From Bacteroidia bacterium (lineage in GTDB: Bacteria; Bacteroidota; Bacteroidia; M30B66): DNA of 64,000 nt. The first letter of the stretch is position 1. The number at the start of each line of letters is the position of its first letter. The stretch is from contig JAIBAI010000006.1 of assembly GCA_019695235.1 (NCBI GenBank), positions 1 to 64,000 on the forward strand. Direction: 5' to 3'. The position numbers were made by a program, and so were the translations under genes. Positions 1 to 64,000 of this stretch are shown piece after piece. The notes under the pieces are model-generated. The model was not told the DNA's origin and ran no database searches. It saw only the letters and a program-made list of their open reading frames with translations.

Positions 1-317
1 TCTGAAAAACCCTCTTTGGAGCTGCCTTTGCTAAAGTTATCGTCTTTAAACGACCTCCTTTTGGGTCTGTCGTCTGAAAAACCACTTTTTCGGTCTGAAC
101 CTTTGCGGGTATTGTTTTCTCCAGCTCCTTCCTGGGGCACCGTTCGGCCAGTTCCAAAGAAAAATTCTTTTTTGCCAGATGTTTTGGGCTTAAAGCCATC
201 TTTATCAGCAAACTTGTTTTGGGAGGCAGACTTTCTATCGCCTTTGCCTGTGTCACTGTCTGACGTTCTTTGTTTGCGGCGCTCTTCAGGCGCATCTTTG
301 AATGGTTTCTTTGGCAT
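1..317 (-). CDS. Basic, low-complexity N-terminal region of a truncated protein
   Basis: An open frame begins at an ATG (complement of 315-317) and runs off the left edge, so only about 105 N-terminal residues are visible. It starts MPKKPFKDAPEERRKQR and continues as a disordered stretch rich in Lys, Arg, Ser, Gly and Asp with scattered Phe. There is no signal peptide or membrane segment. Such tails often precede the catalytic part of RNA-binding enzymes. In Bacteroidota, RsuA/RluB-type rRNA pseudouridine synthases commonly carry one, so that is my best guess, but no catalytic domain is visible. The opposite strand is also open here, but its product has no recognisable features and would end inside this gene's 5' region. 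Confidence 0.55.
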   Translation of the reverse strand, partial: MPKKPFKDAPEERRKQRTSDSDTGKGDRKSASQNKFADKDGFKPKTSGKKEFFFGTGRTVPQEGAGENNTRKGSDRKSGFSDDRPKRRSFKDDNFSKGSSKEGFS

Positions 318-359
318 CACCTTGATTTGAAGGGCAAAATTAGCCAAATTAAGACAGGC

Positions 360-722
360 TCAGTCAAACGGACTAAAAGCATTAATATGATGGGTTATAT
401 GTGCGTTTCCGTCATTGAGCAACACACTGATAATATCAAATCTGGTTTCCCAGTGAATATTGTTGCGCTTGATATACACTTCGGCAAGCTGTACCAGTTG
501 ACGTTGTTTTCGGTAGTTAACAGCCTCTTCCGGATTGCCAAACAGAAGCGTCTTTCGGGTTTTTACCTCTATTATTACCAGGAAATCCCCTTGCCTGGCG
601 ATGATGTCTATTTCGCCGAAGTTGGTTTTCCAATTTGTTTGCAGAACCTGATAGCCAAGTCCGGTAATAAAATTTACTGCAGCGGTTTCTCCCAGCCTGC
701 CAGTTTCAATAGAATTTGTCAT
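360..722 (-). CDS. yraN: YraN family (UPF0102) nuclease-fold protein
   Basis: A 120-residue protein matching the YraN/UPF0102 family in length and motifs. It has an N-terminal G-x-x-x-E-x-x-A helix around residues 8-14, then G-E-I-D-I-I (Glu37, Asp39) and I-E-V-K-T-R (Glu52, Lys54). Together these give the E-x-D...E-x-K pattern of the restriction-endonuclease-like fold. No signal peptide is present, so it is cytoplasmic. The biochemical role of the family is not established, although the fold suggests a Holliday-junction-resolvase-like nuclease. It starts at an ATG about 35 bases downstream of the predicted start site of a TATATTTG element. The truncated basic-protein gene lies 42 bases downstream on the same strand and could be co-transcribed. 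Confidence 0.88.
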   Translation of the reverse strand: MTNSIETGRLGETAAVNFITGLGYQVLQTNWKTNFGEIDIIARQGDFLVIIEVKTRKTLLFGNPEEAVNYRKQRQLVQLAEVYIKRNNIHWETRFDIISVLLNDGNAHITHHINAFSPFD

Positions 723-763
723 AGCTCAACAATTACGAGATGAGTTGACATGATACCGGAATC

Positions 764-771
764 CAAATATA
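764..771 (-). promoter_or_regulatory. Bacteroidota -7 element upstream of yraN
   Basis: The complement reads TATATTTG, a full match to TAnnTTTG. The predicted start site near 757 leaves a leader of about 35 bases before the yraN ATG. I see no convincing -33 TTTG. Confidence 0.4.
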
Positions 772-813
772 CATATAAAATCATTTAATAATTTTGGCAT
801 ACCACTTGTGATG

Positions 814-844
814 TTTGTGTATTTAAACCCTTTCTGTAATTTTA
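814..844 (+). promoter_or_regulatory. Promoter of the TonB-C-like secreted protein gene
   Basis: TTTG at 814-817 is followed after 19 bases by TAATTTTA at 837-844, which has one mismatch to TAnnTTTG. This is the usual Bacteroidota spacing. The predicted start site near 851 gives a leader of about 10 bases before the ATG at 861. Confidence 0.45.
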
Positions 845-860
845 CATTGAAATAGCAATT

Positions 861-1358
861 ATGAGAACTTCCACACTAATATTAACTTTTTTAATTTTTA
901 TCTGCTCTGCTTCCCTGGTTTCAGCGCAGGCAACTACTACCGGATACAAAGCCAAGCAAACTGATACCAAACAAAAAGTTTTGGAAAAAGGCCGGGATTA
1001 TGATAAGAACTTTGATATCGAGAACCACGAGGCATTTTATTTAGAAGGTGAAGATTCGCTATTCAGGCATTTATATGAGCACCTTGTGGTGCCAAAGGAG
1101 GCACATGAAGCAAACCTCGTGTCTACTGCCATGATTAGCTTTCAGGTAAATTTTGACGGCAAAATCAGCGGTGCGACCTCTATTAATAAAGTAGGCTTTG
1201 GAATAGACGAACAACTGGTTAAAACCCTCAATACGCTTGAGTTTGTGCCTGCTACCCAGGGAGGGATGGCCTATCGCTCAGAAGTGATTCTTGAAATTCC
1301 AATCAAAGCTTCGTACCTGTATAATATAAAGACAGACGAAGGAAACTCTGAAAAGTAG
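861..1358 (+). CDS. Secreted TonB C-terminal-like domain protein
   Basis: A 165-residue protein with a clear N-terminal signal peptide (hydrophobic residues 5-20, cleavage after the Ala near residue 22). Residues about 60-150 resemble the C-terminal domain of TonB: a pair of helices and strands with the pattern ...A.ISFQVNFDGKI......GFG.DE..VKTL....F.PA..GG. The 'G-x-D-E-x-x-V...L-x-x-x-x-F-x-P-A' element is typical of the free-standing Bacteroidota TonB-C proteins. There is no inner-membrane anchor or Pro-rich spacer, so it is probably a periplasmic protein and not an energy transducer. It converges with the mlaD-like gene with only five bases between the stops. Confidence 0.65.
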   Translation: MRTSTLILTFLIFICSASLVSAQATTTGYKAKQTDTKQKVLEKGRDYDKNFDIENHEAFYLEGEDSLFRHLYEHLVVPKEAHEANLVSTAMISFQVNFDGKISGATSINKVGFGIDEQLVKTLNTLEFVPATQGGMAYRSEVILEIPIKASYLYNIKTDEGNSEK

Positions 1359-1363
1359 CCTGG

Positions 1364-2344
1364 TTATTTAGATTTCTCTTTCCGGCCAAAAACCGAGAAG
1401 TGTACGTATCGGTTGGGATGAAGGCGCATATCTTCCAATAAGCGGTCAAGGCTTTTTGCACTGCCATCAAGATGATGAAACAAGCTGTCGTTGGTCATCA
1501 GTTGCCCGATGGTGCCTTCGCCTTTTTCTATTCTCTGCATCACCTGTTGCAGGCTAGATACCGATTGCTGTAAATCGGCCATTGTTTTACTAACATTTGA
1601 CCGGGCAAGGTCGTCTGTGATCTTATCGAGATTGCTGAACACATTGGTAAGCTTATCATTATTCAGCCGGATATTCTCTGTGATTGACCGGATATTGGTG
1701 AAGATATCACCAAGTTTAGTGCGCTCATTACCCACCAACAGATCTACTTCGTTTACTGTGTGCTCTAACTTTAAAACTGAACGGTTGATGCTTTCAAAGC
1801 TTACTACAAGTCCTTGTTGTGTTTTGTGGTTAAACACACCGCGGATCACACCCAGTACGGAGTCAATTGACACCACAAGTGATTCAACTTTATCTTTCAG
1901 GGGCAGGATGGTGGTTGTGAGTTGGTCGGTAAAGGCGCTATCCAATATTCCCGTAAGAGTATCACCGCGCCCAAGTAATTTATCTGACCGGCCCACCTCT
2001 AAATACATGGTTCTTGTACCCAGCAGGTCACTTTTAATATGTGCCCTTGTGTCGGATGGGATTTTCAAGTCTCTGTTAGATACCCTTAGTCGTACAACCA
2101 CCTTGTTGGAAGCGCCATCTGCAAAATAAACATCTTCAACAACGCCCACCTGCAGGCCATTTATTGTAACAGGGGCAGAGGGCAATAAGAAATCAGCATT
2201 GTCAAATACTGCATAAAAGCTACGTGCAGGAGAAAAAATGTTCACGCCCTTCAGGTAATTGATACCAAAATAAAACATGGCGATAGCTGCAAGTACGATG
2301 ATACCTGTGCGCGCTTCTTTAGAAAGTTTTGAAAATATGTTCAA
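1364..2344 (-). CDS. MlaD-like MCE-domain protein
   Basis: A 326-residue MCE-family protein, related to the substrate-binding MlaD subunit of phospholipid transport systems. One N-terminal transmembrane helix (about residues 13-33) is followed by an MCE domain (about 40-115) with the pattern Y-A-V-F-D-N-A-D-F-L-L-P-S-A-P-V-T-I-N-G and V-G-V-V-E-D-V. A long C-terminal helical, coiled-coil-like region follows (about 150-310). The start is a TTG, because a TAA lies two codons upstream and the next ATG falls inside the membrane helix. It follows the amidase gene by nine bases, so the two are probably co-transcribed. The matching ATPase and permease (MlaF/MlaE) are not in this window. Confidence 0.85.
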   Translation of the reverse strand: MNIFSKLSKEARTGIIVLAAIAMFYFGINYLKGVNIFSPARSFYAVFDNADFLLPSAPVTINGLQVGVVEDVYFADGASNKVVVRLRVSNRDLKIPSDTRAHIKSDLLGTRTMYLEVGRSDKLLGRGDTLTGILDSAFTDQLTTTILPLKDKVESLVVSIDSVLGVIRGVFNHKTQQGLVVSFESINRSVLKLEHTVNEVDLLVGNERTKLGDIFTNIRSITENIRLNNDKLTNVFSNLDKITDDLARSNVSKTMADLQQSVSSLQQVMQRIEKGEGTIGQLMTNDSLFHHLDGSAKSLDRLLEDMRLHPNRYVHFSVFGRKEKSK

Positions 2345-2353
2345 TGTTTATGG

Positions 2354-3550
2354 TTAAGGTTGGGAGACAGATGCGGCTTCCTGAAGACTGATGCGTTGGT
2401 TTTTCCTGAAAGCCACCACAAAGGCATCATGATAGCCTGATTTTTTCATTTCAGTTTGCAATTTTAAGGCATCATCGAGTTTGCTATAATTCCCTACGGT
2501 ATATTTATACACATTGTTCGCTTTATACTCCCAAACATCATCACGATCTTGGAATTTCCGGCTTTTAAGTGAAATTTTTTCCGGTGAGCTAAGAATCTGT
2601 ACCCTGAATATTACTTCGTTACTGCTTGTATCGGTGTTTACTTCTTTGGTATCTGAAACCTGAGCTTTAGGAGAACGAACGAGATCTTCCGGTTTTGGTT
2701 CAGCTGCAATTTCTGGAATGATTAGTTTTTTGGGTTCTGAGCTGCCATCAATCCAGCTCTTATAGCTGCTAAAGGCACGAAGCATAGAAGCAGCCATTTT
2801 GTCCTGACCAGCATCTGAGCGTAAGAAACGTTCCTCTTCATGGTTGGTCAGAAACCCGGTTTCAACAAGCACCGAGGGCATCGTTGTGCGATATAATACC
2901 AAGAAGCCAGCCTGTTTTACCCCCCGGTTAAAACGGTGGGCATGGGTCTTGAATTCATGTTGAACCCTTTCGGCGAAATACAGACTTTGGGTCAGAAAGG
3001 CATTCTGGTACAATGAAAAGATAATGTTGGCTTCCGGACTGTTTGGGTCAAAGCCGTCGTATTTCTTTTCGTAATTGTCTTCTTTGAGAATAACCGCATT
3101 TTCGCGCCGGGCCACATTCAGATTGTCGTCAGATTTATGAAGCCCCATCACAAAGGTCTCTGAACCAAAGGCAGTTTTTGGGCCACTGTTACAATGAATA
3201 CATATAAATAAATCGGCTTTGTTCTCATTGGCAATTTGTGCACGCCGGTAAAGTTCAACAAATACATCAGTTTTCCGGGTGTAAATTACTTTCACATCCG
3301 GGTAGTTTTGCTCAATTAGCTTCCCTAATTTTAGAGAGATAGCCAGCGCTACTGTTTTTTCATAAGCGGCTGCTCCATGACAACCTGAATCATGCCCACC
3401 ATGGCCGGCATCAATTACTACCGTACGCAGTTTGTGCTCTTTACGTGGTTTGTCGGCAGCCATGGCTGTGGTGAAAAACAGCAATAATAAGGCCGTCACC
3501 AGGAAACCCAGTGTGAAAAAGATGGCTGTTTTTTGAATCTTTTGTTGCAT
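2354..3550 (-). CDS. N-acetylmuramoyl-L-alanine amidase with C-terminal SPOR-like domain
   Basis: A 398-residue Amidase_3 family zinc amidase that cleaves the amide bond between MurNAc and the stem peptide in the periplasm. An N-terminal hydrophobic segment (about residues 7-32) ends in TTAMAADK and serves as a signal peptide or anchor. The zinc and catalytic residues are present: His in DAGHGG (about residue 50), Glu in AYEKTVAL, His in CIHCNS and Glu in VETGF. The last 80 or so residues (from VIFRVQILSS) have the fold pattern of a SPOR-type domain. I chose the ATG at 3550. A TTG at 3562 extends the frame by four residues. It lies upstream of the mlaD-like gene and diverges from lptD across a short region holding facing promoters. 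Confidence 0.88.
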   Translation of the reverse strand: MQQKIQKTAIFFTLGFLVTALLLLFFTTAMAADKPRKEHKLRTVVIDAGHGGHDSGCHGAAAYEKTVALAISLKLGKLIEQNYPDVKVIYTRKTDVFVELYRRAQIANENKADLFICIHCNSGPKTAFGSETFVMGLHKSDDNLNVARRENAVILKEDNYEKKYDGFDPNSPEANIIFSLYQNAFLTQSLYFAERVQHEFKTHAHRFNRGVKQAGFLVLYRTTMPSVLVETGFLTNHEEERFLRSDAGQDKMAASMLRAFSSYKSWIDGSSEPKKLIIPEIAAEPKPEDLVRSPKAQVSDTKEVNTDTSSNEVIFRVQILSSPEKISLKSRKFQDRDDVWEYKANNVYKYTVGNYSKLDDALKLQTEMKKSGYHDAFVVAFRKNQRISLQEAASVSQP

Positions 3551-3562
3551 TACACCTGCCAA

Positions 3563-3595
3563 TTTGGGCGAGTTGCCCGAAATGAATTAGTTTTG
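3563..3595 (+). promoter_or_regulatory. lptD promoter
   Basis: TTTG at 3563-3566 and TAGTTTTG at 3588-3595 are separated by 21 bases, close to the Bacteroidota consensus. The predicted start site is near 3602, about 40 bases before the TTG start of lptD. The -7 box forms one arm of an 11-base perfect inverted repeat (3586-3596 with 3620-3630). Confidence 0.55.
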
Positions 3596-3620
3596 TGCCC
3601 CTTACGGTTAGAAAACCATA

Positions 3621-3628
3621 CAAAACTA
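3621..3628 (-). promoter_or_regulatory. Amidase/mlaD promoter -7 element
   Basis: The complement reads TAGTTTTG, identical to the -7 box of the facing lptD promoter. The predicted start site near 3614 gives a leader of about 64 bases before the amidase ATG. Only a weak TTG-like -33 lies upstream. The two promoters face each other across about 25 bases. Confidence 0.45.
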
Positions 3629-3641
3629 ATCTGCTGTTACC

Positions 3642-6164
3642 TTGCAATCCGGGGCCGCGTTATACCAGTTAACAACAGTTTTATTCACATTGCTATTCGC
3701 ACAGATTCATCTGTACGCTCAGCAGGATAACGCATTAAAGTCAGATTCATTACAAATCGCAGTAGATTCTTTGCCTCCCGGAACCCTTCGAACGGGTAAA
3801 GGTTCACTCGATAAGGAGGTGATATATTCAGCACGCGACTCTATGCGCTTTGATTTAGGGGGCAAACGGATATACCTCTATGGCGCAGCAGATGTTAAAT
3901 ATGGAAACATCCGGCTCAAAGCCGACTTTATCACCATTAACTGGGAAACCAACCTGATTAATGCAAGGGGTACACCTGACTCGACCGGGAAATTGAAAGG
4001 GAAGCCTGTGTTTAGCCAGGATGGTCAGGAGTTCGAGTCTGAGGAGATGGACTATAATTTCAAAACCCGGAAAGGTAAAATTAGGGATATATACACCAAA
4101 CAGGGCGATGGGTTTCTTTTGGGTGAACAAGTAAGAAAAGGGGGAGGCGATGATTTTTATGTACGAAACGGGAAATATACCACCTGCGATTTGCCCGACC
4201 ATCCTCATTTTTATATCAATGCCGGAAAAATTAAGGTAATTCCGAATGACAAAATCGTTACCGGGCCTGCTAACTTGGTGATTGAGGATATTCCTACCCC
4301 ATTGGCAGTGCCTTTTGGGTTGTTCCCCAATAGCACCAAACGTAAATCAGGTATTGTTTTTCCTACCTATGGTGAATCGCCGGCTTTGGGCTTTTATTTG
4401 AAAGATGGTGGTTATTACTTTGGTATCAATGATTATTTTGATGCAATTCTTCAGGGCACCATTTATTCACGGGGGAGCTGGGGGCTCAATACAGGTTCAA
4501 GTTACAATGTACGTTACAAGTACAATGGCCGCTTTTCTTTAGGCTACTCAAAAATTCTGCAGGGCGACCCTGACCTGTTGGGTTCAAGGGTAAACAAAGA
4601 TTTCTTTATCCGCTGGAACCACAGTCAGGATCCCAAAGCCAACCCCAATTCACGTTTTTCAGCCAATGTGCAGGCTGGCTCAAGTAACTACAATTACCTG
4701 AATTCGCTTAATCCGGCAACAATCGTTACCAATACTTTTCAAAGTGCAGTTTCATACTCCAGAAATTTTGGCAACTCTCCCTGGAGCATGGTGCTAAGTG
4801 CAGGCCACAGCCAAAATACCGCCACCAGAGTGATTACCGTTTCAGCTCCTGAACTGCAGGTGAACCGAAACCGCTCTTATCCCTTTAAACGCAAGGAGGC
4901 CATCGGCAAAGAACGCTGGTACGAGCGTATTGGGTACACCTATACCCTGCAAAGTAGAAATACTATCTCATTGCCTGATAGTCTTTACGGTCGGCCAGGC
5001 TGGGAACGAAAATTCAATAATGGTGTTCAACATCTTTTGCCTATCAATACCTCGTTTCAATTGTTCAAGTTTATTACAGTAAGTCCTTCTGTAAACACCT
5101 CATGGCGTTGGTATTTCAGTAAACTCCATAAAAGTATGGGGAACAATATGGAAGTTATTACCGACACGCTGCCCGGATTTTTCTCAAACTTTGAATACAA
5201 TGCCAATATTAGCGCAAGTACCAGGGTTTTTAGTTTCCTGAAACTGGGAAAGAGTACCATTCGGAATGTGATGAGCCCACAGGTGAGTTTCCGGTACCAG
5301 CCTGACTTTAGCAGTCTTGAATACGGCTATTTTGGTTCCGGAGGAAGCTTGTCGTCTTATTCGCCGTTTCAGGGAGGTATTTACGGCAGTCCTTCTGTTG
5401 GCAGGCAGGGTACGGTAGGGTTTGCTTTGAATAACAACCTCGAAGGAAAGTTCAGGTCGAAGCGCGACAGTAGCGGCTTCAGGAAGCTGGTGTTGCTTGA
5501 GGCTTTTAATATCGCCACCGGATACAACCTGGCTGCCGATTCACTCAATTGGCAACAATTGAGCGTTGCCGGACGTACCAAATTGCTCAAAAAACTAGAT
5601 TTTGTATATGCGGGTACCTACGATTTTTATGCGCTCGACCCACTCACCAGAAACAGAATAAATACATCTGAACTTCAGATGAACGGCCGCTTGATGCGCA
5701 TGGTAAATACACGGTTTGCATTTACCACGGTATTAGCCTCATCCGGCAAAAAAGAAAAACAAAGTAAAAAAGGAACGCCGGAACAGTTGAAAGATATCAA
5801 CAGCAACCCTGAACATTACGTTGATTTTTCTATCCCCTGGGAGCTTTCAGCTAATTACAATATCACCATCACCAACACTGGCAAGGAAGTGGTTAACAGC
5901 CAGGTTCTTAACCTGACAGGAAGGATAAATCTGACTTCTAAATGGCGATTTGAATTCAGCTCAGGATATGACTTTCGTTTGAAGGATTTTTCTTTCTCAA
6001 CCGTTGATATTTACCGTGATTTACATTGCTGGGAGATGCATTTTAACTGGATTCCCTTTGGTTTTAGAAGAAGCTTCAATTTTACAATCAATGTGAAATC
6101 GTCGGTGCTGCAAGACCTGAAGCTGAACCGTCGCCGTCAATGGTTTGATTTGCAAGGGCAATAG
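3642..6164 (+). CDS. lptD: LptD-like outer-membrane LPS assembly protein
   Basis: An 840-residue outer-membrane protein of the LptD/OstA type, which inserts lipopolysaccharide into the outer leaflet. A signal peptide (residues about 5-26) precedes a periplasmic OstA/LptA-like region (about 50-200) with the repeated strand pattern Y-G-A-A-D-V-K-Y-G-N-I-R-L-K-A-D-F-I. The remainder is a large beta-barrel rich in aromatic, Ser and Asn strands that ends in F-D-L-Q-G-Q. The start must be the TTG at 3642. An in-frame TAA lies five codons upstream, no ATG occurs before residue 68, and a later start would remove the signal peptide. LptE and the inner-membrane Lpt proteins are not in the window. Confidence 0.82.
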   Translation: MQSGAALYQLTTVLFTLLFAQIHLYAQQDNALKSDSLQIAVDSLPPGTLRTGKGSLDKEVIYSARDSMRFDLGGKRIYLYGAADVKYGNIRLKADFITINWETNLINARGTPDSTGKLKGKPVFSQDGQEFESEEMDYNFKTRKGKIRDIYTKQGDGFLLGEQVRKGGGDDFYVRNGKYTTCDLPDHPHFYINAGKIKVIPNDKIVTGPANLVIEDIPTPLAVPFGLFPNSTKRKSGIVFPTYGESPALGFYLKDGGYYFGINDYFDAILQGTIYSRGSWGLNTGSSYNVRYKYNGRFSLGYSKILQGDPDLLGSRVNKDFFIRWNHSQDPKANPNSRFSANVQAGSSNYNYLNSLNPATIVTNTFQSAVSYSRNFGNSPWSMVLSAGHSQNTATRVITVSAPELQVNRNRSYPFKRKEAIGKERWYERIGYTYTLQSRNTISLPDSLYGRPGWERKFNNGVQHLLPINTSFQLFKFITVSPSVNTSWRWYFSKLHKSMGNNMEVITDTLPGFFSNFEYNANISASTRVFSFLKLGKSTIRNVMSPQVSFRYQPDFSSLEYGYFGSGGSLSSYSPFQGGIYGSPSVGRQGTVGFALNNNLEGKFRSKRDSSGFRKLVLLEAFNIATGYNLAADSLNWQQLSVAGRTKLLKKLDFVYAGTYDFYALDPLTRNRINTSELQMNGRLMRMVNTRFAFTTVLASSGKKEKQSKKGTPEQLKDINSNPEHYVDFSIPWELSANYNITITNTGKEVVNSQVLNLTGRINLTSKWRFEFSSGYDFRLKDFSFSTVDIYRDLHCWEMHFNWIPFGFRRSFNFTINVKSSVLQDLKLNRRRQWFDLQGQ

Positions 6165-6225
6165 CATGGCTATTACAGGCAGCACCCCTTTTCTGCTGCA
6201 ATTGCTCCTACTTGTAATGTGTGAC

Positions 6226-6513
6226 TTATGATATTACCTTCGGTACTCTGAAGTAATCAGAATCGTGCTTAGGGGCATTTTGCAAGCCTTCATCCTGGCT
6301 TATTTGAAGGTGCGCGATATCATCTCTGCCTGAAGGTGAATCGTCAACAAGGTAAATCAATGGTTCAATACCATCGGTATCAATCTCATTGAGTTTCTCA
6401 ACGAAAGAAAGAATCCGGTTGAGGTCTTTTATGATTTCTGTTTTCGCCTCTGCCTCAAATTCAAGTTTTGCCAGATTTGCTAACTGACCAATCAGATGCT
6501 CATCAACCGTCAT
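6226..6513 (-). CDS. gatC: Asp/Glu-tRNA amidotransferase subunit C
   Basis: A 95-residue GatC. It stabilises the GatCAB complex that converts Glu-tRNA(Gln) and Asp-tRNA(Asn) to the amide forms. It shows the family pattern: an N-terminal helix V-D-E-H-L-I-G-Q-L-A-N-L-A-K-L-E-F, a second helix I-I-K-D-L-N-R-I-L-S-F-V-E-K-L-N, then D-T-D-G-I-E-P-L and R-D-D-I near residue 65. Its ATG overlaps the stop of the upstream hydrolase gene by four bases, so translation is probably coupled. gatA and gatB are not nearby. It converges with lptD. Confidence 0.93.
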   Translation of the reverse strand: MTVDEHLIGQLANLAKLEFEAEAKTEIIKDLNRILSFVEKLNEIDTDGIEPLIYLVDDSPSGRDDIAHLQISQDEGLQNAPKHDSDYFRVPKVIS

Positions 6514-7280
6514 ACTTTTTCTTTTAATGTTGAGGTAAGCCAGGGTTCAAGAATGGCGTTGAATTCCTCAGGGCGTTCCATCATGGGTGCATGACCACAT
6601 AAATCTATCCAATAAAGGTCAGAATGAGGCAAAAGTGAATGAAATTCTTCTGCAACTTCCGGCGGGGTAATTTGGTCGTTTCGCCCCCAGATAAGGCATA
6701 CTGGCATGGCAAAGCGATAGAGATCCTGCCCTATATTATGGCGGATAGCTGATTTTGCAAGGGCCAGTATCCGGATAAGCTTGTCTTTATTATTTACGAT
6801 TTCAAACACTTCGTCTACCAATTCAGGGGTAGCATGAATTGGGTCGTAAAATGTATAGGCTACCTTGGCTTTAATGAACTCGTAGTCTTCACGCCTTGGA
6901 AATGACCCTCCCATAGCATTTTCATAGAGGCCAGAGCTCCCGGTAAGAATCATGGTCTTGACACGTTCAGGATGTTCGAGCGCATACACCAGCGCTACAT
7001 GGCCCCCCAGTGAATTACCCAGCAGGTTTATCTCTTTGAATTTTTTAAACTCTACAAACCTGTTAATGTATGCAGCAAGGCTTTTTACATGTGTGTCGGC
7101 TACCGGAAGGTCATATATCGGCATCATCGGGATTACCACATGGTAATTTTGCTTAAAGCGCGCCAGCAGGTCTGTAAAATTGCTGAGTGCACCAAACAGG
7201 CCGTGTAACATAAGTAGTACAGGCCCTTCACCCTCGGCGATATAAGTAAATTCTCCTTCCGTAATCAGTTCCTTGTTCAT
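6510..7280 (-). CDS. Alpha/beta-fold hydrolase
   Basis: A 256-residue alpha/beta hydrolase. The oxyanion region L-H-G-L-F-G lies near residues 25-30, the nucleophile elbow G-N-S-L-G-G holds Ser90, an acid Asp lies in W-G-R-N-D-Q, and the His is in C-G-H-A-P-M. The triad is therefore complete and the protein is likely a cytoplasmic esterase or similar enzyme. Substrate cannot be inferred. I chose the ATG at 7280. A TTG at 7295 would add five residues. The 3' end overlaps gatC by four bases. The gene diverges from mraZ across a regulatory region of about 340 bases. Confidence 0.85.
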   Translation of the reverse strand: MNKELITEGEFTYIAEGEGPVLLMLHGLFGALSNFTDLLARFKQNYHVVIPMMPIYDLPVADTHVKSLAAYINRFVEFKKFKEINLLGNSLGGHVALVYALEHPERVKTMILTGSSGLYENAMGGSFPRREDYEFIKAKVAYTFYDPIHATPELVDEVFEIVNNKDKLIRILALAKSAIRHNIGQDLYRFAMPVCLIWGRNDQITPPEVAEEFHSLLPHSDLYWIDLCGHAPMMERPEEFNAILEPWLTSTLKEKV

Positions 7281-7473
7281 GCGTTGCAAATACAATTCGG
7301 GCGCTCAAAAATACATCTTTTGATGGATTCTGCGCAAAGACTTCTATTCCTATTCTGATTTATACGGATTAATCAGGGCAAACGGAGCCAATTCCGGTCT
7401 TCTGGATGGGTATGTTTTGAGCTATCCAGGCTTTGTGACATAATGCAAGCAAGGCAGGTCTTGTATTTATATA

Positions 7474-7487
7474 CCACAATTTACCAC
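7474..7487 (-). promoter_or_regulatory. MraZ-type box pair, reverse orientation
   Basis: CCAC at 7474-7477 and again at 7484-7487 gives two GTGG boxes on the minus strand exactly 10 bases apart. MraZ operators in other bacteria are direct repeats of a TGGG-like core with one helical turn between them. This pair mirrors the forward pair at 7559-7572 and lies upstream of the candidate promoter. Confidence 0.55.
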
Positions 7488-7499
7488 CATTATAAATGA

Positions 7500-7528
7500 T
7501 TGATATACAGGATATAACACAATTTTTG
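7500..7528 (+). promoter_or_regulatory. Candidate promoter of the dcw operon
   Basis: TTG at 7500-7502 and AATTTTTG at 7521-7528 (one mismatch to TAnnTTTG) are separated by 18 bases. The predicted start site is near 7535, between the two MraZ-type box pairs. Confidence 0.35.
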
Positions 7529-7558
7529 TTCATAATATGCGTTTAAAGTTATCAACAA

Positions 7559-7572
7559 GTGGTAAATAGTGG
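7559..7572 (+). promoter_or_regulatory. MraZ-type box pair, forward orientation
   Basis: GTGG at 7559-7562 and 7569-7572 lies in the context GTGGTAAATAGTGGTAAA, again with an exact 10-base period. It lies downstream of the candidate start site and upstream of the chosen mraZ start, as expected for autorepression. An alternative GTG start for mraZ at 7559 would fall on the first box. Confidence 0.6.
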
Positions 7573-7624
7573 TAAAAATAGATGGCTTATTCTATACTTT
7601 TACCGCACCAATCAAAAACACTAC

Positions 7625-8098
7625 GTGACGAACTACATCGGAGAATATGCCTGTAAGGTTGATTCCAAAGGGCGCGTGATGATGCCAGCCGGGCTGCTGA
7701 AGCAGTTCCCTGCTGACCTTCGCGAGCGCTTTGTGATTAATCGCAGCATCTTTCAACGCTGCCTTGTGTTGTACCCGATGGATTTGTGGAATGAAACGGC
7801 TGGTGATCTTTCAAAGCTCAACCGGTTTAACCGCGACAATGATGCCTTTATCAGGCAGTTTACCAATGGTGCGTTTGGCGTGGATGTAGATGCAACTAAT
7901 CGCATACTACTGCCCAAACGGTTATTGGATTACGCTACGATTAAGTCTGATTTAGTGATGGTAGCCAATCTTAACAAAATTGAGATCTGGTCTGCTGAAA
8001 GTTATGATTCTGTGACTGGTTCTTATGATCCTGACAGCTTCGCACAGCTTGCCGAGAAAGTGATGGGCAACCTGGGTAATTCTGGTCTTGACTTATGA
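7625..8098 (+). CDS. mraZ: Transcriptional regulator MraZ
   Basis: A 157-residue MraZ, the DNA-binding regulator at the head of division and cell-wall operons. Two AbrB-like half domains are visible: G-E-Y-A-C-K-V-D-S-K-G-R-V-M-M-P near the N-terminus and G-V-D-V-D-A-T-N-R-I-L-L-P around residues 79-91. The usual second D-x-x-G-R is D-A-T-N-R here. I chose the GTG at 7625 because family members begin just before the G-E-Y motif. A GTG at 7559 would add 22 unrelated residues and overlap the operator. The 3' end overlaps rsmH by four bases (ATGA). Confidence 0.93.
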   Translation: MTNYIGEYACKVDSKGRVMMPAGLLKQFPADLRERFVINRSIFQRCLVLYPMDLWNETAGDLSKLNRFNRDNDAFIRQFTNGAFGVDVDATNRILLPKRLLDYATIKSDLVMVANLNKIEIWSAESYDSVTGSYDPDSFAQLAEKVMGNLGNSGLDL

Positions 8099-9000
8099 GC
8101 TATCACACACCCGTTCTTTTACATACTTGTGTAGACGCGCTGGAGATTAAACCATCCGGAACCTACGTAGATGCCACCTTCGGCGGCGGAGGTCATAGCA
8201 GGGAGATTTTAAACCGTCTGGGACCTGAGGGAAGGCTGTTTGCCTTTGATCAGGATCCCGATGCTGCAAACAATGTTCCCAATGACCCACGCCTGGTCTT
8301 TGTTCCTCAGAACTTCAGGTTCATGAAAAATTTTCTGAGGCTATACAAAGCAATTCCGGTAGACGGCATTCTTGCTGATTTGGGAGTTTCAAGCCACCAG
8401 TTCGACAAAGCTGAACGCGGCTTTTCTACCCGGTTTGAAGCGAAGCTTGATATGCGCATGAACCCCCTTCAGGGGCAAAGTGCACTTGAGTGGTTGAATG
8501 AAGCAGACGAGCTTAGTCTGAAGCACGTATTTAAAACCTTTGGTGAGATCAGAGAAGCGGGAAGGTTGGCCAGAATAGTGATGCAGCAAAGAGTTGGCAA
8601 GGGCCTCCAGAGTACCGGTGACCTCTTGAAAATCATCACTCCTTTGGCAAAAAGAGGGCAGGAAATGCAAATGGCAGCTCAGGTGTTCCAGGCCATTCGC
8701 ATCCAGGTAAATCAGGAGCTTGAAGCTTTGGCTGAGTTGCTCCTTCAGACGCCTGAATTGCTCAAGCCGGGTGGGCGCTTAGTGGTACTCAGTTATCACT
8801 CACTGGAAGATCGCCTGGTGAAAAATTTTATCCGTAGCGGGAAATTGCAGGGAGAAGCAGAAAAAGACCTCTTCGGGAATACACAGGAGCCACTAAAGGC
8901 TGTTAACAGGAAGCCACTGCGGCCTACGGCAGAAGAAATTGAACAAAACAACCGGGCAAGAAGCGCTATTCTGCGGATTGCTCAAAGAAACATACAATGA
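8095..9000 (+). CDS. rsmH: 16S rRNA (cytosine-1402-N4)-methyltransferase RsmH
   Basis: A 301-residue RsmH (MraW), an S-adenosylmethionine enzyme that methylates N4 of C1402 in 16S rRNA. Characteristic motifs: Y-H-T-P-V-L-L at the start, V-D-A-T-F-G-G-G-G-H-S (SAM loop) near residues 23-33, A-D-L-G-V-S-S-H-Q-F-D, and L-V-V-L-S-Y-H-S-L-E-D-R-L-V-K near the C-terminal third, ending in N-x-R-A-R-S-A-I-L-R. Full length and intact. It overlaps mraZ and the ftsL-like gene by four bases at either end. Confidence 0.96.
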   Translation: MSYHTPVLLHTCVDALEIKPSGTYVDATFGGGGHSREILNRLGPEGRLFAFDQDPDAANNVPNDPRLVFVPQNFRFMKNFLRLYKAIPVDGILADLGVSSHQFDKAERGFSTRFEAKLDMRMNPLQGQSALEWLNEADELSLKHVFKTFGEIREAGRLARIVMQQRVGKGLQSTGDLLKIITPLAKRGQEMQMAAQVFQAIRIQVNQELEALAELLLQTPELLKPGGRLVVLSYHSLEDRLVKNFIRSGKLQGEAEKDLFGNTQEPLKAVNRKPLRPTAEEIEQNNRARSAILRIAQRNIQ

Positions 9001-9389
9001 ATAATTTTAAGAAGAAAGAAACAAAAAAAGAAGTACCATCCGGCGCTGAATCCAGGCCTGGGCGGATTATGAGTGCCCTCATAGCTACCCTCGATGGCAG
9101 TTTCTTGTCGCGAAGTATAGGCTTCAATAATATGTTGTTCGGCTTCTTTTGTTTCATACTGGGCCTGGCTTACATCGCAAATTCATACCAGTCGGAAAAT
9201 AATGTCAGGAGAACCTATAAGATTGCTGAAGAGCTTAAAGAATTGCGTAGTGAATATGTAAGTCTGAAATCAGAACTGATGTTCCATTCAAACCAAAGCG
9301 AAGTGGCGAAGATTGCTGCTCCCATAGGCTTGCACGAATCAAAGGAACCTCCGTTTAAACTTTTTGCACAAGCCCCGGAAACAAAGTAA
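8997..9389 (+). CDS. ftsL: FtsL-like division protein
   Basis: A 130-residue bitopic protein in the ftsL position between rsmH and ftsI. A charged cytoplasmic tail (about residues 1-43) is followed by one transmembrane helix (about 44-64) and a short periplasmic coiled coil (about 68-100: R-T-Y-K-I-A-E-E-L-K-E-L-R-S-E-Y-V-S-L-K-S-E-L). A G-L-H-E-S-x-x-P-P motif near the end is typical of the Bacteroidota FtsL-like family. FtsL forms the FtsQBL scaffold that activates FtsW and FtsI. Its ATG overlaps the rsmH stop by four bases. Confidence 0.87.
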   Translation: MNNFKKKETKKEVPSGAESRPGRIMSALIATLDGSFLSRSIGFNNMLFGFFCFILGLAYIANSYQSENNVRRTYKIAEELKELRSEYVSLKSELMFHSNQSEVAKIAAPIGLHESKEPPFKLFAQAPETK

Positions 9390-9393
9390 GCCC

Positions 9394-11493
9394 TTGGAAA
9401 CTCAAAAAGACATAGTAAAACGCCTCAGGATAGTATACCTGTTCGCCTGTCTTTTGGCCTTAATTATCATGGGCCGGGCAATTTCTATTGGCGTTTTTCA
9501 AAGAGATTACTGGATTGCTCTGAAAGAGAAAAATATCTTCAAAACCTTTGATGTTGAAGCTGTCAGGGGCAATATTATTTCTTCCGACGGAAGCCTTTTG
9601 GCAATGTCAGTACCAATTTATACCGTAAGGATGGACCTGAAGGCTATCGCGGTGCGTGATAGTTTTCAGAAAAAGGTTGATTCACTGGCTTTACGCCTTT
9701 CGCAAATTCTTCCAGAGAAATCAAAGGAAACCTGGAAACGGGAGTTACGGAAAGCATACGCACAAAAAAGCACCTGGTTTTTAATTGCAAATAATATTGA
9801 GTTCTCGACCCTTCAGCAAATTCGTACCTGTCCGATTTTACGCTACGGACGCTACAAGGGTGGCCGAATAGAAGAAGTGAAAACACGACGTGAAATGCCT
9901 TTCAGGTCATTAGCAGAACGCACCCTCGGCAGGTATCGGGAAGGCATAAAACCGGTAGGAATTGAAGGTGCCTTTAATGATCAGCTGAAAGGGGTCAACG
10001 GGAAACAGTTGATGCGAAAAATATCTGGTGGTATCTGGCGGCCTGTGGAGGAAGAAGCACAGGTTGAAGCACGAAACGGAGATGATATTATTACTACCAT
10101 TGACGTAAGCCTGCAGGATGTGGCCGAGGCGGAGTTGCGCCGACAGCTGGAAGCGCACAAAGCCGAATATGGCTGTGTGGTTCTGATGGAGGTTGAAACA
10201 GGCTATATCAAAGCCATTGCTAATCTGGGAAGAAGCGGCGATAGTAGCTATGCTGAAATATACAACTATGCGCTGGGTACCCGTACCGAACCTGGGTCAA
10301 CCTATAAATTAGCCAGCCTGATGGCAGCCTTTGAAGATGGGCTTGCATCACCTACTGATATTTGGGATACCAAAAATGGAGTGGTGCTGTTTGGAGGCAA
10401 AGAAATGATTGATTCTAAAAAGGGTGGTTATGGTAAAATTGACCTGAAAACTGCATTTGAAGAGTCATCAAATACTGCCATATCACAGGCAGTAAATAGA
10501 GCTTATCAGAGCCATCCGGAAAAATTCATCAAGCGGCTAAAGCAATTCCACCTGCACGAAACTGTACAAACAGATTTACCGGGCGAAGAGGCACCTAAAA
10601 TGCCAGAACCGGAAAAGATGAAGCTGAACAGAACCTCTGTACCCTGGCTCTCTATTGGGTATGAAACAGCCATCACACCATTGCAACTGCTCACATTTTT
10701 TAACGCAGTTGCCAATGATGGAAAAATGATGAAACCTCAGTTTGTTCAGGAGATAAGAAGGGGTAATCAGGTAGTTAAGCGTTTTGACCCAATTGTAATT
10801 GATCCGGCAATCTGCTCAAAAGCTACCATTGAGAAAGTGAAACCTATGCTTGAAGGCGTTGTAAGCAGGGGTACTGCTACGCGTTTAAAATCTGATTTCT
10901 ACCAAATTGCAGGTAAAACTGGTACTGCCCAGGTTTACGTTGCAAAAGATGGGTACAAAAGTCAGAAATACCAGGCAAGTTTTGCCGGTTACTTCCCGGC
11001 AGATGACCCTAAATACAGCTGTATTGTAGTGATATTTGACCCTACGGCAGGTGATTATTATGGATCAAAAGTTGCAGCCCCCGTGTTCAAGGAAGTGGCT
11101 GATAAAGTTTATGCCAAAAGCCTTGAAATACATAGCGAAGGCATCGCAGAGGGAAAGACGGAATTGCCAGCGAGAAACATTCGTGTTGGAGCAGGTTTTG
11201 CCCCACAATTTGATTTGGTAGCCTCAAGGCTTGGCCTCAGTGTGAATGCTGATGGCGATGCCTCCTGGGTGAATGCAAAAAAAGAGAATAAATCATTGAA
11301 AACGCAGTCGTTGAAGATGGCAGCGGGCCTGATTCCGGATGTTACCGGCATGGGTCTGAAAGACGCATTGTATTTATTAGAAAATGCCGGTCTCAGGGTT
11401 ACCTGTTATGGCAAAGGTTTGGTGAAGAAACAAAGCTTGCCGCCAGGTACAAAAATTCAGAAAAACAGCCACATCATTATTGAACTTACCTAA
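9394..11493 (+). CDS. ftsI: Penicillin-binding transpeptidase FtsI (PBP3) with PASTA domain
   Basis: A 699-residue monofunctional class B PBP that cross-links septal peptidoglycan. One N-terminal transmembrane helix (about residues 12-32) is followed by a dimerisation/pedestal region and a transpeptidase domain. The active-site motifs are S-T-Y-K (Ser302), S-S-N and K-T-G-T. One PASTA domain forms the last 55 or so residues (L-I-P-D-V-T-G-M-G-L-K-D-A). I chose the TTG at 9394, five bases after the ftsL stop, because M-E-T-Q-K-D-I-V-K-R-L matches the usual N-terminus. A TTG at 9364 would add 10 residues and overlap ftsL. Confidence 0.93.
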   Translation: METQKDIVKRLRIVYLFACLLALIIMGRAISIGVFQRDYWIALKEKNIFKTFDVEAVRGNIISSDGSLLAMSVPIYTVRMDLKAIAVRDSFQKKVDSLALRLSQILPEKSKETWKRELRKAYAQKSTWFLIANNIEFSTLQQIRTCPILRYGRYKGGRIEEVKTRREMPFRSLAERTLGRYREGIKPVGIEGAFNDQLKGVNGKQLMRKISGGIWRPVEEEAQVEARNGDDIITTIDVSLQDVAEAELRRQLEAHKAEYGCVVLMEVETGYIKAIANLGRSGDSSYAEIYNYALGTRTEPGSTYKLASLMAAFEDGLASPTDIWDTKNGVVLFGGKEMIDSKKGGYGKIDLKTAFEESSNTAISQAVNRAYQSHPEKFIKRLKQFHLHETVQTDLPGEEAPKMPEPEKMKLNRTSVPWLSIGYETAITPLQLLTFFNAVANDGKMMKPQFVQEIRRGNQVVKRFDPIVIDPAICSKATIEKVKPMLEGVVSRGTATRLKSDFYQIAGKTGTAQVYVAKDGYKSQKYQASFAGYFPADDPKYSCIVVIFDPTAGDYYGSKVAAPVFKEVADKVYAKSLEIHSEGIAEGKTELPARNIRVGAGFAPQFDLVASRLGLSVNADGDASWVNAKKENKSLKTQSLKMAAGLIPDVTGMGLKDALYLLENAGLRVTCYGKGLVKKQSLPPGTKIQKNSHIIIELT

Positions 11494-11494
11494 A

Positions 11495-12979
11495 ATGCAT
11501 CTTCTAAAGGATATCTTATATAAATCGGGAGCTGTTGAGCTGAAAGGGTCAACAAATATGGCAATTGCCAGCGTAACTGCTGACTCCAGAAAGGTGCAGA
11601 AGAACGGGCTATTTGTGGCTGTGAAAGGTACCCAAAGCGACGGTCATCAGTTTATTGATAAAGCATGTGAGGCAGGAGCCGTTGCTGTTGTGTGTGAGCA
11701 ATTTCCTGAAAAATTAACTGAAGGGTGTACCTATGTACTGGTGAAAGACAGCGCCTTTGCCCTGGGGATTATCGCATCAAATTTCTTTGAAAATCCTTCC
11801 GAAAAATTAAGGCTTGTAGGGGTAACAGGAACCAATGGAAAAACAACCATTGCAACGCTTTTGTTTGAGTTGTTCAGGTCTATGAATTACAGCTGTGGCC
11901 TTATTTCAACAGTAAAAAACCAGATTGACAATTTAACAATTACTGCAAGCCACACAACACCTGATGCAGTACAACTTCAGCAATTATTAGCCCAGATGGT
12001 CAAGGCTGGTTGCTCCTATGTTTTCATGGAGGTAAGTTCTCATGCAGCTGAACAGCAACGTATTGCTGGAGTTGATTTTGTGCTTGGGATTTTTACAAAT
12101 ATTACCCATGACCATCTCGACTACCATGGTACTTTTGAGAATTACCTTTTGGCAAAACAAAAGTTCTTTAATCAACTGTCGCCGCTTGCAAATGTTCTTG
12201 TAAACCGTGATGATGCAAATGCTTTAAAAATCACAGAAAATACGAAGGCAAAGGTACATACCTACGGACTAAGTCCTGGGGCTGATTATCATTGTAAGGT
12301 AGTTGAGAAACAACTCAATGGAATGCTGCTGCGCATGGAAGGGGCGGATCTGGGAGATGGCATTGATCTGTGGTCATCTCTTATAGGTAATTTTAACGCT
12401 TCAAACCTTGTGGCCGTTTTCGGAGCCGCAAGCATATTATCACATGATGATAGTGTACATATTTTAACAAAAATCAGCAATCTGCATAGTGTTGAAGGCC
12501 GTTTTCAGTATTTACGTTCTGCTAATGGCGTTACTGCAATTATTGACTATGCCCATACACCTGATGCTTTAAAAAATGTACTGGATACGATTCGCGATAT
12601 ACGCACTGGTAATGAACAGGTAATTACGCTGATTGGTTGTGGAGGCGACCGTGATAACGCCAAACGGCCTGAAATGGCACGCATCGCTGTTGAGTTAAGT
12701 GACCGTGTAGTGCTCACCTCTGACAACCCCCGCTCTGAAGACCCGGAAGCAATCATCCAACAAATGAAAAGCGGAGTAGGAGGGCAGAATTTCAAAAAAG
12801 TACTCAGCATCACTGATAGAAGAGAAGCAATTCGAACGGCATTTGCACTAGCGAATAAGGGTGACATCATTCTAATCGCCGGAAAAGGCCATGAGAAATA
12901 CCAGGAAATTAAAGGAGTGAAATATCCTTTTGATGATCTGGAAGAAGTAAGACAAACCTTTAATACCGCAAGCAACTGA
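11495..12979 (+). CDS. murE: UDP-MurNAc-tripeptide synthetase MurE
   Basis: A 494-residue Mur ligase that adds the third residue of the stem peptide. The ATP loop [10 protein letters not shown] and the Mur-ligase central motifs ([15 protein letters not shown]) are present. The specificity motif D-N-P-R at residues 410-413 indicates meso-diaminopimelate as the added amino acid, as is standard in Bacteroidota. The ATG at 11495 lies one base after the ftsI stop. A TTG 15 bases upstream would overlap ftsI. The gene end overlaps the mraY start by one base. Unlike in E. coli, murF does not follow. Confidence 0.96.
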
Positions 12980-14241
12980 TGTTGTACTATCTCTTTACAT
13001 GGCTCGACAGCCAGTTTGATATTCCGGGAGCAGGGCTGTTTCATTTTATTTCATTCAGAGCTGCGGCGGCACTGATTCTTTCACTAATTATTTCATTGGT
13101 GTTTGGTAAGCGTATCATCAAACTTTTACAAAAAAAGCTGGTGGGCGAAACCATCCGTGATCTGGGTCTGGCAGGGCAACTCAGCAAACAGGGAACTCCT
13201 ACTATGGGTGGGTTGATTATTCTTGCATGTATCCTGATACCTACCTTGCTTTTGGCAAGACTTGAAAATATTTACATTATCATTTTGCTAATCAGTACAG
13301 TATGGTTGGGCCTGATAGGTTTCCTTGACGATTATATCAAGGTGTTTAAAAAGAATAAGGAAGGTTTGGCCGGAAAATCAAAGGTAATAGGCCAAATTGG
13401 TATCGGACTGCTGGTGGGGGTGGTTTTGTTTTTCCACCCTGATGTAACCATGCGAAGAGAAATTGTAAACAAAACCACATCCGGGGCAAGTGTTGAAGAA
13501 GCGCATTTAAGCGCTGAGGGTAAAAGCGTTCAGGCGAGCAAAGCAAAATTTGTAGATGTACAGCTACCAATCACCACTATTCCGTTTGTAAAAAATCATG
13601 AATTCAATTACTCGAAATTACTTGTATTCTTAGGCGAAGGGTATGAGAAATGGTCGTGGCTGATATACATCACCGTGGTGATTTTTATCATTACAGCGGT
13701 ATCTAACGGTGCAAATATGACCGACGGACTGGATGGACTTGCTGCCGGAACTACAGCTATCATAGGATTTGTGCTGGCTATTTTCGCCTATGTATCAGGC
13801 AATGTGATTTTTGCTGATTACCTCAACATCATGTACATCCCGAATTCAGGTGAAGTGGTTGTGTATATGAGCGCATTTATCGGAGCCTGTGTTGGATTTC
13901 TCTGGTTTAACTCTTTTCCGGCTCAAGTGTTTATGGGCGATACCGGCAGCCTCTCATTGGGCGGCATTGTAGCTGTAGTAGCTATTGTTCTCCGGAAAGA
14001 ATTACTGATACCTATTTTCTGTGGCATTTACTTGGTTGAGAACCTTAGTGTGATGTTACAGGTGGGTTACTTCAAGTACACACGAAAGCGTTTTGGAGAA
14101 GGTAGAAGAATTTTCAAAATGGCCCCACTTCACCACCATTACCAAAAAATGGGTTTCCACGAAGCGAAAATCGTTTCTCGCTTCTGGATTGTTGGGGTTG
14201 CTCTGGCCGTATTAACAATGGTTACACTGAAACTAAGATAA
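12979..14241 (+). CDS. mraY: Phospho-MurNAc-pentapeptide transferase MraY
   Basis: A 420-residue polytopic membrane enzyme that transfers phospho-MurNAc-pentapeptide to undecaprenyl phosphate to make lipid I. Family motifs are intact: G-F-L-D-D-Y-I-K (Asp pair), N[12 protein letters not shown], [12 protein letters not shown] and the A-P-L-H-H-H-Y loop. It is longer than the roughly 360-residue proteobacterial enzyme because of a hydrophilic insertion at about residues 155-200, between membrane segments, a feature I associate with Bacteroidota MraY. The start (ATG) overlaps the murE stop by one base. Confidence 0.96.
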
Positions 14242-15587
14242 TGTCAGAGGCGGGAAGACATATCGTTATACTTGGCGCTGCTGAAAGCGGTGTTGGTGCG
14301 GCTGTACTTGCAAAAAAGTATGGTTGGAAGGTATTTGTTTCTGATCAGGCCAAAATCAAAGCGCCTTTTAAACAAAGGCTGCAAGATGAAAGTATTGCTT
14401 TTGAAGAAGAACGACATACAACCGGGCAAATCATGAAAGCTGATTTGATTGTAAAAAGCCCGGGTATTTCTGAAAAGGCTCCACTTATTTTAGAAGCAAT
14501 TAGTAAGGGGATTCCTGTGATTTCAGAGATTGAATTTGCTTCCCGTTATACAAATGCAAAGCTTGTTGCCATTACAGGCACCAATGGTAAAACCACAACC
14601 ACATTACTCACTTATCACATTCTGAAAAATGCGGGTCTTCATGTGGGCTTAGCAGGTAATGTTGGTAAAAGCTTTGCAATGCAGGTTGCTGAAAATAATT
14701 ATGAGGTGTATGTGCTCGAAATCAGCAGCTTCATGCTCGACGGAATGTTTGATTTCAAAGCAGATGTCGCAGTGCTCCTTAACATCACTCCCGATCATCT
14801 TGACCGTTACGGATATGAACTACAGAACTATGTGGATTCAAAATTCCGCATACTGCAAAATATGAGCAATACAGATGCTTTCATCTATTGTGACGATGAC
14901 CCGCTGATTGTAAATGAACTTCAAAAACATGGCCTTAAAGCCAAAGCATACCCCTTCTCCTTGCACCGGAAAGTTGCTGAAGGGGCTTACGTTTCCGGTG
15001 ACCATCTCAACATCATTGTAAATTCAGATCTGCTTCATATGTCAATATTCGACCTCGCCCTTCAGGGAAAACACAACCAGTACAACTCAATGGCAGCCGG
15101 TATTGCTGCCAGGGTTTTCGACATCAGAAAAGAAACGGTCAGAGAAAGCCTGGCTGATTTTGAAAACATCGAGCACAGACTCGAAGTTGTTGCTAAAGTG
15201 CATGGCATTGAGTTTATCAATGACAGCAAAGCTACCAACGTAAACTCTGCCTGGTACGCCCTTGAAAGTATGACCAATCCGGTAATTTGGATTGTCGGCG
15301 GTGTAGATAAAGGCAATGATTACAACATGCTCAAAGAGCTGGTGCATCAAAGAGTAAAGGCAATTGTATGCATGGGCAAAGACAATGTTAAAATCCATGA
15401 GGCATTCAACGAGATTGTACCGGTGATCGTGGATACGGCATCTGCTACAGAAGCAGTTAAGGCAGCTTATCAGGTGGGCAAAAAAGGAGATGTGGTTCTT
15501 CTATCACCAGCCTGTGCCAGCTTCGACTTGTTTGAGAATTACGAAGACCGCGGACGACAGTTCAAAAAGGCTGTAAGAGAACTTTAA
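14241..15587 (+). CDS. murD: UDP-MurNAc-L-alanine--D-glutamate ligase MurD
   Basis: A 448-residue Mur ligase that adds D-Glu to UDP-MurNAc-L-Ala. It has an N-terminal nucleotide-binding region (I-L-G-A-A-E-S-G-V-G-A-A), then the ATP loop [10 protein letters not shown] near residues 112-121. Also present are L-N-I-T-P-D-H-L-D-R-Y and N-D-S-K-A-T-N in the C-terminal domain. Length and motif order are normal. The ATG overlaps the mraY stop by one base, so it belongs to the same coupled series. A 10-base gap separates it from ftsW. Confidence 0.95.
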   Translation: MSEAGRHIVILGAAESGVGAAVLAKKYGWKVFVSDQAKIKAPFKQRLQDESIAFEEERHTTGQIMKADLIVKSPGISEKAPLILEAISKGIPVISEIEFASRYTNAKLVAITGTNGKTTTTLLTYHILKNAGLHVGLAGNVGKSFAMQVAENNYEVYVLEISSFMLDGMFDFKADVAVLLNITPDHLDRYGYELQNYVDSKFRILQNMSNTDAFIYCDDDPLIVNELQKHGLKAKAYPFSLHRKVAEGAYVSGDHLNIIVNSDLLHMSIFDLALQGKHNQYNSMAAGIAARVFDIRKETVRESLADFENIEHRLEVVAKVHGIEFINDSKATNVNSAWYALESMTNPVIWIVGGVDKGNDYNMLKELVHQRVKAIVCMGKDNVKIHEAFNEIVPVIVDTASATEAVKAAYQVGKKGDVVLLSPACASFDLFENYEDRGRQFKKAVREL

Positions 15588-15597
15588 TTTATAGAAG

Positions 15598-16743
15598 ATG
15601 ACATTGCCAAATATATATATCAAGGGTGACCGGATTATCTGGATAGTGGTGCTTTTGCTCTCACTGATCTCTATTTTGGCTGTGTACACTTCTTCGGGAA
15701 AACTCGCATACGCTCGTCATGACGGTAATACAGAACATTTCCTGGTGAAGCAGATCGTTCTCGTCCTTTCCGGCCTTTCGTTGATGTATGTAACCCACCT
15801 TGCGAACTATAAAATTTTCTCAAGAATAGGCCAGATCGCTTTAGTTGTTGCTGTGCCCCTGCTGATTTTAACGCTTTTTACCGGAGAAGTCAACAATGCT
15901 AGCCGTTGGTTAAGCATTCCGGTTTTTGATATTACATTTCAAACCTCCGACCTCGCCAAACTTGCGCTAATACTCTTTCTTGCACGTCAGCTTTCTCGAA
16001 AACAAGAACAAGTAAAATCATTTAAAGAAGGTTTCCTACCTCTTATGGTTCCTATTGGTACTGTATGTGTTTTAATTTTACCTGCAAATTTTTCAACGGC
16101 TGCTATCTTATTTGCCACCTCAATGGTATTGCTATATATCGGTAGGGTGAGCCTTAAATATATTGGTGCTTTAATTGGCTCAGCCTTGCTCATTTTCGCC
16201 TTATTTATCACCATAGCGCTCACAGTAAAACTACCCGGACGGATTGGTACCTGGCAGAACAGAATTGAAAGCTTCATGGATAAAGACAGCGAAGGAAATT
16301 ACCAGCCTGAAAAAGCTAAAATGGCAATTGCCAGTGGTGGTATTACCGGACTAGGAATTGGACACAGTGAGCAACGAAATTTCCTGCCCCAATCCGAATC
16401 AGATTTTATTTACGCTATCATCATTGAAGAAGGGGGGCTTATTGTTGGCGGGTTTGTCATGCTGCTTTATATGATTCTCCTCCTACGGGTAGTTAGAATG
16501 GTAAAATACAGTCCTCAGACGTATGCTACTTTCCTTGCGGTTGGATGCTGTCTTTTAATAATGTTTCAGGCAATGATTAATATGGCGGTAGCTGTAAATC
16601 TTTTCCCTGTAACAGGGCAAACACTTCCACTTGTAAGTATGGGAGGCTCTTCGATGTGGTTTACCAGTATATCCATCGGAATCATTCTGTGTGTAAGTAA
16701 ATATTGTACTCCTGATAATACCCAAACCGCCGATGCCGAATAA
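15598..16743 (+). CDS. ftsW: SEDS glycosyltransferase FtsW
   Basis: A 381-residue SEDS-family membrane protein with about ten hydrophobic segments. It polymerises lipid II at the septum together with FtsI. Recognisable signatures are the A-x-x-x-x-L-A-R-Q-L-S segment, the extracellular loop with G-H-S-E-Q-R-N-F-L-P-Q-S-E-S-D-F-I-Y-A (containing the conserved F-L-P/D-F-I region), and the C-terminal L-P-L-V-S-M-G-G-S-S. Position between murD and murG favours FtsW over RodA. Its end overlaps the murG start by 11 bases. Confidence 0.93.
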   Translation: MTLPNIYIKGDRIIWIVVLLLSLISILAVYTSSGKLAYARHDGNTEHFLVKQIVLVLSGLSLMYVTHLANYKIFSRIGQIALVVAVPLLILTLFTGEVNNASRWLSIPVFDITFQTSDLAKLALILFLARQLSRKQEQVKSFKEGFLPLMVPIGTVCVLILPANFSTAAILFATSMVLLYIGRVSLKYIGALIGSALLIFALFITIALTVKLPGRIGTWQNRIESFMDKDSEGNYQPEKAKMAIASGGITGLGIGHSEQRNFLPQSESDFIYAIIIEEGGLIVGGFVMLLYMILLLRVVRMVKYSPQTYATFLAVGCCLLIMFQAMINMAVAVNLFPVTGQTLPLVSMGGSSMWFTSISIGIILCVSKYCTPDNTQTADAE

Positions 16744-17830
16744 ATTTATCATATCAGGTGGTGGTACGGGAGGACATATCTTCCCTGCAATAGCTATTGC
16801 TAATGAAATAAAGGCAAGAGAAAAGGATGCGGAAATCCTTTTTGTTGGAGCTATTGGCCGGATGGAAATGGAGAAGGTCCCCGCTGCCGGGTATCAGATA
16901 ATAGGTTTAAATATATCCGGCTTAAAACGCTCGTTTAGTCTCTCTAATCTTGCAGTTCCATTTAAGTTGTTTCGTGCAATTTTAGAAGCATTAAAAATCC
17001 TGAAAACGTTTAAGCCTAACGTTGTTATTGGGGTAGGGGGCTATGCAAGTTCTGCAATGCTCTATGCAGCATCCCGTAAAGAAATACCAGCTTTAATTCA
17101 GGAGCAAAATTCATTCCCCGGAATTACCAATAAAAGACTTGCAGGTAAAGTGAAGAAGATTTGTGTGGCCTATGATGGGATGGAAAAATTTTTCCCCGCT
17201 GAGAAATTGGCCCAAACAGGAAATCCTGTTCGGCAGGAAATCGCATCACAGCCCGACAATAAATCACTTGCATACAAACATTTTCAGCTTGATCAGGGAA
17301 AATTTACTGTACTGGTCATTGGAGGAAGTCTTGGAGCACTTTCTATTAACCAGAGCGTTTTGAAGAACCTAAAGAAACTCCATGAAAATGGTATTCAGCT
17401 CGTTTGGCAAACAGGGGTTGGTTTTATCGAAGAAGCGCAAAAGGCCATGACCGATGCAGGTTTGCCAGGGATACACGCTTATGCATTTATTAAAGAAATG
17501 CACCTTGCTTATGCTGTTGCTGATTTGGTAGTGTCAAGAGCAGGTGCAATTGCCGTCTCTGAATTATGCATAGTAGGTAAACCTGCAATATTGATTCCTT
17601 ATCCGCATGCCGCTGAAGATCATCAGACCCACAATGCTATGGCGCTGGTAAATCAAAATGCTGCAGTATTGATAAAAGATCAAAATGCGCAAAGCCAATT
17701 GGGTGATACAATTCTTAGCCTGTATGCGGATGAACAAAAAAGAACTTCTCTGGCTCAGAATGTTTCTAAGATGGCAAAGCCAGATGCTACCGGTAAGATT
17801 GTTGACGAAATTTTCAAGTTGATCAAATGA
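16733..17830 (+). CDS. murG: Lipid II synthase MurG
   Basis: A 365-residue GT28 family enzyme that adds GlcNAc to lipid I at the inner face of the cytoplasmic membrane. The N-terminal G-G-G-T-G-G-H-I-F-P loop (about residues 9-18), V-V-I-G-V-G-G-Y-A-S and the C-terminal donor site (S-R-A-G-A-I-A-V-S-E-L, then P-Y-P-H-A-A-E-D-H-Q-x-x-N-A) are intact. The start overlaps ftsW by 11 bases and the end overlaps murC by four. Confidence 0.96.
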   Translation: MPNKFIISGGGTGGHIFPAIAIANEIKAREKDAEILFVGAIGRMEMEKVPAAGYQIIGLNISGLKRSFSLSNLAVPFKLFRAILEALKILKTFKPNVVIGVGGYASSAMLYAASRKEIPALIQEQNSFPGITNKRLAGKVKKICVAYDGMEKFFPAEKLAQTGNPVRQEIASQPDNKSLAYKHFQLDQGKFTVLVIGGSLGALSINQSVLKNLKKLHENGIQLVWQTGVGFIEEAQKAMTDAGLPGIHAYAFIKEMHLAYAVADLVVSRAGAIAVSELCIVGKPAILIPYPHAAEDHQTHNAMALVNQNAAVLIKDQNAQSQLGDTILSLYADEQKRTSLAQNVSKMAKPDATGKIVDEIFKLIK

Positions 17831-19215
17831 ACCTCGAAAACGTGAAATACATTTATCTGTTAGGCGCCGGAGGAATCGGTATGAGCGCCCTGGCAAGGTA
17901 TTTCCGTGAACGGGGTTTGCCGGTGGCAGGATATGACCGTTTAGAAACAGGCCTAACCAAAGCACTTGAACAGAGCGGAGTGCAGATGACCTATTCAGAT
18001 ACTGTTGAAACAATTCCGCTTGCAGTAAAATCACTGACAATAGAGGATATCTTAGTCATCTATACTCCGGCTATCCCTTTTGATAGTGTCCAAAAACAAT
18101 TCTTTGTTCAGAAAGGAATTCCGCTGGTGAAGCGCTCACAGGTCTTAGGGGCCATCTCGCTTGAGCATCCAACAATTGCTGTTGCAGGTACTCACGGTAA
18201 AACCACTACCTCTGCCATGATTGCCCATCTGCTTGAACACGCCGGGAAAAACCCCGTTGCATTCATGGGTGGAATTTCGGCCAACTACGGCACAAATTAT
18301 CTGCCCGGTTCGGTAAACTCGCTAATGGTAGCTGAAGCTGATGAATACGACCGTTCATTCTTGCAACTACATCCTACTACTGCTGTTATTACCTCGGTTG
18401 ACCCTGATCATTTAGACATCTACCATGAAAGCACCCAATTAATTGATTCGTTTGCTGCCTTTGCTCACCTGGTGCCACAAGAAGGAAAACTTATTCTGAA
18501 AGCAGGGCTCGCTCTTCCGGAAGAATTATACAACAATGCCTTAACATACCACACTTCCTTGTCAGCTGATGTACGATTGGGCGAATGTGTTCAGCAGAAT
18601 GGAAATTATCATTTTGAAGTTGACTTTTGTGGCGAGAAAATTCCAGACATAATGCTGGGAATGGCTGGTTTCCACAATGTGGAAAATGCACTTGCTGCTA
18701 TTGCCGCAGCTAAAATTCATGGATTAACCAATGAGCAAATTCGCGCAGGGTTGAAGTCGTTTTTAGGTGTAAAACGCAGATTCGAATACATCATTCGCAG
18801 AGAAGATTTTGTGTTTATTGACGACTATGCGCACCATCCGGAAGAACTAAAAGCTTGCATTCGCTCAGTGAAAGCCATTTATCCTGGCAAAGCGATTACA
18901 GGGGTGTTTCAGCCACATCTGTTCTCAAGAACCCGTGATTTTTACCAGGGTTTTGCAGACAGTCTTTCTGAATTAGACACAGTCGTGTTACTTGATATTT
19001 ATCCTGCACGTGAACTGCCCATCCCTGGTGTCAGTTCAGCAGTACTGCTCGAAATGATTAACAGTGACAAGAAAATGCTTTGCACTAAGGCAGCACTTCC
19101 TGCGAAATTAAAGGAGCTTAAACCAGCAATCCTGCTGACCATGGGGGCAGGAGATATTGATCAATTGGTTATACCAATAAGCCACGAATTCACTCAAAAA
19201 ACACCAATGCTATGA
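17827..19215 (+). CDS. murC: UDP-MurNAc--L-alanine ligase MurC
   Basis: A 462-residue Mur ligase catalysing the first amino-acid addition to UDP-MurNAc. The N-terminal domain has L-G-A-G-G-I-G-M-S-A-L-A. The ATP loop is A-G-T-H-G-K-T-T-T-S-A-M. V-D-P-D-H-L-D-I-Y and the C-terminal D-D-Y-A-H-H-P-E-E / F-Q-P-H-L-F-S-R-T motifs are all typical of MurC. It overlaps murG and ftsQ by four bases each. murB and ddl, which often sit between murC and ftsQ elsewhere, are missing here. Confidence 0.95.
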   Translation: MNLENVKYIYLLGAGGIGMSALARYFRERGLPVAGYDRLETGLTKALEQSGVQMTYSDTVETIPLAVKSLTIEDILVIYTPAIPFDSVQKQFFVQKGIPLVKRSQVLGAISLEHPTIAVAGTHGKTTTSAMIAHLLEHAGKNPVAFMGGISANYGTNYLPGSVNSLMVAEADEYDRSFLQLHPTTAVITSVDPDHLDIYHESTQLIDSFAAFAHLVPQEGKLILKAGLALPEELYNNALTYHTSLSADVRLGECVQQNGNYHFEVDFCGEKIPDIMLGMAGFHNVENALAAIAAAKIHGLTNEQIRAGLKSFLGVKRRFEYIIRREDFVFIDDYAHHPEELKACIRSVKAIYPGKAITGVFQPHLFSRTRDFYQGFADSLSELDTVVLLDIYPARELPIPGVSSAVLLEMINSDKKMLCTKAALPAKLKELKPAILLTMGAGDIDQLVIPISHEFTQKTPML

Positions 19216-20012
19216 ACAGGAAAATCATGCGCATAGCACTCTGGTCACTTAGCAGCATAGCACTGGTAGCTTTGTTTAGCTTTGTTAATGTACGTCGTAA
19301 CCATTTAACCTGTACCGGTGCCCTGGTCAATATCATGGGTGATACGAGTCTTCGTTTTGTAAACGAACTCGAATTGCTTGAACTGATGCGTGAAAAAGGA
19401 TGTGAATACTTAAATACGCCACTTGACAAAATTGATACTCGGAAAATAGAAGTCGCATTAATAACGCATCCTGCAATTGCTGAAGCCGATGTGTATCTAA
19501 CTATTGATGGTGTACTCAAAGCAGATGTAAGGCAGCGTGAGCCAGTGTTGCGCATAATAGATCAGATAGGCGACAGTTACTATATTGATACAAATGGTGA
19601 TTATATGCCTCTGTCAGAGTCGTTTACACCGATGATTCCGGTTGCAACAGGTGCCATAACCGACCCCTGGCCAAAATATACACGGAATATTCAGGAGATC
19701 ATGAAAAATGATTCCATTCAAAGCATCGCTATTGTTGACGACTTATATGCTATAGCCAAAGCACTTCGGGCCGATACCCTGCTTTCTGCTCAGCTACTTC
19801 AGCTTTATGTTAGACCTGACAAAGACATAGAAATGATTGCAAGAGTTGGCCCGGAAATAATTTTATTCGGCAACAAATCGAATCTTGAGAAAAAAGTACG
19901 AAACCTGAAATTGTTTTATAGCCGAGCAATGAACGAACCGGTTGTTGAACAATACACAATGCTCAACTTGAAATACCAAAATCAAATCATTTGTACCAAA
20001 ATAACACAATAA
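19212..20012 (+). CDS. ftsQ: FtsQ-like division protein
   Basis: A 266-residue bitopic protein in the ftsQ position. A short cytoplasmic tail is followed by one membrane helix (about residues 8-25). A POTRA-like region (about 33-115) contains F-V-N-E-L-E-L-L-E-L and H-P-A-I-A-E-A-D-V-Y-L-T-I-D-G-V-L-K-A-D-V-R-Q-R-E-P-V-L-R-I, the usual end of the POTRA domain. The FtsQ C-terminal domain follows. Sequence conservation of FtsQ is low, so the call rests on architecture and context. The ATG overlaps the murC stop by four bases. Confidence 0.88.
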   Translation: MNRKIMRIALWSLSSIALVALFSFVNVRRNHLTCTGALVNIMGDTSLRFVNELELLELMREKGCEYLNTPLDKIDTRKIEVALITHPAIAEADVYLTIDGVLKADVRQREPVLRIIDQIGDSYYIDTNGDYMPLSESFTPMIPVATGAITDPWPKYTRNIQEIMKNDSIQSIAIVDDLYAIAKALRADTLLSAQLLQLYVRPDKDIEMIARVGPEIILFGNKSNLEKKVRNLKLFYSRAMNEPVVEQYTMLNLKYQNQIICTKITQ

Positions 20013-20014
20013 AT

Positions 20015-21289
20015 ATGGAGTCAGAGATAATAGTCGGCCTTGACATCGGTACTACCAAAATCGTGGCCATGGTAGGCCGAAGAAACGAACATGGTAAAAT
20101 TGAAATACTTGGATACGGGAAAACAACTTCTATTGGCGTTAAACGTGGAGTTGTTTCCAATATCGAACGTACGATTCAAAGCATTCGAACGGCTGTTGAA
20201 GAGGCAGAAAACAATTCAGGCGTTGATATTCGCTATGTAACGGTTGGAATTGCCGGACAGCATATCAAAAGCATTCAGCATCATGGAGTTATCATGAGAA
20301 ACAATAATGATGATGAGATTACACAGGCTGATATAGACAACCTGATTAACGATATGTTTAAATTGGTGATGCAGCCAGGAGAAGAAATTATTCATGCCCT
20401 GCCTCAGGAATACATCATTGATAACGAGAAGGGAATAAAGGACCCAATTGGTATTTGTGGAGGGAGACTGGAAGCTAATTTTCACATCATTACAGGACAG
20501 ATTGCTGCTGCAAAAAATATCTATAAATGTGTCGGGCGTGCCAACCTTGAAACAGCAGGGTTGATTCTTGAACCTTTGGCATCAGCAGATGCTGTTCTTA
20601 GTAAAGAAGAAAAAGAGGCCGGCGTAGCGCTCGTTGACATTGGAGGTGGTACTACCGATATTGCGATTTTTCAAGAAGGAATCATTCGGCATACTGCGGT
20701 TATTGCCTTAGGGGGCGACATCATAACTGAAGATATAAAAGAAGGCTGTACAATCATAAAAGACCAGGCGGAGATGCTTAAAATCCGTTTTGGTTCTGCA
20801 CTTGCCAGTGAAAGTAAGGAGAACGAGATTGTGTCAATTCCGGGGCTGCGAGGCCGTGACCCTAAGGAAATCAGCCTGAAGAACCTGGCAAATATCATTC
20901 AAGCCCGGATGGAAGATATTGTTGAACATATCTATTATGAAATCAAAAATTCTGGCTACGAGAAAAAACTCATCGCCGGAATCGTTATTACAGGTGGAGG
21001 TGCAAAGCTTCGGCATGTAACACAACTTATTGAATACCTAACTGGTATGAATACCCGCATAGGTTATCCAAATGAACATTTGGGCAAAGCGCCAGATGAA
21101 GTAACAAGCCCGATGTATGCTACCTCAGTTGGCCTTGTTATTAAAGGTCTTGAAGGCGTTGAAAGCAGAAAGTCAAAAGATAAAACACAAGAGAAACCTG
21201 CTGAGAAAACACGCAAGGGTGGAATCTTTGATGCAATTTTTGCCAAAACCAAGAATTTCTTTGAAGATGATGCAGAACGAAATTCTTAA
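20015..21289 (+). CDS. ftsA: Cell division protein FtsA
   Basis: A 424-residue actin-like protein that tethers FtsZ to the membrane. Phosphate-1 loop V-G-L-D-I-G-T-T-K is at the N-terminus, phosphate-2 is V-D-I-G-G-G-T-T-D, and the adenosine motif is I-V-I-T-G-G-G-A-K. The end carries a Lys-rich linker and an amphipathic helix (G-I-F-D-A-I-F-A-K-T-K-N-F-F) consistent with membrane targeting. The ATG at 20015 lies two bases after the ftsQ stop. A TTG at 19991 would add eight residues and overlap ftsQ. Confidence 0.95.
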   Translation: MESEIIVGLDIGTTKIVAMVGRRNEHGKIEILGYGKTTSIGVKRGVVSNIERTIQSIRTAVEEAENNSGVDIRYVTVGIAGQHIKSIQHHGVIMRNNNDDEITQADIDNLINDMFKLVMQPGEEIIHALPQEYIIDNEKGIKDPIGICGGRLEANFHIITGQIAAAKNIYKCVGRANLETAGLILEPLASADAVLSKEEKEAGVALVDIGGGTTDIAIFQEGIIRHTAVIALGGDIITEDIKEGCTIIKDQAEMLKIRFGSALASESKENEIVSIPGLRGRDPKEISLKNLANIIQARMEDIVEHIYYEIKNSGYEKKLIAGIVITGGGAKLRHVTQLIEYLTGMNTRIGYPNEHLGKAPDEVTSPMYATSVGLVIKGLEGVESRKSKDKTQEKPAEKTRKGGIFDAIFAKTKNFFEDDAERNS

Positions 21290-21335
21290 AACCGAAAAAG
21301 CAACAATTTAATAACCATAAACAACCACTATAGCC

Positions 21336-22811
21336 ATGACTGAAAAAAGCGAAATCAAATTTGACCTACCCCGGCACAGCCAACCTATTATTAAAGTAAT
21401 TGGCGTCGGAGGTGGCGGTAGTAATGCCGTGAACCACATGTACCAACAAGGAATAAGGGGGGTTGACTTCCTTATCTGTAATACTGATTCACAAGCCCTT
21501 GAAAACAGTAAAATCCCTGGAAAAATTCAACTGGGGGCTACCCTCACCGAAGGCCGTGGAGCTGGCTCCATTCCTGATGTTGGGAAAAATGCAGCCATTG
21601 AAAATATTAATGAAATAAAAGACCTGCTGAAAGACCATACCAAAATGGTGTTTGTGACTGCCGGAATGGGTGGCGGAACAGGTACCGGAGCAGCCCCTGT
21701 GATTGCTGCCACAGCACGTGAAATGGGAATCCTTACCGTAGGTATTGTAACCATTCCCTTCACTTTTGAAGGCAAAAAGCGCGGAAAAGCCGCCGCTGAT
21801 GGTATGGAACAGTTGCGCCAAAACGTGGATACCTTATTGGTTATTTCAAATGATAAACTTCGTGAAATCTTCGGAAACCTTGGTATCACTGCTGCTTTTG
21901 CACAGGCTGACAATGTATTGACTACTGCGGCGAAAGGAATCGCAGAAATTATTACTGCACCAGGCCAAATCAATACAGACTTCGCCGACGTATGTACCGT
22001 GATGAGAGATGGTGGAATTGCCCTGATGGGTGCCGGTTCTGCTGATGGCGCTGATAGAGCTATGAGGGCATTAAAAGAGGCATTGACCTCACCTTTACTG
22101 AACGACAATAACATCAGAGGAGCAAAACAAATTCTGGTAAACATCGCTTTTGGAGAAGACATCTCTATGGATGAGTTCGGTGAGTTAATGGACTTCGTTC
22201 AGGAAGAAGCCGGATGGGAAGCTAATATTATCATGGGAACCTCTATTGACCAATCGCTTGGCGGTCGGGTAAATGTTACCCTGGTTGCTACCGGAATTCA
22301 ATCGGAGGAAAAAGAAGAACCAAGGGTTGTTATGTCTATGCCTGTAACAGAAGCAAACACACCGCAGGTACCAAAAAATGTGATCTCCACAGGGAGTACT
22401 TCTGAACAAGCTAAAGAAACTTATCACAATGGAACACGAAGTGAAAATGTGCGCGATGTGGAAGTAGACCGTGATATCATGATCACAAATGCCGATAGCA
22501 GAGAAGAACTGCAAATGACACTCGTGGTGAAAGAAGAAGGAAAAGCTGAACCAGGGGAGGAAGATGAAATGAGGCGCCTCAGCCGTGAACGTTTAGCAAA
22601 TATTAAAAACCTAAGCTCTAAATTAAAAGCTCCTGCACCTGTTTCTGAGTTGGAAGGCACTTTGGCTTATGAGCGACGTAACAGAAAGCTGAGTCCGGTG
22701 CCCAATTCTGCTGAAACCAATATCTCACGGTACACACTTAACGATAACCCGGAAGATAAAAAAGTGGAAATACGCCCAAACAACTCCTTCTTGCACGACA
22801 ACGTAGATTAA
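21336..22811 (+). CDS. ftsZ: Cell division GTPase FtsZ
   Basis: A 491-residue tubulin homologue that forms the Z-ring. The GTPase domain covers about residues 15-330, with V-I-G-V-G-G-G-G-S-N at the N-terminus and the tubulin signature G-G-G-T-G-T-G at about 112-118. N-T-D-S-Q-A-L and the T7-loop region N-x-D-F-A-D-V follow. A long charged linker runs from about 335 to 475, and the protein ends in N-N-S-F-L-H-D-N-V-D, a tail I recognise from other Bacteroidota FtsZ proteins. It is the last gene of the dcw run and is followed by a strong terminator. Confidence 0.97.
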   Translation: MTEKSEIKFDLPRHSQPIIKVIGVGGGGSNAVNHMYQQGIRGVDFLICNTDSQALENSKIPGKIQLGATLTEGRGAGSIPDVGKNAAIENINEIKDLLKDHTKMVFVTAGMGGGTGTGAAPVIAATAREMGILTVGIVTIPFTFEGKKRGKAAADGMEQLRQNVDTLLVISNDKLREIFGNLGITAAFAQADNVLTTAAKGIAEIITAPGQINTDFADVCTVMRDGGIALMGAGSADGADRAMRALKEALTSPLLNDNNIRGAKQILVNIAFGEDISMDEFGELMDFVQEEAGWEANIIMGTSIDQSLGGRVNVTLVATGIQSEEKEEPRVVMSMPVTEANTPQVPKNVISTGSTSEQAKETYHNGTRSENVRDVEVDRDIMITNADSREELQMTLVVKEEGKAEPGEEDEMRRLSRERLANIKNLSSKLKAPAPVSELEGTLAYERRNRKLSPVPNSAETNISRYTLNDNPEDKKVEIRPNNSFLHDNVD

Positions 22812-22842
22812 AGCCTACAAATTAGAGAAATAAATTTGCATG

Positions 22843-22889
22843 CGGGAATTACCGGTACGTGGTTGGCCGGTAATTCCCGTTTTGTTTTG
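22843..22889 (+). terminator. Rho-independent terminator after ftsZ
   Basis: A perfect 13-base-pair stem, 22843-22855 pairing with 22867-22879 (core GGGAATTACCGG), closes an 11-base loop. It is followed by a T-rich run (TTTTGTTTT). It ends the 15-kb dcw transcription unit 32 bases after the ftsZ stop. Confidence 0.88.
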
Positions 22890-22966
22890 GCTGTTTTTGA
22901 ACCCATTACCATTATTAGAACCCTTTAACAATCAAATCTTCAGGGGCTATTTCTTATGGCTTTTCC

Positions 22967-22974
22967 TACCTTTG
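22967..22974 (+). promoter_or_regulatory. Promoter -7 element of yqeY
   Basis: TACCTTTG is a full match to TAnnTTTG. The predicted start site near 22981 leaves a leader of about 17 bases before the ATG at 22998. No clear -33 box is seen. Confidence 0.45.
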
Positions 22975-22997
22975 CAGCAGTTTAACATCCACAAACC

Positions 22998-23444
22998 ATG
23001 ACACTCGAAGATAAAATCAATGCTGATATCAAATCAGCCATGCTAGCTCGTGAAAAGGACAAACTCGAAGCATTGCGGGCAATTAAGTCAGCTGTGTTAT
23101 TGGCAAAAACAGAAAAATTGGGAGCAGAACTCAGTGAAGATACTGAGTTAAAACTGCTTCAAAAATTGGTGAAGCAGCGCCGGGAATCTGCCGAGATTTA
23201 TAATGCTCAAAATCGGGAAGATATGGCAAATGCTGAACTATTCCAGGCTGGTATTATTGAACAGTATCTCCCGCAACAGCTTTCTCCGGAGGAAATTAAA
23301 ACGGTTTTGCAAAAGATTATCAGCGATACTGGAGCAAACTCGGCCATAGATATGGGAAAGGTGATGGGCCTCGCTTCTAAGGAATTGGCAGGAAAAGCCG
23401 ATGGGAAAACAATATCGGCCCTGGTGAAAGAGCTACTTTCTTAA
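22998..23444 (+). CDS. yqeY: GatB/YqeY domain protein
   Basis: A 148-residue free-standing YqeY protein, homologous to the tRNA-binding tail domain of GatB. It is helical, with the hallmark segments L-E-A-L-R-A-I-K-S-A, L-L-Q-K-L-V-K-Q-R-R-E-S-A-E-I-Y and E-Q-Y-L-P-Q-Q-L-S-x-E-E-I. The end, V-M-G-L-A-S-K-E-L-A-G-K-A-D-G-K-T-I-S, resembles the 'G-x-A-D-G-x-x-V' element of the family. It is cytoplasmic and its exact role is unknown. It has its own promoter between the ftsZ terminator and guaB. Confidence 0.92.
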   Translation: MTLEDKINADIKSAMLAREKDKLEALRAIKSAVLLAKTEKLGAELSEDTELKLLQKLVKQRRESAEIYNAQNREDMANAELFQAGIIEQYLPQQLSPEEIKTVLQKIISDTGANSAIDMGKVMGLASKELAGKADGKTISALVKELLS

Positions 23445-23495
23445 ATTCGTGATGCTCTTTTCATCAATGAGAATCGCTGGTTTCTAACTTCTTTT

Positions 23496-23503
23496 TATAT
23501 TTG
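23496..23503 (+). promoter_or_regulatory. Promoter -7 element of guaB
   Basis: TATATTTG is a full match to TAnnTTTG, 37 bases before the guaB ATG (predicted start near 23510). No good -33 TTTG is visible at the expected distance. Confidence 0.45.
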
Positions 23504-23539
23504 TGCGCAATTCGGGACTAAGCCCGATACCCGATTGCA

Positions 23540-25000
23540 ATGAATCATCTTTCTGATTTCTCTGAAGGACTTACCTATGACGATGTCCTTTTAGTTCCCG
23601 ATTACTCTGAAGTGCTGCCCAGAAATACGGATATCAGCACCCATTTTACCCGAACCATACGTTTAAACGTACCCATTGTGTCTGCTGCAATGGATACGGT
23701 AACAGAGTCAAGTATGGCAATTGCAATTGCACAGGAAGGTGGAATTGGCGTACTGCATAAAAATATGCCAATTGAACAGCAGGCGGCAGAAGTACGCAAG
23801 GTTAAACGCTCAGAGTCAGGCATGATTATTGACCCGGTAGTGGTACGAGAAGGTGCAATTGTAGCAGATGTGCTTCAGCTAATGAGAGAGAACAAGATCG
23901 GAGGTATTCCGGTAGTAGATGCCAACAACAAACTGGTAGGTATTATCACCAACCGCGACCTGCGCTTTGAGAAGCAAATGAACCGCCCGGTACACGAAGT
24001 AATGACACGTGAAAACCTGGTGACTACCACTGAAACAAACCTGGTTAAGGCTGAGGCAATATTACAGGAATACAAAATTGAAAAATTGCCGGTCGTTGAT
24101 GTTGATTACAAACTGGTAGGACTTATTACCTACAAAGACATTATTAAAAACCGCCTCCGACCGAATGCTTGCAAAGACGATTTTGGACGGCTACGGGTAG
24201 CTGCAGCCGTAGGCGTTACAGCCGACACAATGGCTCGTGTTGAAGCCTTGAGAAATGCCGCTGTTGATGCAATCATCATTGACACCGCACACGGGCACTC
24301 TAAAGGGGTGATTGATATGCTCAAAGAAGTAAAACGCAATTATCCTGATTTACAAGTGGTGGTTGGTAACATTGCCACCGCAGCAGCTGCAAGATTATTG
24401 GCTGACAATGGTGCTGATGCTGTGAAGGTGGGTATCGGCCCCGGCTCCATCTGTACTACAAGAGTGATTGCAGGCGTTGGAGTGCCGCAGTTTACCGCTG
24501 TGGTCGACGCCGCCCGCGAACTGAAAGGTACAGGAGTACCCGTTATTGCCGATGGGGGCATCCGTTTTTCGGGCGATATTGTGAAGGCCATTGCCGGAGG
24601 AGCTTCTACCATTATGGTGGGTTCGCTGCTAGCAGGAGTTGAAGAGTCTCCTGGTGAAACAATTATTTATGAAGGCCGGAAGTTTAAAACCTATCGGGGC
24701 ATGGGTTCTATCGAAGCCATGCAAACAGGCTCAAAAGACCGCTACTTCCAGGATGCAGAAGATGATGTGAAAAAACTGGTTCCGGAAGGTATTGTCGGCC
24801 AGGTTCCTTTTAAAGGTACGCTTGCAGAAATTCTTTATCAGATGATCGGGGGGCTGCGTGCGGGTATGGGCTATTGTGGCGCCCATAATATTGCCGAATT
24901 ACAAACCAAAAAAATCATCCGTATTACCAGTGCCGGTGTTCGTGAAAATCACCCTCATGACATCGTAATTACCCGCGAAGCACCTAACTACTCCCGGTAA
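23540..25000 (+). CDS. guaB: IMP dehydrogenase
   Basis: A 486-residue GuaB that oxidises IMP to XMP with NAD+, the rate-limiting step of GMP synthesis. The TIM-barrel catalytic domain is interrupted by two CBS domains (about residues 95-205: [17 protein letters not shown] and [17 protein letters not shown]). The catalytic loop is G-P-G-S-I-C-T-T-R with Cys305. A-D-G-G-I-R, Y-R-G-M-G-S and the C-terminal [11 protein letters not shown] follow. The TAA stop shares one base with the ATG of the next gene. Confidence 0.97.
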
Positions 25001-25815
25001 TGCCAATATTTCTTTCCGGTTTGCTGCTTTTGTACCTGGGCCTTTTTCCGGGCAGCATAATGGCACCTTCGGAAGAATGGCAAATACTTTGGAAAGTTCA
25101 GGCTAAAGGTACTGATATGTATGCCGATAATCTTGGCAATCCTTTCGTAGTCAATGGGGATGAACTAATTAAACTGCGTGATGATGGCCAATTATTCCGG
25201 CGATATAGCAATAAAACACTTGGGCATATTTCTTCGGTTGATGTGAGTAACCCATTGAAAATATTGGTCTTTTACAAAGATTTCTCCCGCATTGTTTTTC
25301 TTGATAATACATTGAGCGAAAATGGCACTGCAATTAACCTCGATGAACGTGACCTTGAACAAACCTCCCTTGTTTGTACCTCGTATGACAATGGCTTTTG
25401 GCTCTTTGAACCAGTGCACTTTCGCTTGATTCGCTTTAACCAGCACCTTCAGGAATCAGTCCGCGTACTTAACCTGAACCAGGTACTCAATGGCCCGCTC
25501 CAACCTATAGCCCTTTGCGAAAATGAGAACCGACTCTTTATGAATGACCCTCAGAGAGGAATTATTCTCTTTGATGTTTTCGGAACCTATGTTAAAACTA
25601 TCCCCCTTAAAGGAGTGCGTAAGTTTCAGGTGACTGGTGATATAATTATTTACGCAGACCAAGATGAGTTTCTGAAAATATTCAACCTGAAAACCTTACA
25701 GCAAACCCGGATAGAATTGCCAATTCAAATGTATGCGGATTGGCAATTCGAAAAAGAACGCTTATATATGCTTGCCAACGACAGTTTAACCGCATTTAAA
25801 GCACCCGGATTCTAA
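25000..25815 (+). CDS. Secreted beta-propeller-like protein of unknown function
   Basis: A 271-residue protein I cannot assign to a named family. It has a hydrophobic N-terminus (about residues 3-21) that looks like a signal peptide. The body is a series of about five beta-rich repeats with alternating hydrophobic strands and polar turns (for example D-N-G-F-W-L-F-E, N-R-L-F-M-N-D, I-I-I-Y-A-D-Q-D). This pattern suggests a small propeller related to NHL/YncE-type proteins. Its ATG overlaps the guaB TAA by one base, so it is co-transcribed and probably translationally coupled. It lies upstream of the Ddl fusion, which suggests but does not prove an envelope role. Confidence 0.75.
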   Translation: MPIFLSGLLLLYLGLFPGSIMAPSEEWQILWKVQAKGTDMYADNLGNPFVVNGDELIKLRDDGQLFRRYSNKTLGHISSVDVSNPLKILVFYKDFSRIVFLDNTLSENGTAINLDERDLEQTSLVCTSYDNGFWLFEPVHFRLIRFNQHLQESVRVLNLNQVLNGPLQPIALCENENRLFMNDPQRGIILFDVFGTYVKTIPLKGVRKFQVTGDIIIYADQDEFLKIFNLKTLQQTRIELPIQMYADWQFEKERLYMLANDSLTAFKAPGF

Positions 25816-25937
25816 TACGGGTACACTGGTAATTCCCCAATTTCTATCAACCCATACGTTTTGATAAGTTCTTACGTTGATACCTGCAATACTGGTAAAT
25901 CCACGTAGTTTTACCCTTTTAGATTCCACTGTAAATT

Positions 25938-28634
25938 ATGAAAATTAAAATAGGCATTTTATTCGGAGGTCGTTCGAAAGAACGCGAAATATCATTTGCA
26001 GGTGGCCGTACCGTTTACGATAACCTGAGCAAAAGCCTCTTCGAAGCCATCCCAATTTTTGTTGATAGTTTCAATAATCTGATTCTTCTTGATTGGGAAT
26101 ATATTTACAAAGGAAGCATTCGTGATTTCTACCCCTATCCTGATACCGTCACAGACAAAAATGGTGTATTTCAAGTATATGCAGAATCATTGGCAGAAGA
26201 TGATACCTCACTTCAGGAGCAGTTAATTAACCGCATCGGCAAGAAAATATTGGCCGAAGAACTAAAAAGCAAAATTGATTTTGCATTCCTGTGTTTGCAC
26301 GGTCCATACGGGGAAGACGGTCGCATCCAGGGCTTGCTTGAACATTTTCAAATTCCGTATTCCGGTAGTGGCATTCTCCCAAGCGCCATAGGTATCAATA
26401 AAGTGGTGCAAAAAAAACTCATGAGCAGCGCCGGTTTTAATACCCCTGCTTTTACTTGCTTAAGCAGAAAAAACTGGCTTGCTGCAGAATATGCGCTCCC
26501 GAAAAATATTTTGAATGAAATTCAATCTTCAATAAAATTCCCCTGCGTTGTAAAAGCACCTACGCAAGGCTCATCTATAGGGGTAAGTGTTGTAAATACA
26601 CCCGAACAGCTGCCTGCCGCCATTGATAAAAGCTTTTTTGTACGCCGGATAACAGGAAATGACTGGCTTCAAATGTCAGAAGACCTTCGCGTTGATTGGG
26701 TACGCACTACCGTTGATATTCGTGAGGGTATTGGGATACCTCTTTTGCTCAATACAAAAAAAATTACACACCCACTCACTTTGTTGCAGGCAATGACAGC
26801 ATTGGCCCGTGAAAATCCGGGGCAGATGATGTTACTTGAATCTTTAGATGCAGAAAGTGAGGTAATAATTGAGTCGTTTATCGAGGGCAAAGAATTTTCT
26901 TCTATCGTAATTGATGGCCCGCAAGGTAAGCCCGTTTGTTTGCCTCCGACCGAAATTAGAAAAGGCAAAGAGGTCTTTGATTACCGCTCTAAGTACCTCC
27001 CGGGCTTATCACGCAAAATCACACCCATCCAACTTCCGGATGAACAAATTCAAAAAATCAGAAGCACTTGTGAAGCCTTATATGATGCTTTGGGTTTTGG
27101 TGTTTACGCTCGGATTGACGGGTTCATTACAGCCAGTGGCGAGATCTTCCTGAACGACCCTAATACCACTTCGGGAATGATGCCCAGCTCGTTTTTCTTC
27201 CACCAGGCTGCCGAAATAGGGCTTAACCCATCTCAGTTCATTACATTTATAATTTACACATCTCTTTGGCGGCGTGCCGAAGAGTTTCGTTTTAATGGTG
27301 TAGTAGAACCGTTATTGATCCGGTTCGACCAACTGCTTGATAACCAGCATGCTGACGAGAAGAGGCGCCGGCGGATAGCAGTTGTCTTTGGCGGGTACTC
27401 TTCAGAACGGCATATCTCAGTAGAAAGTGGAAGAAATGTTTATGAAAAGCTCTCATCTTCCACAATCTATGAACCGGTTCCTTTGTTTCTCAGTGGTAAT
27501 GATGCACAACACGTTTTGCATACAATCCCGCTGAACCTGATGCTAAAAGACAATGCAGATGATATTCTTGAGAAAATTATGCATTATTCAGTACATCCCG
27601 TTATTGAGCAAATTATTCAACAATGCGAAGTAATAACCAAAAAATTTGGTGATACCGGTAATTTGAAACCCCCAAGATCTATTGAGTACGATGAGCTAAC
27701 ACAATCAGTTGATGAAGTATTTATTGCCCTTCACGGGCGCCCGGGTGAAGACGGAGCCCTGCAAAGAAAATTAGATCATGTTGGCATACCCTATAACGGC
27801 TCAGGTGCCGAAAGTTCGGCTGTAACCATTGATAAATTTAAAACCAATGAAATACTGAAAAGCCATGGTATGCTTGTTGCCGAGCACATGATTGTTACAC
27901 AGAACGACTGGCAACAAGACCCTAAAAGTGCATTACAACGCATTCACAGCATTGGCTATCCTGTGATTGCCAAACCGGTTGATGACGGGTGCAGCTCAGC
28001 AGTGAAGAAAATTCGGAATGATGCAGAATTAAATGCATTTGCACAATTAATTTTCCGGCAATCAGAAGTATTTGACCAACAGGCAAGTAGCGTTTTGCAT
28101 ATAAAACCAAAAGAAGAATTTCCAATGAAAAAACAGTTTCTGGTCGAAGCACTAATTGATGCTGACGGAGCAGAAACTTTCCTCGAAATTACAGGAGGTT
28201 TGCTTACCCGTTTGAGCCCTTCTGGAGAATTGATTTATGAGGTGTTTGAAGCATCTGAAGCCCTATCTGAAGGTGAAGTATTATCTCTGGAAGAGAAATT
28301 TCTTGCCGGTCAGGGTCAGAATATAACTCCCGCCCGCTATGCTAAAGACCCAATACGCCGTCAGGAAATCTCAAATATTGTAAAACAGCAACTTGAAAAA
28401 GCAGCTCGCGTACTGAACATACAGGGATACGCACGCATTGATGCTTTTGTGAGAGTCAGAAAAACCGGAGCTGTTGAAGTTATCTTCATAGAGGTAAATT
28501 CGCTGCCAGGCATGACGCCCGCTACCTGCATCTTCCATCAATGTGCACTTAATGGGTATAAACCTTACGATTTTATTGAAAAAATAATGAATTTTGCCAC
28601 AGATGCCGCTAAAGCAAGGCAACAACCGGCTTAA
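25938..28634 (+). CDS. ddl: Tandem D-alanine--D-alanine ligase fusion
   Basis: An 898-residue protein made of two complete ATP-grasp D-Ala ligase modules in one frame: about residues 1-455 and 478-885, joined by a short basic linker (K-R-R-R-R at 475-479). Module 1 has G-G-R-S-K-E, H-G-P-Y-G-E-D-G (121-128), G-S-S-I-G-V-S, omega-loop Lys352-Tyr353, R-I-D (392-394) and D-P-N in place of E-x-N (407-409). It also carries about 65 extra residues between the Gly-rich loop and the next Glu. Module 2 has G-G-Y-S-S-E, H-G-R-P-G-E-D-G, G-C-S-S-A-V, Lys787-Phe788, R-I-D (833-835) and E-V-N-S-L-P-G-M-T (852-860). Normal Ddl is a homodimer of about 300-360 residues that makes the D-Ala-D-Ala end of lipid II. 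Here a fused pseudo-dimer with two different active sites is likely. No other ddl is in the window. Confidence 0.9.
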   Translation: MKIKIGILFGGRSKEREISFAGGRTVYDNLSKSLFEAIPIFVDSFNNLILLDWEYIYKGSIRDFYPYPDTVTDKNGVFQVYAESLAEDDTSLQEQLINRIGKKILAEELKSKIDFAFLCLHGPYGEDGRIQGLLEHFQIPYSGSGILPSAIGINKVVQKKLMSSAGFNTPAFTCLSRKNWLAAEYALPKNILNEIQSSIKFPCVVKAPTQGSSIGVSVVNTPEQLPAAIDKSFFVRRITGNDWLQMSEDLRVDWVRTTVDIREGIGIPLLLNTKKITHPLTLLQAMTALARENPGQMMLLESLDAESEVIIESFIEGKEFSSIVIDGPQGKPVCLPPTEIRKGKEVFDYRSKYLPGLSRKITPIQLPDEQIQKIRSTCEALYDALGFGVYARIDGFITASGEIFLNDPNTTSGMMPSSFFFHQAAEIGLNPSQFITFIIYTSLWRRAEEFRFNGVVEPLLIRFDQLLDNQHADEKRRRRIAVVFGGYSSERHISVESGRNVYEKLSSSTIYEPVPLFLSGNDAQHVLHTIPLNLMLKDNADDILEKIMHYSVHPVIEQIIQQCEVITKKFGDTGNLKPPRSIEYDELTQSVDEVFIALHGRPGEDGALQRKLDHVGIPYNGSGAESSAVTIDKFKTNEILKSHGMLVAEHMIVTQNDWQQDPKSALQRIHSIGYPVIAKPVDDGCSSAVKKIRNDAELNAFAQLIFRQSEVFDQQASSVLHIKPKEEFPMKKQFLVEALIDADGAETFLEITGGLLTRLSPSGELIYEVFEASEALSEGEVLSLEEKFLAGQGQNITPARYAKDPIRRQEISNIVKQQLEKAARVLNIQGYARIDAFVRVRKTGAVEVIFIEVNSLPGMTPATCIFHQCALNGYKPYDFIEKIMNFATDAAKARQQPA

Positions 28635-28642
28635 ATCAAATT

Positions 28643-29443
28643 ATGTCGCTAAGGGAATTTATTAAATCCGGGTCTTTTTGGAAACATACCGCATTGGCGG
28701 CAGGGTCTGTCCTGCTTTTTCTTTTGGGATGCTTCCTGTTCCTTGATTTCTTTACCCTGCACAATGAGTACATGGAGGTGCCTGATTTTAAAGGGGTCTA
28801 TACACGTGACCTGGATAAATTTGTTTCTGGTAAAGACATTGAGTATGAGATTGTTGATTCGGTGTACAATGACAAACTACCTAAGGGCTCGGTGGTTGAC
28901 CAGGAACCAAAAGCTGCCGCGACTGTAAAACAAGGGAGAACGATTTATCTGACAGTGAATGCAAGGGTCAATAAAAAGGTAGCCATGCCGAATCTTATTG
29001 ACCTTTCACTCCGTCAGGCAAAGTCATTGCTTGAATCCTATGGCCTGCAAGTAGGTCGCCTGACATACGTGGAAGGCCTGCCACCAATTATGCACCAAAA
29101 CTTTCAGGGCAAGCCAATCGCCCCAAATACCCAGATAGACGTAGGTTCTTCTATTGACCTGGTACTTGGCCTGGGAAATAAAAACAGCCTGATTGCTGTG
29201 CCTGAACTTTTCGGGATGACCCTCAGCGAAGTGCGCTCAGTACTCCTTTCTGCCAACCTTTCTTTAGGTATGGTAAATAAGGATGAAACAGCTTCCGATA
29301 CTTTGTATGCAAGAGTATTCAGGCAAGCACCACAACCCAATAGTACAGATGGCTTATATGAAGGTGCCAGGGTAAATATTTGGCTCACCGGCTCAGAAGA
29401 AGTACTCGAATCAGAAAGCAAACAAAACATTCAAATTGAATAA
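28643..29443 (+). CDS. Membrane-anchored triple PASTA-domain protein
   Basis: A 266-residue protein with a short cytoplasmic tail, one membrane helix (about residues 16-36) and three successive PASTA domains: about 42-112 (M-E-V-P-D-F-K-G), 113-183 (A-M-P-N-L-I-D-L-S-L-R-Q-A) and 186-255 (A-V-P-E-L-F-G-M-T-L-S-E-V). PASTA domains bind peptidoglycan stem peptides. No kinase domain is attached, unlike PknB-type proteins. It starts eight bases after the Ddl fusion and overlaps the next gene by eight bases. Clustering with a D-Ala ligase and an RluD-type enzyme is familiar from Bacteroidota genomes. Confidence 0.88.
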   Translation: MSLREFIKSGSFWKHTALAAGSVLLFLLGCFLFLDFFTLHNEYMEVPDFKGVYTRDLDKFVSGKDIEYEIVDSVYNDKLPKGSVVDQEPKAAATVKQGRTIYLTVNARVNKKVAMPNLIDLSLRQAKSLLESYGLQVGRLTYVEGLPPIMHQNFQGKPIAPNTQIDVGSSIDLVLGLGNKNSLIAVPELFGMTLSEVRSVLLSANLSLGMVNKDETASDTLYARVFRQAPQPNSTDGLYEGARVNIWLTGSEEVLESESKQNIQIE

Positions 29444-31280
29444 AATTTATTTAATAACACTCTTACTTTCATTGTGTATCCATACTTCTGGGTCGCAACT
29501 GAATGCACAGGTTTTTACAGCACCATTGGGCTCGTACAGCACATTTGAACATGATAGCCCTCAGCGTGTAGTGCGCAGTGATCACGATACCCTCAATCTG
29601 CCTTTTATTGACGATTTTTCATACAATGGCCCCAAGCCTAATCCTGCAAAATGGATTGATGGAGGAACATTTGTAAATGCCGATTTCCCAATAAACCCGC
29701 CAAGTTGGGGGGTGGCTACTTTCGATGGTATTAGTGCATCCGGACAGCCGTACAGCAATGTACTAAGTCATGGAGCTGCTGATACCCTGACTTCTTTACC
29801 TATCCATTTAGCCTACAGCCCTGCTGATTCAATCTACCTGAGCTTCGCACTGCAACCAAAAGGGCGTGGAAACTTTCCCGAATATGTTGATACTTTCCTG
29901 CTCGAATTTAAAGTGCCCTCTGATACCGCCTGGCGCTGGATTTGGAGCTCAAAGGGAGAAGACTTTCCCCAAACTGATCGCCCCTTCAGAAAGGTGATGA
30001 TTCCAATAAATGACACCGCTTTTTTGAAGCATGGTTTTCAGTTCAGGTTTAGAAACTTTGCCCAGCTGAACGGAGCATGGGACCACTGGCACCTTGATTA
30101 TGTCAGACTCGATAAAGGCCGCTTTGCAAATGACACCCTGCTAATGGATTTTGCCTTTATGTATCGTGGCAAAAGCCTGCTAAATACGTACCAATCCATC
30201 CCTTTAAGTCATTTTTTAACTTCACCTGTAAGCCGTATGTCGGAGACTTTTGATATGGCATTGGTAAACAATACAATTGCACCTGCTACCAAATATTATG
30301 GCTACGAATTCTATAACCAGTTTGGACAGCAAGTGGATATGATAAGCCATAAAATTAAAGGCCCTATCCCTGCCCAACAGGAGTTCATCATGACCGAGCC
30401 TACAAAATACACCTATGGCGACCCTGGCCAGTCTTACCAATACGCTACGTATCAACTGGTACACATGCTCAATGAAAACAATGGTGATGTGATTCCTCAA
30501 AATGATACTACAAGTTATTTCCAGGTGCTGAGTAATTATTATGCGCTCGATGATGGTACTGCAGAAGAACGCATCGGACTTGAAAACGAGCAAGGGGGCT
30601 TCATTGCACAGCGTTTTGAAACTTTCCTGGGCGATACCCTGAAAGCGATTCAGTATTTCTTCAATGCTGTGAACGACGGGCAGATTGACCGCCCCTTTTA
30701 CCTTGCTGTATGGAGTGCCGGAAATAACAGCCCCGGAGCGCTGCTATATAGCCAGGGCCCTGTTCAGCCTTCTGTGAATGGATGGAATAAATTTACGAGT
30801 TACCCGCTTGACCAGCCCTTATTCCTGCCAGCAGGTTCGTATTATTTTGGCTGGATGCAGGAAAATGGCACCTCACTCAATCTGGGCCTTGACAGAAACA
30901 TCACCAGCAACGAGCGCATCTACTACAACCATACCGGCTCCTGGTTCAATTTTAACGCGCAATCAGGTACGCTCATGCTTAGACCTATGTTCCAAAAAGC
31001 AGAGGATACTTATGTTAACATCAGTTCACCTGAACCCCAATCAGGAACTTACCGTATTTTCCCCAATCCTTCAACCAGTTCGTTTAGGATAAGTACCGAA
31101 ACGCATGAGAAATTGCATGTCGGAATATATGATCAAACAGGAAGAAGGTTACTGTCAATACCCAATTACTTGCCTGAGGAAAAAATAAGCACAGATGCAC
31201 TCTCAACAGGGGTATATTTGGTGACGGTGGGTAATGGCATACACCAGCAGGTACTGCGTTTAACGGTTGTAAAGCCATGA
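29436..31280 (+). CDS. Secreted protein with type A T9SS sorting domain
   Basis: A 614-residue protein with a signal peptide (about residues 3-24, cleavage near L-N-A-Q), a beta-rich body and a C-terminal domain of about 75 residues. That domain matches the type A T9SS signal: Y-R-I-F-P-N-P-S, then V-G-I-Y-D-Q-T-G-R-R-L and S-T-G-V-Y-L-V-T-V, ending in a Lys-rich tip. It should be exported across the outer membrane by the PorKLMN/PorUV machinery and anchored or released. The body (about residues 50-230) looks jellyroll-like, but I recognise no enzyme motif. The start is TTG overlapping the PASTA gene by eight bases. No ATG is available before the signal peptide. The end overlaps the rluD-like gene by four bases. 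Confidence 0.85.
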   Translation: MNKIYLITLLLSLCIHTSGSQLNAQVFTAPLGSYSTFEHDSPQRVVRSDHDTLNLPFIDDFSYNGPKPNPAKWIDGGTFVNADFPINPPSWGVATFDGISASGQPYSNVLSHGAADTLTSLPIHLAYSPADSIYLSFALQPKGRGNFPEYVDTFLLEFKVPSDTAWRWIWSSKGEDFPQTDRPFRKVMIPINDTAFLKHGFQFRFRNFAQLNGAWDHWHLDYVRLDKGRFANDTLLMDFAFMYRGKSLLNTYQSIPLSHFLTSPVSRMSETFDMALVNNTIAPATKYYGYEFYNQFGQQVDMISHKIKGPIPAQQEFIMTEPTKYTYGDPGQSYQYATYQLVHMLNENNGDVIPQNDTTSYFQVLSNYYALDDGTAEERIGLENEQGGFIAQRFETFLGDTLKAIQYFFNAVNDGQIDRPFYLAVWSAGNNSPGALLYSQGPVQPSVNGWNKFTSYPLDQPLFLPAGSYYFGWMQENGTSLNLGLDRNITSNERIYYNHTGSWFNFNAQSGTLMLRPMFQKAEDTYVNISSPEPQSGTYRIFPNPSTSSFRISTETHEKLHVGIYDQTGRRLLSIPNYLPEEKISTDALSTGVYLVTVGNGIHQQVLRLTVVKP

Positions 31281-32317
31281 TAAATGCAGATGAAGATGAC
31301 GACCTGATTCAACAGGATTTTGACCAGGAATTATACGAACATTACCGCATTACGGTAGACAAAGGCCAGGAACTGCTCCGAATAGACAAGTTCCTGATGA
31401 ACCGCCTTGAATCAACCTCCAGAAACCGCATTCAGAATACCGCCCTGGCAGGCAATGTGCTGGTCAACCAAAAGTCAGTTAAATCAAACTACCGCGTTAA
31501 ACCGGGCGATGTTATTTCGGTTGTCTTCGCACACCCCCCGCGTGACCGTGAAATCATCCCTGAAAACATCCCAATCAATATCGTTTATGAAGACGAAGAC
31601 CTGGTGGTGATTAATAAAGATGCCGGACTTGTAGTACATCCCGGATACGGCAATTATACGGGCACCCTGGTAAATGCGATGGCATATCATTTCCAACACC
31701 TGCCATTGTACCAGAATAATCAACCCCGACCCGGCCTGGTACACCGGCTCGACAAAGATACATCAGGTATCATGGTGGTCGCCAAGAACGAATTTGCAAT
31801 GGCTCATCTGGCAAGGCAATTCTACGAGAGAACCTCCCGGCGTCTATATGTGGCAATGATTTGGGGCGAACCCAAAGAAGAAAATGGTACCATTACCGGA
31901 AACCTGGGACGGGATGTTCGTGACCGGAAAATGATGGCTGTTTACGCTGATCCATCACAGGGGAAGCATGCTGTTACCCATTACCGGATGCTTAAGTCTT
32001 TTGGATTTGTTTCAATGGTCGAATGTAAACTTGAAACCGGGCGTACCCATCAGATTCGTGCACACATGAAACATATAGGCCATCCCTTATTTAATGATAG
32101 CCTTTATGGTGGGAAACAAATCTTAAAAGGCACACGGAGTGCTTCCTACCGTCAGTTTATTGAAAACTGCTTTGAACTTATCCCAGGTCAGGCGCTGCAT
32201 GCAAAATCTTTGGGTTTTGCGCACCCCACATCAGGCAAAGAAATGTTCTTCGATTCTGATTTACCGGATGGTTTTGCGCAACTGGTAGATAAGTGGGAAC
32301 GTTTCAGACCCTCATAG
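31277..32317 (+). CDS. rluD: RluD-family 23S rRNA pseudouridine synthase
   Basis: A 346-residue RluA/RluD-type pseudouridine synthase. An N-terminal S4 RNA-binding domain (about residues 30-95: L-R-I-D-K-F-L-M-N-R-L...S-R-N-R-I-Q) is followed by the catalytic domain with H-R-L-D-K-D-T-S-G, where Asp159 is the nucleophile. G-R-T-H-Q-I-R-A-H-M motif lies near residues 255-264. The S4 domain and length fit RluD, but RluA, RluC and RluD paralogues cannot be separated safely by eye. The ATG overlaps the stop of the T9SS protein gene by four bases. Confidence 0.9.
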   Translation: MINADEDDDLIQQDFDQELYEHYRITVDKGQELLRIDKFLMNRLESTSRNRIQNTALAGNVLVNQKSVKSNYRVKPGDVISVVFAHPPRDREIIPENIPINIVYEDEDLVVINKDAGLVVHPGYGNYTGTLVNAMAYHFQHLPLYQNNQPRPGLVHRLDKDTSGIMVVAKNEFAMAHLARQFYERTSRRLYVAMIWGEPKEENGTITGNLGRDVRDRKMMAVYADPSQGKHAVTHYRMLKSFGFVSMVECKLETGRTHQIRAHMKHIGHPLFNDSLYGGKQILKGTRSASYRQFIENCFELIPGQALHAKSLGFAHPTSGKEMFFDSDLPDGFAQLVDKWERFRPS

Positions 32318-32339
32318 TAAACCCAATGAGGCAGTCAAC

Positions 32340-32873
32340 TTAACGCTTTGACTGAACCCGGGGCAGGACAAATCGAATCCAGACGAGCCACATAAGGAAA
32401 ATGAGTACATATATAATGTAGTTAAACAAATCGTGTTGTTCAACCTGCATGATATATCCGGTATTAAATCCGGTAATGGCAACCCAGGCAATTCGACCTG
32501 CATTCATGAGCATAATCAGCAGCATCCCCAGTGGGATAAACCATGCCTTTGTCTTAAGCGGGCCTGGATATGACATTATCAGTGAAGCAAAAGCATAGCT
32601 AATGCCAAAGCCTACACAGTGATTGCCAATAATTATACCATAAGACCCAATGATTGCAATAGAGCGGTAGTCATTTACCAGTTCATAACCACTAATGTGG
32701 AGCATCAATATACTCAGCTCCCTAACCCCAATTAAAAATAAATGATAACAGAACTGCCAGGCACGGGCAAATAATTCAACATTATGTGAAAGCCAGCTAT
32801 CTGCAAATAACCAAAAAAAATAAAACGCGGCTAACTTTAAAAGGAATCGGTTTATTTCCTTAATACCGCCCAC
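32340..32873 (-). CDS. Exosortase/archaeosortase-family transpeptidase
   Basis: A 177-residue polytopic membrane protein with about five hydrophobic helices. The putative catalytic triad of the exosortase family is present: Cys86 in G-N-H-C-V-G-F, Arg127 in L-M-N-A-G-R-I, and His147 in E-Q-H-D-L-F-N-Y. A conserved P-G-P-x-x-x-K-x-W-F-I-P-x-G loop lies between the Cys and Arg. It is shorter than EpsH-type exosortases but similar to the compact Bacteroidota forms. These enzymes cleave proteins at short C-terminal motifs (PEP-CTERM and relatives) in the inner membrane. It begins with GTG two bases after the stop of the PID-CTERM-like gene, the obvious substrate. I cannot assign it to a numbered Xrt subtype with certainty. 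Confidence 0.8.
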   Translation of the reverse strand: MGGIKEINRFLLKLAAFYFFWLFADSWLSHNVELFARAWQFCYHLFLIGVRELSILMLHISGYELVNDYRSIAIIGSYGIIIGNHCVGFGISYAFASLIMSYPGPLKTKAWFIPLGMLLIMLMNAGRIAWVAITGFNTGYIMQVEQHDLFNYIIYVLIFLMWLVWIRFVLPRVQSKR

Positions 32874-32875
32874 AA

Positions 32876-33094
32876 TTAAAGATTTTTATCTTCTTCTTTT
32901 TCTTTATCCGCTTTGCGCACTTTGTAATTGTCGTACAAATGCTTGGCTCCATAACCAGCTCCCATTGCAACTACAAGCAATAAACCTTGGTCAATTGGTA
33001 AAATAAAGGGCGTTGGAGGGGGTACTCCGGCAAATAAATGACTCGATGCTGATGCAAAAAGAATTAGGCTTAGTGTTAGGGAGAGATTCTTCAT
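32876..33094 (-). CDS. Small PID-CTERM-like sorting-signal protein
   Basis: A 72-residue protein consisting almost entirely of sorting signals. It has an N-terminal signal peptide (about residues 1-22, cleavage after F-A-G), then a Pro-rich stretch V-P-P-P-T-P-F-I-L. The motif P-I-D (33-35), a hydrophobic helix rich in Gly and Ala (37-50, ending G-A-G-Y-G-A), a basic patch (K-H-L-Y-D-N-Y-K-V-R-K) and an acidic tail follow. The order motif, helix, basic cluster is that of PEP-CTERM signals. I recall an equivalent 'PID-CTERM' class in Bacteroidota. Only about 10 residues would remain between the signal peptide and the P-I-D motif. It is the first gene of a two-gene unit with the exosortase and has a good promoter. 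Confidence 0.75.
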   Translation of the reverse strand: MKNLSLTLSLILFASASSHLFAGVPPPTPFILPIDQGLLLVVAMGAGYGAKHLYDNYKVRKADKEKEEDKNL

Positions 33095-33128
33095 TATGAT
33101 AATTATATGCCCAGTTTATTTCCTTATG

Positions 33129-33159
33129 CAAATTTATACCTAAAAATTGAATTAACCAA
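33129..33159 (-). promoter_or_regulatory. Promoter of the PID-CTERM/exosortase unit
   Basis: On the minus strand, TTG (33159-33157) is followed after 20 bases by TAAATTTG (33136-33129), a full TAnnTTTG match. The predicted start near 33122 gives a leader of about 28 bases to the ATG at 33094. Confidence 0.5.
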
Positions 33160-33264
33160 GCGGGGTCGATATTTTTTTTTACACAAAATTAATAAACATT
33201 ACATAAATCTTACATCAGTGAAATGTAATTCATCAGCCAAATGAAACCACTAATTTTCCTAAGT

Positions 33265-34173
33265 CTATTGTGTGTCATGTGCTTGTACTTGAGTAGCCCC
33301 AGGCTTCTCCAATGCAGCTTTGAGCTCACGGGAGGTTTGCCGTGAGCCATCATGACTCCATCCAGGCGGACCGAAAACATACATGAACGAACTTTTCAAA
33401 TCAGGTGCATGCCGTACATCTTTCACAATCTGTACCCATTCTGCAAAAACTACCTTCATCAAATTATTTTCCTCCTGGTGCTTTGTCAAACCATATACTA
33501 CCGGCTCCTGATCATCCTCAGGTGTAAAAGTGCCAAATATCCTGTCCCAGATGATGAGTACCATCCCCATATTGCGGTCAAGGTACTTTGGGTTTGAGGC
33601 ATGATGTACACGGTGATGTGATGGCGTTACAAAGAAAAACTCAAATACCGGATGCAGCTTCCCAACAAGCTTGGTATGTACCCAAAAGCCATAAACCTGA
33701 CATAAAGCATACATGAATACAATGTCAAATGCTTCAAAACCAAACAATGCCAGGGGGGCATAAAAAATAAAGCGGTAAAAAGGCTGAAATACAGATGAGC
33801 GGATAGCAACTGTAAAATTGAACTGCTCACTTGAATGATGGGTCACATGCGAGGCCCAGAAAAAACGCACGTAATGGTCGGTATAATGCAAAAAGTAATA
33901 AGCCAAATCCTGAGCCAGGAATAGCAGCACCCAATAAACCCAGTCTTTTGAAGCAAAACTTATAAATGCGAATTGTTGAATCCAGGCTAAAATTAGCAAG
34001 GTTACCCCCCTGAATAACAGATCGTTCAAAAAGTTCCAGGTGGTACATGCCAGGTTGATGAAGGTATCACCCTTGGTGTAGAGTGAACGCTTATGGTAAT
34101 GGCTATAAATTAATTCACCTATGATGAGGAGCGCCATCAAGGGAGTTGAATACAGTAAGAGCAGACTTTCCAC
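33265..34173 (-). CDS. Sterol desaturase / fatty acid hydroxylase family protein
   Basis: A protein of 302 residues with about five membrane segments and the three histidine clusters of the di-iron fatty acid hydroxylase superfamily: H-Y-T-D-H, H-V-T-H-H-S-S and S-H-H-R-V-H-H-A. Members hydroxylate or desaturate lipids such as carotenoids, sterols or acyl chains. The substrate cannot be told here. The start is uncertain: GTG at 34173 gives M-E-S-L-L-L-L-Y-S, which looks like the family N-terminus. A TTG at 34194 adds seven residues. A TAnnTTTG match (34185-34178, minus strand) would place transcription start almost on the GTG. The hydrophilic tail (about the last 45 residues) is not part of the conserved domain. 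It lies downstream of glpD on the same strand. Confidence 0.85.
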   Translation of the reverse strand: MESLLLLYSTPLMALLIIGELIYSHYHKRSLYTKGDTFINLACTTWNFLNDLLFRGVTLLILAWIQQFAFISFASKDWVYWVLLFLAQDLAYYFLHYTDHYVRFFWASHVTHHSSEQFNFTVAIRSSVFQPFYRFIFYAPLALFGFEAFDIVFMYALCQVYGFWVHTKLVGKLHPVFEFFFVTPSHHRVHHASNPKYLDRNMGMVLIIWDRIFGTFTPEDDQEPVVYGLTKHQEENNLMKVVFAEWVQIVKDVRHAPDLKSSFMYVFGPPGWSHDGSRQTSRELKAALEKPGATQVQAHDTQ

Positions 34174-34209
34174 GCTGCAAAAATAGAAAAGCAAAAACTT
34201 ATTCGGCTC

Positions 34210-35754
34210 CTATGCCTGCATCATTATTGAAACTTGCCCTTTATATTGCTGCATTCTGGCGGGATTGAAATAGAAATCAGCAGACCTGCGTAACCAAAAA
34301 TCTTCTTCCCTGAGCAGCATCTCATGCTGAAGACAATACTGAAATTCAGTGTCAATCCATTCGCATTCAGTTGCTTGTGCGCAAATGTGCAAAGCAGCCT
34401 GACCATACCTTGAAACGAGCTCTTTTATACGATGTAAGTGAGGTGCACCTGCCTTGCTGACTATTCTCTCTATTAATGTTTCCGGCTCGTCTGTACTGGT
34501 TCCTACCAGGGCTAAATTCTTAGTTTTACAGGGTACAAAGGAGGTTTTAAGGTTTTGACCTATCAGGTTGGTCACCTTTTCTGCCATTTTCCGATAACCG
34601 GTAAGTTTGCCTCCGGCAATACTGATAAGCCCATCCGGCGAAATGAATATTTCATCTTTTCTTGAAACCTCACCAGCCTGTTTCCCTGGTTCTGAAACCA
34701 ATGGTCTTAGCCCTGCCCATGATGCAATAATGTCACGCTCCGGATCAATACTTACCTGAAATGCATCGTGTAGACAAGCAACTAAATAATTGATATCAGC
34801 TTGTTCAACATCAAGTGCCTCGGGAGGATGAGCATAAAAGGTATCTGTTGTTCCTACATAACAGGTTTCAGCCCGGGGTATTGCAAATACCATCCGGCCA
34901 TCATGGGTGTCAAAATAAACCGCGCTTGTAAGGGGAAGCACACCTGCTTTGAGTACAATATGTACCCCCTTGCTTAGAGTAAGGCTGTCTGGTACCGAAG
35001 AATCCTCCAACTTTCGTACCCGGTCAACCCATGGCCCGGATGCATTCACAACCTGTGAGGCTTTAAGTTCAAACTGCTTATTTTCTATCGTGTCAAGGCA
35101 GGTCACTACAAAATAACCCGCATCACGACGTATCCCAATAACCTGACAGTAGTTAGCCGCCTTCCCCCCATGCTGAATGCCGGTTTTAAGCACCTCCATC
35201 ACCAAACGAGCATCATCAGTAAGATATTCGGTATAGGTTATACCCCCTAAAAGCCCCTCCGGCCTCAAAACAGGGTATAACGAACAAATTTCGTCTCTTG
35301 TATGTTTGTGGTTACGCTCTTCAGGCCGCACACCTATGAGTAATTCGTAAAGACGAATTGCCATCCGAGCACTGAACATACCCAATGAGCCACCTTGACG
35401 TACAGGAAGCAGCATAGGCTGTGGTTTTATTAAATAGGGGGCATTGTTACGTAAAATCGCCCTTTCCTTTCCTACTTCCCTGACCAATGCAAGTTTGAAA
35501 TCCTTTAAATACCGCAAGCCGCCATGAATGAGCTTGGTAGACCGTGAACTTGTGCCGGATGCAAAGTCTGCCTGCTCAAGCAATATTGCCTGAATACCCC
35601 GGGAGGACGCATCTAGCAGAATGCCTGCACCGGTTATGCCGCCTCCAATGATTAATAATGGAATGGGCTGCTCAGTAATCTCCTGCAACCATCGCCGTCG
35701 GACAACTGGTGAAAAATCAGGACTGAAATTTTCTGTGCCTGCAGGTCTGTTCAT
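34210..35754 (-). CDS. glpD: Glycerol-3-phosphate dehydrogenase/oxidase
   Basis: A 514-residue FAD-dependent, membrane-associated enzyme that oxidises glycerol-3-phosphate to dihydroxyacetone phosphate and passes electrons to quinone. The FAD fold has I-I-G-G-G-I-T-G-A-G-I near residue 37. The GlpD signatures R-G-I-Q-A-I-L-L-E, D-F-A-S-G-T-S-S-R-S-T-K-L-I-H-G-G-L-R-Y-L and G-T-T-D-T-x-Y follow, and the C-terminal regulatory region begins near A-G-L-R-P-L-V. I chose the ATG at 35754. A TTG at 35793 would lie within the promoter -7 box and add 13 residues. No glpK or glpF is next to it. Confidence 0.93.
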   Translation of the reverse strand: MNRPAGTENFSPDFSPVVRRRWLQEITEQPIPLLIIGGGITGAGILLDASSRGIQAILLEQADFASGTSSRSTKLIHGGLRYLKDFKLALVREVGKERAILRNNAPYLIKPQPMLLPVRQGGSLGMFSARMAIRLYELLIGVRPEERNHKHTRDEICSLYPVLRPEGLLGGITYTEYLTDDARLVMEVLKTGIQHGGKAANYCQVIGIRRDAGYFVVTCLDTIENKQFELKASQVVNASGPWVDRVRKLEDSSVPDSLTLSKGVHIVLKAGVLPLTSAVYFDTHDGRMVFAIPRAETCYVGTTDTFYAHPPEALDVEQADINYLVACLHDAFQVSIDPERDIIASWAGLRPLVSEPGKQAGEVSRKDEIFISPDGLISIAGGKLTGYRKMAEKVTNLIGQNLKTSFVPCKTKNLALVGTSTDEPETLIERIVSKAGAPHLHRIKELVSRYGQAALHICAQATECEWIDTEFQYCLQHEMLLREEDFWLRRSADFYFNPARMQQYKGQVSIMMQA

Positions 35755-35790
35755 CGGGAGCTCATTAAAATTTCTTTGCTTTGCACAAAT

Positions 35791-35798
35791 CAAAAATA
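35791..35798 (-). promoter_or_regulatory. glpD promoter -7 element
   Basis: The complement reads TATTTTTG, a full TAnnTTTG match. Transcription would start near 35784, about 30 bases before the chosen ATG at 35754, which argues against the upstream TTG. Confidence 0.45.
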
Positions 35799-35805
35799 TT
35801 TTTAA

Positions 35806-36462
35806 ATGCGCTCAAATTTAATTGCAATTCTTTTTGTTTGTCTACTTCAACTGCCCCTCTTTGCACAAAAAGGTTTTGAAGCCGGGGTATTCTTAACCCC
35901 TCAGTCGCCCTGGATTCTGAATAATACCGATTTTAAGAAAGGGGCAGAATTAGACTATAAGTTTAACGGAAGTTTGGCTTACGGGGCACAAATGTCTATG
36001 GGTTTTACACATAAAATTGGCGTGCGTATTGAAGCGATTGTTTCACGTATGGGTCAGAAATACACCACCGCTTCAAACTTTGTGATTCCGAATTTTGAGT
36101 CTTCTGTAAAACTTGATTATATCCTTATCCCGGTTCTGTTTAGGTACACAGGTTCATTTGCACGTACAAAAACTGCATTTCAACTTATGGCGGGACCTCA
36201 ATATGGCATGCTGCGCAGGGCTCGATTTGAATCGAGCAGCTTCAATACTGATGTTGCCAATAAGTTTGAAAGTGCTGATTTGTCGGCTGTTATTGGTCTT
36301 GGACTTACCAGAGAAGTGCTCAATAACTTGTTTTTTCAGGCATCATTTAGAATGGCCTATTCTCTTAAAAACATTGAATTGGCACAACCAAACCGCGACG
36401 AATCACGCAATGCATCTGTAGGCATTCAACTTGGTGTGGCCTATGTGTTTACCAAACAGTGA
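35806..36462 (+). CDS. Outer-membrane beta-barrel (porin family) protein
   Basis: A 218-residue protein with a signal peptide (residues 1-20, cleavage after L-F-A-Q). The body has about eight amphipathic beta strands (for example Y-G-A-Q-M-S-M-G-F, V-R-I-E-A-I-V-S, Y-I-L-I-P-V-L-F-R-Y-T, A-F-Q-L-M-A-G-P-Q-Y-G) and ends in an aromatic-type terminal strand, G-V-A-Y-V-F-T-K-Q. This is the common Bacteroidota 'outer membrane beta-barrel / PorT-like' type. Function is unknown. It diverges from glpD with only 51 bases between starts, and the aroB gene follows 12 bases after its stop. Confidence 0.82.
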   Translation: MRSNLIAILFVCLLQLPLFAQKGFEAGVFLTPQSPWILNNTDFKKGAELDYKFNGSLAYGAQMSMGFTHKIGVRIEAIVSRMGQKYTTASNFVIPNFESSVKLDYILIPVLFRYTGSFARTKTAFQLMAGPQYGMLRRARFESSSFNTDVANKFESADLSAVIGLGLTREVLNNLFFQASFRMAYSLKNIELAQPNRDESRNASVGIQLGVAYVFTKQ

Positions 36463-36474
36463 TGCCTGCCGGCA

Positions 36475-37548
36475 ATGAAGGTAAATGACTGTCCTCCTGT
36501 CTGGATTGGACCTGATATCTCTGAACCACTGAACAATTGGTTAGAACAAGCCGGATATACTAAAATCTGGATTTTAACCGATCGCAATAGTGATGCCTTT
36601 TGCCTTGACCAACTGATAAATAAGGTGCCGCTTTTGGCAAAGGCCTCGCTTATTACCATTGAACCAGGCGAAGAAGCCAAATCCCTGGCCTCCTGCGAAA
36701 AGATATGGGATAAACTCACCTACGAAGGGGCAGACCGGAAAAGCCTCCTGTGCAACCTGGGTGGCGGAGTTGTTTCTGACCTCGGCGGCTTCGCCGCCTC
36801 GGCCTTTATGCGCGGTATAAGCTTCATCCAGATACCAACTACCCTGCTGGCAATGGTTGATGCTACTATTGGTGGTAAAACAGGAATCAACTTTTCGGGT
36901 ATCAAAAATCTCATCGGTTCGTTTCAGCATGCCAGTGGCGTTTTTGCTCAAACCAACTTCCTTGCAAGCCTTCACCCTCATGAAATACTTTCAGGTTACG
37001 CTGAAATGCTCAAGCACAGCCTGATAGAAGGGGGGAAGCATTGGCAATCAATCCGGGAAATGGAAAACCCCACTGCTTCGAACCTTGACGAGCTTCTAAT
37101 TGCCAGTATACAACTGAAGCTACGTATAACCAATGAAGATTTTAAGGAATCAGGCCTGCGCGAAGTACTGAATCTGGGGCATACTACCGCACACGCACTC
37201 GAATCGCTTTATTTTGAGCAGAAACAACCACTCATGCATGGTTTTGCTGTTGCAGCAGGTATGGCCATCGAAACCCACCTGGCAGAGCACTTGCAAACCG
37301 GTTTGCAACAAAGTGAAGCAAAACAAATCAGAGAATATATTTACCAGATTTTCCCTCCGGTAAAATTTACACCCGACCAAATAAACAGGCTAATTGATCA
37401 CATGCAGCACGATAAAAAGAACAATGCCGGTAAAATAAGGTTTTCGCTGCTTGCATCTATTGGAAATGCGCGGCATGGTTTCGAAGCATCTACGACAGAA
37501 ATTGAAAAGGCACTCAACATGTATTTAACCGATGTCAGCCATCATTGA
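36475..37548 (+). CDS. aroB: 3-dehydroquinate synthase
   Basis: A 357-residue AroB that converts DAHP to 3-dehydroquinate, the second step of the shikimate pathway, using NAD+ and a divalent metal. Key motifs: E-P-G-E-E-A-K-S-L near residue 63, L-G-G-G-V-V-S-D-L-G-G-F-A-A-S near 95-109, P-T-T-L-L-A-M-V-D-A-T-I-G-G-K-T-G, and E-M-L-K-H-S. The metal His residues lie in L-G-H-T-T-A-H-A-L-E and M-H-G-F-A-V-A-A-G. It overlaps aroA by 17 bases, so the two are one unit. The enzymes for steps three to five are not adjacent. Confidence 0.94.
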   Translation: MKVNDCPPVWIGPDISEPLNNWLEQAGYTKIWILTDRNSDAFCLDQLINKVPLLAKASLITIEPGEEAKSLASCEKIWDKLTYEGADRKSLLCNLGGGVVSDLGGFAASAFMRGISFIQIPTTLLAMVDATIGGKTGINFSGIKNLIGSFQHASGVFAQTNFLASLHPHEILSGYAEMLKHSLIEGGKHWQSIREMENPTASNLDELLIASIQLKLRITNEDFKESGLREVLNLGHTTAHALESLYFEQKQPLMHGFAVAAGMAIETHLAEHLQTGLQQSEAKQIREYIYQIFPPVKFTPDQINRLIDHMQHDKKNNAGKIRFSLLASIGNARHGFEASTTEIEKALNMYLTDVSHH

Positions 37549-38773
37549 AATTCACCCACCCCTGAATAACTGGCATGCGAACGCTGTGCTTCCGGCATCA
37601 AAAAGCCTCAGCAACCGCTGGTTGATTCTGGAGGCGCTGTCGAAGAATACAATTGTTGTTGACGGACATTCAGATGCAGAAGACACGGTGAGGCTGCAGG
37701 AAATCATCAGGAATAAACCTGTAATTGCCGATGCTGGTGCCGGAGGTACTACATTCAGATTCGCACTTGCCTATCTGTGTACCTGTGAAGGGTATGAAGG
37801 AACAATGCGCGGCTCAGTCCGTTTGCATGAACGACCGGTGAAACCATTGGTAGATGCTTTGCTGGCACTGGGTGCAGATATAAATTACCTTGAAAAAGAG
37901 GGGTTCCCACCTCTTGCAGTTCGTGGTAAAAATATGAAGGGTGGGCAAATTCATCTTTCGGCTGAGATTTCAAGTCAGTTTCTCAGCGCAATCCTCCTGA
38001 TAGCACCAGCATTGCAAGAACCTCTGACGATTCATACAGGCAACAAAATTACCTCCAGACCCTACTTAGACATGACCCTGGCACTTTTGCAACATGCAGG
38101 GCAACAGGTGGAAGAAAAGGAGGGGACCTTTACTGTATACCCAAAACCCTGGAGTAGCGGGCGATTTAAAGTTGAAAAAGATTGGTCATCAGCCTCTTAT
38201 TGGTATGCTTTGGCAGCACTTTCACCGGGTGCAAACATCTTTCTGCCTGGTTTGCAGTTAGATAGCTTGCAAGGTGACGCCCATACAGCAAAGCTCTTTG
38301 CGATATATGGTGTCAATTCTGAGGAAAAATCTAATGGTATTCAATTAACAAACTCTGGGCAAGTGCCGGATAGTTTTGAATTTGACTTTAGGCAGCAACC
38401 TGATCTGGCGCAAACAATGGCTGTTGTGGTTGCCGGATTGAAAAAACAAGCTTTGTTTAGTGGCCTTGATACCCTTCGTAGAAAAGAAACCGACCGCATT
38501 CAAGCTTTAAGAAACGAGTTAGCAAAGTTGGATGTAATTACCTCTGAGCCAAGGGAAGGCGAACTGATGATTGATGCCACTAATGCACGCTGCGACAAGG
38601 AGTTGATTGTTGATACCTATGACGACCACCGGATGGCCTTGGCATTTGCGGCTTTAAGCCTTACGCAGTACCGTCTGCAAATTAGAGACCCTGAAGTAGT
38701 CAAAAAATCATATCCGGGCTTTTGGACAGAACTACGAAAGGCCGGCTTTCACCTGAAAGTTGAAGAGTCTTGA
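37532..38773 (+). CDS. aroA: 3-phosphoshikimate 1-carboxyvinyltransferase (EPSP synthase)
   Basis: A 413-residue AroA, which condenses shikimate-3-phosphate with phosphoenolpyruvate. The N-terminal L-P-A-S-K-S-L-S-N-R-W (substrate Lys and Arg), the PEP-site loop A-G-G-T-T-F-R-F, H-E-R-P-V-K-P-L, S-S-Q-F-L-S-A-I-L and the C-terminal L-R-x-K-E-T-D-R-I and D-D-H-R-M-A-L-A-F are present. It is slightly shorter than the E. coli enzyme (427). In the PEP loop, Phe occupies the position of E. coli Pro101, while the Gly and Thr are kept. It starts 17 bases before the aroB stop. Confidence 0.93.
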   Translation: MSAIIEIHPPLNNWHANAVLPASKSLSNRWLILEALSKNTIVVDGHSDAEDTVRLQEIIRNKPVIADAGAGGTTFRFALAYLCTCEGYEGTMRGSVRLHERPVKPLVDALLALGADINYLEKEGFPPLAVRGKNMKGGQIHLSAEISSQFLSAILLIAPALQEPLTIHTGNKITSRPYLDMTLALLQHAGQQVEEKEGTFTVYPKPWSSGRFKVEKDWSSASYWYALAALSPGANIFLPGLQLDSLQGDAHTAKLFAIYGVNSEEKSNGIQLTNSGQVPDSFEFDFRQQPDLAQTMAVVVAGLKKQALFSGLDTLRRKETDRIQALRNELAKLDVITSEPREGELMIDATNARCDKELIVDTYDDHRMALAFAALSLTQYRLQIRDPEVVKKSYPGFWTELRKAGFHLKVEES

Positions 38774-38845
38774 ATGAAGCATGCAAACCCCTAAAATAAT
38801 AAGTTCTAATTTTTTCGTTCATAATACACGCATAATTATAACAAT

Positions 38846-39379
38846 ATGGAAACCTGGTATCAAACCATCTTCGAAATCCTCAAATACACGATTCCTCTTG
38901 TGGTGGTTTTCGGCTTTATCTATTTCATCCTGAATAATTACCTGGCTGAAAACTTCAAACTACGTTCACTTGATTTAAAGCTTGGCAATCAGAATACCAT
39001 TACTCCCATTCGCTTGCAGGCCTATGAAAGGGTAATTGTTTACCTTGAACGTATTACGCCAAATAACATGATTATGCGTATTCATAAAACAGGCATGAGC
39101 TCACGCCTTCTGCATACTGAAATGGTGAAAAGTATCCGGAGTGAATATGAACATAACATCGCTCAGCAGATGTATATGTCAAATGCTTCATGGGAACTGG
39201 TGAAAAGTGCCAAGGAGGAGATGATTAAACTGGTGAACGCCGCAGCCTATAAAGTGGGAGATAATTCTGACGGACTCGAACTGTGCAAAGTATTGCTTGA
39301 AATTACCATGAACGTAGATAAGTTGCCTACACAAATTGCACTTGATTATGTCAAAAAGGAGATAAGACAATCTTTTTAG
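38846..39379 (+). CDS. Conserved membrane-anchored protein (DUF7935-like)
   Basis: A 177-residue protein with one N-terminal membrane helix (about residues 10-30) followed by a cytoplasmic helical domain. Its segments R-L-Q-A-Y-E-R-V-I-V-Y-L-E-R-I-T-P-N-N-M, H-K-T-G-M-S-S-R-L-L-H-T-E-M, I-R-S-E-Y-E-H-N-I-A-Q-Q-M-Y and W-E-L-V-K-S-A-K-E-E-M-I match a family found widely in Bacteroidota, which I recall as DUF7935. No function is known to me and no catalytic motif is evident. It is a single gene, 72 bases after aroA, with a bidirectional terminator downstream. Confidence 0.75.
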   Translation: METWYQTIFEILKYTIPLVVVFGFIYFILNNYLAENFKLRSLDLKLGNQNTITPIRLQAYERVIVYLERITPNNMIMRIHKTGMSSRLLHTEMVKSIRSEYEHNIAQQMYMSNASWELVKSAKEEMIKLVNAAAYKVGDNSDGLELCKVLLEITMNVDKLPTQIALDYVKKEIRQSF

Positions 39380-39398
39380 GCCCAGGAAGCACTTGTTA

Positions 39399-39436
39399 AA
39401 AAAAAGAGGCGAATCGCAAGATTCGCCTCTTTTTTT
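39399..39436. terminator. Bidirectional terminator
   Basis: A perfect 16-base-pair hairpin, 39399-39414 with 39421-39436, with a 6-base loop. The G/C core AGAGGCGAAT is flanked by an A run on the left and a T run on the right, so it can end transcription in both directions. It lies between the convergent DUF7935-like gene and the PKD-repeat T9SS gene. Confidence 0.92.
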
Positions 39437-39449
39437 AATGGTTCAGTGC

Positions 39450-42400
39450 TTAATGACTGATTGTAAATTTACGGCTGTCAATCAGGGTGCCTGATTTAGC
39501 ATCCCGAATAGTCATCAGATAGATGCCGGAAGTCAAATCAGCAACACCCATTTGAATAGTTTGCAAGCCCGGTGCAGTTTGCGTGGTTTGTGCCTGCACC
39601 AGTTGCCCGGTAAGGTTAAACACCTGCATCTCTAATAGGGTGGCATTACCCATATTTACCTCCAGATTAACCTGGGTATTGGCCGGATTAGGGAACAATA
39701 CGCCCCGGTATATGCTTGCCTTTGTTTCCTGTATTATCGTGATTATTTCCTCACCCAAGTTGAGCACGAAATTCACATCAGGATTCTCAGCAGTAATCGT
39801 AAATTCAACTGGAACACATACCATGCCTTCGTAATCAGCCCACAGACGATAGGTGCCATACGCCAGGTCGCTGATACTGAATTGACCATTCTCGTCTGTA
39901 CGTGTCCAGCGCTGTGGCCCATCAAACAAATTGGTAACGATCACAGTAGCCTCATTGATAGGCCCTTCGGTACGAATAGGGCCGGTGATGCCTCCGCCAA
40001 CTCCTCCTGGTCCACCAACGTTTCCACTGTATATCAGCGAGATATGGTAAGTGTTGCCGTCGGCATTTACCACTACAGGCTCAGCAAACTGCCAATAATA
40101 CTGGCTGCCGAAATAGGTTGGTACATAATTGTGGAAATATGCTGAGGGTGCCAATAATCCGGCCCTGATAAGGTAAACACCTGACGGGATATGGTTAAAT
40201 ACGTATCTGCCGGAGCTGTCAACCAGTGTAGTTCTGAATACATACAAGGCATGCGATACAGGGTCGCGACGAATCAGGTTTACTTTGGCTACATCAGCTG
40301 TGTTTGCGCCCGCAAATACCTGACCACCAATTTGATAACCATTGGTGTCGCCGGGAGCAACATTTACATTGGCACAGAACTCATCTACGCAATTACCGCG
40401 TTTTACACGAAGGCATACCTGGTATGAACCAGGAGCAGCATAGAGGTGCTGCGGGTTTGGCTGCTCCGAAATAGTACTGTCGCCAAATGTCCAGCGGTAT
40501 TCACCCGGACTGCTTTGGTTTTTAAAATTCACCCTCAGCGCATTGTGCTCGCTGCTTACCCAAATGAACTTCGCATAGCAGCCAAGGGTATCATCCGGTA
40601 CTGGCAGCAAAACAATCTGGCGACAAACGGTATCGCGACACATACCCGCTGGATTGTACACTACATGGCAAACATTATAGGTGCCCGGTCCGGGGAAGGT
40701 GAATACAGGATTTGGAAGCTCTGAGTGATTTGTGTTACTGAATGACCAGTAATGCGACATGTTAATGTTGGGGTTGCTAACCGAATGAAAGGCAACTTTA
40801 AACGCTTGCTGATCAGGCAGGCGGTTCCATTGAAATTCAGCGTTGCAGGCATTGCTTGGGCCTTGAACAACAATAGTCATACACTTATGGTCTGTACATC
40901 CAGCTGACTCAATAAACAGGCAAACAGTATAGGTGCCGGGGCCGGGGAAGGTGTGCTCTGCATTCAATCCAATGAAAGGGGCACTACCATCTCCAAATAC
41001 CCATTTAGATTGAAGAATAGCGGAGTCGGCACGTACACTTTGGTTGTTGAAAATCCAACGCATTGGTGCAGCCGAAGAAGGGGTAGCTGTAAAGCGTGCC
41101 TCACACCTTGTACTGTCAGAAGGCAGGATGTGAACTATTCTACATTCCTGTTTCTGACAATTCGTAGTTGAATTGCTCAGGAAGTGGCACACGCTGTATT
41201 CGCCCGGATGGGTGAAAGTATATACCGGATTAGGGTTCCCACGTATTGTGTCCCTTCCGTCAATTATCCAGAGGTGGTGGTCGGTATTCTGGCCGGGTAC
41301 TGAAAAGAATTGAACCGCAGCAGGTGCACGGCGAAAATCGGCAAAGGTAAATCCGGCATCACAGGTGGGGGGGGGGGTACCTACTACAATCTGCTTGCAA
41401 ACTGTATCAACACATGAGGGGCTTGAAATAACAAGACAAACATTGTAACTGCCCGGTGCTGTATAAGTGTGTTCTGCATTCGGGCTTTCTGCCACCGAAC
41501 CATCACCGAAAGTCCAGCGAAACGCCATGGTACTGTCAAAACGGCCATTACTCTCATTTACAAAAATCATGCGATTGGGTGTGTTTGGTGCCGGATGAAA
41601 ACTGAATTCTGCCCTACAAGGGCCTTCTGGCACAAATGCCGAATCACAGGTCATAGTATGGCATTCGTTTCCTTTTGACACAGTTAGGCACACACTGTTC
41701 CAACCCTGTATAAATGGCAGTATGGGGTCATAGTCAAGAATTGTCAGATTGTTTACTACCCACACATATTGGTAGTTTTCATTGTATGGCGCCTCAGGTT
41801 TTCCTTTTCTAATATTTGTGCCAGGAGTACTGACAATGCTAAATGCTGATTTACAGAATTCCTGGTTTGAACCCACCACTATCAGTTTACAGAATGATTT
41901 TGTGCATGTACCACGGGTGATGCTTAAGCAAGCCTCGTACGTACCTGGTGTTGCATACACATGCTCAGCATTGAGGGTCTGGGCACTGGTGCCATCACCA
42001 AAACTCCAGAAAAAGAGCGCCGATGAATCTTCACGGCCAGGACTTTGATTGGTGAAATTTACTTTTAAGGGGTTAACAGGGCTAAACGTATAACTAAAGT
42101 ACGCCTGGCAGGGTGGGGGAAGGTTTGCACAAAGGTCGAAATTGACCTCTTTCAGGTCAATACTACCTTGCTGATTTGAAAACTCAACCTTACGAACGGT
42201 GCTGTCACAGTTATAGGTATAAACCCTGAACTCGGCATTTTGTCCGTTGATACTGCCATTGATAATTTCAAAAGCATAATTTCCAAGGCTATCGGTTGAG
42301 GTAGCAACCACTGAAGTGCCTGTTACAGGTAATTTGGTTGCAAATACCGGATGATATGCCATCGGCAATCCGGTAGAAAGGTTCTGAATATGGCCACGAA

Positions 42401-42485
42401 TGACCAGATTGTAAGGGTTCCCTGGTTGGGCCCATCCGGTAAATCCGGCGAGCAGGAACAGCATGATGGAGAGAATGGTTTTCAT
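39450..42485 (-). CDS. Large PKD-repeat surface protein with T9SS type A signal
   Basis: A 1011-residue exported protein. It has a signal peptide (M-K-T-I-L-S-I-M-L-F..., cleavage after G-W-A-Q), then a carboxypeptidase-regulatory-like strand region (about residues 25-110). Seven PKD-like repeats follow (about 120-700), then a second regulatory-like/SdrD-B-like region, a Gly-rich hinge (G-G-P-G-G-V-G-G-G), another such domain, and a C-terminal T9SS domain (F-P-N-P-A-N-T...L-T-S-G-I-Y-L-M-T). Repeats 1, 3, 5 and 7 carry the classic F-G-D core; 2, 4 and 6 lack it. Each repeat holds conserved Cys pairs. The ATG at 42485 is chosen because a start at 42563 would add 26 residues ahead of the signal peptide. 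An 11-base homopolymer sits in the frame at 41367-41377. Likely an adhesin-like or matrix protein. Confidence 0.88.
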   Translation of the reverse strand: MKTILSIMLFLLAGFTGWAQPGNPYNLVIRGHIQNLSTGLPMAYHPVFATKLPVTGTSVVATSTDSLGNYAFEIINGSINGQNAEFRVYTYNCDSTVRKVEFSNQQGSIDLKEVNFDLCANLPPPCQAYFSYTFSPVNPLKVNFTNQSPGREDSSALFFWSFGDGTSAQTLNAEHVYATPGTYEACLSITRGTCTKSFCKLIVVGSNQEFCKSAFSIVSTPGTNIRKGKPEAPYNENYQYVWVVNNLTILDYDPILPFIQGWNSVCLTVSKGNECHTMTCDSAFVPEGPCRAEFSFHPAPNTPNRMIFVNESNGRFDSTMAFRWTFGDGSVAESPNAEHTYTAPGSYNVCLVISSPSCVDTVCKQIVVGTPPPTCDAGFTFADFRRAPAAVQFFSVPGQNTDHHLWIIDGRDTIRGNPNPVYTFTHPGEYSVCHFLSNSTTNCQKQECRIVHILPSDSTRCEARFTATPSSAAPMRWIFNNQSVRADSAILQSKWVFGDGSAPFIGLNAEHTFPGPGTYTVCLFIESAGCTDHKCMTIVVQGPSNACNAEFQWNRLPDQQAFKVAFHSVSNPNINMSHYWSFSNTNHSELPNPVFTFPGPGTYNVCHVVYNPAGMCRDTVCRQIVLLPVPDDTLGCYAKFIWVSSEHNALRVNFKNQSSPGEYRWTFGDSTISEQPNPQHLYAAPGSYQVCLRVKRGNCVDEFCANVNVAPGDTNGYQIGGQVFAGANTADVAKVNLIRRDPVSHALYVFRTTLVDSSGRYVFNHIPSGVYLIRAGLLAPSAYFHNYVPTYFGSQYYWQFAEPVVVNADGNTYHISLIYSGNVGGPGGVGGGITGPIRTEGPINEATVIVTNLFDGPQRWTRTDENGQFSISDLAYGTYRLWADYEGMVCVPVEFTITAENPDVNFVLNLGEEIITIIQETKASIYRGVLFPNPANTQVNLEVNMGNATLLEMQVFNLTGQLVQAQTTQTAPGLQTIQMGVADLTSGIYLMTIRDAKSGTLIDSRKFTISH
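41367..41377. repeat. 11-base G/C homopolymer inside the PKD protein gene
   Basis: Eleven consecutive G on the plus strand (C on the coding strand) encode Pro-Pro-Pro at the junction before the fourth PKD-like repeat. As read, the frame is intact. Tracts of this length are prone to slippage in cells and to indel errors in sequencing. Confidence 0.95.
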
Positions 42486-42739
42486 GACCTTGGTTTTTTT
42501 ATGAAACAAATTTGCTTCAATGAGTAGAGATATACAATTTGAAAAACATTTATTATTACGCATTCAAAACAATAAAAAATGATTTAAAACATTGAAAGTA
42601 AGGATGATAGAAATAATATAAATTACTCATCCAAAATGTTTAGGGTGTTCCATCTGCTGCGAAATGTGCATAACAAATCGCATATTGTGATTTCAATTTT
42701 CTGAAATAAAACTGGCCTATTTGTTCTTAACATTGCCCT

Positions 42740-43510
42740 GTGATTTTTCGGGTTATATCCTATATAAAGTATCTGTTTGTTGCGCAAGGGGCACATCTTT
42801 TACATTCGCCCTTTGTTTTCAACCTGTATACAAAGGTGATTTGCAATAATGATTTTTGTAGAAAGCCTGAAACGCATCGCAGGCAAATGCTAAAATCAAA
42901 TAAAGTGATTCGCCGCCTTTCGCCCGGAGCACCTTCAACAACACTAAAGGGCCAGCAGACAAGCCTTGCAAAAGTAGTGGCTGTAAGTACCCTGCCGGTA
43001 AAGTATGCAAACCTGTTGTACCGCTTGGTGAAACATTTCAAACCTGCCGAAATTATTGAACTTGGTACTTCAGCCGGAATTACTACACTTTATCTTGCTG
43101 CAGCCAATGAGTCTGCGCAAATTCATACCATCGAAGGAAATCCGGACATGGCTGAGGTGGCTTCAGAATTATTTAAAAAAAGCGGAAACAGCCACATACA
43201 TCTGTATAAGGGCCTTTTTTCAACCTGTCTGCCGGATGTTTTGCACGGTTGCTCGGGTCCTGATTTTGTATTTCTCGACGGCGATCACCGTAGTGTTGCA
43301 GTAATGGAGCATCTTGCCCGAATAATTCCCTGCATGCCTGAGCAGGGTGTGTTGGTTATTGATGATATTTATTGGAGTCGTGACATGGCCAAAGCATGGA
43401 GCACCATCAAACAACTTGATGGCGTTAGCGTTACTATTGACCTCTACCGGATGGGACTCGTATTTTTTAAGAAGAACCAGGCAAAACAACATTTTGTACT
43501 GCGTTTCTGA
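42740..43510 (+). CDS. Class I SAM-dependent methyltransferase (O-methyltransferase-like)
   Basis: A 256-residue protein with a Rossmann-type methyltransferase core: motif I I-I-E-L-G-T-S-A-G-I-T-T-L near residues 105-117, an acidic residue after I-H-T-I-E-G-N, and D-F-V-F-L-D-G-D-H-R and L-V-I-D-D-I-Y-W further on. This arrangement resembles the metal-dependent O-methyltransferase (COMT-like) class. The N-terminal 60 residues (Y-L-F-V-A-Q-G-A-H-L-L-H-S-P-F-V-F) are a conserved feature I have seen in Bacteroidota homologues. The start is GTG. No substrate can be proposed. Upstream, 42486-42739 holds no element I can support. Confidence 0.8.
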   Translation: MIFRVISYIKYLFVAQGAHLLHSPFVFNLYTKVICNNDFCRKPETHRRQMLKSNKVIRRLSPGAPSTTLKGQQTSLAKVVAVSTLPVKYANLLYRLVKHFKPAEIIELGTSAGITTLYLAAANESAQIHTIEGNPDMAEVASELFKKSGNSHIHLYKGLFSTCLPDVLHGCSGPDFVFLDGDHRSVAVMEHLARIIPCMPEQGVLVIDDIYWSRDMAKAWSTIKQLDGVSVTIDLYRMGLVFFKKNQAKQHFVLRF

Positions 43511-43540
43511 ACAAATGAAATTATAAAAAGTTAAATCTCT

Positions 43541-44275
43541 ATGCAGTATGATGCACCAAAACCCGTCATTGAACTTCAGCAAATCATCCGAAACTTCCGA
43601 TTGGGAGAGGGAGTGATAAAGGTTTTGAAGGGTATTGACCTGCAAATTAACCGCAACGAATATGTTGCGCTAATGGGGCCTTCCGGTTCTGGAAAATCAA
43701 CTCTGATGAACATTCTGGGTTGTCTTGATACACCAACCTCCGGCCAGTACCTGCTCAACGGACGCGATGTTTCAAAGCTTATTGATGATGAATTGGCCGA
43801 AATTCGTAACCACGAGATAGGCTTTATCTTCCAGACCTTCAATTTGCTGCCGCGTTCAACAGCACTTGATAATGTTATTCTGCCCCTTATTTACGCAGGC
43901 GAAAGCCGGAAGGTAAGAACCGAAAGAGCCACAAATGCACTCGAACAGGTTGGGCTTGCCGACAGGATGCACCACCGCCCGAATGAACTGTCTGGCGGAC
44001 AGCGCCAAAGAGTTGCCATTGCAAGAGCCCTGGTGAACAAACCGAGCATTTTGCTTGCTGATGAACCTACAGGAAACTTAGATACAGCAACATCTATAGA
44101 AATTATGGGCCTGCTGCACGAAATACACCGGCAAGGAAATACCATTATCATTGTAACACACGAAGAAGATATCGCTCAACACGCTCACCGCATCATACGC
44201 CTGCGCGACGGAGCCATTGAAAACGACTACCAGAACACGGATATTCGCGTGTTTAGTCAAAATACATCAACATGA
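43541..44275 (+). CDS. ABC transporter ATP-binding protein (LolD/MacB-like)
   Basis: A 244-residue ABC ATPase. Walker [10 protein letters not shown] is near residues 47-55, the Q-loop is [10 protein letters not shown], the signature [15 protein letters not shown] is near 148, Walker B is [12 protein letters not shown], and the switch His is in I-I-V-T-H-E. The spacing and the F-N-L-L-P-R segment match the LolD/MacB subfamily, which works with FtsX-fold permeases in lipoprotein release or export. No permease gene is adjacent, so its partner must be elsewhere. It overlaps the following cobalamin gene by four bases. Confidence 0.9.
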
Positions 44276-44820
44276 AAATTTATACTAAAACCGGTGATAA
44301 AGGAAAAACCGGCCTGCTGGGTGGCACCCGGCTTTCAAAACACCATATCAGGATAGAATCTTATGGCACAATGGATGAACTGAATGCATTCATCGGACAA
44401 CTACGTGCCTATAACCTTGATCAGTTATCGGATGCTACTTTGCTTGAAATTCAAAGTCAGCTATTTACAATCGGTTCTAACCTGGCAGCAGATCCGGTGA
44501 AAAACAAGGTCAAAATCCCTTCTATCAAGGAGGAGGATGTGAAACATCTCGAAGCAGAAATTGACAGAATGAACGAATCCCTGCCTCAAATGCGTAACTT
44601 TATCCTGCCGGGGGGGAGTAGCGAGACTGCTGCCTGTCACATCGCACGGTGCGTATGCCGACGTGCCGAACGAAATATTGTACATCTTGCAGAGTTTGAA
44701 TTTGTAGACCCCATTGTTCTTCAATTTGTGAACAGACTCTCTGATTATCTGTTTGTTTTGGCAAGATGGATAGCTTATCAACAAGGAATAAATGAAATAC
44801 CCTGGAAATCAGGGATATAA
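44272..44820 (+). CDS. Cob(I)alamin adenosyltransferase, PduO type
   Basis: A 182-residue PduO-family ATP:corrinoid adenosyltransferase that makes adenosylcobalamin, the cofactor of methylmalonyl-CoA mutase and related enzymes. The N-terminal ATP site [17 protein letters not shown] and the D-E-L-N-A-F-I-G helix are intact. So are [15 protein letters not shown] and [12 protein letters not shown]. The start overlaps the ABC ATPase gene by four bases. The pairing with an ABC ATPase may be simply positional, since no B12-uptake component is seen. Confidence 0.93.
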
Positions 44821-44832
44821 AAAATCAAGCAC

Positions 44833-44865
44833 TTTGCCAATCATTCAGCCTTATTTCTATTTTTG
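44833..44865 (+). promoter_or_regulatory. Promoter of the DUF2795 gene
   Basis: TTTG at 44833-44836 and TATTTTTG at 44858-44865 are 21 bases apart. Both boxes match the Bacteroidota consensus fully. The predicted start near 44872 gives a leader of about 59 bases. Confidence 0.6.
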
Positions 44866-44930
44866 CCGAAAAATGGAGGGTAACCTATTGCCCGTCATTT
44901 TCGTTAATTTAAACCTTTAGCCACGAAGCC

Positions 44931-45152
44931 ATGTACTGGACACTGGAACTTGCCTCTTATCTGGAAGACGCTCCCTGGCCTGCAACCAAGGATGAACTGA
45001 TTGACTTTGCTATACGCTCAGGGGCACCCCTTGAAGTTATCGAAAACCTGCAGGAAATCGAAGACGAAGGTGAGTCTTATGAAAGTATTGATGAGATTTG
45101 GCCTGATTATCCAACCAAAGAAGATTTCTTCTTTAACGAGGACGAATATTAA
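44931..45152 (+). CDS. DUF2795 family small acidic protein
   Basis: A 73-residue, strongly acidic cytoplasmic protein. The pattern L-E-L-A-S-Y-L-E-D-A-P-W-P-A-T-K-D-E-L-I-D-F-A-I-R-S-G-A-P, then V-I-E-N-L-Q-E-I and an acidic tail (Y-P-T-K-E-D-F-F-F-N-E-D-E-Y), matches the DUF2795 family, which is common in Bacteroidota and of unknown function. It has its own strong promoter and lies 51 bases upstream of nrnA. Confidence 0.85.
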   Translation: MYWTLELASYLEDAPWPATKDELIDFAIRSGAPLEVIENLQEIEDEGESYESIDEIWPDYPTKEDFFFNEDEY

Positions 45153-45203
45153 ACGATTTGCACTAAATTTATAAATCCGGCCAAAACCCGGAAAGCAAAT
45201 CAA

Positions 45204-46229
45204 ATGTTTAGCCCTCGGGATTTAGCTACTATTCGTCAGAAAATCAGCCAGTCTGGACAGATTCTGATAACCACCCATCGAAGTCCGGATGCTGATGCTA
45301 TGGGCTCCTCACTGGGCTTGAAACACCTGCTCGAAAAACATACCGGCGCTAAGGTAATCGTGATGGTGCCCGACAGTTTTCCCTCCTTTCTCGACTGGAT
45401 GCCCGGCACGCAACAAACTGTTGTCTTTGACAAGAATACCAGCGAAGCAACCATGATGCTATTAAGCGCCGACCTGATTTTTTGCTTAGACTACAACCAT
45501 CCTTCAAGAACGGCTTCCATGGAGAAGTCGCTTCGGGAAGCGGGTGCAACAAAAGTCATGCTTGATCACCATCAGGAGCCCGATAATTTTGTTGACTACC
45601 GATGGTCTGACACAAATGCCTCATCAACCTGTGAACTCATTGTTGCCTTCATGGATGCCATGCAATGGCAGCAGACCCTTGATAAAAATATTGCTACTTG
45701 CCTTTATACCGGCATCATGACTGATACCGGATCTTTCAGGTTTTCAGCCACCACAGCACACACACATCGGATTATTGCCCGTTTAATGGATACCGGAATC
45801 CGGCAATGGGAAATTCACGAAGCTATTTTCAACCAGAATACTTTTGAAAAACTACGCCTTTGGGGGCACGCATTTCTTAACAAACTTGAATTGATACCGG
45901 AGCATAAAACAGCCTTCATCTCTGTTACTGAAGAAGAACTTAAGCTGTTTCACTTTGCGGAAGGTGATCTAGAAGGGCTGGTGAACTATGCACTCAGTAT
46001 TAAGGGAATGCAGCTGGGGGTACTATTTAGCGAAAGAGCCGGAAAAATTCGAATTTCTTTTCGCTCGGTTGGAGACTTCTCTGTGCAACAATTCGCAAGT
46101 ACCTATTTCAACGGAGGCGGCCATAAGAACGCTTCGGGGGGGAGCTCCAGCCTCACAATGGCAGAAACCATCCTTAGGTTTAAAACATGTCTGCACACCT
46201 TCCTGAACGAGAACCCACCCCGTGATTAG
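45204..46229 (+). CDS. nrnA: DHH-family oligoribonuclease / PAP phosphatase NrnA
   Basis: A 341-residue DHH/DHHA1 phosphoesterase. The metal motifs are H-R-S-P-D-A-D-A-M-G-S (about residues 26-36), D-Y-N-H, D-H-H-Q (the DHH-like motif) and D-T-G-S-F-R. A C-terminal DHHA1 domain holds G-G-G-H-K-N-A-S-G-G. NrnA degrades short RNAs and nanoRNA, and dephosphorylates 3'-phosphoadenosine-5'-phosphate. It overlaps the gldI-like gene by eight bases. In flavobacteria an nrnA-type gene next to gldI is a familiar arrangement. Confidence 0.9.
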   Translation: MFSPRDLATIRQKISQSGQILITTHRSPDADAMGSSLGLKHLLEKHTGAKVIVMVPDSFPSFLDWMPGTQQTVVFDKNTSEATMMLLSADLIFCLDYNHPSRTASMEKSLREAGATKVMLDHHQEPDNFVDYRWSDTNASSTCELIVAFMDAMQWQQTLDKNIATCLYTGIMTDTGSFRFSATTAHTHRIIARLMDTGIRQWEIHEAIFNQNTFEKLRLWGHAFLNKLELIPEHKTAFISVTEEELKLFHFAEGDLEGLVNYALSIKGMQLGVLFSERAGKIRISFRSVGDFSVQQFASTYFNGGGHKNASGGSSSLTMAETILRFKTCLHTFLNENPPRD

Positions 46230-46749
46230 AAAACGTTTAATCCTGTTATTTACCGCAGCAACACTTGGTTCTTGCGGTACAGGCGACAACTCAGAACAGA
46301 ATGTGCCTGCTATCGGGCCGGCAGTTCAGGAATCACTTATTCAGGCAAATCAACAATTGAACCGGCTTGAATCAGAAGCGATTGACTTGTATGTTAGTCG
46401 TAAAGGGCTAAAAATGACCAAAACCGGCTCGGGGCTGCGTTACATGATTGAAGAAAAGGGAACAGGTGAAATAGCAAAACCTGGCATGACAGCTACAGTT
46501 AATTTCAAACTCAGCCTTCTGAATGGAAAAGTATGCTATAATTCAGACTCCACTGGTACAGAACAATTTGTTATTGACCAGGATGAGGTGGAAAGTGGCC
46601 TTCATGAAGGCATCAAAATGATGCACGTGGGTGGAAAAGCCAAATTTATTTTACCTTCGCACCTCGCTCACGGGCTGGCAGGCGATCACAACTGCGTACC
46701 GGCCAGAAGCCCGATAATATATGATGTTCAACTCCTTAATCTCAAATAA
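46222..46749 (+). CDS. gldI: GldI-like FKBP-type peptidyl-prolyl isomerase lipoprotein
   Basis: A 175-residue lipoprotein: signal sequence with lipobox L-G-S-C (Cys at about 18), a helical linker, and one divergent FKBP domain (about residues 65-175). That domain has V-N-F-K-L-S-L-L-N-G-K, G-L-H-E-G-I-K-M-M-H-V-G and F-I-L-P-S-H-L-A-H-G. The sequence 'G-L-x-x-G-x-K-x-M...F-x-x-P-S-H-x-A-x-G' and its position next to nrnA fit GldI, the gliding-motility-associated isomerase. Whether this organism glides is unknown. It lacks the G-W-D-E-G tryptophan of canonical FKBPs. The start is GTG within nrnA. It is followed by three more FKBP genes. Confidence 0.72.
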   Translation: MIRKRLILLFTAATLGSCGTGDNSEQNVPAIGPAVQESLIQANQQLNRLESEAIDLYVSRKGLKMTKTGSGLRYMIEEKGTGEIAKPGMTATVNFKLSLLNGKVCYNSDSTGTEQFVIDQDEVESGLHEGIKMMHVGGKAKFILPSHLAHGLAGDHNCVPARSPIIYDVQLLNLK

Positions 46750-46756
46750 ACTCTAC

Positions 46757-47704
46757 ATGCGATTTAGTCCCCTTGTGCTGCTTTCAGTGCTTTGTGTTAT
46801 CCTGCTAAGCTCTTGCCGTCAGTCAAAATACGATGGCTTTGAAAAAACTGATGATGGCCTTTATTACAAGTTTTTCAGACAATCAAAATCCGGAAAAAAA
46901 GCAAATCCAGGAGACGTGTTATATACCTACATGTCGCTTTCTTTGGTGCGTCCGGCAAAAGATGCATCAGGTAAGCCGCTTGGAGATTCTTTGATTTTTG
47001 ATTCAAAACAATACCCCGATTACAACAAAAATATAAAATTCATCCAGCTCGACACCAATTCTTTTGTTGGCGATATTATGGAGGGGCTTGCGTTAATGGA
47101 AATAGGAGATAGTGCGGCTTTTATTATCAGTGCTGACAGCTTCTTCATCAAGGCAAATAGATTAGATTCCCTGCCACCCGGGTTCCCCAAAGGCTCAGAA
47201 CTTATTTTCCATATCGGACTTCAGGATATCAAATCCGAAGCCGAAACAAGAAAACTTATGGAAGCCGTGTTTGCAAAAGAAGGGGCTGATCAAAAAGCGC
47301 TTTCAGATAAAGCCCAGGAGGAAGAACCAATGCTGATTGCTGAATACATCGAGCGCAAAAAAATAACGCAAAAGCCTACAAGCAATGGCTTGTATGTGAT
47401 TTCAACACTACCGGGCAAAGGAGCAAAGCCTAAAACCGGACAAAAAGTTACGGTGCATTATACAGGCTACCTCTTAAATGGCAAGAAATTTGATTCAAGT
47501 TTTGACCGAAACGAACCATTCACTTTTACCCTCGGAAAGGGAGAAGTAATTGCCGGATGGGACGAAGGTATTGCAATGATGAAAGTTGGCGAATCTGCTA
47601 CATTTATTATTCCATCTCTTTTGGCCTATGGGGCCAACGGAAGCGGTGCAATACCTCCTTTTAGCCCACTTATCTTTGATGTACAGTTAATAAAAGCTGA
47701 ATAA
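46757..47704 (+). CDS. Lipoprotein with two FKBP domains (first degenerate)
   Basis: A 315-residue lipoprotein with lipobox L-L-S-S-C, a divergent FKBP-like domain (about residues 28-165) and a canonical FKBP domain (about 205-315). The second has V-H-Y-T-G-Y-L, F-D-S-S-F-D-R, P-F-T-F-T-L-G, V-I-A-G-W-D-E-G and Y-G-A-N-G-S-G-A-I-P-P, with the active-site residues in place. The first domain lacks the Trp and has G-D-I-M-E-G-L instead. I chose the ATG at 46757, eight bases after the previous stop. An upstream start would put 12 polar residues ahead of the lipoprotein signal. It is closely related in layout to the next gene. Confidence 0.88.
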   Translation: MRFSPLVLLSVLCVILLSSCRQSKYDGFEKTDDGLYYKFFRQSKSGKKANPGDVLYTYMSLSLVRPAKDASGKPLGDSLIFDSKQYPDYNKNIKFIQLDTNSFVGDIMEGLALMEIGDSAAFIISADSFFIKANRLDSLPPGFPKGSELIFHIGLQDIKSEAETRKLMEAVFAKEGADQKALSDKAQEEEPMLIAEYIERKKITQKPTSNGLYVISTLPGKGAKPKTGQKVTVHYTGYLLNGKKFDSSFDRNEPFTFTLGKGEVIAGWDEGIAMMKVGESATFIIPSLLAYGANGSGAIPPFSPLIFDVQLIKAE

Positions 47705-48618
47705 TGAAACAGATTTTTGGATTTGCCTTGAGCTGCCTAGTAATTGTTGGTGTAAACAGCCTGCAGGCTCAAACTGAAAATGCATCCAAAGGGGCAAAAG
47801 CTCCTGCCGGATATACCCTTGCAAAAAGCGGTTTGGCCTATAAAATGATTCGCCAGACAAAATCAGCACAAAAACCTGCAATGAGCGATGTGTTGACACT
47901 AAATCTCAGTTATGCCTTATACAAAGGGGGTAAAGGTGATTCGGTGATGTTCGACTCACGGAAAATTCCACAACAGGAATTGATGGTTCAACTGATGCCA
48001 TCAGCTTATGCAGGCGACCTGATGGAAGGGCTTTCAATGCTCGCAAATGGTGATAGTGCCAGTTTTATCACCAGAGCCGATTCCTTCTTCTTGAAAACCG
48101 CTGGTGTTCCTAAACTACCTCCGGGTATTAAAACAGGCGACAGGCTAGTTTTTCAGGTAGGCCTTACAAAATATGCAACACTAGCCCAATTGCAAGCTGA
48201 ACAGGCTGCCACTGATTCGATTGCAAAGGCAGAAGAAGCTGTCAACCGTGAAAAATACCTTGCTGAAAATAAAATCACTGAAAAGCCAAGTGAAAGTGGA
48301 TTGATTATCCAGATTGAACAAGAAGGTACCGGCTCAAAACCACAGACCGGACAAAAAGTTACTGTTCATTATACCGGTTACCTGCTCAATGGCAGTAAGT
48401 TCGACAGCAGTGTAGGCAGGGGTGAGCCTTTTACATTTACCATCGGACAAGGTCAGGTAATAAAAGGCTGGGATGAGGGTGTTGCCCAATTAAAAACCGG
48501 CACGAAGGCGAAGTTAATTATCCCATCTTCAATAGGTTATGGAGCACAGGGTGCAGGCGCCAATATTCCTCCCTTCTCAACACTTATCTTTGAAGTAGAA
48601 CTTCTTAAAACTGAATAA
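47704..48618 (+). CDS. Secreted protein with two FKBP domains (first degenerate)
   Basis: A 304-residue periplasmic protein with an ordinary signal peptide (about residues 1-23, cleavage after L-Q-A-Q). A degenerate FKBP-like domain (about 35-160: Y-A-G-D-L-M-E-G-L-S-M-L, R-A-D-S-F-F-L-K) and a canonical C-terminal FKBP domain (about 195-304: V-H-Y-T-G-Y-L-L-N-G, F-D-S-S, V-I-K-G-W-D-E-G, I-P-P-F-S) follow. It appears to be a tandem paralogue of the preceding gene that has lost, or never had, the lipobox. Its ATG overlaps that gene's TAA by one base. Confidence 0.9.
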   Translation: MKQIFGFALSCLVIVGVNSLQAQTENASKGAKAPAGYTLAKSGLAYKMIRQTKSAQKPAMSDVLTLNLSYALYKGGKGDSVMFDSRKIPQQELMVQLMPSAYAGDLMEGLSMLANGDSASFITRADSFFLKTAGVPKLPPGIKTGDRLVFQVGLTKYATLAQLQAEQAATDSIAKAEEAVNREKYLAENKITEKPSESGLIIQIEQEGTGSKPQTGQKVTVHYTGYLLNGSKFDSSVGRGEPFTFTIGQGQVIKGWDEGVAQLKTGTKAKLIIPSSIGYGAQGAGANIPPFSTLIFEVELLKTE

Positions 48619-48623
48619 TTAGC

Positions 48624-49424
48624 ATGAACAGGCTCTTTATCTTCATTTTTCTTGTACTTGCCGGTATGGCAAACGGACAGAATGCGCCAAAGAAATTGAA
48701 AGCAGGTGAAGAGGCGACAACCGAAAGCGGCGTTAAAATCCGGATGATATCACCCGGAAAAGGAAAGCCCATCGAAAAAGGAGATAAAATAAGGGTACAT
48801 TATACTGGCACTTTGGTTGATGACCGTAAATTCGATTCATCGCGTGATAAGGACCAACCCTTTGAATTTGTAGTCGGAATGAAACAAGTGATTCAGGGTT
48901 GGGACGACGCATTCGTGACGCTCAAAGGAGGAGACAAAGCTTTGCTGACGATCCCTCCTGATTTAGGGTATGGAGACACACCAATGCCAAAAATTCCTGC
49001 TGGTTCCTGGCTGGTATTCGATGTAGAAGTATTGGAAGTGATTAAAGATTTTGCTCCGAAGCAGTTTGATACTAAAGGACACGAAACAAGTACCAGCGCT
49101 TCCGGACTTAGCTATACAATTCTCGAACAAGGCACGGGCATAAAAGCAGATAAAGGGAAAACTGTGGAAGTGCATTACACCGGATTTCTTGAAAATGGTG
49201 ATATTTTCGACTCCTCTGTTCTGCGCGGACAACCGATTTCATTCAGATTAGGCGCCGGAATGGTTATTCCCGGATGGGACGAAGGTATTGCCTACCTCAA
49301 TGCCGGAGGGAAAGCCTTGCTTTCAATTCCTTACGAGTTAGCATACGGCGAAGCCGGCAGACCACCGGTCATACCACCCAAAGCAAGACTTATTTTTAAT
49401 GTTGAATTGGTTACAGTTAAGTAA
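48624..49424 (+). CDS. Secreted protein with two canonical FKBP domains
   Basis: A 266-residue protein with a signal peptide (about residues 1-18, cleavage near A-N-G-Q) and two full FKBP domains, about 25-140 and 155-266. Both keep V-H-Y-T-G, F-D-S-S, G-W-D-(D/E) and the P-rich loop before the last strand. It is therefore a tandem isomerase/chaperone. It is the last of four consecutive FKBP genes and ends 10 bases before the convergent HPt gene. No terminator hairpin is seen in that gap. Confidence 0.9.
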   Translation: MNRLFIFIFLVLAGMANGQNAPKKLKAGEEATTESGVKIRMISPGKGKPIEKGDKIRVHYTGTLVDDRKFDSSRDKDQPFEFVVGMKQVIQGWDDAFVTLKGGDKALLTIPPDLGYGDTPMPKIPAGSWLVFDVEVLEVIKDFAPKQFDTKGHETSTSASGLSYTILEQGTGIKADKGKTVEVHYTGFLENGDIFDSSVLRGQPISFRLGAGMVIPGWDEGIAYLNAGGKALLSIPYELAYGEAGRPPVIPPKARLIFNVELVTVK

Positions 49425-49434
49425 GGGTAGACAA

Positions 49435-49800
49435 TTACATTGACCCTAACTCAACTTTTAAGTCCTCACTGATACGTGCTAACACAGTATCAACTTTGTT
49501 AAGTAGCACCGGAACCTCTTCAAGGTTTATTCCTTCCTTGCCAAAGCGCTCAATACTCCTGATATCTTCCTTTAACAGGTCAATACCCATCGTATCAATA
49601 GAAGGTTTGATTTTATGTGCAACCGCACCCAATGCCGCCCAGTTTTTATCACTCAAATGTTGTTTCATCTCCGAAACGGCAGGTGGCATTGTCTCCATAA
49701 AGAGACCAATCATCTTTTTTACAAAATCCTGGTTACCATGAGCAATTTCCTTGATCACCCCCAGGTCATACAATTTTCCGTCTGGCACCATATAACTCAT
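49435..49800 (-). CDS. Stand-alone HPt (histidine phosphotransfer) protein
   Basis: A 121-residue all-helical protein with the Hpt motif A-H-K-I-K-P-S, where His62 is the phosphorylatable residue. In classic Hpt the motif is A-H-x-L-K-G-x. Here Pro replaces the Gly, which is also seen in some Bacteroidota Hpt proteins. It would relay phosphate from a hybrid sensor kinase to a response regulator. Neither partner is adjacent. Two starts are possible: ATG at 49800, almost at the predicted transcription start, or ATG at 49791 three codons later. Confidence 0.82.
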   Translation of the reverse strand: MSYMVPDGKLYDLGVIKEIAHGNQDFVKKMIGLFMETMPPAVSEMKQHLSDKNWAALGAVAHKIKPSIDTMGIDLLKEDIRSIERFGKEGINLEEVPVLLNKVDTVLARISEDLKVELGSM

Positions 49801-49804
49801 GTGT

Positions 49805-49812
49805 CAAAAGTA
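49805..49812 (-). promoter_or_regulatory. HPt gene promoter -7 element
   Basis: The complement reads TACTTTTG, a full TAnnTTTG match, only five bases from the first ATG. Transcription would begin at about 49798, so the mRNA would be nearly leaderless or would use the ATG at 49791. Confidence 0.4.
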
Positions 49813-49989
49813 TCACTTAAACAGATTGTTTTACTTAAGAGCGTAATTTTTGTTACAATCAGTTGACAATCAATAACAGCGAAACCCCTGAATTGTTTGT
49901 TCTATATGCAATAAAAAAACCTATTATTTGAAAATAATATCTAAAACAATAGATTAGTAATTTGGGGGTTCTTGTTATTGCGCTGATTA

Positions 49990-50712
49990 TCAGAAGTTTG
50001 GCTGGAACATGTAACGACTGTAAAAGTCGTTAATTACTTTAACCGCTTCTTCAGCAGTATCAACCAGATTAAAAAGGTTCAGGTCATCGGAATGAATAAA
50101 TGGATTTTCACGCAGCTGTTGTTCCTTCACCCATTCAATCAGGCCTCCCCAGAATGATTTTCCAACAAGTACTAATGGGAAGCGGGCAATTTTATTGGTT
50201 TGGATGAGCGTCAATGCCTCAAAAAACTCATCAAGCGTTCCAAACCCACCGGGCATGATTACAAAACCTTGGGCATACTTCATGAACATTACCTTCCGAA
50301 CAAAGAAATAATCAAAATTGATAATCTTGTCCTGGTCAATGTATTTATTGCCTTCCTGTTCGTGTGGAAGTACAATATTCAGGCCTACAGATTTGCCACC
50401 GCCTCTTTTAGCGCCTTTGTTACCGGCTTCCATGATACCAGGGCCTCCACCAGTTATGATGCCATAACCCTCGATGGTTAGAAGATAAGCAATCTCTTCA
50501 GCCATTTTATAATATGGGTCATCAGGTTTTGAGCGTGCTGAACCAAAAATTGACACACATGGGCCAATCTTGCCCAACTTCTCAAACCCTTCTACAAACT
50601 CTGCCATGATTTTAAAAATCTGCCATGAGTTGGTGGTTTTTATTTCGAAATTGTCCTTCTGTTTAAAGGCTTCAATAATGCGTCTTTCGTTTTTATCCGG
50701 ATTGATTTCCAT
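49990..50712 (-). CDS. LOG family (TIGR00730-type) protein
   Basis: A 240-residue Rossmann-fold protein of the LOG/lysine-decarboxylase-like family. The diagnostic motifs are S-I-F-G-S-A-R, G-Y-G-I-I-T-G-G-G-P-G-I-M-E-A and P-G-G-F-G-T-L-D-E-F-F-E. Family members with P-G-G-x-G-T-x-x-E hydrolyse nucleotide monophosphates such as cytokinin ribotides (phosphoribohydrolase). The physiological substrate in bacteria is often unknown. It lies 19 bases downstream of uvrA on the same strand and is probably co-transcribed. Confidence 0.9.
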   Translation of the reverse strand: MEINPDKNERRIIEAFKQKDNFEIKTTNSWQIFKIMAEFVEGFEKLGKIGPCVSIFGSARSKPDDPYYKMAEEIAYLLTIEGYGIITGGGPGIMEAGNKGAKRGGGKSVGLNIVLPHEQEGNKYIDQDKIINFDYFFVRKVMFMKYAQGFVIMPGGFGTLDEFFEALTLIQTNKIARFPLVLVGKSFWGGLIEWVKEQQLRENPFIHSDDLNLFNLVDTAEEAVKVINDFYSRYMFQPNF

Positions 50713-50731
50713 AATTTTTAAGTTGAAAATT

Positions 50732-53593
50732 TTAGCTGATTGTTTTGGTAATTGCTGTCAAGGCAAGTTCTTTTTTAAGAAATTCTGCGGTAAATCCTAT
50801 GTCAGTTTTGGCTATCTCCTCCGGGCTGCCTGTTGCAATGATTTGGCCTCCACGCTCGCCGCCCTCAGGCCCCATATCAACAATGTAATCGGCAACCTTT
50901 ATAATATCAAGGTTGTGCTCAATTATTAAAACCGTATTTCCACGGTTAATAAGCTTTTGAAGCACCTCCAAAAGAATCCTGATGTCTTCAAAGTGAAGTC
51001 CTGTTGTAGGCTCATCAAGGATATAAAGTGTACTGCCTGTATCTTTTTTCGACAGTTCGGTGGCCAGTTTTACACGTTGGGCTTCTCCTCCTGAAAGTGT
51101 GGTAGATGATTGCCCAAGACTTACATAGCCAAGGCCTACATCTTGAAGTGTCTTGATTTTTTGAAGAATGGTGGGTATGTTTTCGAAAAATTGCACCGCC
51201 TGGTCAATGGTCAGGTCAAGTACCTCGCCAATTGACTTCCCACGGTAACGAACTTCCAGCGTTTCTCGGTTGTAACGTTTACCATGACATGAGGGACATT
51301 GCACATATACATCCGGCAGGAAATTCATTTCAATAAGTTGCATGCCTCCTCCATGGCAGGTTTCACAGCGCCCACCCTTTACATTAAATGAAAATCGTCC
51401 CGGCTTATATCCCCTGATTTCTGCTTCCGGCATATTTGCAAATAAATTGCGGATATCGGTGAAAACACCTGTATAGGTAGCAGGGTTAGACCTGGGGGTG
51501 CGCCCAATCGGACTTTGATCAACCTCAATTACTTTGTCGAGATGTTCCAGACCTTTGATACTCTTATAGGGCAAGGGCTTTTTTAGTGCTCTGAAGAAAT
51601 ACTTGTTCAATACCGGATAAAGCGTTTCGTTAATCAGACTTGATTTACCGCTTCCGGAAACACCGGTGATACACACAAAAGTTCCAAGTGGAATTGTCAA
51701 ATCCACCTCTTTCAAATTATTACCGCTGGCGCCCTGCAATACCAACTTTTTCCCATTGCCTGTGCGACGTTCAACAGGAACAGTAATTTGCAGCTCATTT
51801 CGAAGATAGCGGGCTGTTGTTGACTGACTTCCCTGCAATTGCAGTGGGCTACCCTGACTTACGATTGCACCTCCATTTATACCAGCTCCCGGACCAATAT
51901 CAATCACATAATCAGCCGCCATGATCATATCTTTGTCATGCTCAACCACAATGATTGAATTGCCTGAATCACGTAATTCCTGTAGTGCTTTTATCAGTTT
52001 CACATTGTCACGCTGATGCAAACCTATGCTGGGTTCATCAAGGATATAAAGTACGCCTGTAAGTCCGGAACCTATCTGAGTTGCAAGCCTGATACGTTGC
52101 GATTCACCCCCGGATAGTGTACCAGCACCCCGGTTGAGGGTTAGATAATCAAGCCCCATGTTCATCAAAAAACCAATACGGGTGCGGATTTCCTTGATAA
52201 CCTCATGTCCGATAGTTCGCTGACGTTGCTCCAGCTTGTCTTCAAGCTGCTCAAACCAACTACTCAAACTGGCAATGTCAAGGCTTGCTAAACGGGCAAT
52301 ATTTTCACCAGCAATTCTGAACCACAATGACTCCTTTTTAAGTCTGGTCCCCTGGCAATCAGGGCAAACAGCATGATTCATATAATTCTCAGCCCATGAA
52401 CGGGTTGAGGTGGTCTTGCCCTCTTCGTGTTGCTCGGCAATAAAATTGACAATTCCGGTAAACTGAATGGCATAGCCCCCCGATGAATACACTGGGTTCT
52501 TAATCTTTAGGATTTCTTCAGTACCATACAAAATCGCATTGATACCCGCCTCGTCAATTGTACTGATTTCGTCATCCAGACTAAAACCGTATTTATCGGC
52601 AATAGCCTCTACCTGGGCGAATATCCAGTTGTTTTTGTGTTCACCTAAAGGAGAAATACCACCCTTACGAATGGTCTTTGAGGGGTCAGGGATGATTTTC
52701 TTTAAGTCAATCTGAATAATTTCTCCCAGGCCGTTGCATTTCTGACAAGCCCCATAAGGTGAATTGAATGAAAAAAGATTTGGCGCTGGTTCATCATACG
52801 AAATACCAGAAACCGGACACATTAGAAACTTGCTAAAGTGCTTGGTGTCACCGCTTTCTAAATCCTGAATGATGATATTGCCTTTGCCGTGACGGAATGC
52901 AAGTTTTAGTGATTCGGTAATTCTCTGCTGATGGGCCTTTTCTACTTCTACACGGTCAATTACAATCTCAATGTCGTGCACCTTATACCGGTCAACCTTC
53001 ATCCCGAATGAAATGTCGAGTATGTTGCCGTCGATCCGAACCTTGCTAAAACCTGATTTCCGGATTTGTTCAAATAAATCACGGTAATGACCTTTTCTTC
53101 CCTTTACTACAGGCGCTAAGAGGGCGATACGCTTGCCATTAAAATGCTCTGGGATTAAATGTAAGATTTGTTGTTCAGTGTACCTGACCATTTTTTCGCC
53201 GCTCACCCATGAGTAAGCCGTTCCGGCTCTTGCAAAGAGCAGACGCATGAAGTCATATATTTCAGTAATGGTACCAACAGTAGAGCGGGGATTCTTGCCG
53301 GTGGTCTTTTGTTCTATAGAAATCACCGGACTCAGCCCGGTAATTCTGTCTACATCGGGTCGTTCTAAATTACCAAGAAACTGTCGCGCATACGCAGAAA
53401 AACTTTCGATATAACGGCGCTGGCCCTCAGCATAAATGGTGTCAAATGCCAAAGACGACTTACCGCTTCCGCTCAGCCCGGTCATAACAACCAGGCTGTT
53501 TCTTGGAATACTTACATCAATATTTTTAAGGTTGTGTTCCCGGGCTCCATAGACTTCAATGGAGTCGTCGGCAACAGAATCAACAAAACTCAT
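50732..53593 (-). CDS. uvrA: Excinuclease ABC subunit UvrA
   Basis: A 953-residue UvrA, the damage-recognition ATPase of nucleotide excision repair. It contains two ABC ATPase halves with Walker A loops G-L-S-G-S-G-K-S-S near the N-terminus and G-V-S-G-S-G-K-S-S near residue 645. The two signature motifs are [11 protein letters not shown] and [11 protein letters not shown]. The zinc-binding Cys pairs include C-Q-K-C, C-P-D-C, C-E-T-C and C-P-S-C. The N-terminal start A-R-E-H-N-L-K-N-I follows the usual UvrA pattern. Full length and intact. uvrB and uvrC are not in the window. Confidence 0.97.
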
Positions 53594-53607
53594 CCCAGAT
53601 CAAACCG

Positions 53608-53615
53608 CAAAACTA
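53608..53615 (-). promoter_or_regulatory. uvrA promoter -7 element
   Basis: The complement reads TAGTTTTG, a full TAnnTTTG match, with a predicted start near 53601, eight bases before the uvrA ATG. No SOS-type palindrome is visible. Confidence 0.4.
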
Positions 53616-53712
53616 TCAATTTTGTTGAAAGCACCTTCTGTTTATGGTACTAAATGGCCGAAAATTACAAAGAAATTTGCGTTAATTTCGCCCCTTCAAT
53701 TGAAGTACAAAT

Positions 53713-55101
53713 ATGAACTACGACCTGATTATAATTGGCAGTGGCCCCGGAGGCTACGTTGCAGCGATACGCGCATCTCAACTAGGGCTTAAAACCGCAA
53801 TTGTTGAACGTGAAGCCCTGGGAGGCATTTGTCTGAACTGGGGATGTATTCCGACTAAAGCTTTGTTGAAAAGTGCCAAAGTATTTGAATACCTGCAACA
53901 TGCTGCTGATTATGGTATTACTGTTAAGGGGGCCGAAGCTGATTTTCAGGCAGTTGTGAAAAGAAGCAGGTCTGTCGCTGATGGAATGAGCAAAGGAGTA
54001 CAGTTCTTATTGAAGAAAAACAAAATTGAAACAATTGCAGGAATCGGGCGACTGACAAAAGATAAAAAGGTGGAAGTTACCAGTGAAGACGGTAAAAAAA
54101 CACTGATTCAGGCTAAATCAATTATTCTGGCTACCGGCGCGCGTTCACGTGAATTACCTGGTTTGAAACAAGACGGTAAAAAAGTTATCGGGTACAGAGA
54201 AGCACTGAACTTGCCAACTTTGCCCAAAAAGATGGTGGTGGTAGGTTCAGGCGCAATTGGTGTTGAGTTTGCTTATTTTTACAATACGCTTGGCTGTAAG
54301 GTCACTCTTGTTGAGTACCTTCCGAATATTGTTCCGGTTGAAGATGAAGAGGTAAGTAAGCAACTTGAACGTTCATTTAAGAAAAGTGGTATAGAAGTAC
54401 TTACCAATGCTTCAGTTGAATCTGTTGATACTTCCGGTTCGGGATGTAAGGTAAAAGTGAAAACAAAAACAGGTGAAACCATGATTGATGCTGATATCGT
54501 TTTATCAGCCGTTGGGGTAGTGGCAAATATTGAAAATCTTGGTCTGGAAGAGGCCGGTGTAAAGACCGATAAGGGCAAAGTGCTTGTAAACGATTTTTAT
54601 GCCACCAATGTGCAGGGTGTTTACGCCATTGGTGATATCGTTAAAGGGCCTGCGTTGGCGCACGTAGCTTCTGCCGAAGGAATTATTTGCGTTGAGAAGA
54701 TCGCTGGTCATCAGCCTGAGCCTTTAGATTATGGTAACATCCCTGGTTGTACTTATTGCTCACCAGAAATTGCTTCGGTGGGAATGACCGAAAAAGCAGC
54801 CAAAGAAGCCGGGTATGAGCTTAAAGTGGGTAAATTCCCATTCTCAGCATCAGGTAAGGCATCAGCAGCCGGTGAAAAAGATGGATTTGTGAAGATGATT
54901 TTTGATGCCAAATATGGTGAATTGCTTGGTTGTCACATGATTGGAGCAAATGTAACTGAGATGATAGCTGAAGCAGTTCTTGCCAGAAAACTTGAAACCA
55001 CCGGACATGAAATTATGCGTGCCGTACACCCGCACCCAACAATGTCGGAGGCGGTGATGGAAGCAACAGCCGCTGCTTATGGCGAAGTGATTCACCTGTA
55101 A
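53713..55101 (+). CDS. lpdA: Dihydrolipoyl dehydrogenase
   Basis: A 462-residue FAD disulfide oxidoreductase, the E3 component of 2-oxo acid dehydrogenase complexes. The FAD fold is G-S-G-P-G-G-Y-V-A-A-I-R-A, and the redox-active disulfide is in G-G-I-C-L-N-W-G-C-I-P-T-K. The NAD fold is V-V-G-S-G-A-I-G-V-E-F-A. The active-site H-P-H-P-T-M-S-E holds the His-Glu pair contributed to the partner subunit. The E1 and E2 genes are not adjacent, so which complex it serves is not shown. Confidence 0.96.
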   Translation: MNYDLIIIGSGPGGYVAAIRASQLGLKTAIVEREALGGICLNWGCIPTKALLKSAKVFEYLQHAADYGITVKGAEADFQAVVKRSRSVADGMSKGVQFLLKKNKIETIAGIGRLTKDKKVEVTSEDGKKTLIQAKSIILATGARSRELPGLKQDGKKVIGYREALNLPTLPKKMVVVGSGAIGVEFAYFYNTLGCKVTLVEYLPNIVPVEDEEVSKQLERSFKKSGIEVLTNASVESVDTSGSGCKVKVKTKTGETMIDADIVLSAVGVVANIENLGLEEAGVKTDKGKVLVNDFYATNVQGVYAIGDIVKGPALAHVASAEGIICVEKIAGHQPEPLDYGNIPGCTYCSPEIASVGMTEKAAKEAGYELKVGKFPFSASGKASAAGEKDGFVKMIFDAKYGELLGCHMIGANVTEMIAEAVLARKLETTGHEIMRAVHPHPTMSEAVMEATAAAYGEVIHL

Positions 55102-55111
55102 TACTCAAATG

Positions 55112-55140
55112 GTGATTGTATAATCACTTTATTTTTTCTT
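55112..55140 (+). terminator. Possible weak terminator after lpdA
   Basis: A 6-base-pair, AT-rich hairpin (GTGATT, 55112-55117, with AATCAC, 55122-55127; loop of 4) is followed by a T-rich run up to the asnB ATG. The stem is weak and the T run ends exactly at the next start codon, so this is uncertain. Confidence 0.3.
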
Positions 55141-57027
55141 ATGTGCGGAATAACCGGTATTGTTGCCTTTTCAGATAATTCACTTCCTGCATTAGGGAGA
55201 ATTGAAAGCGCAACTGCCGCACTTGAAAAACGCGGTCCTGATGCAAGCGGCACCTTTGCTCATGAAAAATGCCGACTGGGTCATCGAAGGTTGTCGGTAA
55301 TTGACATTACTGATGCTGGGGCTCAGCCGTTTTTTGACGCAACAGGCCGATATGTAATCGTGTTTAACGGAGAGTTCTTTAATTTCAAAGAACATCGAAG
55401 AAAACTTCAGGAACAGGGCCATGCTTTTCAATCCGAATCGGATACGGAGGTATTGCTTGAATTATTCGTAAGAGAAGGCCCGTCCTGCCTTGATAAAATA
55501 AATGGCTTTTTTGCCTTCGCAGTTTACGACAAGCAGGAACAATCATTATTTCTTGCAAGAGACCGCTTTGGCGTTAAGCCATTGCTGGTGTACCAGGATG
55601 AACAGGTACTTGCTTTTGCCTCAGAGATGAAAAGCCTGATGGCTTATGGGCTTCACAAGGAAATTGATGCTGTTGCGGTATATGAGTACCTCCATCTAAA
55701 TTACATCCCTAACCCGGAATCAATATTTGAAAAAGTCGCCAAATTACCGCCAGGGTCATGGTTGTCAGTCACAAAGGGGCAGATAGTGCAAAAGCAATGG
55801 TATCGGTTAACCGATACCAGCCACAATAATCCTGTTCCGGCAATAGATAAGGCAAAAAATGACCTGCGTAACTTGCTAAATCAATCGGTAGAGCGACGTC
55901 TCATTTCAGATGTTCCCCTTGGTGCTTTTTTAAGCGGGGGAATTGACTCTTCGGTAATAGTGGCACTTGCTTCACAGCACACACAGCACCTGAATACCTT
56001 CTCAATCGGCTTCAAGGATGAGCCTCTTTTTGATGAAACAAGGTATGCTGAACTGGTGGCCGAAACCTTTAAAACAAATCATACCACTTTCTCACTGACG
56101 AATGATGATTTGTTCAGCCATTTATTTGAAGTACTTGATTATATAGACGAACCATTTGCTGATTCTTCAGCCTTGGCTGTTTATATTCTCTGTAAAGAAA
56201 CCCGAAAGCATGTAACGGTAGCTCTGTCAGGCGATGGAGCCGATGAACTGTTTGGAGGGTATCAGAAGCACCGTGGCGAATGGCAAATGCGCAACGGAGG
56301 TATAGCAGGGCAGCTGATTTCATTATTGCACCCTGTTTGGCAAAGCCTGCCGCAATCAAGAAACTCGGCATTCGGAAACCTGATTCGGAAACTGGCGAAG
56401 TTCTCAGAAGGAAGCACTATGAAAGCCAATGACCGCTATTGGCGTTGGTGCGGATATGCAGACCATCAATATTTAAACAACTTGGTTGCGTTTAAATTCA
56501 ATCTGCAGGAATTTGAACAACGTAAAGCACATCATATCAGGTTTATTAAAGGAGCAAAAGACCTTAATGACTTGCTAATCAGTGATATGCATCTGGTTCT
56601 TCCGGGTGACATGCTTACAAAAGTTGATTTAATGTCAATGGCAAACAGCCTTGAAGTGCGCACCCCTTTTCTTGACTATCAGGTGGTAGAATATGCTTGT
56701 TCGATGCCTTCAGATATGAAGCTCAATGGACAAGAAGGTAAACGATTGTTAAAAGATACTTTCAGGGATGTTTTGCCAGATGCTTTGTTTAAGCGCCCTA
56801 AGCATGGGTTCGAAGTGCCCCTGTTAAAGTGGTTCAGAACAGAGCTTGATTCAATTATTTTTGATGATTTACTGCACCCAACATTCGTAAAAGACCAGGG
56901 GCTCTTCCAGCCGGAAGCTATCAAAATGCTACGTAAACAGCTGCACGCGAATAATCCGGGTGATGTTACTGCAAGATTATGGGCATTACTAGTGTTTCAG
57001 TATTGGTGGAAGAAATGGATGATTTAA
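55141..57027 (+). CDS. asnB: Glutamine-hydrolysing asparagine synthase
   Basis: A 628-residue class II amidotransferase. The catalytic N-terminal Cys follows the initiator Met (M-C-G-I-T-G-I). The glutaminase domain (about 1-200) has R-R-L-S-V-I-D and N-G-E. The synthetase domain has the P-loop L-S-G-G-I-D-S-S and the Y-I-D-E-P-F-A-D-S-S and L-S-G-D-G-A-D-E-L-F-G-G motifs. Asparagine-synthase-type enzymes located in polysaccharide clusters often amidate sugars or are assigned there by position. The gene opens the cluster here, so either housekeeping or polysaccharide modification is possible. Confidence 0.9.
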   Translation: MCGITGIVAFSDNSLPALGRIESATAALEKRGPDASGTFAHEKCRLGHRRLSVIDITDAGAQPFFDATGRYVIVFNGEFFNFKEHRRKLQEQGHAFQSESDTEVLLELFVREGPSCLDKINGFFAFAVYDKQEQSLFLARDRFGVKPLLVYQDEQVLAFASEMKSLMAYGLHKEIDAVAVYEYLHLNYIPNPESIFEKVAKLPPGSWLSVTKGQIVQKQWYRLTDTSHNNPVPAIDKAKNDLRNLLNQSVERRLISDVPLGAFLSGGIDSSVIVALASQHTQHLNTFSIGFKDEPLFDETRYAELVAETFKTNHTTFSLTNDDLFSHLFEVLDYIDEPFADSSALAVYILCKETRKHVTVALSGDGADELFGGYQKHRGEWQMRNGGIAGQLISLLHPVWQSLPQSRNSAFGNLIRKLAKFSEGSTMKANDRYWRWCGYADHQYLNNLVAFKFNLQEFEQRKAHHIRFIKGAKDLNDLLISDMHLVLPGDMLTKVDLMSMANSLEVRTPFLDYQVVEYACSMPSDMKLNGQEGKRLLKDTFRDVLPDALFKRPKHGFEVPLLKWFRTELDSIIFDDLLHPTFVKDQGLFQPEAIKMLRKQLHANNPGDVTARLWALLVFQYWWKKWMI

Positions 57028-57066
57028 CTACTTTTGCACGACTAAAAGGAGCTACAGGCTCAAACG

Positions 57067-58275
57067 ATGCCCAGGATTCTTAGGATAATCAACCGCTTTA
57101 ATCTGGGAGGCCCTACTTACAATGCGGCCTATCTAACCAAATATTTGCCGCCTGAATTTGAAACCCTCCTGGTAGGTGGTGAGAAAGATGATTCTGAGGA
57201 CAGTTCGGCTTTTATTTTGGATAGCCTGGGGCTGGTACCAGAAATTATCCCCGAAATGCGCCGGGAGATTGACTTGAAGAATGACTATGAAGCCTACCGC
57301 AAAACGGTGCAGCTCATCAAAGACTTCAAACCTGATATTGTACACACACATGCATCAAAGGCAGGTACCATAGGCCGGTTAGCAGCTTCAAATTTGAATG
57401 TACCTGTGATACTTCATACTTTTCACGGGCATGTATTTCACTCATATTTTGGGAAGGCCAAGACGCTCATGTACAAGAATATAGAGAGAAACCTTGCCCG
57501 AAGAAGCTCGGCAATAATTGCAATCAGTGAAAAGCAAAAAGCCGAACTGTGCCTGATTCACCGCATTTGTAAACCTGATAAAATCAGGGTAGTCCCGCTG
57601 GGTTTTGATTTGACTCGTTTTACGGTTGACATGGATTTGAAGCGTAAAACCTTCCGAGAAAGATATGGAGTAGCAGAAGATGAAATTGCCATTGGCATTA
57701 TTGGCCGGATTGTACCTGTGAAAAACCATCGGCTCTTTTTAGAAGCAGCGGCGAAGGTTTTAGGTACTACTACCAGGAAGGTGAGATTTTTTATCATCGG
57801 CGATGGCGAAGACAGACTTCGGGTTGAAGCTATTGCCAGCGATTTGGGGATTAAGTATGTTGATGCAACTATTAGCAACGAGAAAGCTCCTCTTGTTTTC
57901 ACCTCATGGATGAAGGAAATTGACGTGGTATGTGCAGGTTTGGATATAGTAGCACTTACTTCATTGAATGAAGGCACTCCGGTAAGTCTCATCGAGGCCC
58001 AGGCTGCCAACAAACCAATAGTAAGTACCAATGTTGGGGGGATAGAAAACGTCGTGGTTGAAGGAGTAACTGCCTTACTCAGCGCTTCAAAAACAGACCC
58101 AACCCAATTTGCTGAACACTTGAAAAACCTCATTGAAAATGATGCACTAAGAGCCGATATGTCGCGTGTGGGATGGGAGCATGTGCGAAATAAGTTCCAT
58201 TTTACCCGACTTATACGAGATATGTCAGCCTTATATTATGAATTATTGGAGGATGTATCAAAGCGGGCGCTATAA
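57067..58275 (+). CDS. GT4-family glycosyltransferase
   Basis: A 402-residue GT-B-fold retaining glycosyltransferase. The N-terminal acceptor domain (about residues 1-190) starts I-L-R-I-I-N-R-F-N-L-G-G-P-T and contains H-T-H-A-S-K-A-G and H-T-F-H-G-H-V-F. The donor domain has I-G-I-I-G-R-I-V-P-V-K and the E-x7-E type motif in S-L-N-E-G-T-P-V-S-L-I-E-A-Q-A. No membrane segments are evident. It probably adds a sugar to a lipid-linked surface polysaccharide. The donor sugar cannot be told. It lies 39 bases after asnB and 31 bases before the export gene. Confidence 0.9.
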   Translation: MPRILRIINRFNLGGPTYNAAYLTKYLPPEFETLLVGGEKDDSEDSSAFILDSLGLVPEIIPEMRREIDLKNDYEAYRKTVQLIKDFKPDIVHTHASKAGTIGRLAASNLNVPVILHTFHGHVFHSYFGKAKTLMYKNIERNLARRSSAIIAISEKQKAELCLIHRICKPDKIRVVPLGFDLTRFTVDMDLKRKTFRERYGVAEDEIAIGIIGRIVPVKNHRLFLEAAAKVLGTTTRKVRFFIIGDGEDRLRVEAIASDLGIKYVDATISNEKAPLVFTSWMKEIDVVCAGLDIVALTSLNEGTPVSLIEAQAANKPIVSTNVGGIENVVVEGVTALLSASKTDPTQFAEHLKNLIENDALRADMSRVGWEHVRNKFHFTRLIRDMSALYYELLEDVSKRAL

Positions 58276-58306
58276 GCCTGAATCATTTTTCATAGATTTG
58301 CAAGGT

Positions 58307-59089
58307 ATGTTCTACCACTCGTTTCGAAAGTACACCCTGATTATCTTGCCAATAGTTTTCCTCCTGGTGAGCTCATGCCGGAATCAGGCGATTATGTTCA
58401 GAACAAAACGGGATTACCAATATAGCGACCTGTCGAAGATAGAGAATGAAGTGGAGTATAAGATTGGCCTGAATGACAGGGTTTCAATTCAGGTGGTACC
58501 AAATAAAGGGGCGCTTCTTGTTGAACCCAATTCAGTAGGTATTTCAGGTGGAGGTGTAGCGACAGGAGGGGGCGCATCAGCACTGGAAGCCACCGTTGAA
58601 TTTGATGGTACGTTGAAAATGCCATTGCTGGGCAGGGTAAAGGTAGTTGGGCTGAGTGTTCGTGAATCTGAACTTCTATTTGAAGAATATTACAAGCAAT
58701 TTTTTGTTGAGCCCTTCGTTCGAATAACCGTTATGAATAAGCGGGTACTTGTATTTCCGGGTGTCGGGGGGGCTGCTTCGGTGATTACTTTGCACAACAA
58801 CAATACCAGTTTATTAGAGGCAATTGCCACGATTGGTGGTATTAGAGGTACCGCCAAAGCCCATAAAATAAAACTTATCCGGGGCGACCCTGAAAAGCCA
58901 AAGATATACAGAATTAACCTTAGCAAAATTGACAATATCGCCCAGGGGGGAATAATACTGCAGGGAAATGATATAATTTATATTGAAGGTCGCGATGAAG
59001 TGTTGTTAAACTTTGCAGCCAGAGTTTCACCCTATCTTGCAGTGCTGAACCTTGGTTATGTTGTGTACGCATTGATCCCTGGTAAATAA
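58307..59089 (+). CDS. Wza-like polysaccharide export lipoprotein
   Basis: A 260-residue outer-membrane polysaccharide export protein. It has a lipoprotein signal with lipobox L-V-S-S-C, then a poly-export domain (about residues 45-140: Y-K-I-G-L-N-D-R-V-S-I-Q-V and F-D-G-T-L-K-M-P-L-L-G-R-V-K-V-V-G). A SLBB-like domain (about 145-225) and a C-terminal hydrophobic helix (about 232-258) that may span the outer membrane follow. The chosen ATG at 58307 opens the lipoprotein signal. An in-frame start at 58166 would overlap the GT4 gene by 110 bases and bury the signal. Its TAA overlaps the ATG of the kinase gene by one base, as expected for a Wza-Wzc pair. Confidence 0.88.
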   Translation: MFYHSFRKYTLIILPIVFLLVSSCRNQAIMFRTKRDYQYSDLSKIENEVEYKIGLNDRVSIQVVPNKGALLVEPNSVGISGGGVATGGGASALEATVEFDGTLKMPLLGRVKVVGLSVRESELLFEEYYKQFFVEPFVRITVMNKRVLVFPGVGGAASVITLHNNNTSLLEAIATIGGIRGTAKAHKIKLIRGDPEKPKIYRINLSKIDNIAQGGIILQGNDIIYIEGRDEVLLNFAARVSPYLAVLNLGYVVYALIPGK

Positions 59090-61506
59090 TGACCGATAAG
59101 AAAATCAGTAATCTGAATGACGAATTTGACCCGCGGCTCTTTTTAAGAGTGGTGAGGAGAAATAGCGCATGGATCATTTTGTTCTTTATCATCGCCTTTC
59201 TGATGGGCTTTTTGTACCTGCGTTATACCTATCCGAAATACAAAGCCTACACCATCATACAAATTGCGCAGATTGAAAAAAATAACCGGATTATTCCGCA
59301 AAATGATTTTGGGCGCAGCGACCTCGCAGGAAAGATTGAATTACTCCGTTCACCGAATTTCCTATATAGGGTGTTTAGCAGACTTCCTTTGGAAGTGAGT
59401 TATTTCCAAATTGGCAACGTTTTAAACTATGAGATGTATCGTACCAGTCCGTTTGAGATTGAGTACCGAAGCCCTATCAATGAGATTTATAATATACCGG
59501 TTTACGTAGCTTTTTCTGATGAAAATAATGTTACCCTGACGGTAACTATCAATAATAAGGAAACGGTGTACAAGCTCAAAACAAATAAATGGGAACGTAC
59601 ACCTGTAATGGACTCCCTTAGGTTTAACGTGCGGAATTATTCAAAAATCCGTGAAGACATGCAGGGGGCAAATAAGACACCTTATTTCTTCCAGATTGAG
59701 CGAAAAGAGAACTTGGTCAGGGCTTATTCACCCTTTCTGGATGTTGTTCCGGAAAATGATGCTGCAAAAACAATAAAGCTTTCGTTTGTTGAGCGAAACG
59801 CAGCTAAAACAGCTGATATATGCAATAGCCTTGCTGAAGAATTCCGGGTGTATGACATAGAGAAACAAGCTGAAAGTGCTGTGAAAACAATTGAGTTTGT
59901 TGATGAACAGCTAAAGATAATGTACGACCGGCTTTATGACAGCCAGCTTGAGCTTCAAACCTTTAAAACAAAAAATAAGCTTAGCGAAGACATTCCCTTA
60001 CCTGATTTTGGTACAAGAATAAATGACTTGGAAGGCCAGCGTAATAAAATTGAAGTAGAAGAAGCTTCATTGCAAACACTTGAATCGGCTGTTAGAGATG
60101 ACAGGAATATAGATATTTATACCCTGGTTTCTTTGCTTTCTGGCACACAGTACGCAGAAAGTTCTTTGAGAGAATTACTTGGACGCCTTCGTACTTTAAT
60201 GACACAGCGGGAAAGCATTTTATATTCAAAAACTCAAAGCTCTGCTGAGGTTGCTCAGATTGATTTTCAGGTAAATATTCAACGAAAATTGATTGTCGAA
60301 ACGATTCTGGCAATCAAACGAAATAATGCAAATAAAAAAGCAGAACTAGAACAACGTATAAAAAATTATGAGGAAGAAATAAGGGCAAACGCACTGAGTT
60401 ACGACCGTTTGGAGTTCTTGCGACTTCAAAAGATGAACGATATCAGTGAGCTATACTATAATAAACTGGTTCTGGTGAAATCAGAATTAACTATTAGCAA
60501 TGCAGGGTTAACCTCCGAAAGTACAATTCTTGAAGCAGCACAAACCCCCAAAGTACCATTTGAACCAAGCCGCAGAGTAGTTGCACTTAGCTCTTTTTTA
60601 GGTTGGCTGCTTGCAAGCCTTGCCCTGGTAACAATAAGATACCTTTTCCACAATGAAATAACTTCCCTCACCGAGATAATGAAGTACCTGGATGTTCCCA
60701 TGTTGGGCATCGTCCCTAATTACAAGGATGTAATTCCGATTTCTCAGTTGCTGGTTGATAAAAAGCCCAAGTCAATTATTTCAGAATCACTGCGTTCAAT
60801 CAGATCAAATTTGGAGTTCCTTTCAAATACAGAAGGACCAAAAGTACTTGCCATCACCTCAACGATTTCCGGAGAAGGAAAAACATTTGTAGCACTGAAT
60901 CTGGCAGGTATTATAGCCTTTTCAGAGAAGAAGGTTATCATACTTGACCTTGACATGCGGAAACCTAAAATTCACGTTGGTTTTGGTGTGCCTAACGACA
61001 AAGGAATGAGTACGATTCTTATTAATAGAAACACTATTGATGAGTGTATTTTTAGCTCAAGCCTTGATAACCTTGACTTTATTACAGCAGGCCCGGTTCC
61101 ACCCAATCCATCAGAATTGATTATCAGTTCAAATATGTTAAAGGTGATTGACCAACTGAAAGAACGTTATGATATGATTGTTATTGATAACCCTCCTGTG
61201 GGGCTTGTTACCGACGGTATTCGTATTTTTAAAATGGCTGATTATCCAATTTATGTATTCAGGGAGAATTTCTCCAAGAGAAATTTTGTTCAGAATGTGC
61301 GGAAGGTGATGCGTGACCACCACGTGAAAAACCTCTCAGTTATCCTTAACTCAGTTGATATAAAGCGTTCCGGATACGGCTATAGCGGGGTTTATGACTA
61401 TGATTATGGCTACGGTTATGGTTATGGTTTTGGCTATTATGATGAAGATATCCGACGAGAAAAATTCAGTCTTAAGGAGTTTTTTACAAAACTCATAAGT
61501 AAGTAA
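59089..61506 (+). CDS. Wzc-like polysaccharide co-polymerase / BY-type tyrosine kinase
   Basis: An 805-residue inner-membrane protein. An N-terminal Wzz domain with transmembrane helix (about residues 24-44) is followed by a periplasmic coiled-coil region (to about 470), a second helix (about 500-520) and a C-terminal bacterial tyrosine kinase domain. The kinase has Walker A S-G-E-G-K-T (Lys598), Walker A' I-L-D-L-D-M-R-K-P-K and Walker B M-I-V-I-D-N-P-P. The tail is a tyrosine cluster with alternating Y and G (about residues 760-785), the usual autophosphorylation site. It controls chain length and export with the Wza-like protein. It ends one base before rfbC. Confidence 0.93.
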   Translation: MTDKKISNLNDEFDPRLFLRVVRRNSAWIILFFIIAFLMGFLYLRYTYPKYKAYTIIQIAQIEKNNRIIPQNDFGRSDLAGKIELLRSPNFLYRVFSRLPLEVSYFQIGNVLNYEMYRTSPFEIEYRSPINEIYNIPVYVAFSDENNVTLTVTINNKETVYKLKTNKWERTPVMDSLRFNVRNYSKIREDMQGANKTPYFFQIERKENLVRAYSPFLDVVPENDAAKTIKLSFVERNAAKTADICNSLAEEFRVYDIEKQAESAVKTIEFVDEQLKIMYDRLYDSQLELQTFKTKNKLSEDIPLPDFGTRINDLEGQRNKIEVEEASLQTLESAVRDDRNIDIYTLVSLLSGTQYAESSLRELLGRLRTLMTQRESILYSKTQSSAEVAQIDFQVNIQRKLIVETILAIKRNNANKKAELEQRIKNYEEEIRANALSYDRLEFLRLQKMNDISELYYNKLVLVKSELTISNAGLTSESTILEAAQTPKVPFEPSRRVVALSSFLGWLLASLALVTIRYLFHNEITSLTEIMKYLDVPMLGIVPNYKDVIPISQLLVDKKPKSIISESLRSIRSNLEFLSNTEGPKVLAITSTISGEGKTFVALNLAGIIAFSEKKVIILDLDMRKPKIHVGFGVPNDKGMSTILINRNTIDECIFSSSLDNLDFITAGPVPPNPSELIISSNMLKVIDQLKERYDMIVIDNPPVGLVTDGIRIFKMADYPIYVFRENFSKRNFVQNVRKVMRDHHVKNLSVILNSVDIKRSGYGYSGVYDYDYGYGYGYGFGYYDEDIRREKFSLKEFFTKLISK

Positions 61507-61507
61507 T

Positions 61508-62056
61508 ATGCAGGTTACGCGCTTCCATATTGAAGGTCCGGTGTTGCTTGAACCACAAGTTTTTCATGATTCCCGTGGATATTTTTTTGAATCGTACAGC
61601 AAAGAAAGATTCGAATCCATAGGGATTCATGATGATTTTGTTCAAAGCAACCAAAGTCTCTCCCAGAAAGATGTTTTACGAGGGCTCCATTTTCAGGCAG
61701 CCCCTTTTGCACAATCTAAACTAGTACGTGTTATTAAAGGAGCAGTGCTTGATGTTATTGTGGATATTCGAACTGGCTCGCCAACTTATGGGCAGTATCT
61801 ATCAGCTGTTTTGTCAGAAGAAAATAAACAAATGTTTTATATCCCGGTAGGCTTTGCTCACGGGTTTCTAACACTTGAAAACCAAACCATCTTCACATAC
61901 AAATGCGGAAACTATTACAACAAGGCATCTGAAGCCGGAATCATGTGGAATGATCCGGAAATTGGAATTGATTGGGGGATAAAAAAACCGCTTGTATCAG
62001 AAAAAGATCAAGTAAACGAACGTTTCCTTAATTTTAAATCGCCGTTTCATTTCTGA
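61508..62056 (+). CDS. rfbC: dTDP-4-dehydrorhamnose 3,5-epimerase
   Basis: A 182-residue RmlC-type cupin epimerase acting on dTDP-4-keto-6-deoxyglucose in dTDP-L-rhamnose synthesis. Motifs: F-H-D-S-R-G-Y-F-F-E-S-Y near residues 19-30, the catalytic His61 in R-G-L-H-F-Q, V-D-I-R-x-G-S-P-T-Y-G and P-V-G-F-A-H-G-F. The rfbA, rfbB and rfbD genes are not in the window, so either they lie elsewhere or the enzyme belongs to another deoxysugar route. It starts one base after the tyrosine kinase stop. Confidence 0.93.
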   Translation: MQVTRFHIEGPVLLEPQVFHDSRGYFFESYSKERFESIGIHDDFVQSNQSLSQKDVLRGLHFQAAPFAQSKLVRVIKGAVLDVIVDIRTGSPTYGQYLSAVLSEENKQMFYIPVGFAHGFLTLENQTIFTYKCGNYYNKASEAGIMWNDPEIGIDWGIKKPLVSEKDQVNERFLNFKSPFHF

Positions 62057-62066
62057 CACTGAGAAA

Positions 62067-63167
62067 ATGATATCACTTGAAAACTTTTCACTACCTGTCA
62101 TATTATTGGCCTTTGCCGCAGGAATGCTATTCCTTTCAATTGGTATAAATGGTTTATTGTTGAAGTTTTCTGTTAACCTGGGTGCGAAAAACGAACAAAG
62201 TCAGGTACGTTGGGCATCAACAACAAAGCCGGCATTTGGCGGGGTGTCATTTTATATCATCTTTCTCATCTCGGTGGTGTTTTTTACTATCTTCTTTGGA
62301 AACGATGAATTATTGCTCAATGCTAAATTTCTAGGGCTCTTTATTGCATCCTCGCTTGGATTCCTCATGGGCCTCGCAGATGATGCATACAATACCAAAC
62401 CCTTACTTAAGTTCTCCGTTCAGTTGCTGTGTGCATTGATTTTTATTTTCTCCGGAAATATGATTCAGGCATTCCCCTGGGAATGGATGAACATTGCTGT
62501 AACCATTCTTTGGGTAACCGGAATGATGAATTCGGTTAACATGCTTGATAATATGGATGGCATTACTGCTAGTTTTTCTATGGTTGCATGTGTAGCTGTA
62601 ATTATGATGCTTGTAATAACAGAGCAATTCTCAAGCCTAAGTCTGGTAGTGCTGGTAGGGGTGCTATCTGGCATTGGAGGTTTTCTCTACTATAATTGGA
62701 ATCCGTCACGCATGTATATGGGCGATAGTGGTAGCCAGTTCCTTGGTGCTTTCCTTGCTGGTGTTGCAATACAATTCATGTGGAACGGCACAGATTATTA
62801 CGGCCAAATTATCCAGGCTAAACAAATCCTGATTCCGGCACTTATTTTCATCGTGCCCATAAGCGACACAACTACTGTTTTTATAAATCGTTTGCGCAAA
62901 GGGCAATCACCTTTTGTCGGTGGAAGGGACCATACTACACATCATTTGCATTATATGGGCTTGTCAGACAGACATGTGGCTATTGTTATGGTGGCAATTT
63001 CATTGAGTACTATGGCAGTGTGTGTGTTTGTAATCAACAATATCAGGGTCTGGGGTAACCAGCATACCTTTTTATTCTCAGCTTTGGCGCTTGCTATTCT
63101 GCTTGCGCTCTATTCTACTACCCGTTTCGGAAAACCAAAACCAAAAGCGCCCACTAAAAATAGCTAA
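62067..63167 (+). CDS. WecA/MraY-like glycosyl-1-phosphate transferase
   Basis: A 366-residue polytopic protein of the polyprenyl-phosphate sugar-1-phosphate transferase family. Metal and lipid-site motifs are present: G-L-A-D-D-A-Y-N, N-x-x-N-M-L-D-N-M-D-G-I-T-A, Y-M-G-D-S-G-S-Q-F-L-G and the H-T-T-H-H-L-H-Y loop. The last matches WecA-type enzymes that use UDP-GlcNAc-like donors. It probably starts assembly of the polysaccharide whose export genes lie upstream. About ten hydrophobic segments are visible. It is the last gene of the cluster on this strand. Confidence 0.9.
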   Translation: MISLENFSLPVILLAFAAGMLFLSIGINGLLLKFSVNLGAKNEQSQVRWASTTKPAFGGVSFYIIFLISVVFFTIFFGNDELLLNAKFLGLFIASSLGFLMGLADDAYNTKPLLKFSVQLLCALIFIFSGNMIQAFPWEWMNIAVTILWVTGMMNSVNMLDNMDGITASFSMVACVAVIMMLVITEQFSSLSLVVLVGVLSGIGGFLYYNWNPSRMYMGDSGSQFLGAFLAGVAIQFMWNGTDYYGQIIQAKQILIPALIFIVPISDTTTVFINRLRKGQSPFVGGRDHTTHHLHYMGLSDRHVAIVMVAISLSTMAVCVFVINNIRVWGNQHTFLFSALALAILLALYSTTRFGKPKPKAPTKNS

Positions 63168-63245
63168 AACGCATTTTCTGCTGAGTACTTAAAACAAATA
63201 ACTCAATCTGAAAAAATCATTTAGCTTTTACTACTTAGCAGGCTG

Positions 63246-63986
63246 TTAATCAATTGGTTTGCTGTTCTTGGCGAAATGACTTTCCGGATATATTTCTCTT
63301 ACCAGTTTCTCAAACTCAGCACTGTATTCACCCCTTTGAACCGACTGTAATACGATGCTACTTTGGTGTATCAATGGTAGCGCTGTTCGGCCCATCCAAT
63401 ACAAAACACGCACGTTTGGCCTGCCAGGGCTGCCAGCAACCAATGTTTTACTGTGCGGATAAAAACCAGCTTGTGAAGCAGCAGCTACCCAAATCGCTTC
63501 CTCCTGAACTGGTATGATAAATGACAGTTTCCCATGTTCATTGAGCAAGCGCTGGCATGCTTGGAACCATTCTCCGGCATGCTGATTGCCCATGTGCCTA
63601 GCCTGGTTCCGTGTTGGCTGAGGTGAGGATAATTGCCGTGTGAAAAATGGAGGATTAAATATACACAGGTCAAAATCAGCACCCTCAACCTGCTGAATCA
63701 GCTTTTGGTGGCACTCTAACCGACGCTGCCATGGTGAAGATGCGAAGTTTTCACTTGCCTGTGTAGCCGCATCCTTATCAGATTCAAACGCAGTAATAGC
63801 AGCATCGCTTCTTTGGGCCATGATTAATGCCAGAATACCTGTTCCTGTGCCAAGGTCTGCAATTTTGCGCTCATGACCTTCAAGTGGTGTCCATGACGCC
63901 AGCAATACACTGTCGGTACCAACTTTCATTGCACATTTATCTTGATGAATCGTAAAATGTCTGAACCTGAACCATTCGTTTGGCAT
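63246..63986 (-). CDS. trmN6: tRNA1(Val) (adenine-37-N6)-methyltransferase
   Basis: A 246-residue methyltransferase of the TrmN6/YfiC type. The N-terminal F-R-F-R-H-F-T-I-H-Q-D-K-C-A-M-K-V-G-T-D-S-V-L-L is the family signature. SAM motif I is D-L-G-T-G-T-G-I-L-A-L. The catalytic N-P-P-F motif for N6-adenine transfer is near residue 115. It modifies A37 of tRNA1(Val) in E. coli. It lies convergent to the polysaccharide cluster, and its start is 14 bases from the window edge. Confidence 0.92.
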   Translation of the reverse strand: MPNEWFRFRHFTIHQDKCAMKVGTDSVLLASWTPLEGHERKIADLGTGTGILALIMAQRSDAAITAFESDKDAATQASENFASSPWQRRLECHQKLIQQVEGADFDLCIFNPPFFTRQLSSPQPTRNQARHMGNQHAGEWFQACQRLLNEHGKLSFIIPVQEEAIWVAAASQAGFYPHSKTLVAGSPGRPNVRVLYWMGRTALPLIHQSSIVLQSVQRGEYSAEFEKLVREIYPESHFAKNSKPID

Positions 63987-64000
63987 TTCTCAATTCTTAC

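Follow-up and report, generated by a model that had tools for sequence, protein, structure and literature searches.

What does a bacterium gain from two D-Ala-D-Ala ligase (Ddl) modules joined in a single polypeptide, when the active sites of the two modules differ? This question is raised by a gene at positions 25938-28634 (+ strand, as are all features given below) of the window, the 64,000-nucleotide stretch of a Bacteroidia bacterium genome that was analysed here. Ddl is essential, universal and targeted by drugs (D-cycloserine), and vancomycin acts on its product.

The gene consists of a single uninterrupted frame of 898 codons with two complete Ddl modules. This architecture had been proposed in a sequence-only reading of the locus and was confirmed by the frame and by Pfam, which found Ddl_N (PF01820) twice and Ddl_C (PF07478) in each half of the 898-aa protein, with bit scores of 167.5 (cut-off 34.6) and 200.5 (cut-off 24), respectively, both halves being matched. 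Half A (residues 1-450, 25938..27287) was delimited by Pfam, alignment and an AlphaFold2 model, and half B (residues 478-898, 27369..28634) by Pfam and by multiple, pairwise and profile-profile alignments; each comprises a Ddl_N and an ATP-grasp part and the two are 26% identical. According to the secondary structure of the model, the linker between them (27288..27368) is mostly one long helix (residues 456-476). Segment lengths and the helices and strands of the model revealed in half A a helical insert that ordinary Ddl does not have (approximately residues 234-305, 26637..26852). Between the equivalents of DdlB positions 154 and 180, half A has 98 residues versus 27 in DdlB, thus approximately 71 extra residues, close to the approximately 65 estimated earlier. 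Half B has extra segments too, and the inserts of both halves are conserved. An assembly join, a frameshift artefact and chance were ruled out, as the architecture and the active-site residues recur in 72 fused proteins. A terminator-like hairpin with a T-rich stretch lies in-frame at the end of half A (27262-27284, +); the region does not clearly contain more terminator-like sites than chance would give.

In the genome, which measures 2.83 Mb and is rated 100% complete, PF01820 matches nothing but the two halves of the fused protein, and the whole-genome search with this family found no separate second Ddl. Weaker PF07478 matches elsewhere in the genome were taken as other ATP-grasp enzymes, because none has the Ddl N-terminal domain. 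The fused ddl is preceded on the same strand by a dcw cluster of rsmH, an FtsI/PBP2-like gene, murE (DAP type), mraY, murD, ftsW, murG and murC, continued by ftsQ, ftsA and ftsZ (read from the sequence). Between this cluster and the fused ddl are yqeY, guaB (read from the sequence) and a 271-aa ORF. The latter (25000-25815, +), directly upstream of the fused ddl, belongs to no Pfam family, and proteins similar to it are encoded near the fused ddl in several relatives. Downstream follow a PASTA gene, a gene for a 614-aa protein and a gene for a RluD-like pseudouridine synthase (31277..32317), the last belonging to a ddl-PASTA-rluD order that is conserved whether the Ddl is fused or single. Most fused loci and many loci with a single Ddl retain the ddl-PASTA neighbourhood, frequently with rluD; in the latter, PASTA-rluD is often divergent. 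Since this neighbourhood is common to both kinds of loci, the fused gene occupies the ancestral ddl site. MurF and alanine racemase are encoded elsewhere in the genome and, because these are present together with MurE, MurC, MurD, MraY and MurG, a D-Ala-D-X dipeptide is needed; the fused gene is almost certainly its source for MurF. The genome has two MurFs (G000:C72:17977-20340 and G000:C18:43549-44793), one stand-alone and one fused to alanine racemase (835 aa). The pair was rejected as a sign of two dipeptides, since it occurs equally in single-Ddl genomes: a second MurF frame of approximately 800-880 aa is found beside the stand-alone MurF in fused-Ddl and single-Ddl genomes alike.

Subsequently, residues were compared in DdlB numbering between 72 fused proteins (that of the window and 71 from other assemblies) and 24 single Ddls of the same class, all 24 of which have S150, Y216, E270, P275 and S281. 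Half A keeps E15, H63, S150, S151, E180, E187, K215, Y216, R255, D257, N272 and S281, with either Lys or Arg at position K144 across the fused proteins. Its Ser212 (26571..26573), the canonical equivalent of DdlB Ser150, is invariant (72/72), and the alignment likewise places a canonical Tyr353 (26994..26996) at Tyr216. It departs at Asp407 (27156..27158), which takes the position of the Mg2+ ligand Glu270, and at Ser412 (27171..27173), which takes that of Pro275; all 72 fused proteins have Asp and Ser there versus Glu and Pro in 24/24 single Ddls. Half B keeps K144, E180, E187, K215, R255, D257, E270, N272 and P275. Here the departures are Cys685 (27990..27992) at Ser150 (C in 72/72 versus S in 24/24), Phe788 (28299..28301) at Tyr216 (F in 71/71 scorable rows versus Y in 24/24) and Thr863 (28524..28526) at Ser281, the contact of the acceptor carboxylate (T in 71/71 scorable rows versus S in 24/24).

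The motifs K352-Y353, D407-P-N and S412-G-M-M in half A and G-C685-S-S-A-V, K787-F788, E852-V-N and P-G-M-T in half B had been quoted in the sequence-only reading; they stand at exactly these residues, and the active-site differences it named are real, correctly placed and, by the alignment, fixed family-wide. The equivalence of Phe788 and Tyr216 rests on alignments, and the multiple, the profile-profile and the pairwise ones (the last to the DdlB Y216F mutant, 1IOW) agree. The Cys at Ser150 and the Thr at Ser281 of half B had been overlooked, as had the status of the gene as the sole Ddl. The deepest partial members of the family keep D270, C150 and F216 wherever those stretches are present; among the deep-branching partial members there is one with Thr at S151 (half A) and Gly at 153 (half B). 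Deep members seemingly without DPN or GCSS were rejected as a product of over-strict patterns, their sequences showing DPNTTSG and EGCS(S/A).

The positions concerned are known from studied enzymes. Ser150 and Tyr216 are conserved in Ddls making only D-Ala-D-Ala, and Ser150/Tyr216 replacement in DdlB leads to weak D-Ala-D-Lac activity (PMC7691350), while in lactic acid bacteria Phe versus Tyr at position 216 decides between depsipeptide and dipeptide activity (PMC5996685). Ser286 of the Burkholderia enzyme (equivalent to S281) contacts the dipeptide (PMC6899670), and the same work cites two Mg2+ as ligated by the residues equivalent to D257 and E270 (PMC6899670). With departures at the metal ligand in half A versus S150, Y216 and S281 in half B, half A thus combines a canonical substrate site with an unusual metal site, and half B the reverse. 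The equivalents of R255, which are R392 in half A and R833 in half B, and those of D257, K215, E187 and N272 are invariant in both halves. Furthermore, of 17 positions that we take, from general knowledge of DdlB structures, to be its ligand and catalytic positions, 15 are invariant in half A and 16 in half B, versus approximately one-third of all positions (p = 3e-6 and 1e-7, respectively). Invariance is thus much more frequent at these positions than elsewhere, and neither half is drifting. Judged by this conservation, neither half looks like a decaying pseudoenzyme, and both sites look functional and different.

We modelled the whole chain with AlphaFold2 using 44 family sequences. The mean pLDDT of 87.8 and pTM of 0.89 indicate that the halves are placed with confidence relative to each other. 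Foldseek matched the model to Ddl structures, e.g. 3I12 (TMt 0.77), the Y216F DdlB 1IOW (TMt 0.85) and LmDdl2 1EHI (TMt 0.76), and at rank 38 to the large subunit of carbamoyl phosphate synthetase (CPS, 1BXR; E 2.8e-20, TMq 0.47, rmsd 15.3), in an alignment that must span both halves because it has 1124 columns. The NCBIfam D-Ala-D-Ala models have cut-offs of 245.65 and 243; half A scores 233.7 and 231.5 and half B 162.8 and 166.3, each below, and the cut-offs are passed only by the summed halves. NCBIfam names obtained for the whole protein are misleading, because the scores of the two halves add, and a plain "D-alanine--D-alanine ligase" annotation is to be expected, because the sum passes cut-offs that neither half passes alone. 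The NCBIfam D_ala_D_lac model (cut-off 550) was not reached (half A 114.7, half B 99.0), nor were those for D-alanine--D-serine ligase (VanC/VanG; cut-offs 495-750), where the best score was 155.2 (VanG, half A).

A protein search of contigs found 68 relatives of the fused protein, nearly all full length, mostly in Saprospiraceae/Chitinophagales MAGs and also in other Bacteroidota MAGs and in the cultured Lewinella cohaerens DSM 23179. By hand count, approximately 100 of 217 well-completed genomes of the class have two Ddl_N matches attributable to the fused gene, with frames usually of approximately 860-1010 aa, and the remaining genomes have a single canonical Ddl; a fused and a separate Ddl were not seen together in any of the 217 genomes. 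Extra or odd Ddl counts were rejected as cases of co-occurrence: those in G065, G069, G075 and G206 are frameshift or contig-end pieces, and that in G070 is one gene matched in two pieces. In two assemblies the fused ddl is broken by a frame change (L157/L172 in G065, and L098), the pieces matching the fused gene; such changes could be sequencing errors or real disruptions. A half-B profile (E <= 1e-60) matched only frames of 899-1200 aa among 297 genomes of the phylum, with no free-standing module B. The families f44 and f53 each include genomes with the fused gene and genomes with the canonical single Ddl; thus the two replace each other. Replacement within one family points to gene exchange at an essential step. 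In the same families (G089, G071, G102 and G198 against G052 and G177) at least two types of canonical single Ddl replace the fused enzyme. The orthologous replacement, together with the sole-copy status, implies that the fused enzyme probably still supplies D-Ala-D-Ala.

To approach the origin of the halves, a maximum-likelihood tree was built from DdlB, 24 single Ddls and 22 halves of each kind (A and B). The A halves formed one clade (100/99), the B halves another (100/100), and A and B together stood apart from all single Ddls (95/85). Both clades sit on long stems (1.5 and 2.4 changes per site), so that long-branch attraction could underlie the grouping of A with B. The two halves share residues that are rare in single Ddls, among others F284, H285, P294 and Y253. 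The simplest reading of these sequences would be that the module was duplicated internally, long ago, before the lineage spread. The sequence-only reading, which had considered a pseudo-dimer, had suggested both a tree of the halves and a survey of other Bacteroidota; the separate A and B clades fit an old pseudo-dimer, and the wide distribution of the two-module architecture agrees with it.

The neighbouring PASTA gene (28643..29443) starts 8 bases past the stop codon of the fused ddl and encodes a membrane-anchored protein with two PF03793 matches and an N-terminal hydrophobic helix. At seven loci (L066, L070, L071, L077, L078, L079 and L091) we found triple fusions of Ddl, Ddl and a membrane helix with PASTA, 1210-1270 aa in length, among them that of Lewinella cohaerens DSM 23179 (L077, 8001-11765). 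Their tails of approximately 320-370 residues begin with a hydrophobic helix followed by a PASTA-bearing part and are equivalent to the neighbouring PASTA gene of the window, fused as a C-terminus; Pfam confirms the PASTA domain in the tails of L077 and L091. This suggests that the Ddl pair works with the membrane PASTA protein and, in the triple-fusion species, is tethered to it.

Based on the strict conservation of two different active-site signatures, the sole-Ddl status, the single origin of each half and the confident model, we tentatively favour two working ligase sites with different acceptors, a division of labour within a single-chain pseudo-dimer. The cell's only D-Ala-D-Ala ligase would have taken this form through an ancient internal duplication at the ddl-PASTA-rluD locus, and each half would bind Mg-ATP and be a working ligase site with a task of its own. 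Carrying the canonical substrate residues E15, H63, S150, K215, Y216, R255 and S281, half A would make D-Ala-D-Ala for MurF despite the unusual Asp at its second metal-ligand position. Half B, whose metal site is intact and which has C150, F216 and T281 around the acceptor, would use a different second substrate or serve under other conditions. However, a ligand-sensing half would also keep its ligand residues and conservation does not prove catalysis; moreover, E270D could cripple half A, given Glu in 24/24 of the single Ddls compared. We know of no second dipeptide from these bacteria, and no gene pointing to another acceptor was found in this analysis. In an alternative reading, one half is the working D-Ala-D-Ala ligase and the other a conserved regulatory half that binds ATP, D-Ala or the product and controls its partner. 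We regard this as possible if somewhat doubtful: each half departs at other places (half A at E270 and P275, half B at S281 and at both S150 and Y216), the conserved inserts and the well-defined single-chain arrangement (pTM 0.89) leave room for communication, and the PASTA sensor fusion in seven loci hints at regulation, but the invariance of R255, D257, K215, E187 and N272 in both halves goes beyond what simple ligand binding needs. A more specific form of two working sites is rather unlikely: D-Ala-D-Ala would come from half A, and from half B a second terminus, D-Ala-D-X, whose acceptor would be new to Bacteroidota. If true, it would mean that one bifunctional enzyme gives a whole bacterial lineage two different stem-peptide ends, and that some species hold this ligase at the membrane beside a PASTA wall-sensing domain.

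Many Ddls are dimeric, and the fact that canonical single Ddls replace the fused enzyme and never occur beside it would suit a fusion that is just a covalent Ddl dimer, both halves making only D-Ala-D-Ala and the changes being neutral or tuning. We consider this unlikely, as the changes fall on specificity and metal positions and are fixed in the family, unlike neutral drift, and each half taken singly stays below the NCBIfam cut-offs for D-Ala-D-Ala ligase. The sequence-only reading had proposed D-Ala-D-lactate as the product of half B, and the family-wide F788 does correspond to the Phe216 that marks the depsipeptide Ddls of lactic acid bacteria (PMC5996685); in addition, S150 and Y216 are both changed in half B, as in DdlB variants with weak D-Ala-D-Lac activity (PMC7691350). 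The genome nevertheless has no match to the VanX peptidase family (PF01427), and its two clear 2-hydroxyacid dehydrogenases (PF02826), the proteins classified when weaker matches are set aside, are SerA-like, scoring best to PGDH and far below all VanH/D-LDH cut-offs. Thus no VanH- or VanX-type gene was found at cut-off in the genome; Lm-type ligases do not need the VanHAX set. The half B score of 99 against a D-Ala-D-Lac ligase cut-off of 550, an omega loop unlike that of VanA and unlike that of canonical Ddl, and a Gram-negative outer membrane that already excludes vancomycin also speak against this product. The exchange between fused and canonical enzymes is what one would expect if the fused enzyme still supplies D-Ala-D-Ala. 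The proposal was not supported and we hold it to be very improbable. A sequential enzyme resembling CPS, with the product or intermediate of one half passed to the other, e.g. to form a longer peptide, would fit the tandem ATP-grasp architecture and the Foldseek alignment across both halves, but that alignment is loose (TMq 0.47, rmsd 15.3) and MurF needs a dipeptide, which makes this scarcely credible.

We found nothing relevant to a Ddl-Ddl fusion in the open-access literature and, as far as searched there, a lineage-wide covalent Ddl pair with two fixed and different active sites is undescribed; the sequences themselves are already public. Our data suggest that, in bacteria with the fused Ddl, a key step targeted by antibiotics is carried out or controlled in a manner that has not been described. 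The family provides a natural test of the roles of DdlB residues S150, Y216, S281 and E270; it also offers one for the existence, in Bacteroidota, of peptidoglycan termini besides D-Ala-D-Ala. Through the triple fusion, dipeptide synthesis is physically linked to a domain that senses the wall, which suggests that the neighbouring PASTA protein has a role throughout the phylum.

Several known systems resemble the fused enzyme in part. The CPS large subunit (1BXR) likewise has two paralogous ATP-grasp halves in tandem and aligns loosely in structure, but it acts on other substrates and superposes poorly (rmsd 15.3), whereas here each half is a Ddl. In the MurC-Ddl fusion (PRK14573/NF011171) a Ddl is likewise joined to a member of the peptidoglycan precursor pathway, namely MurC, in contrast to the second Ddl here, and the fused double Ddl scores 208 against a cut-off of 1015. 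With LmDdl2 of Leuconostoc (1EHI) and the Phe-type Ddls of lactic acid bacteria, which produce D-Ala-D-Lac, half B has Phe216 in common (PMC5996685), but it also has C150, T281 and another omega loop and is fused to a Tyr-type half, in a genome where no D-lactate machinery was found. DdlB/DdlA (E. coli 1IOV/1IOW and relatives) is matched by each half in fold, domain order and nearly all catalytic and ATP/Mg residues, and by the fused gene also in its genomic role as the only Ddl; the fused enzyme differs in being two diverged modules on a single chain, with D270 and S275 in half A, C150, F216 and T281 in half B, and large inserts.
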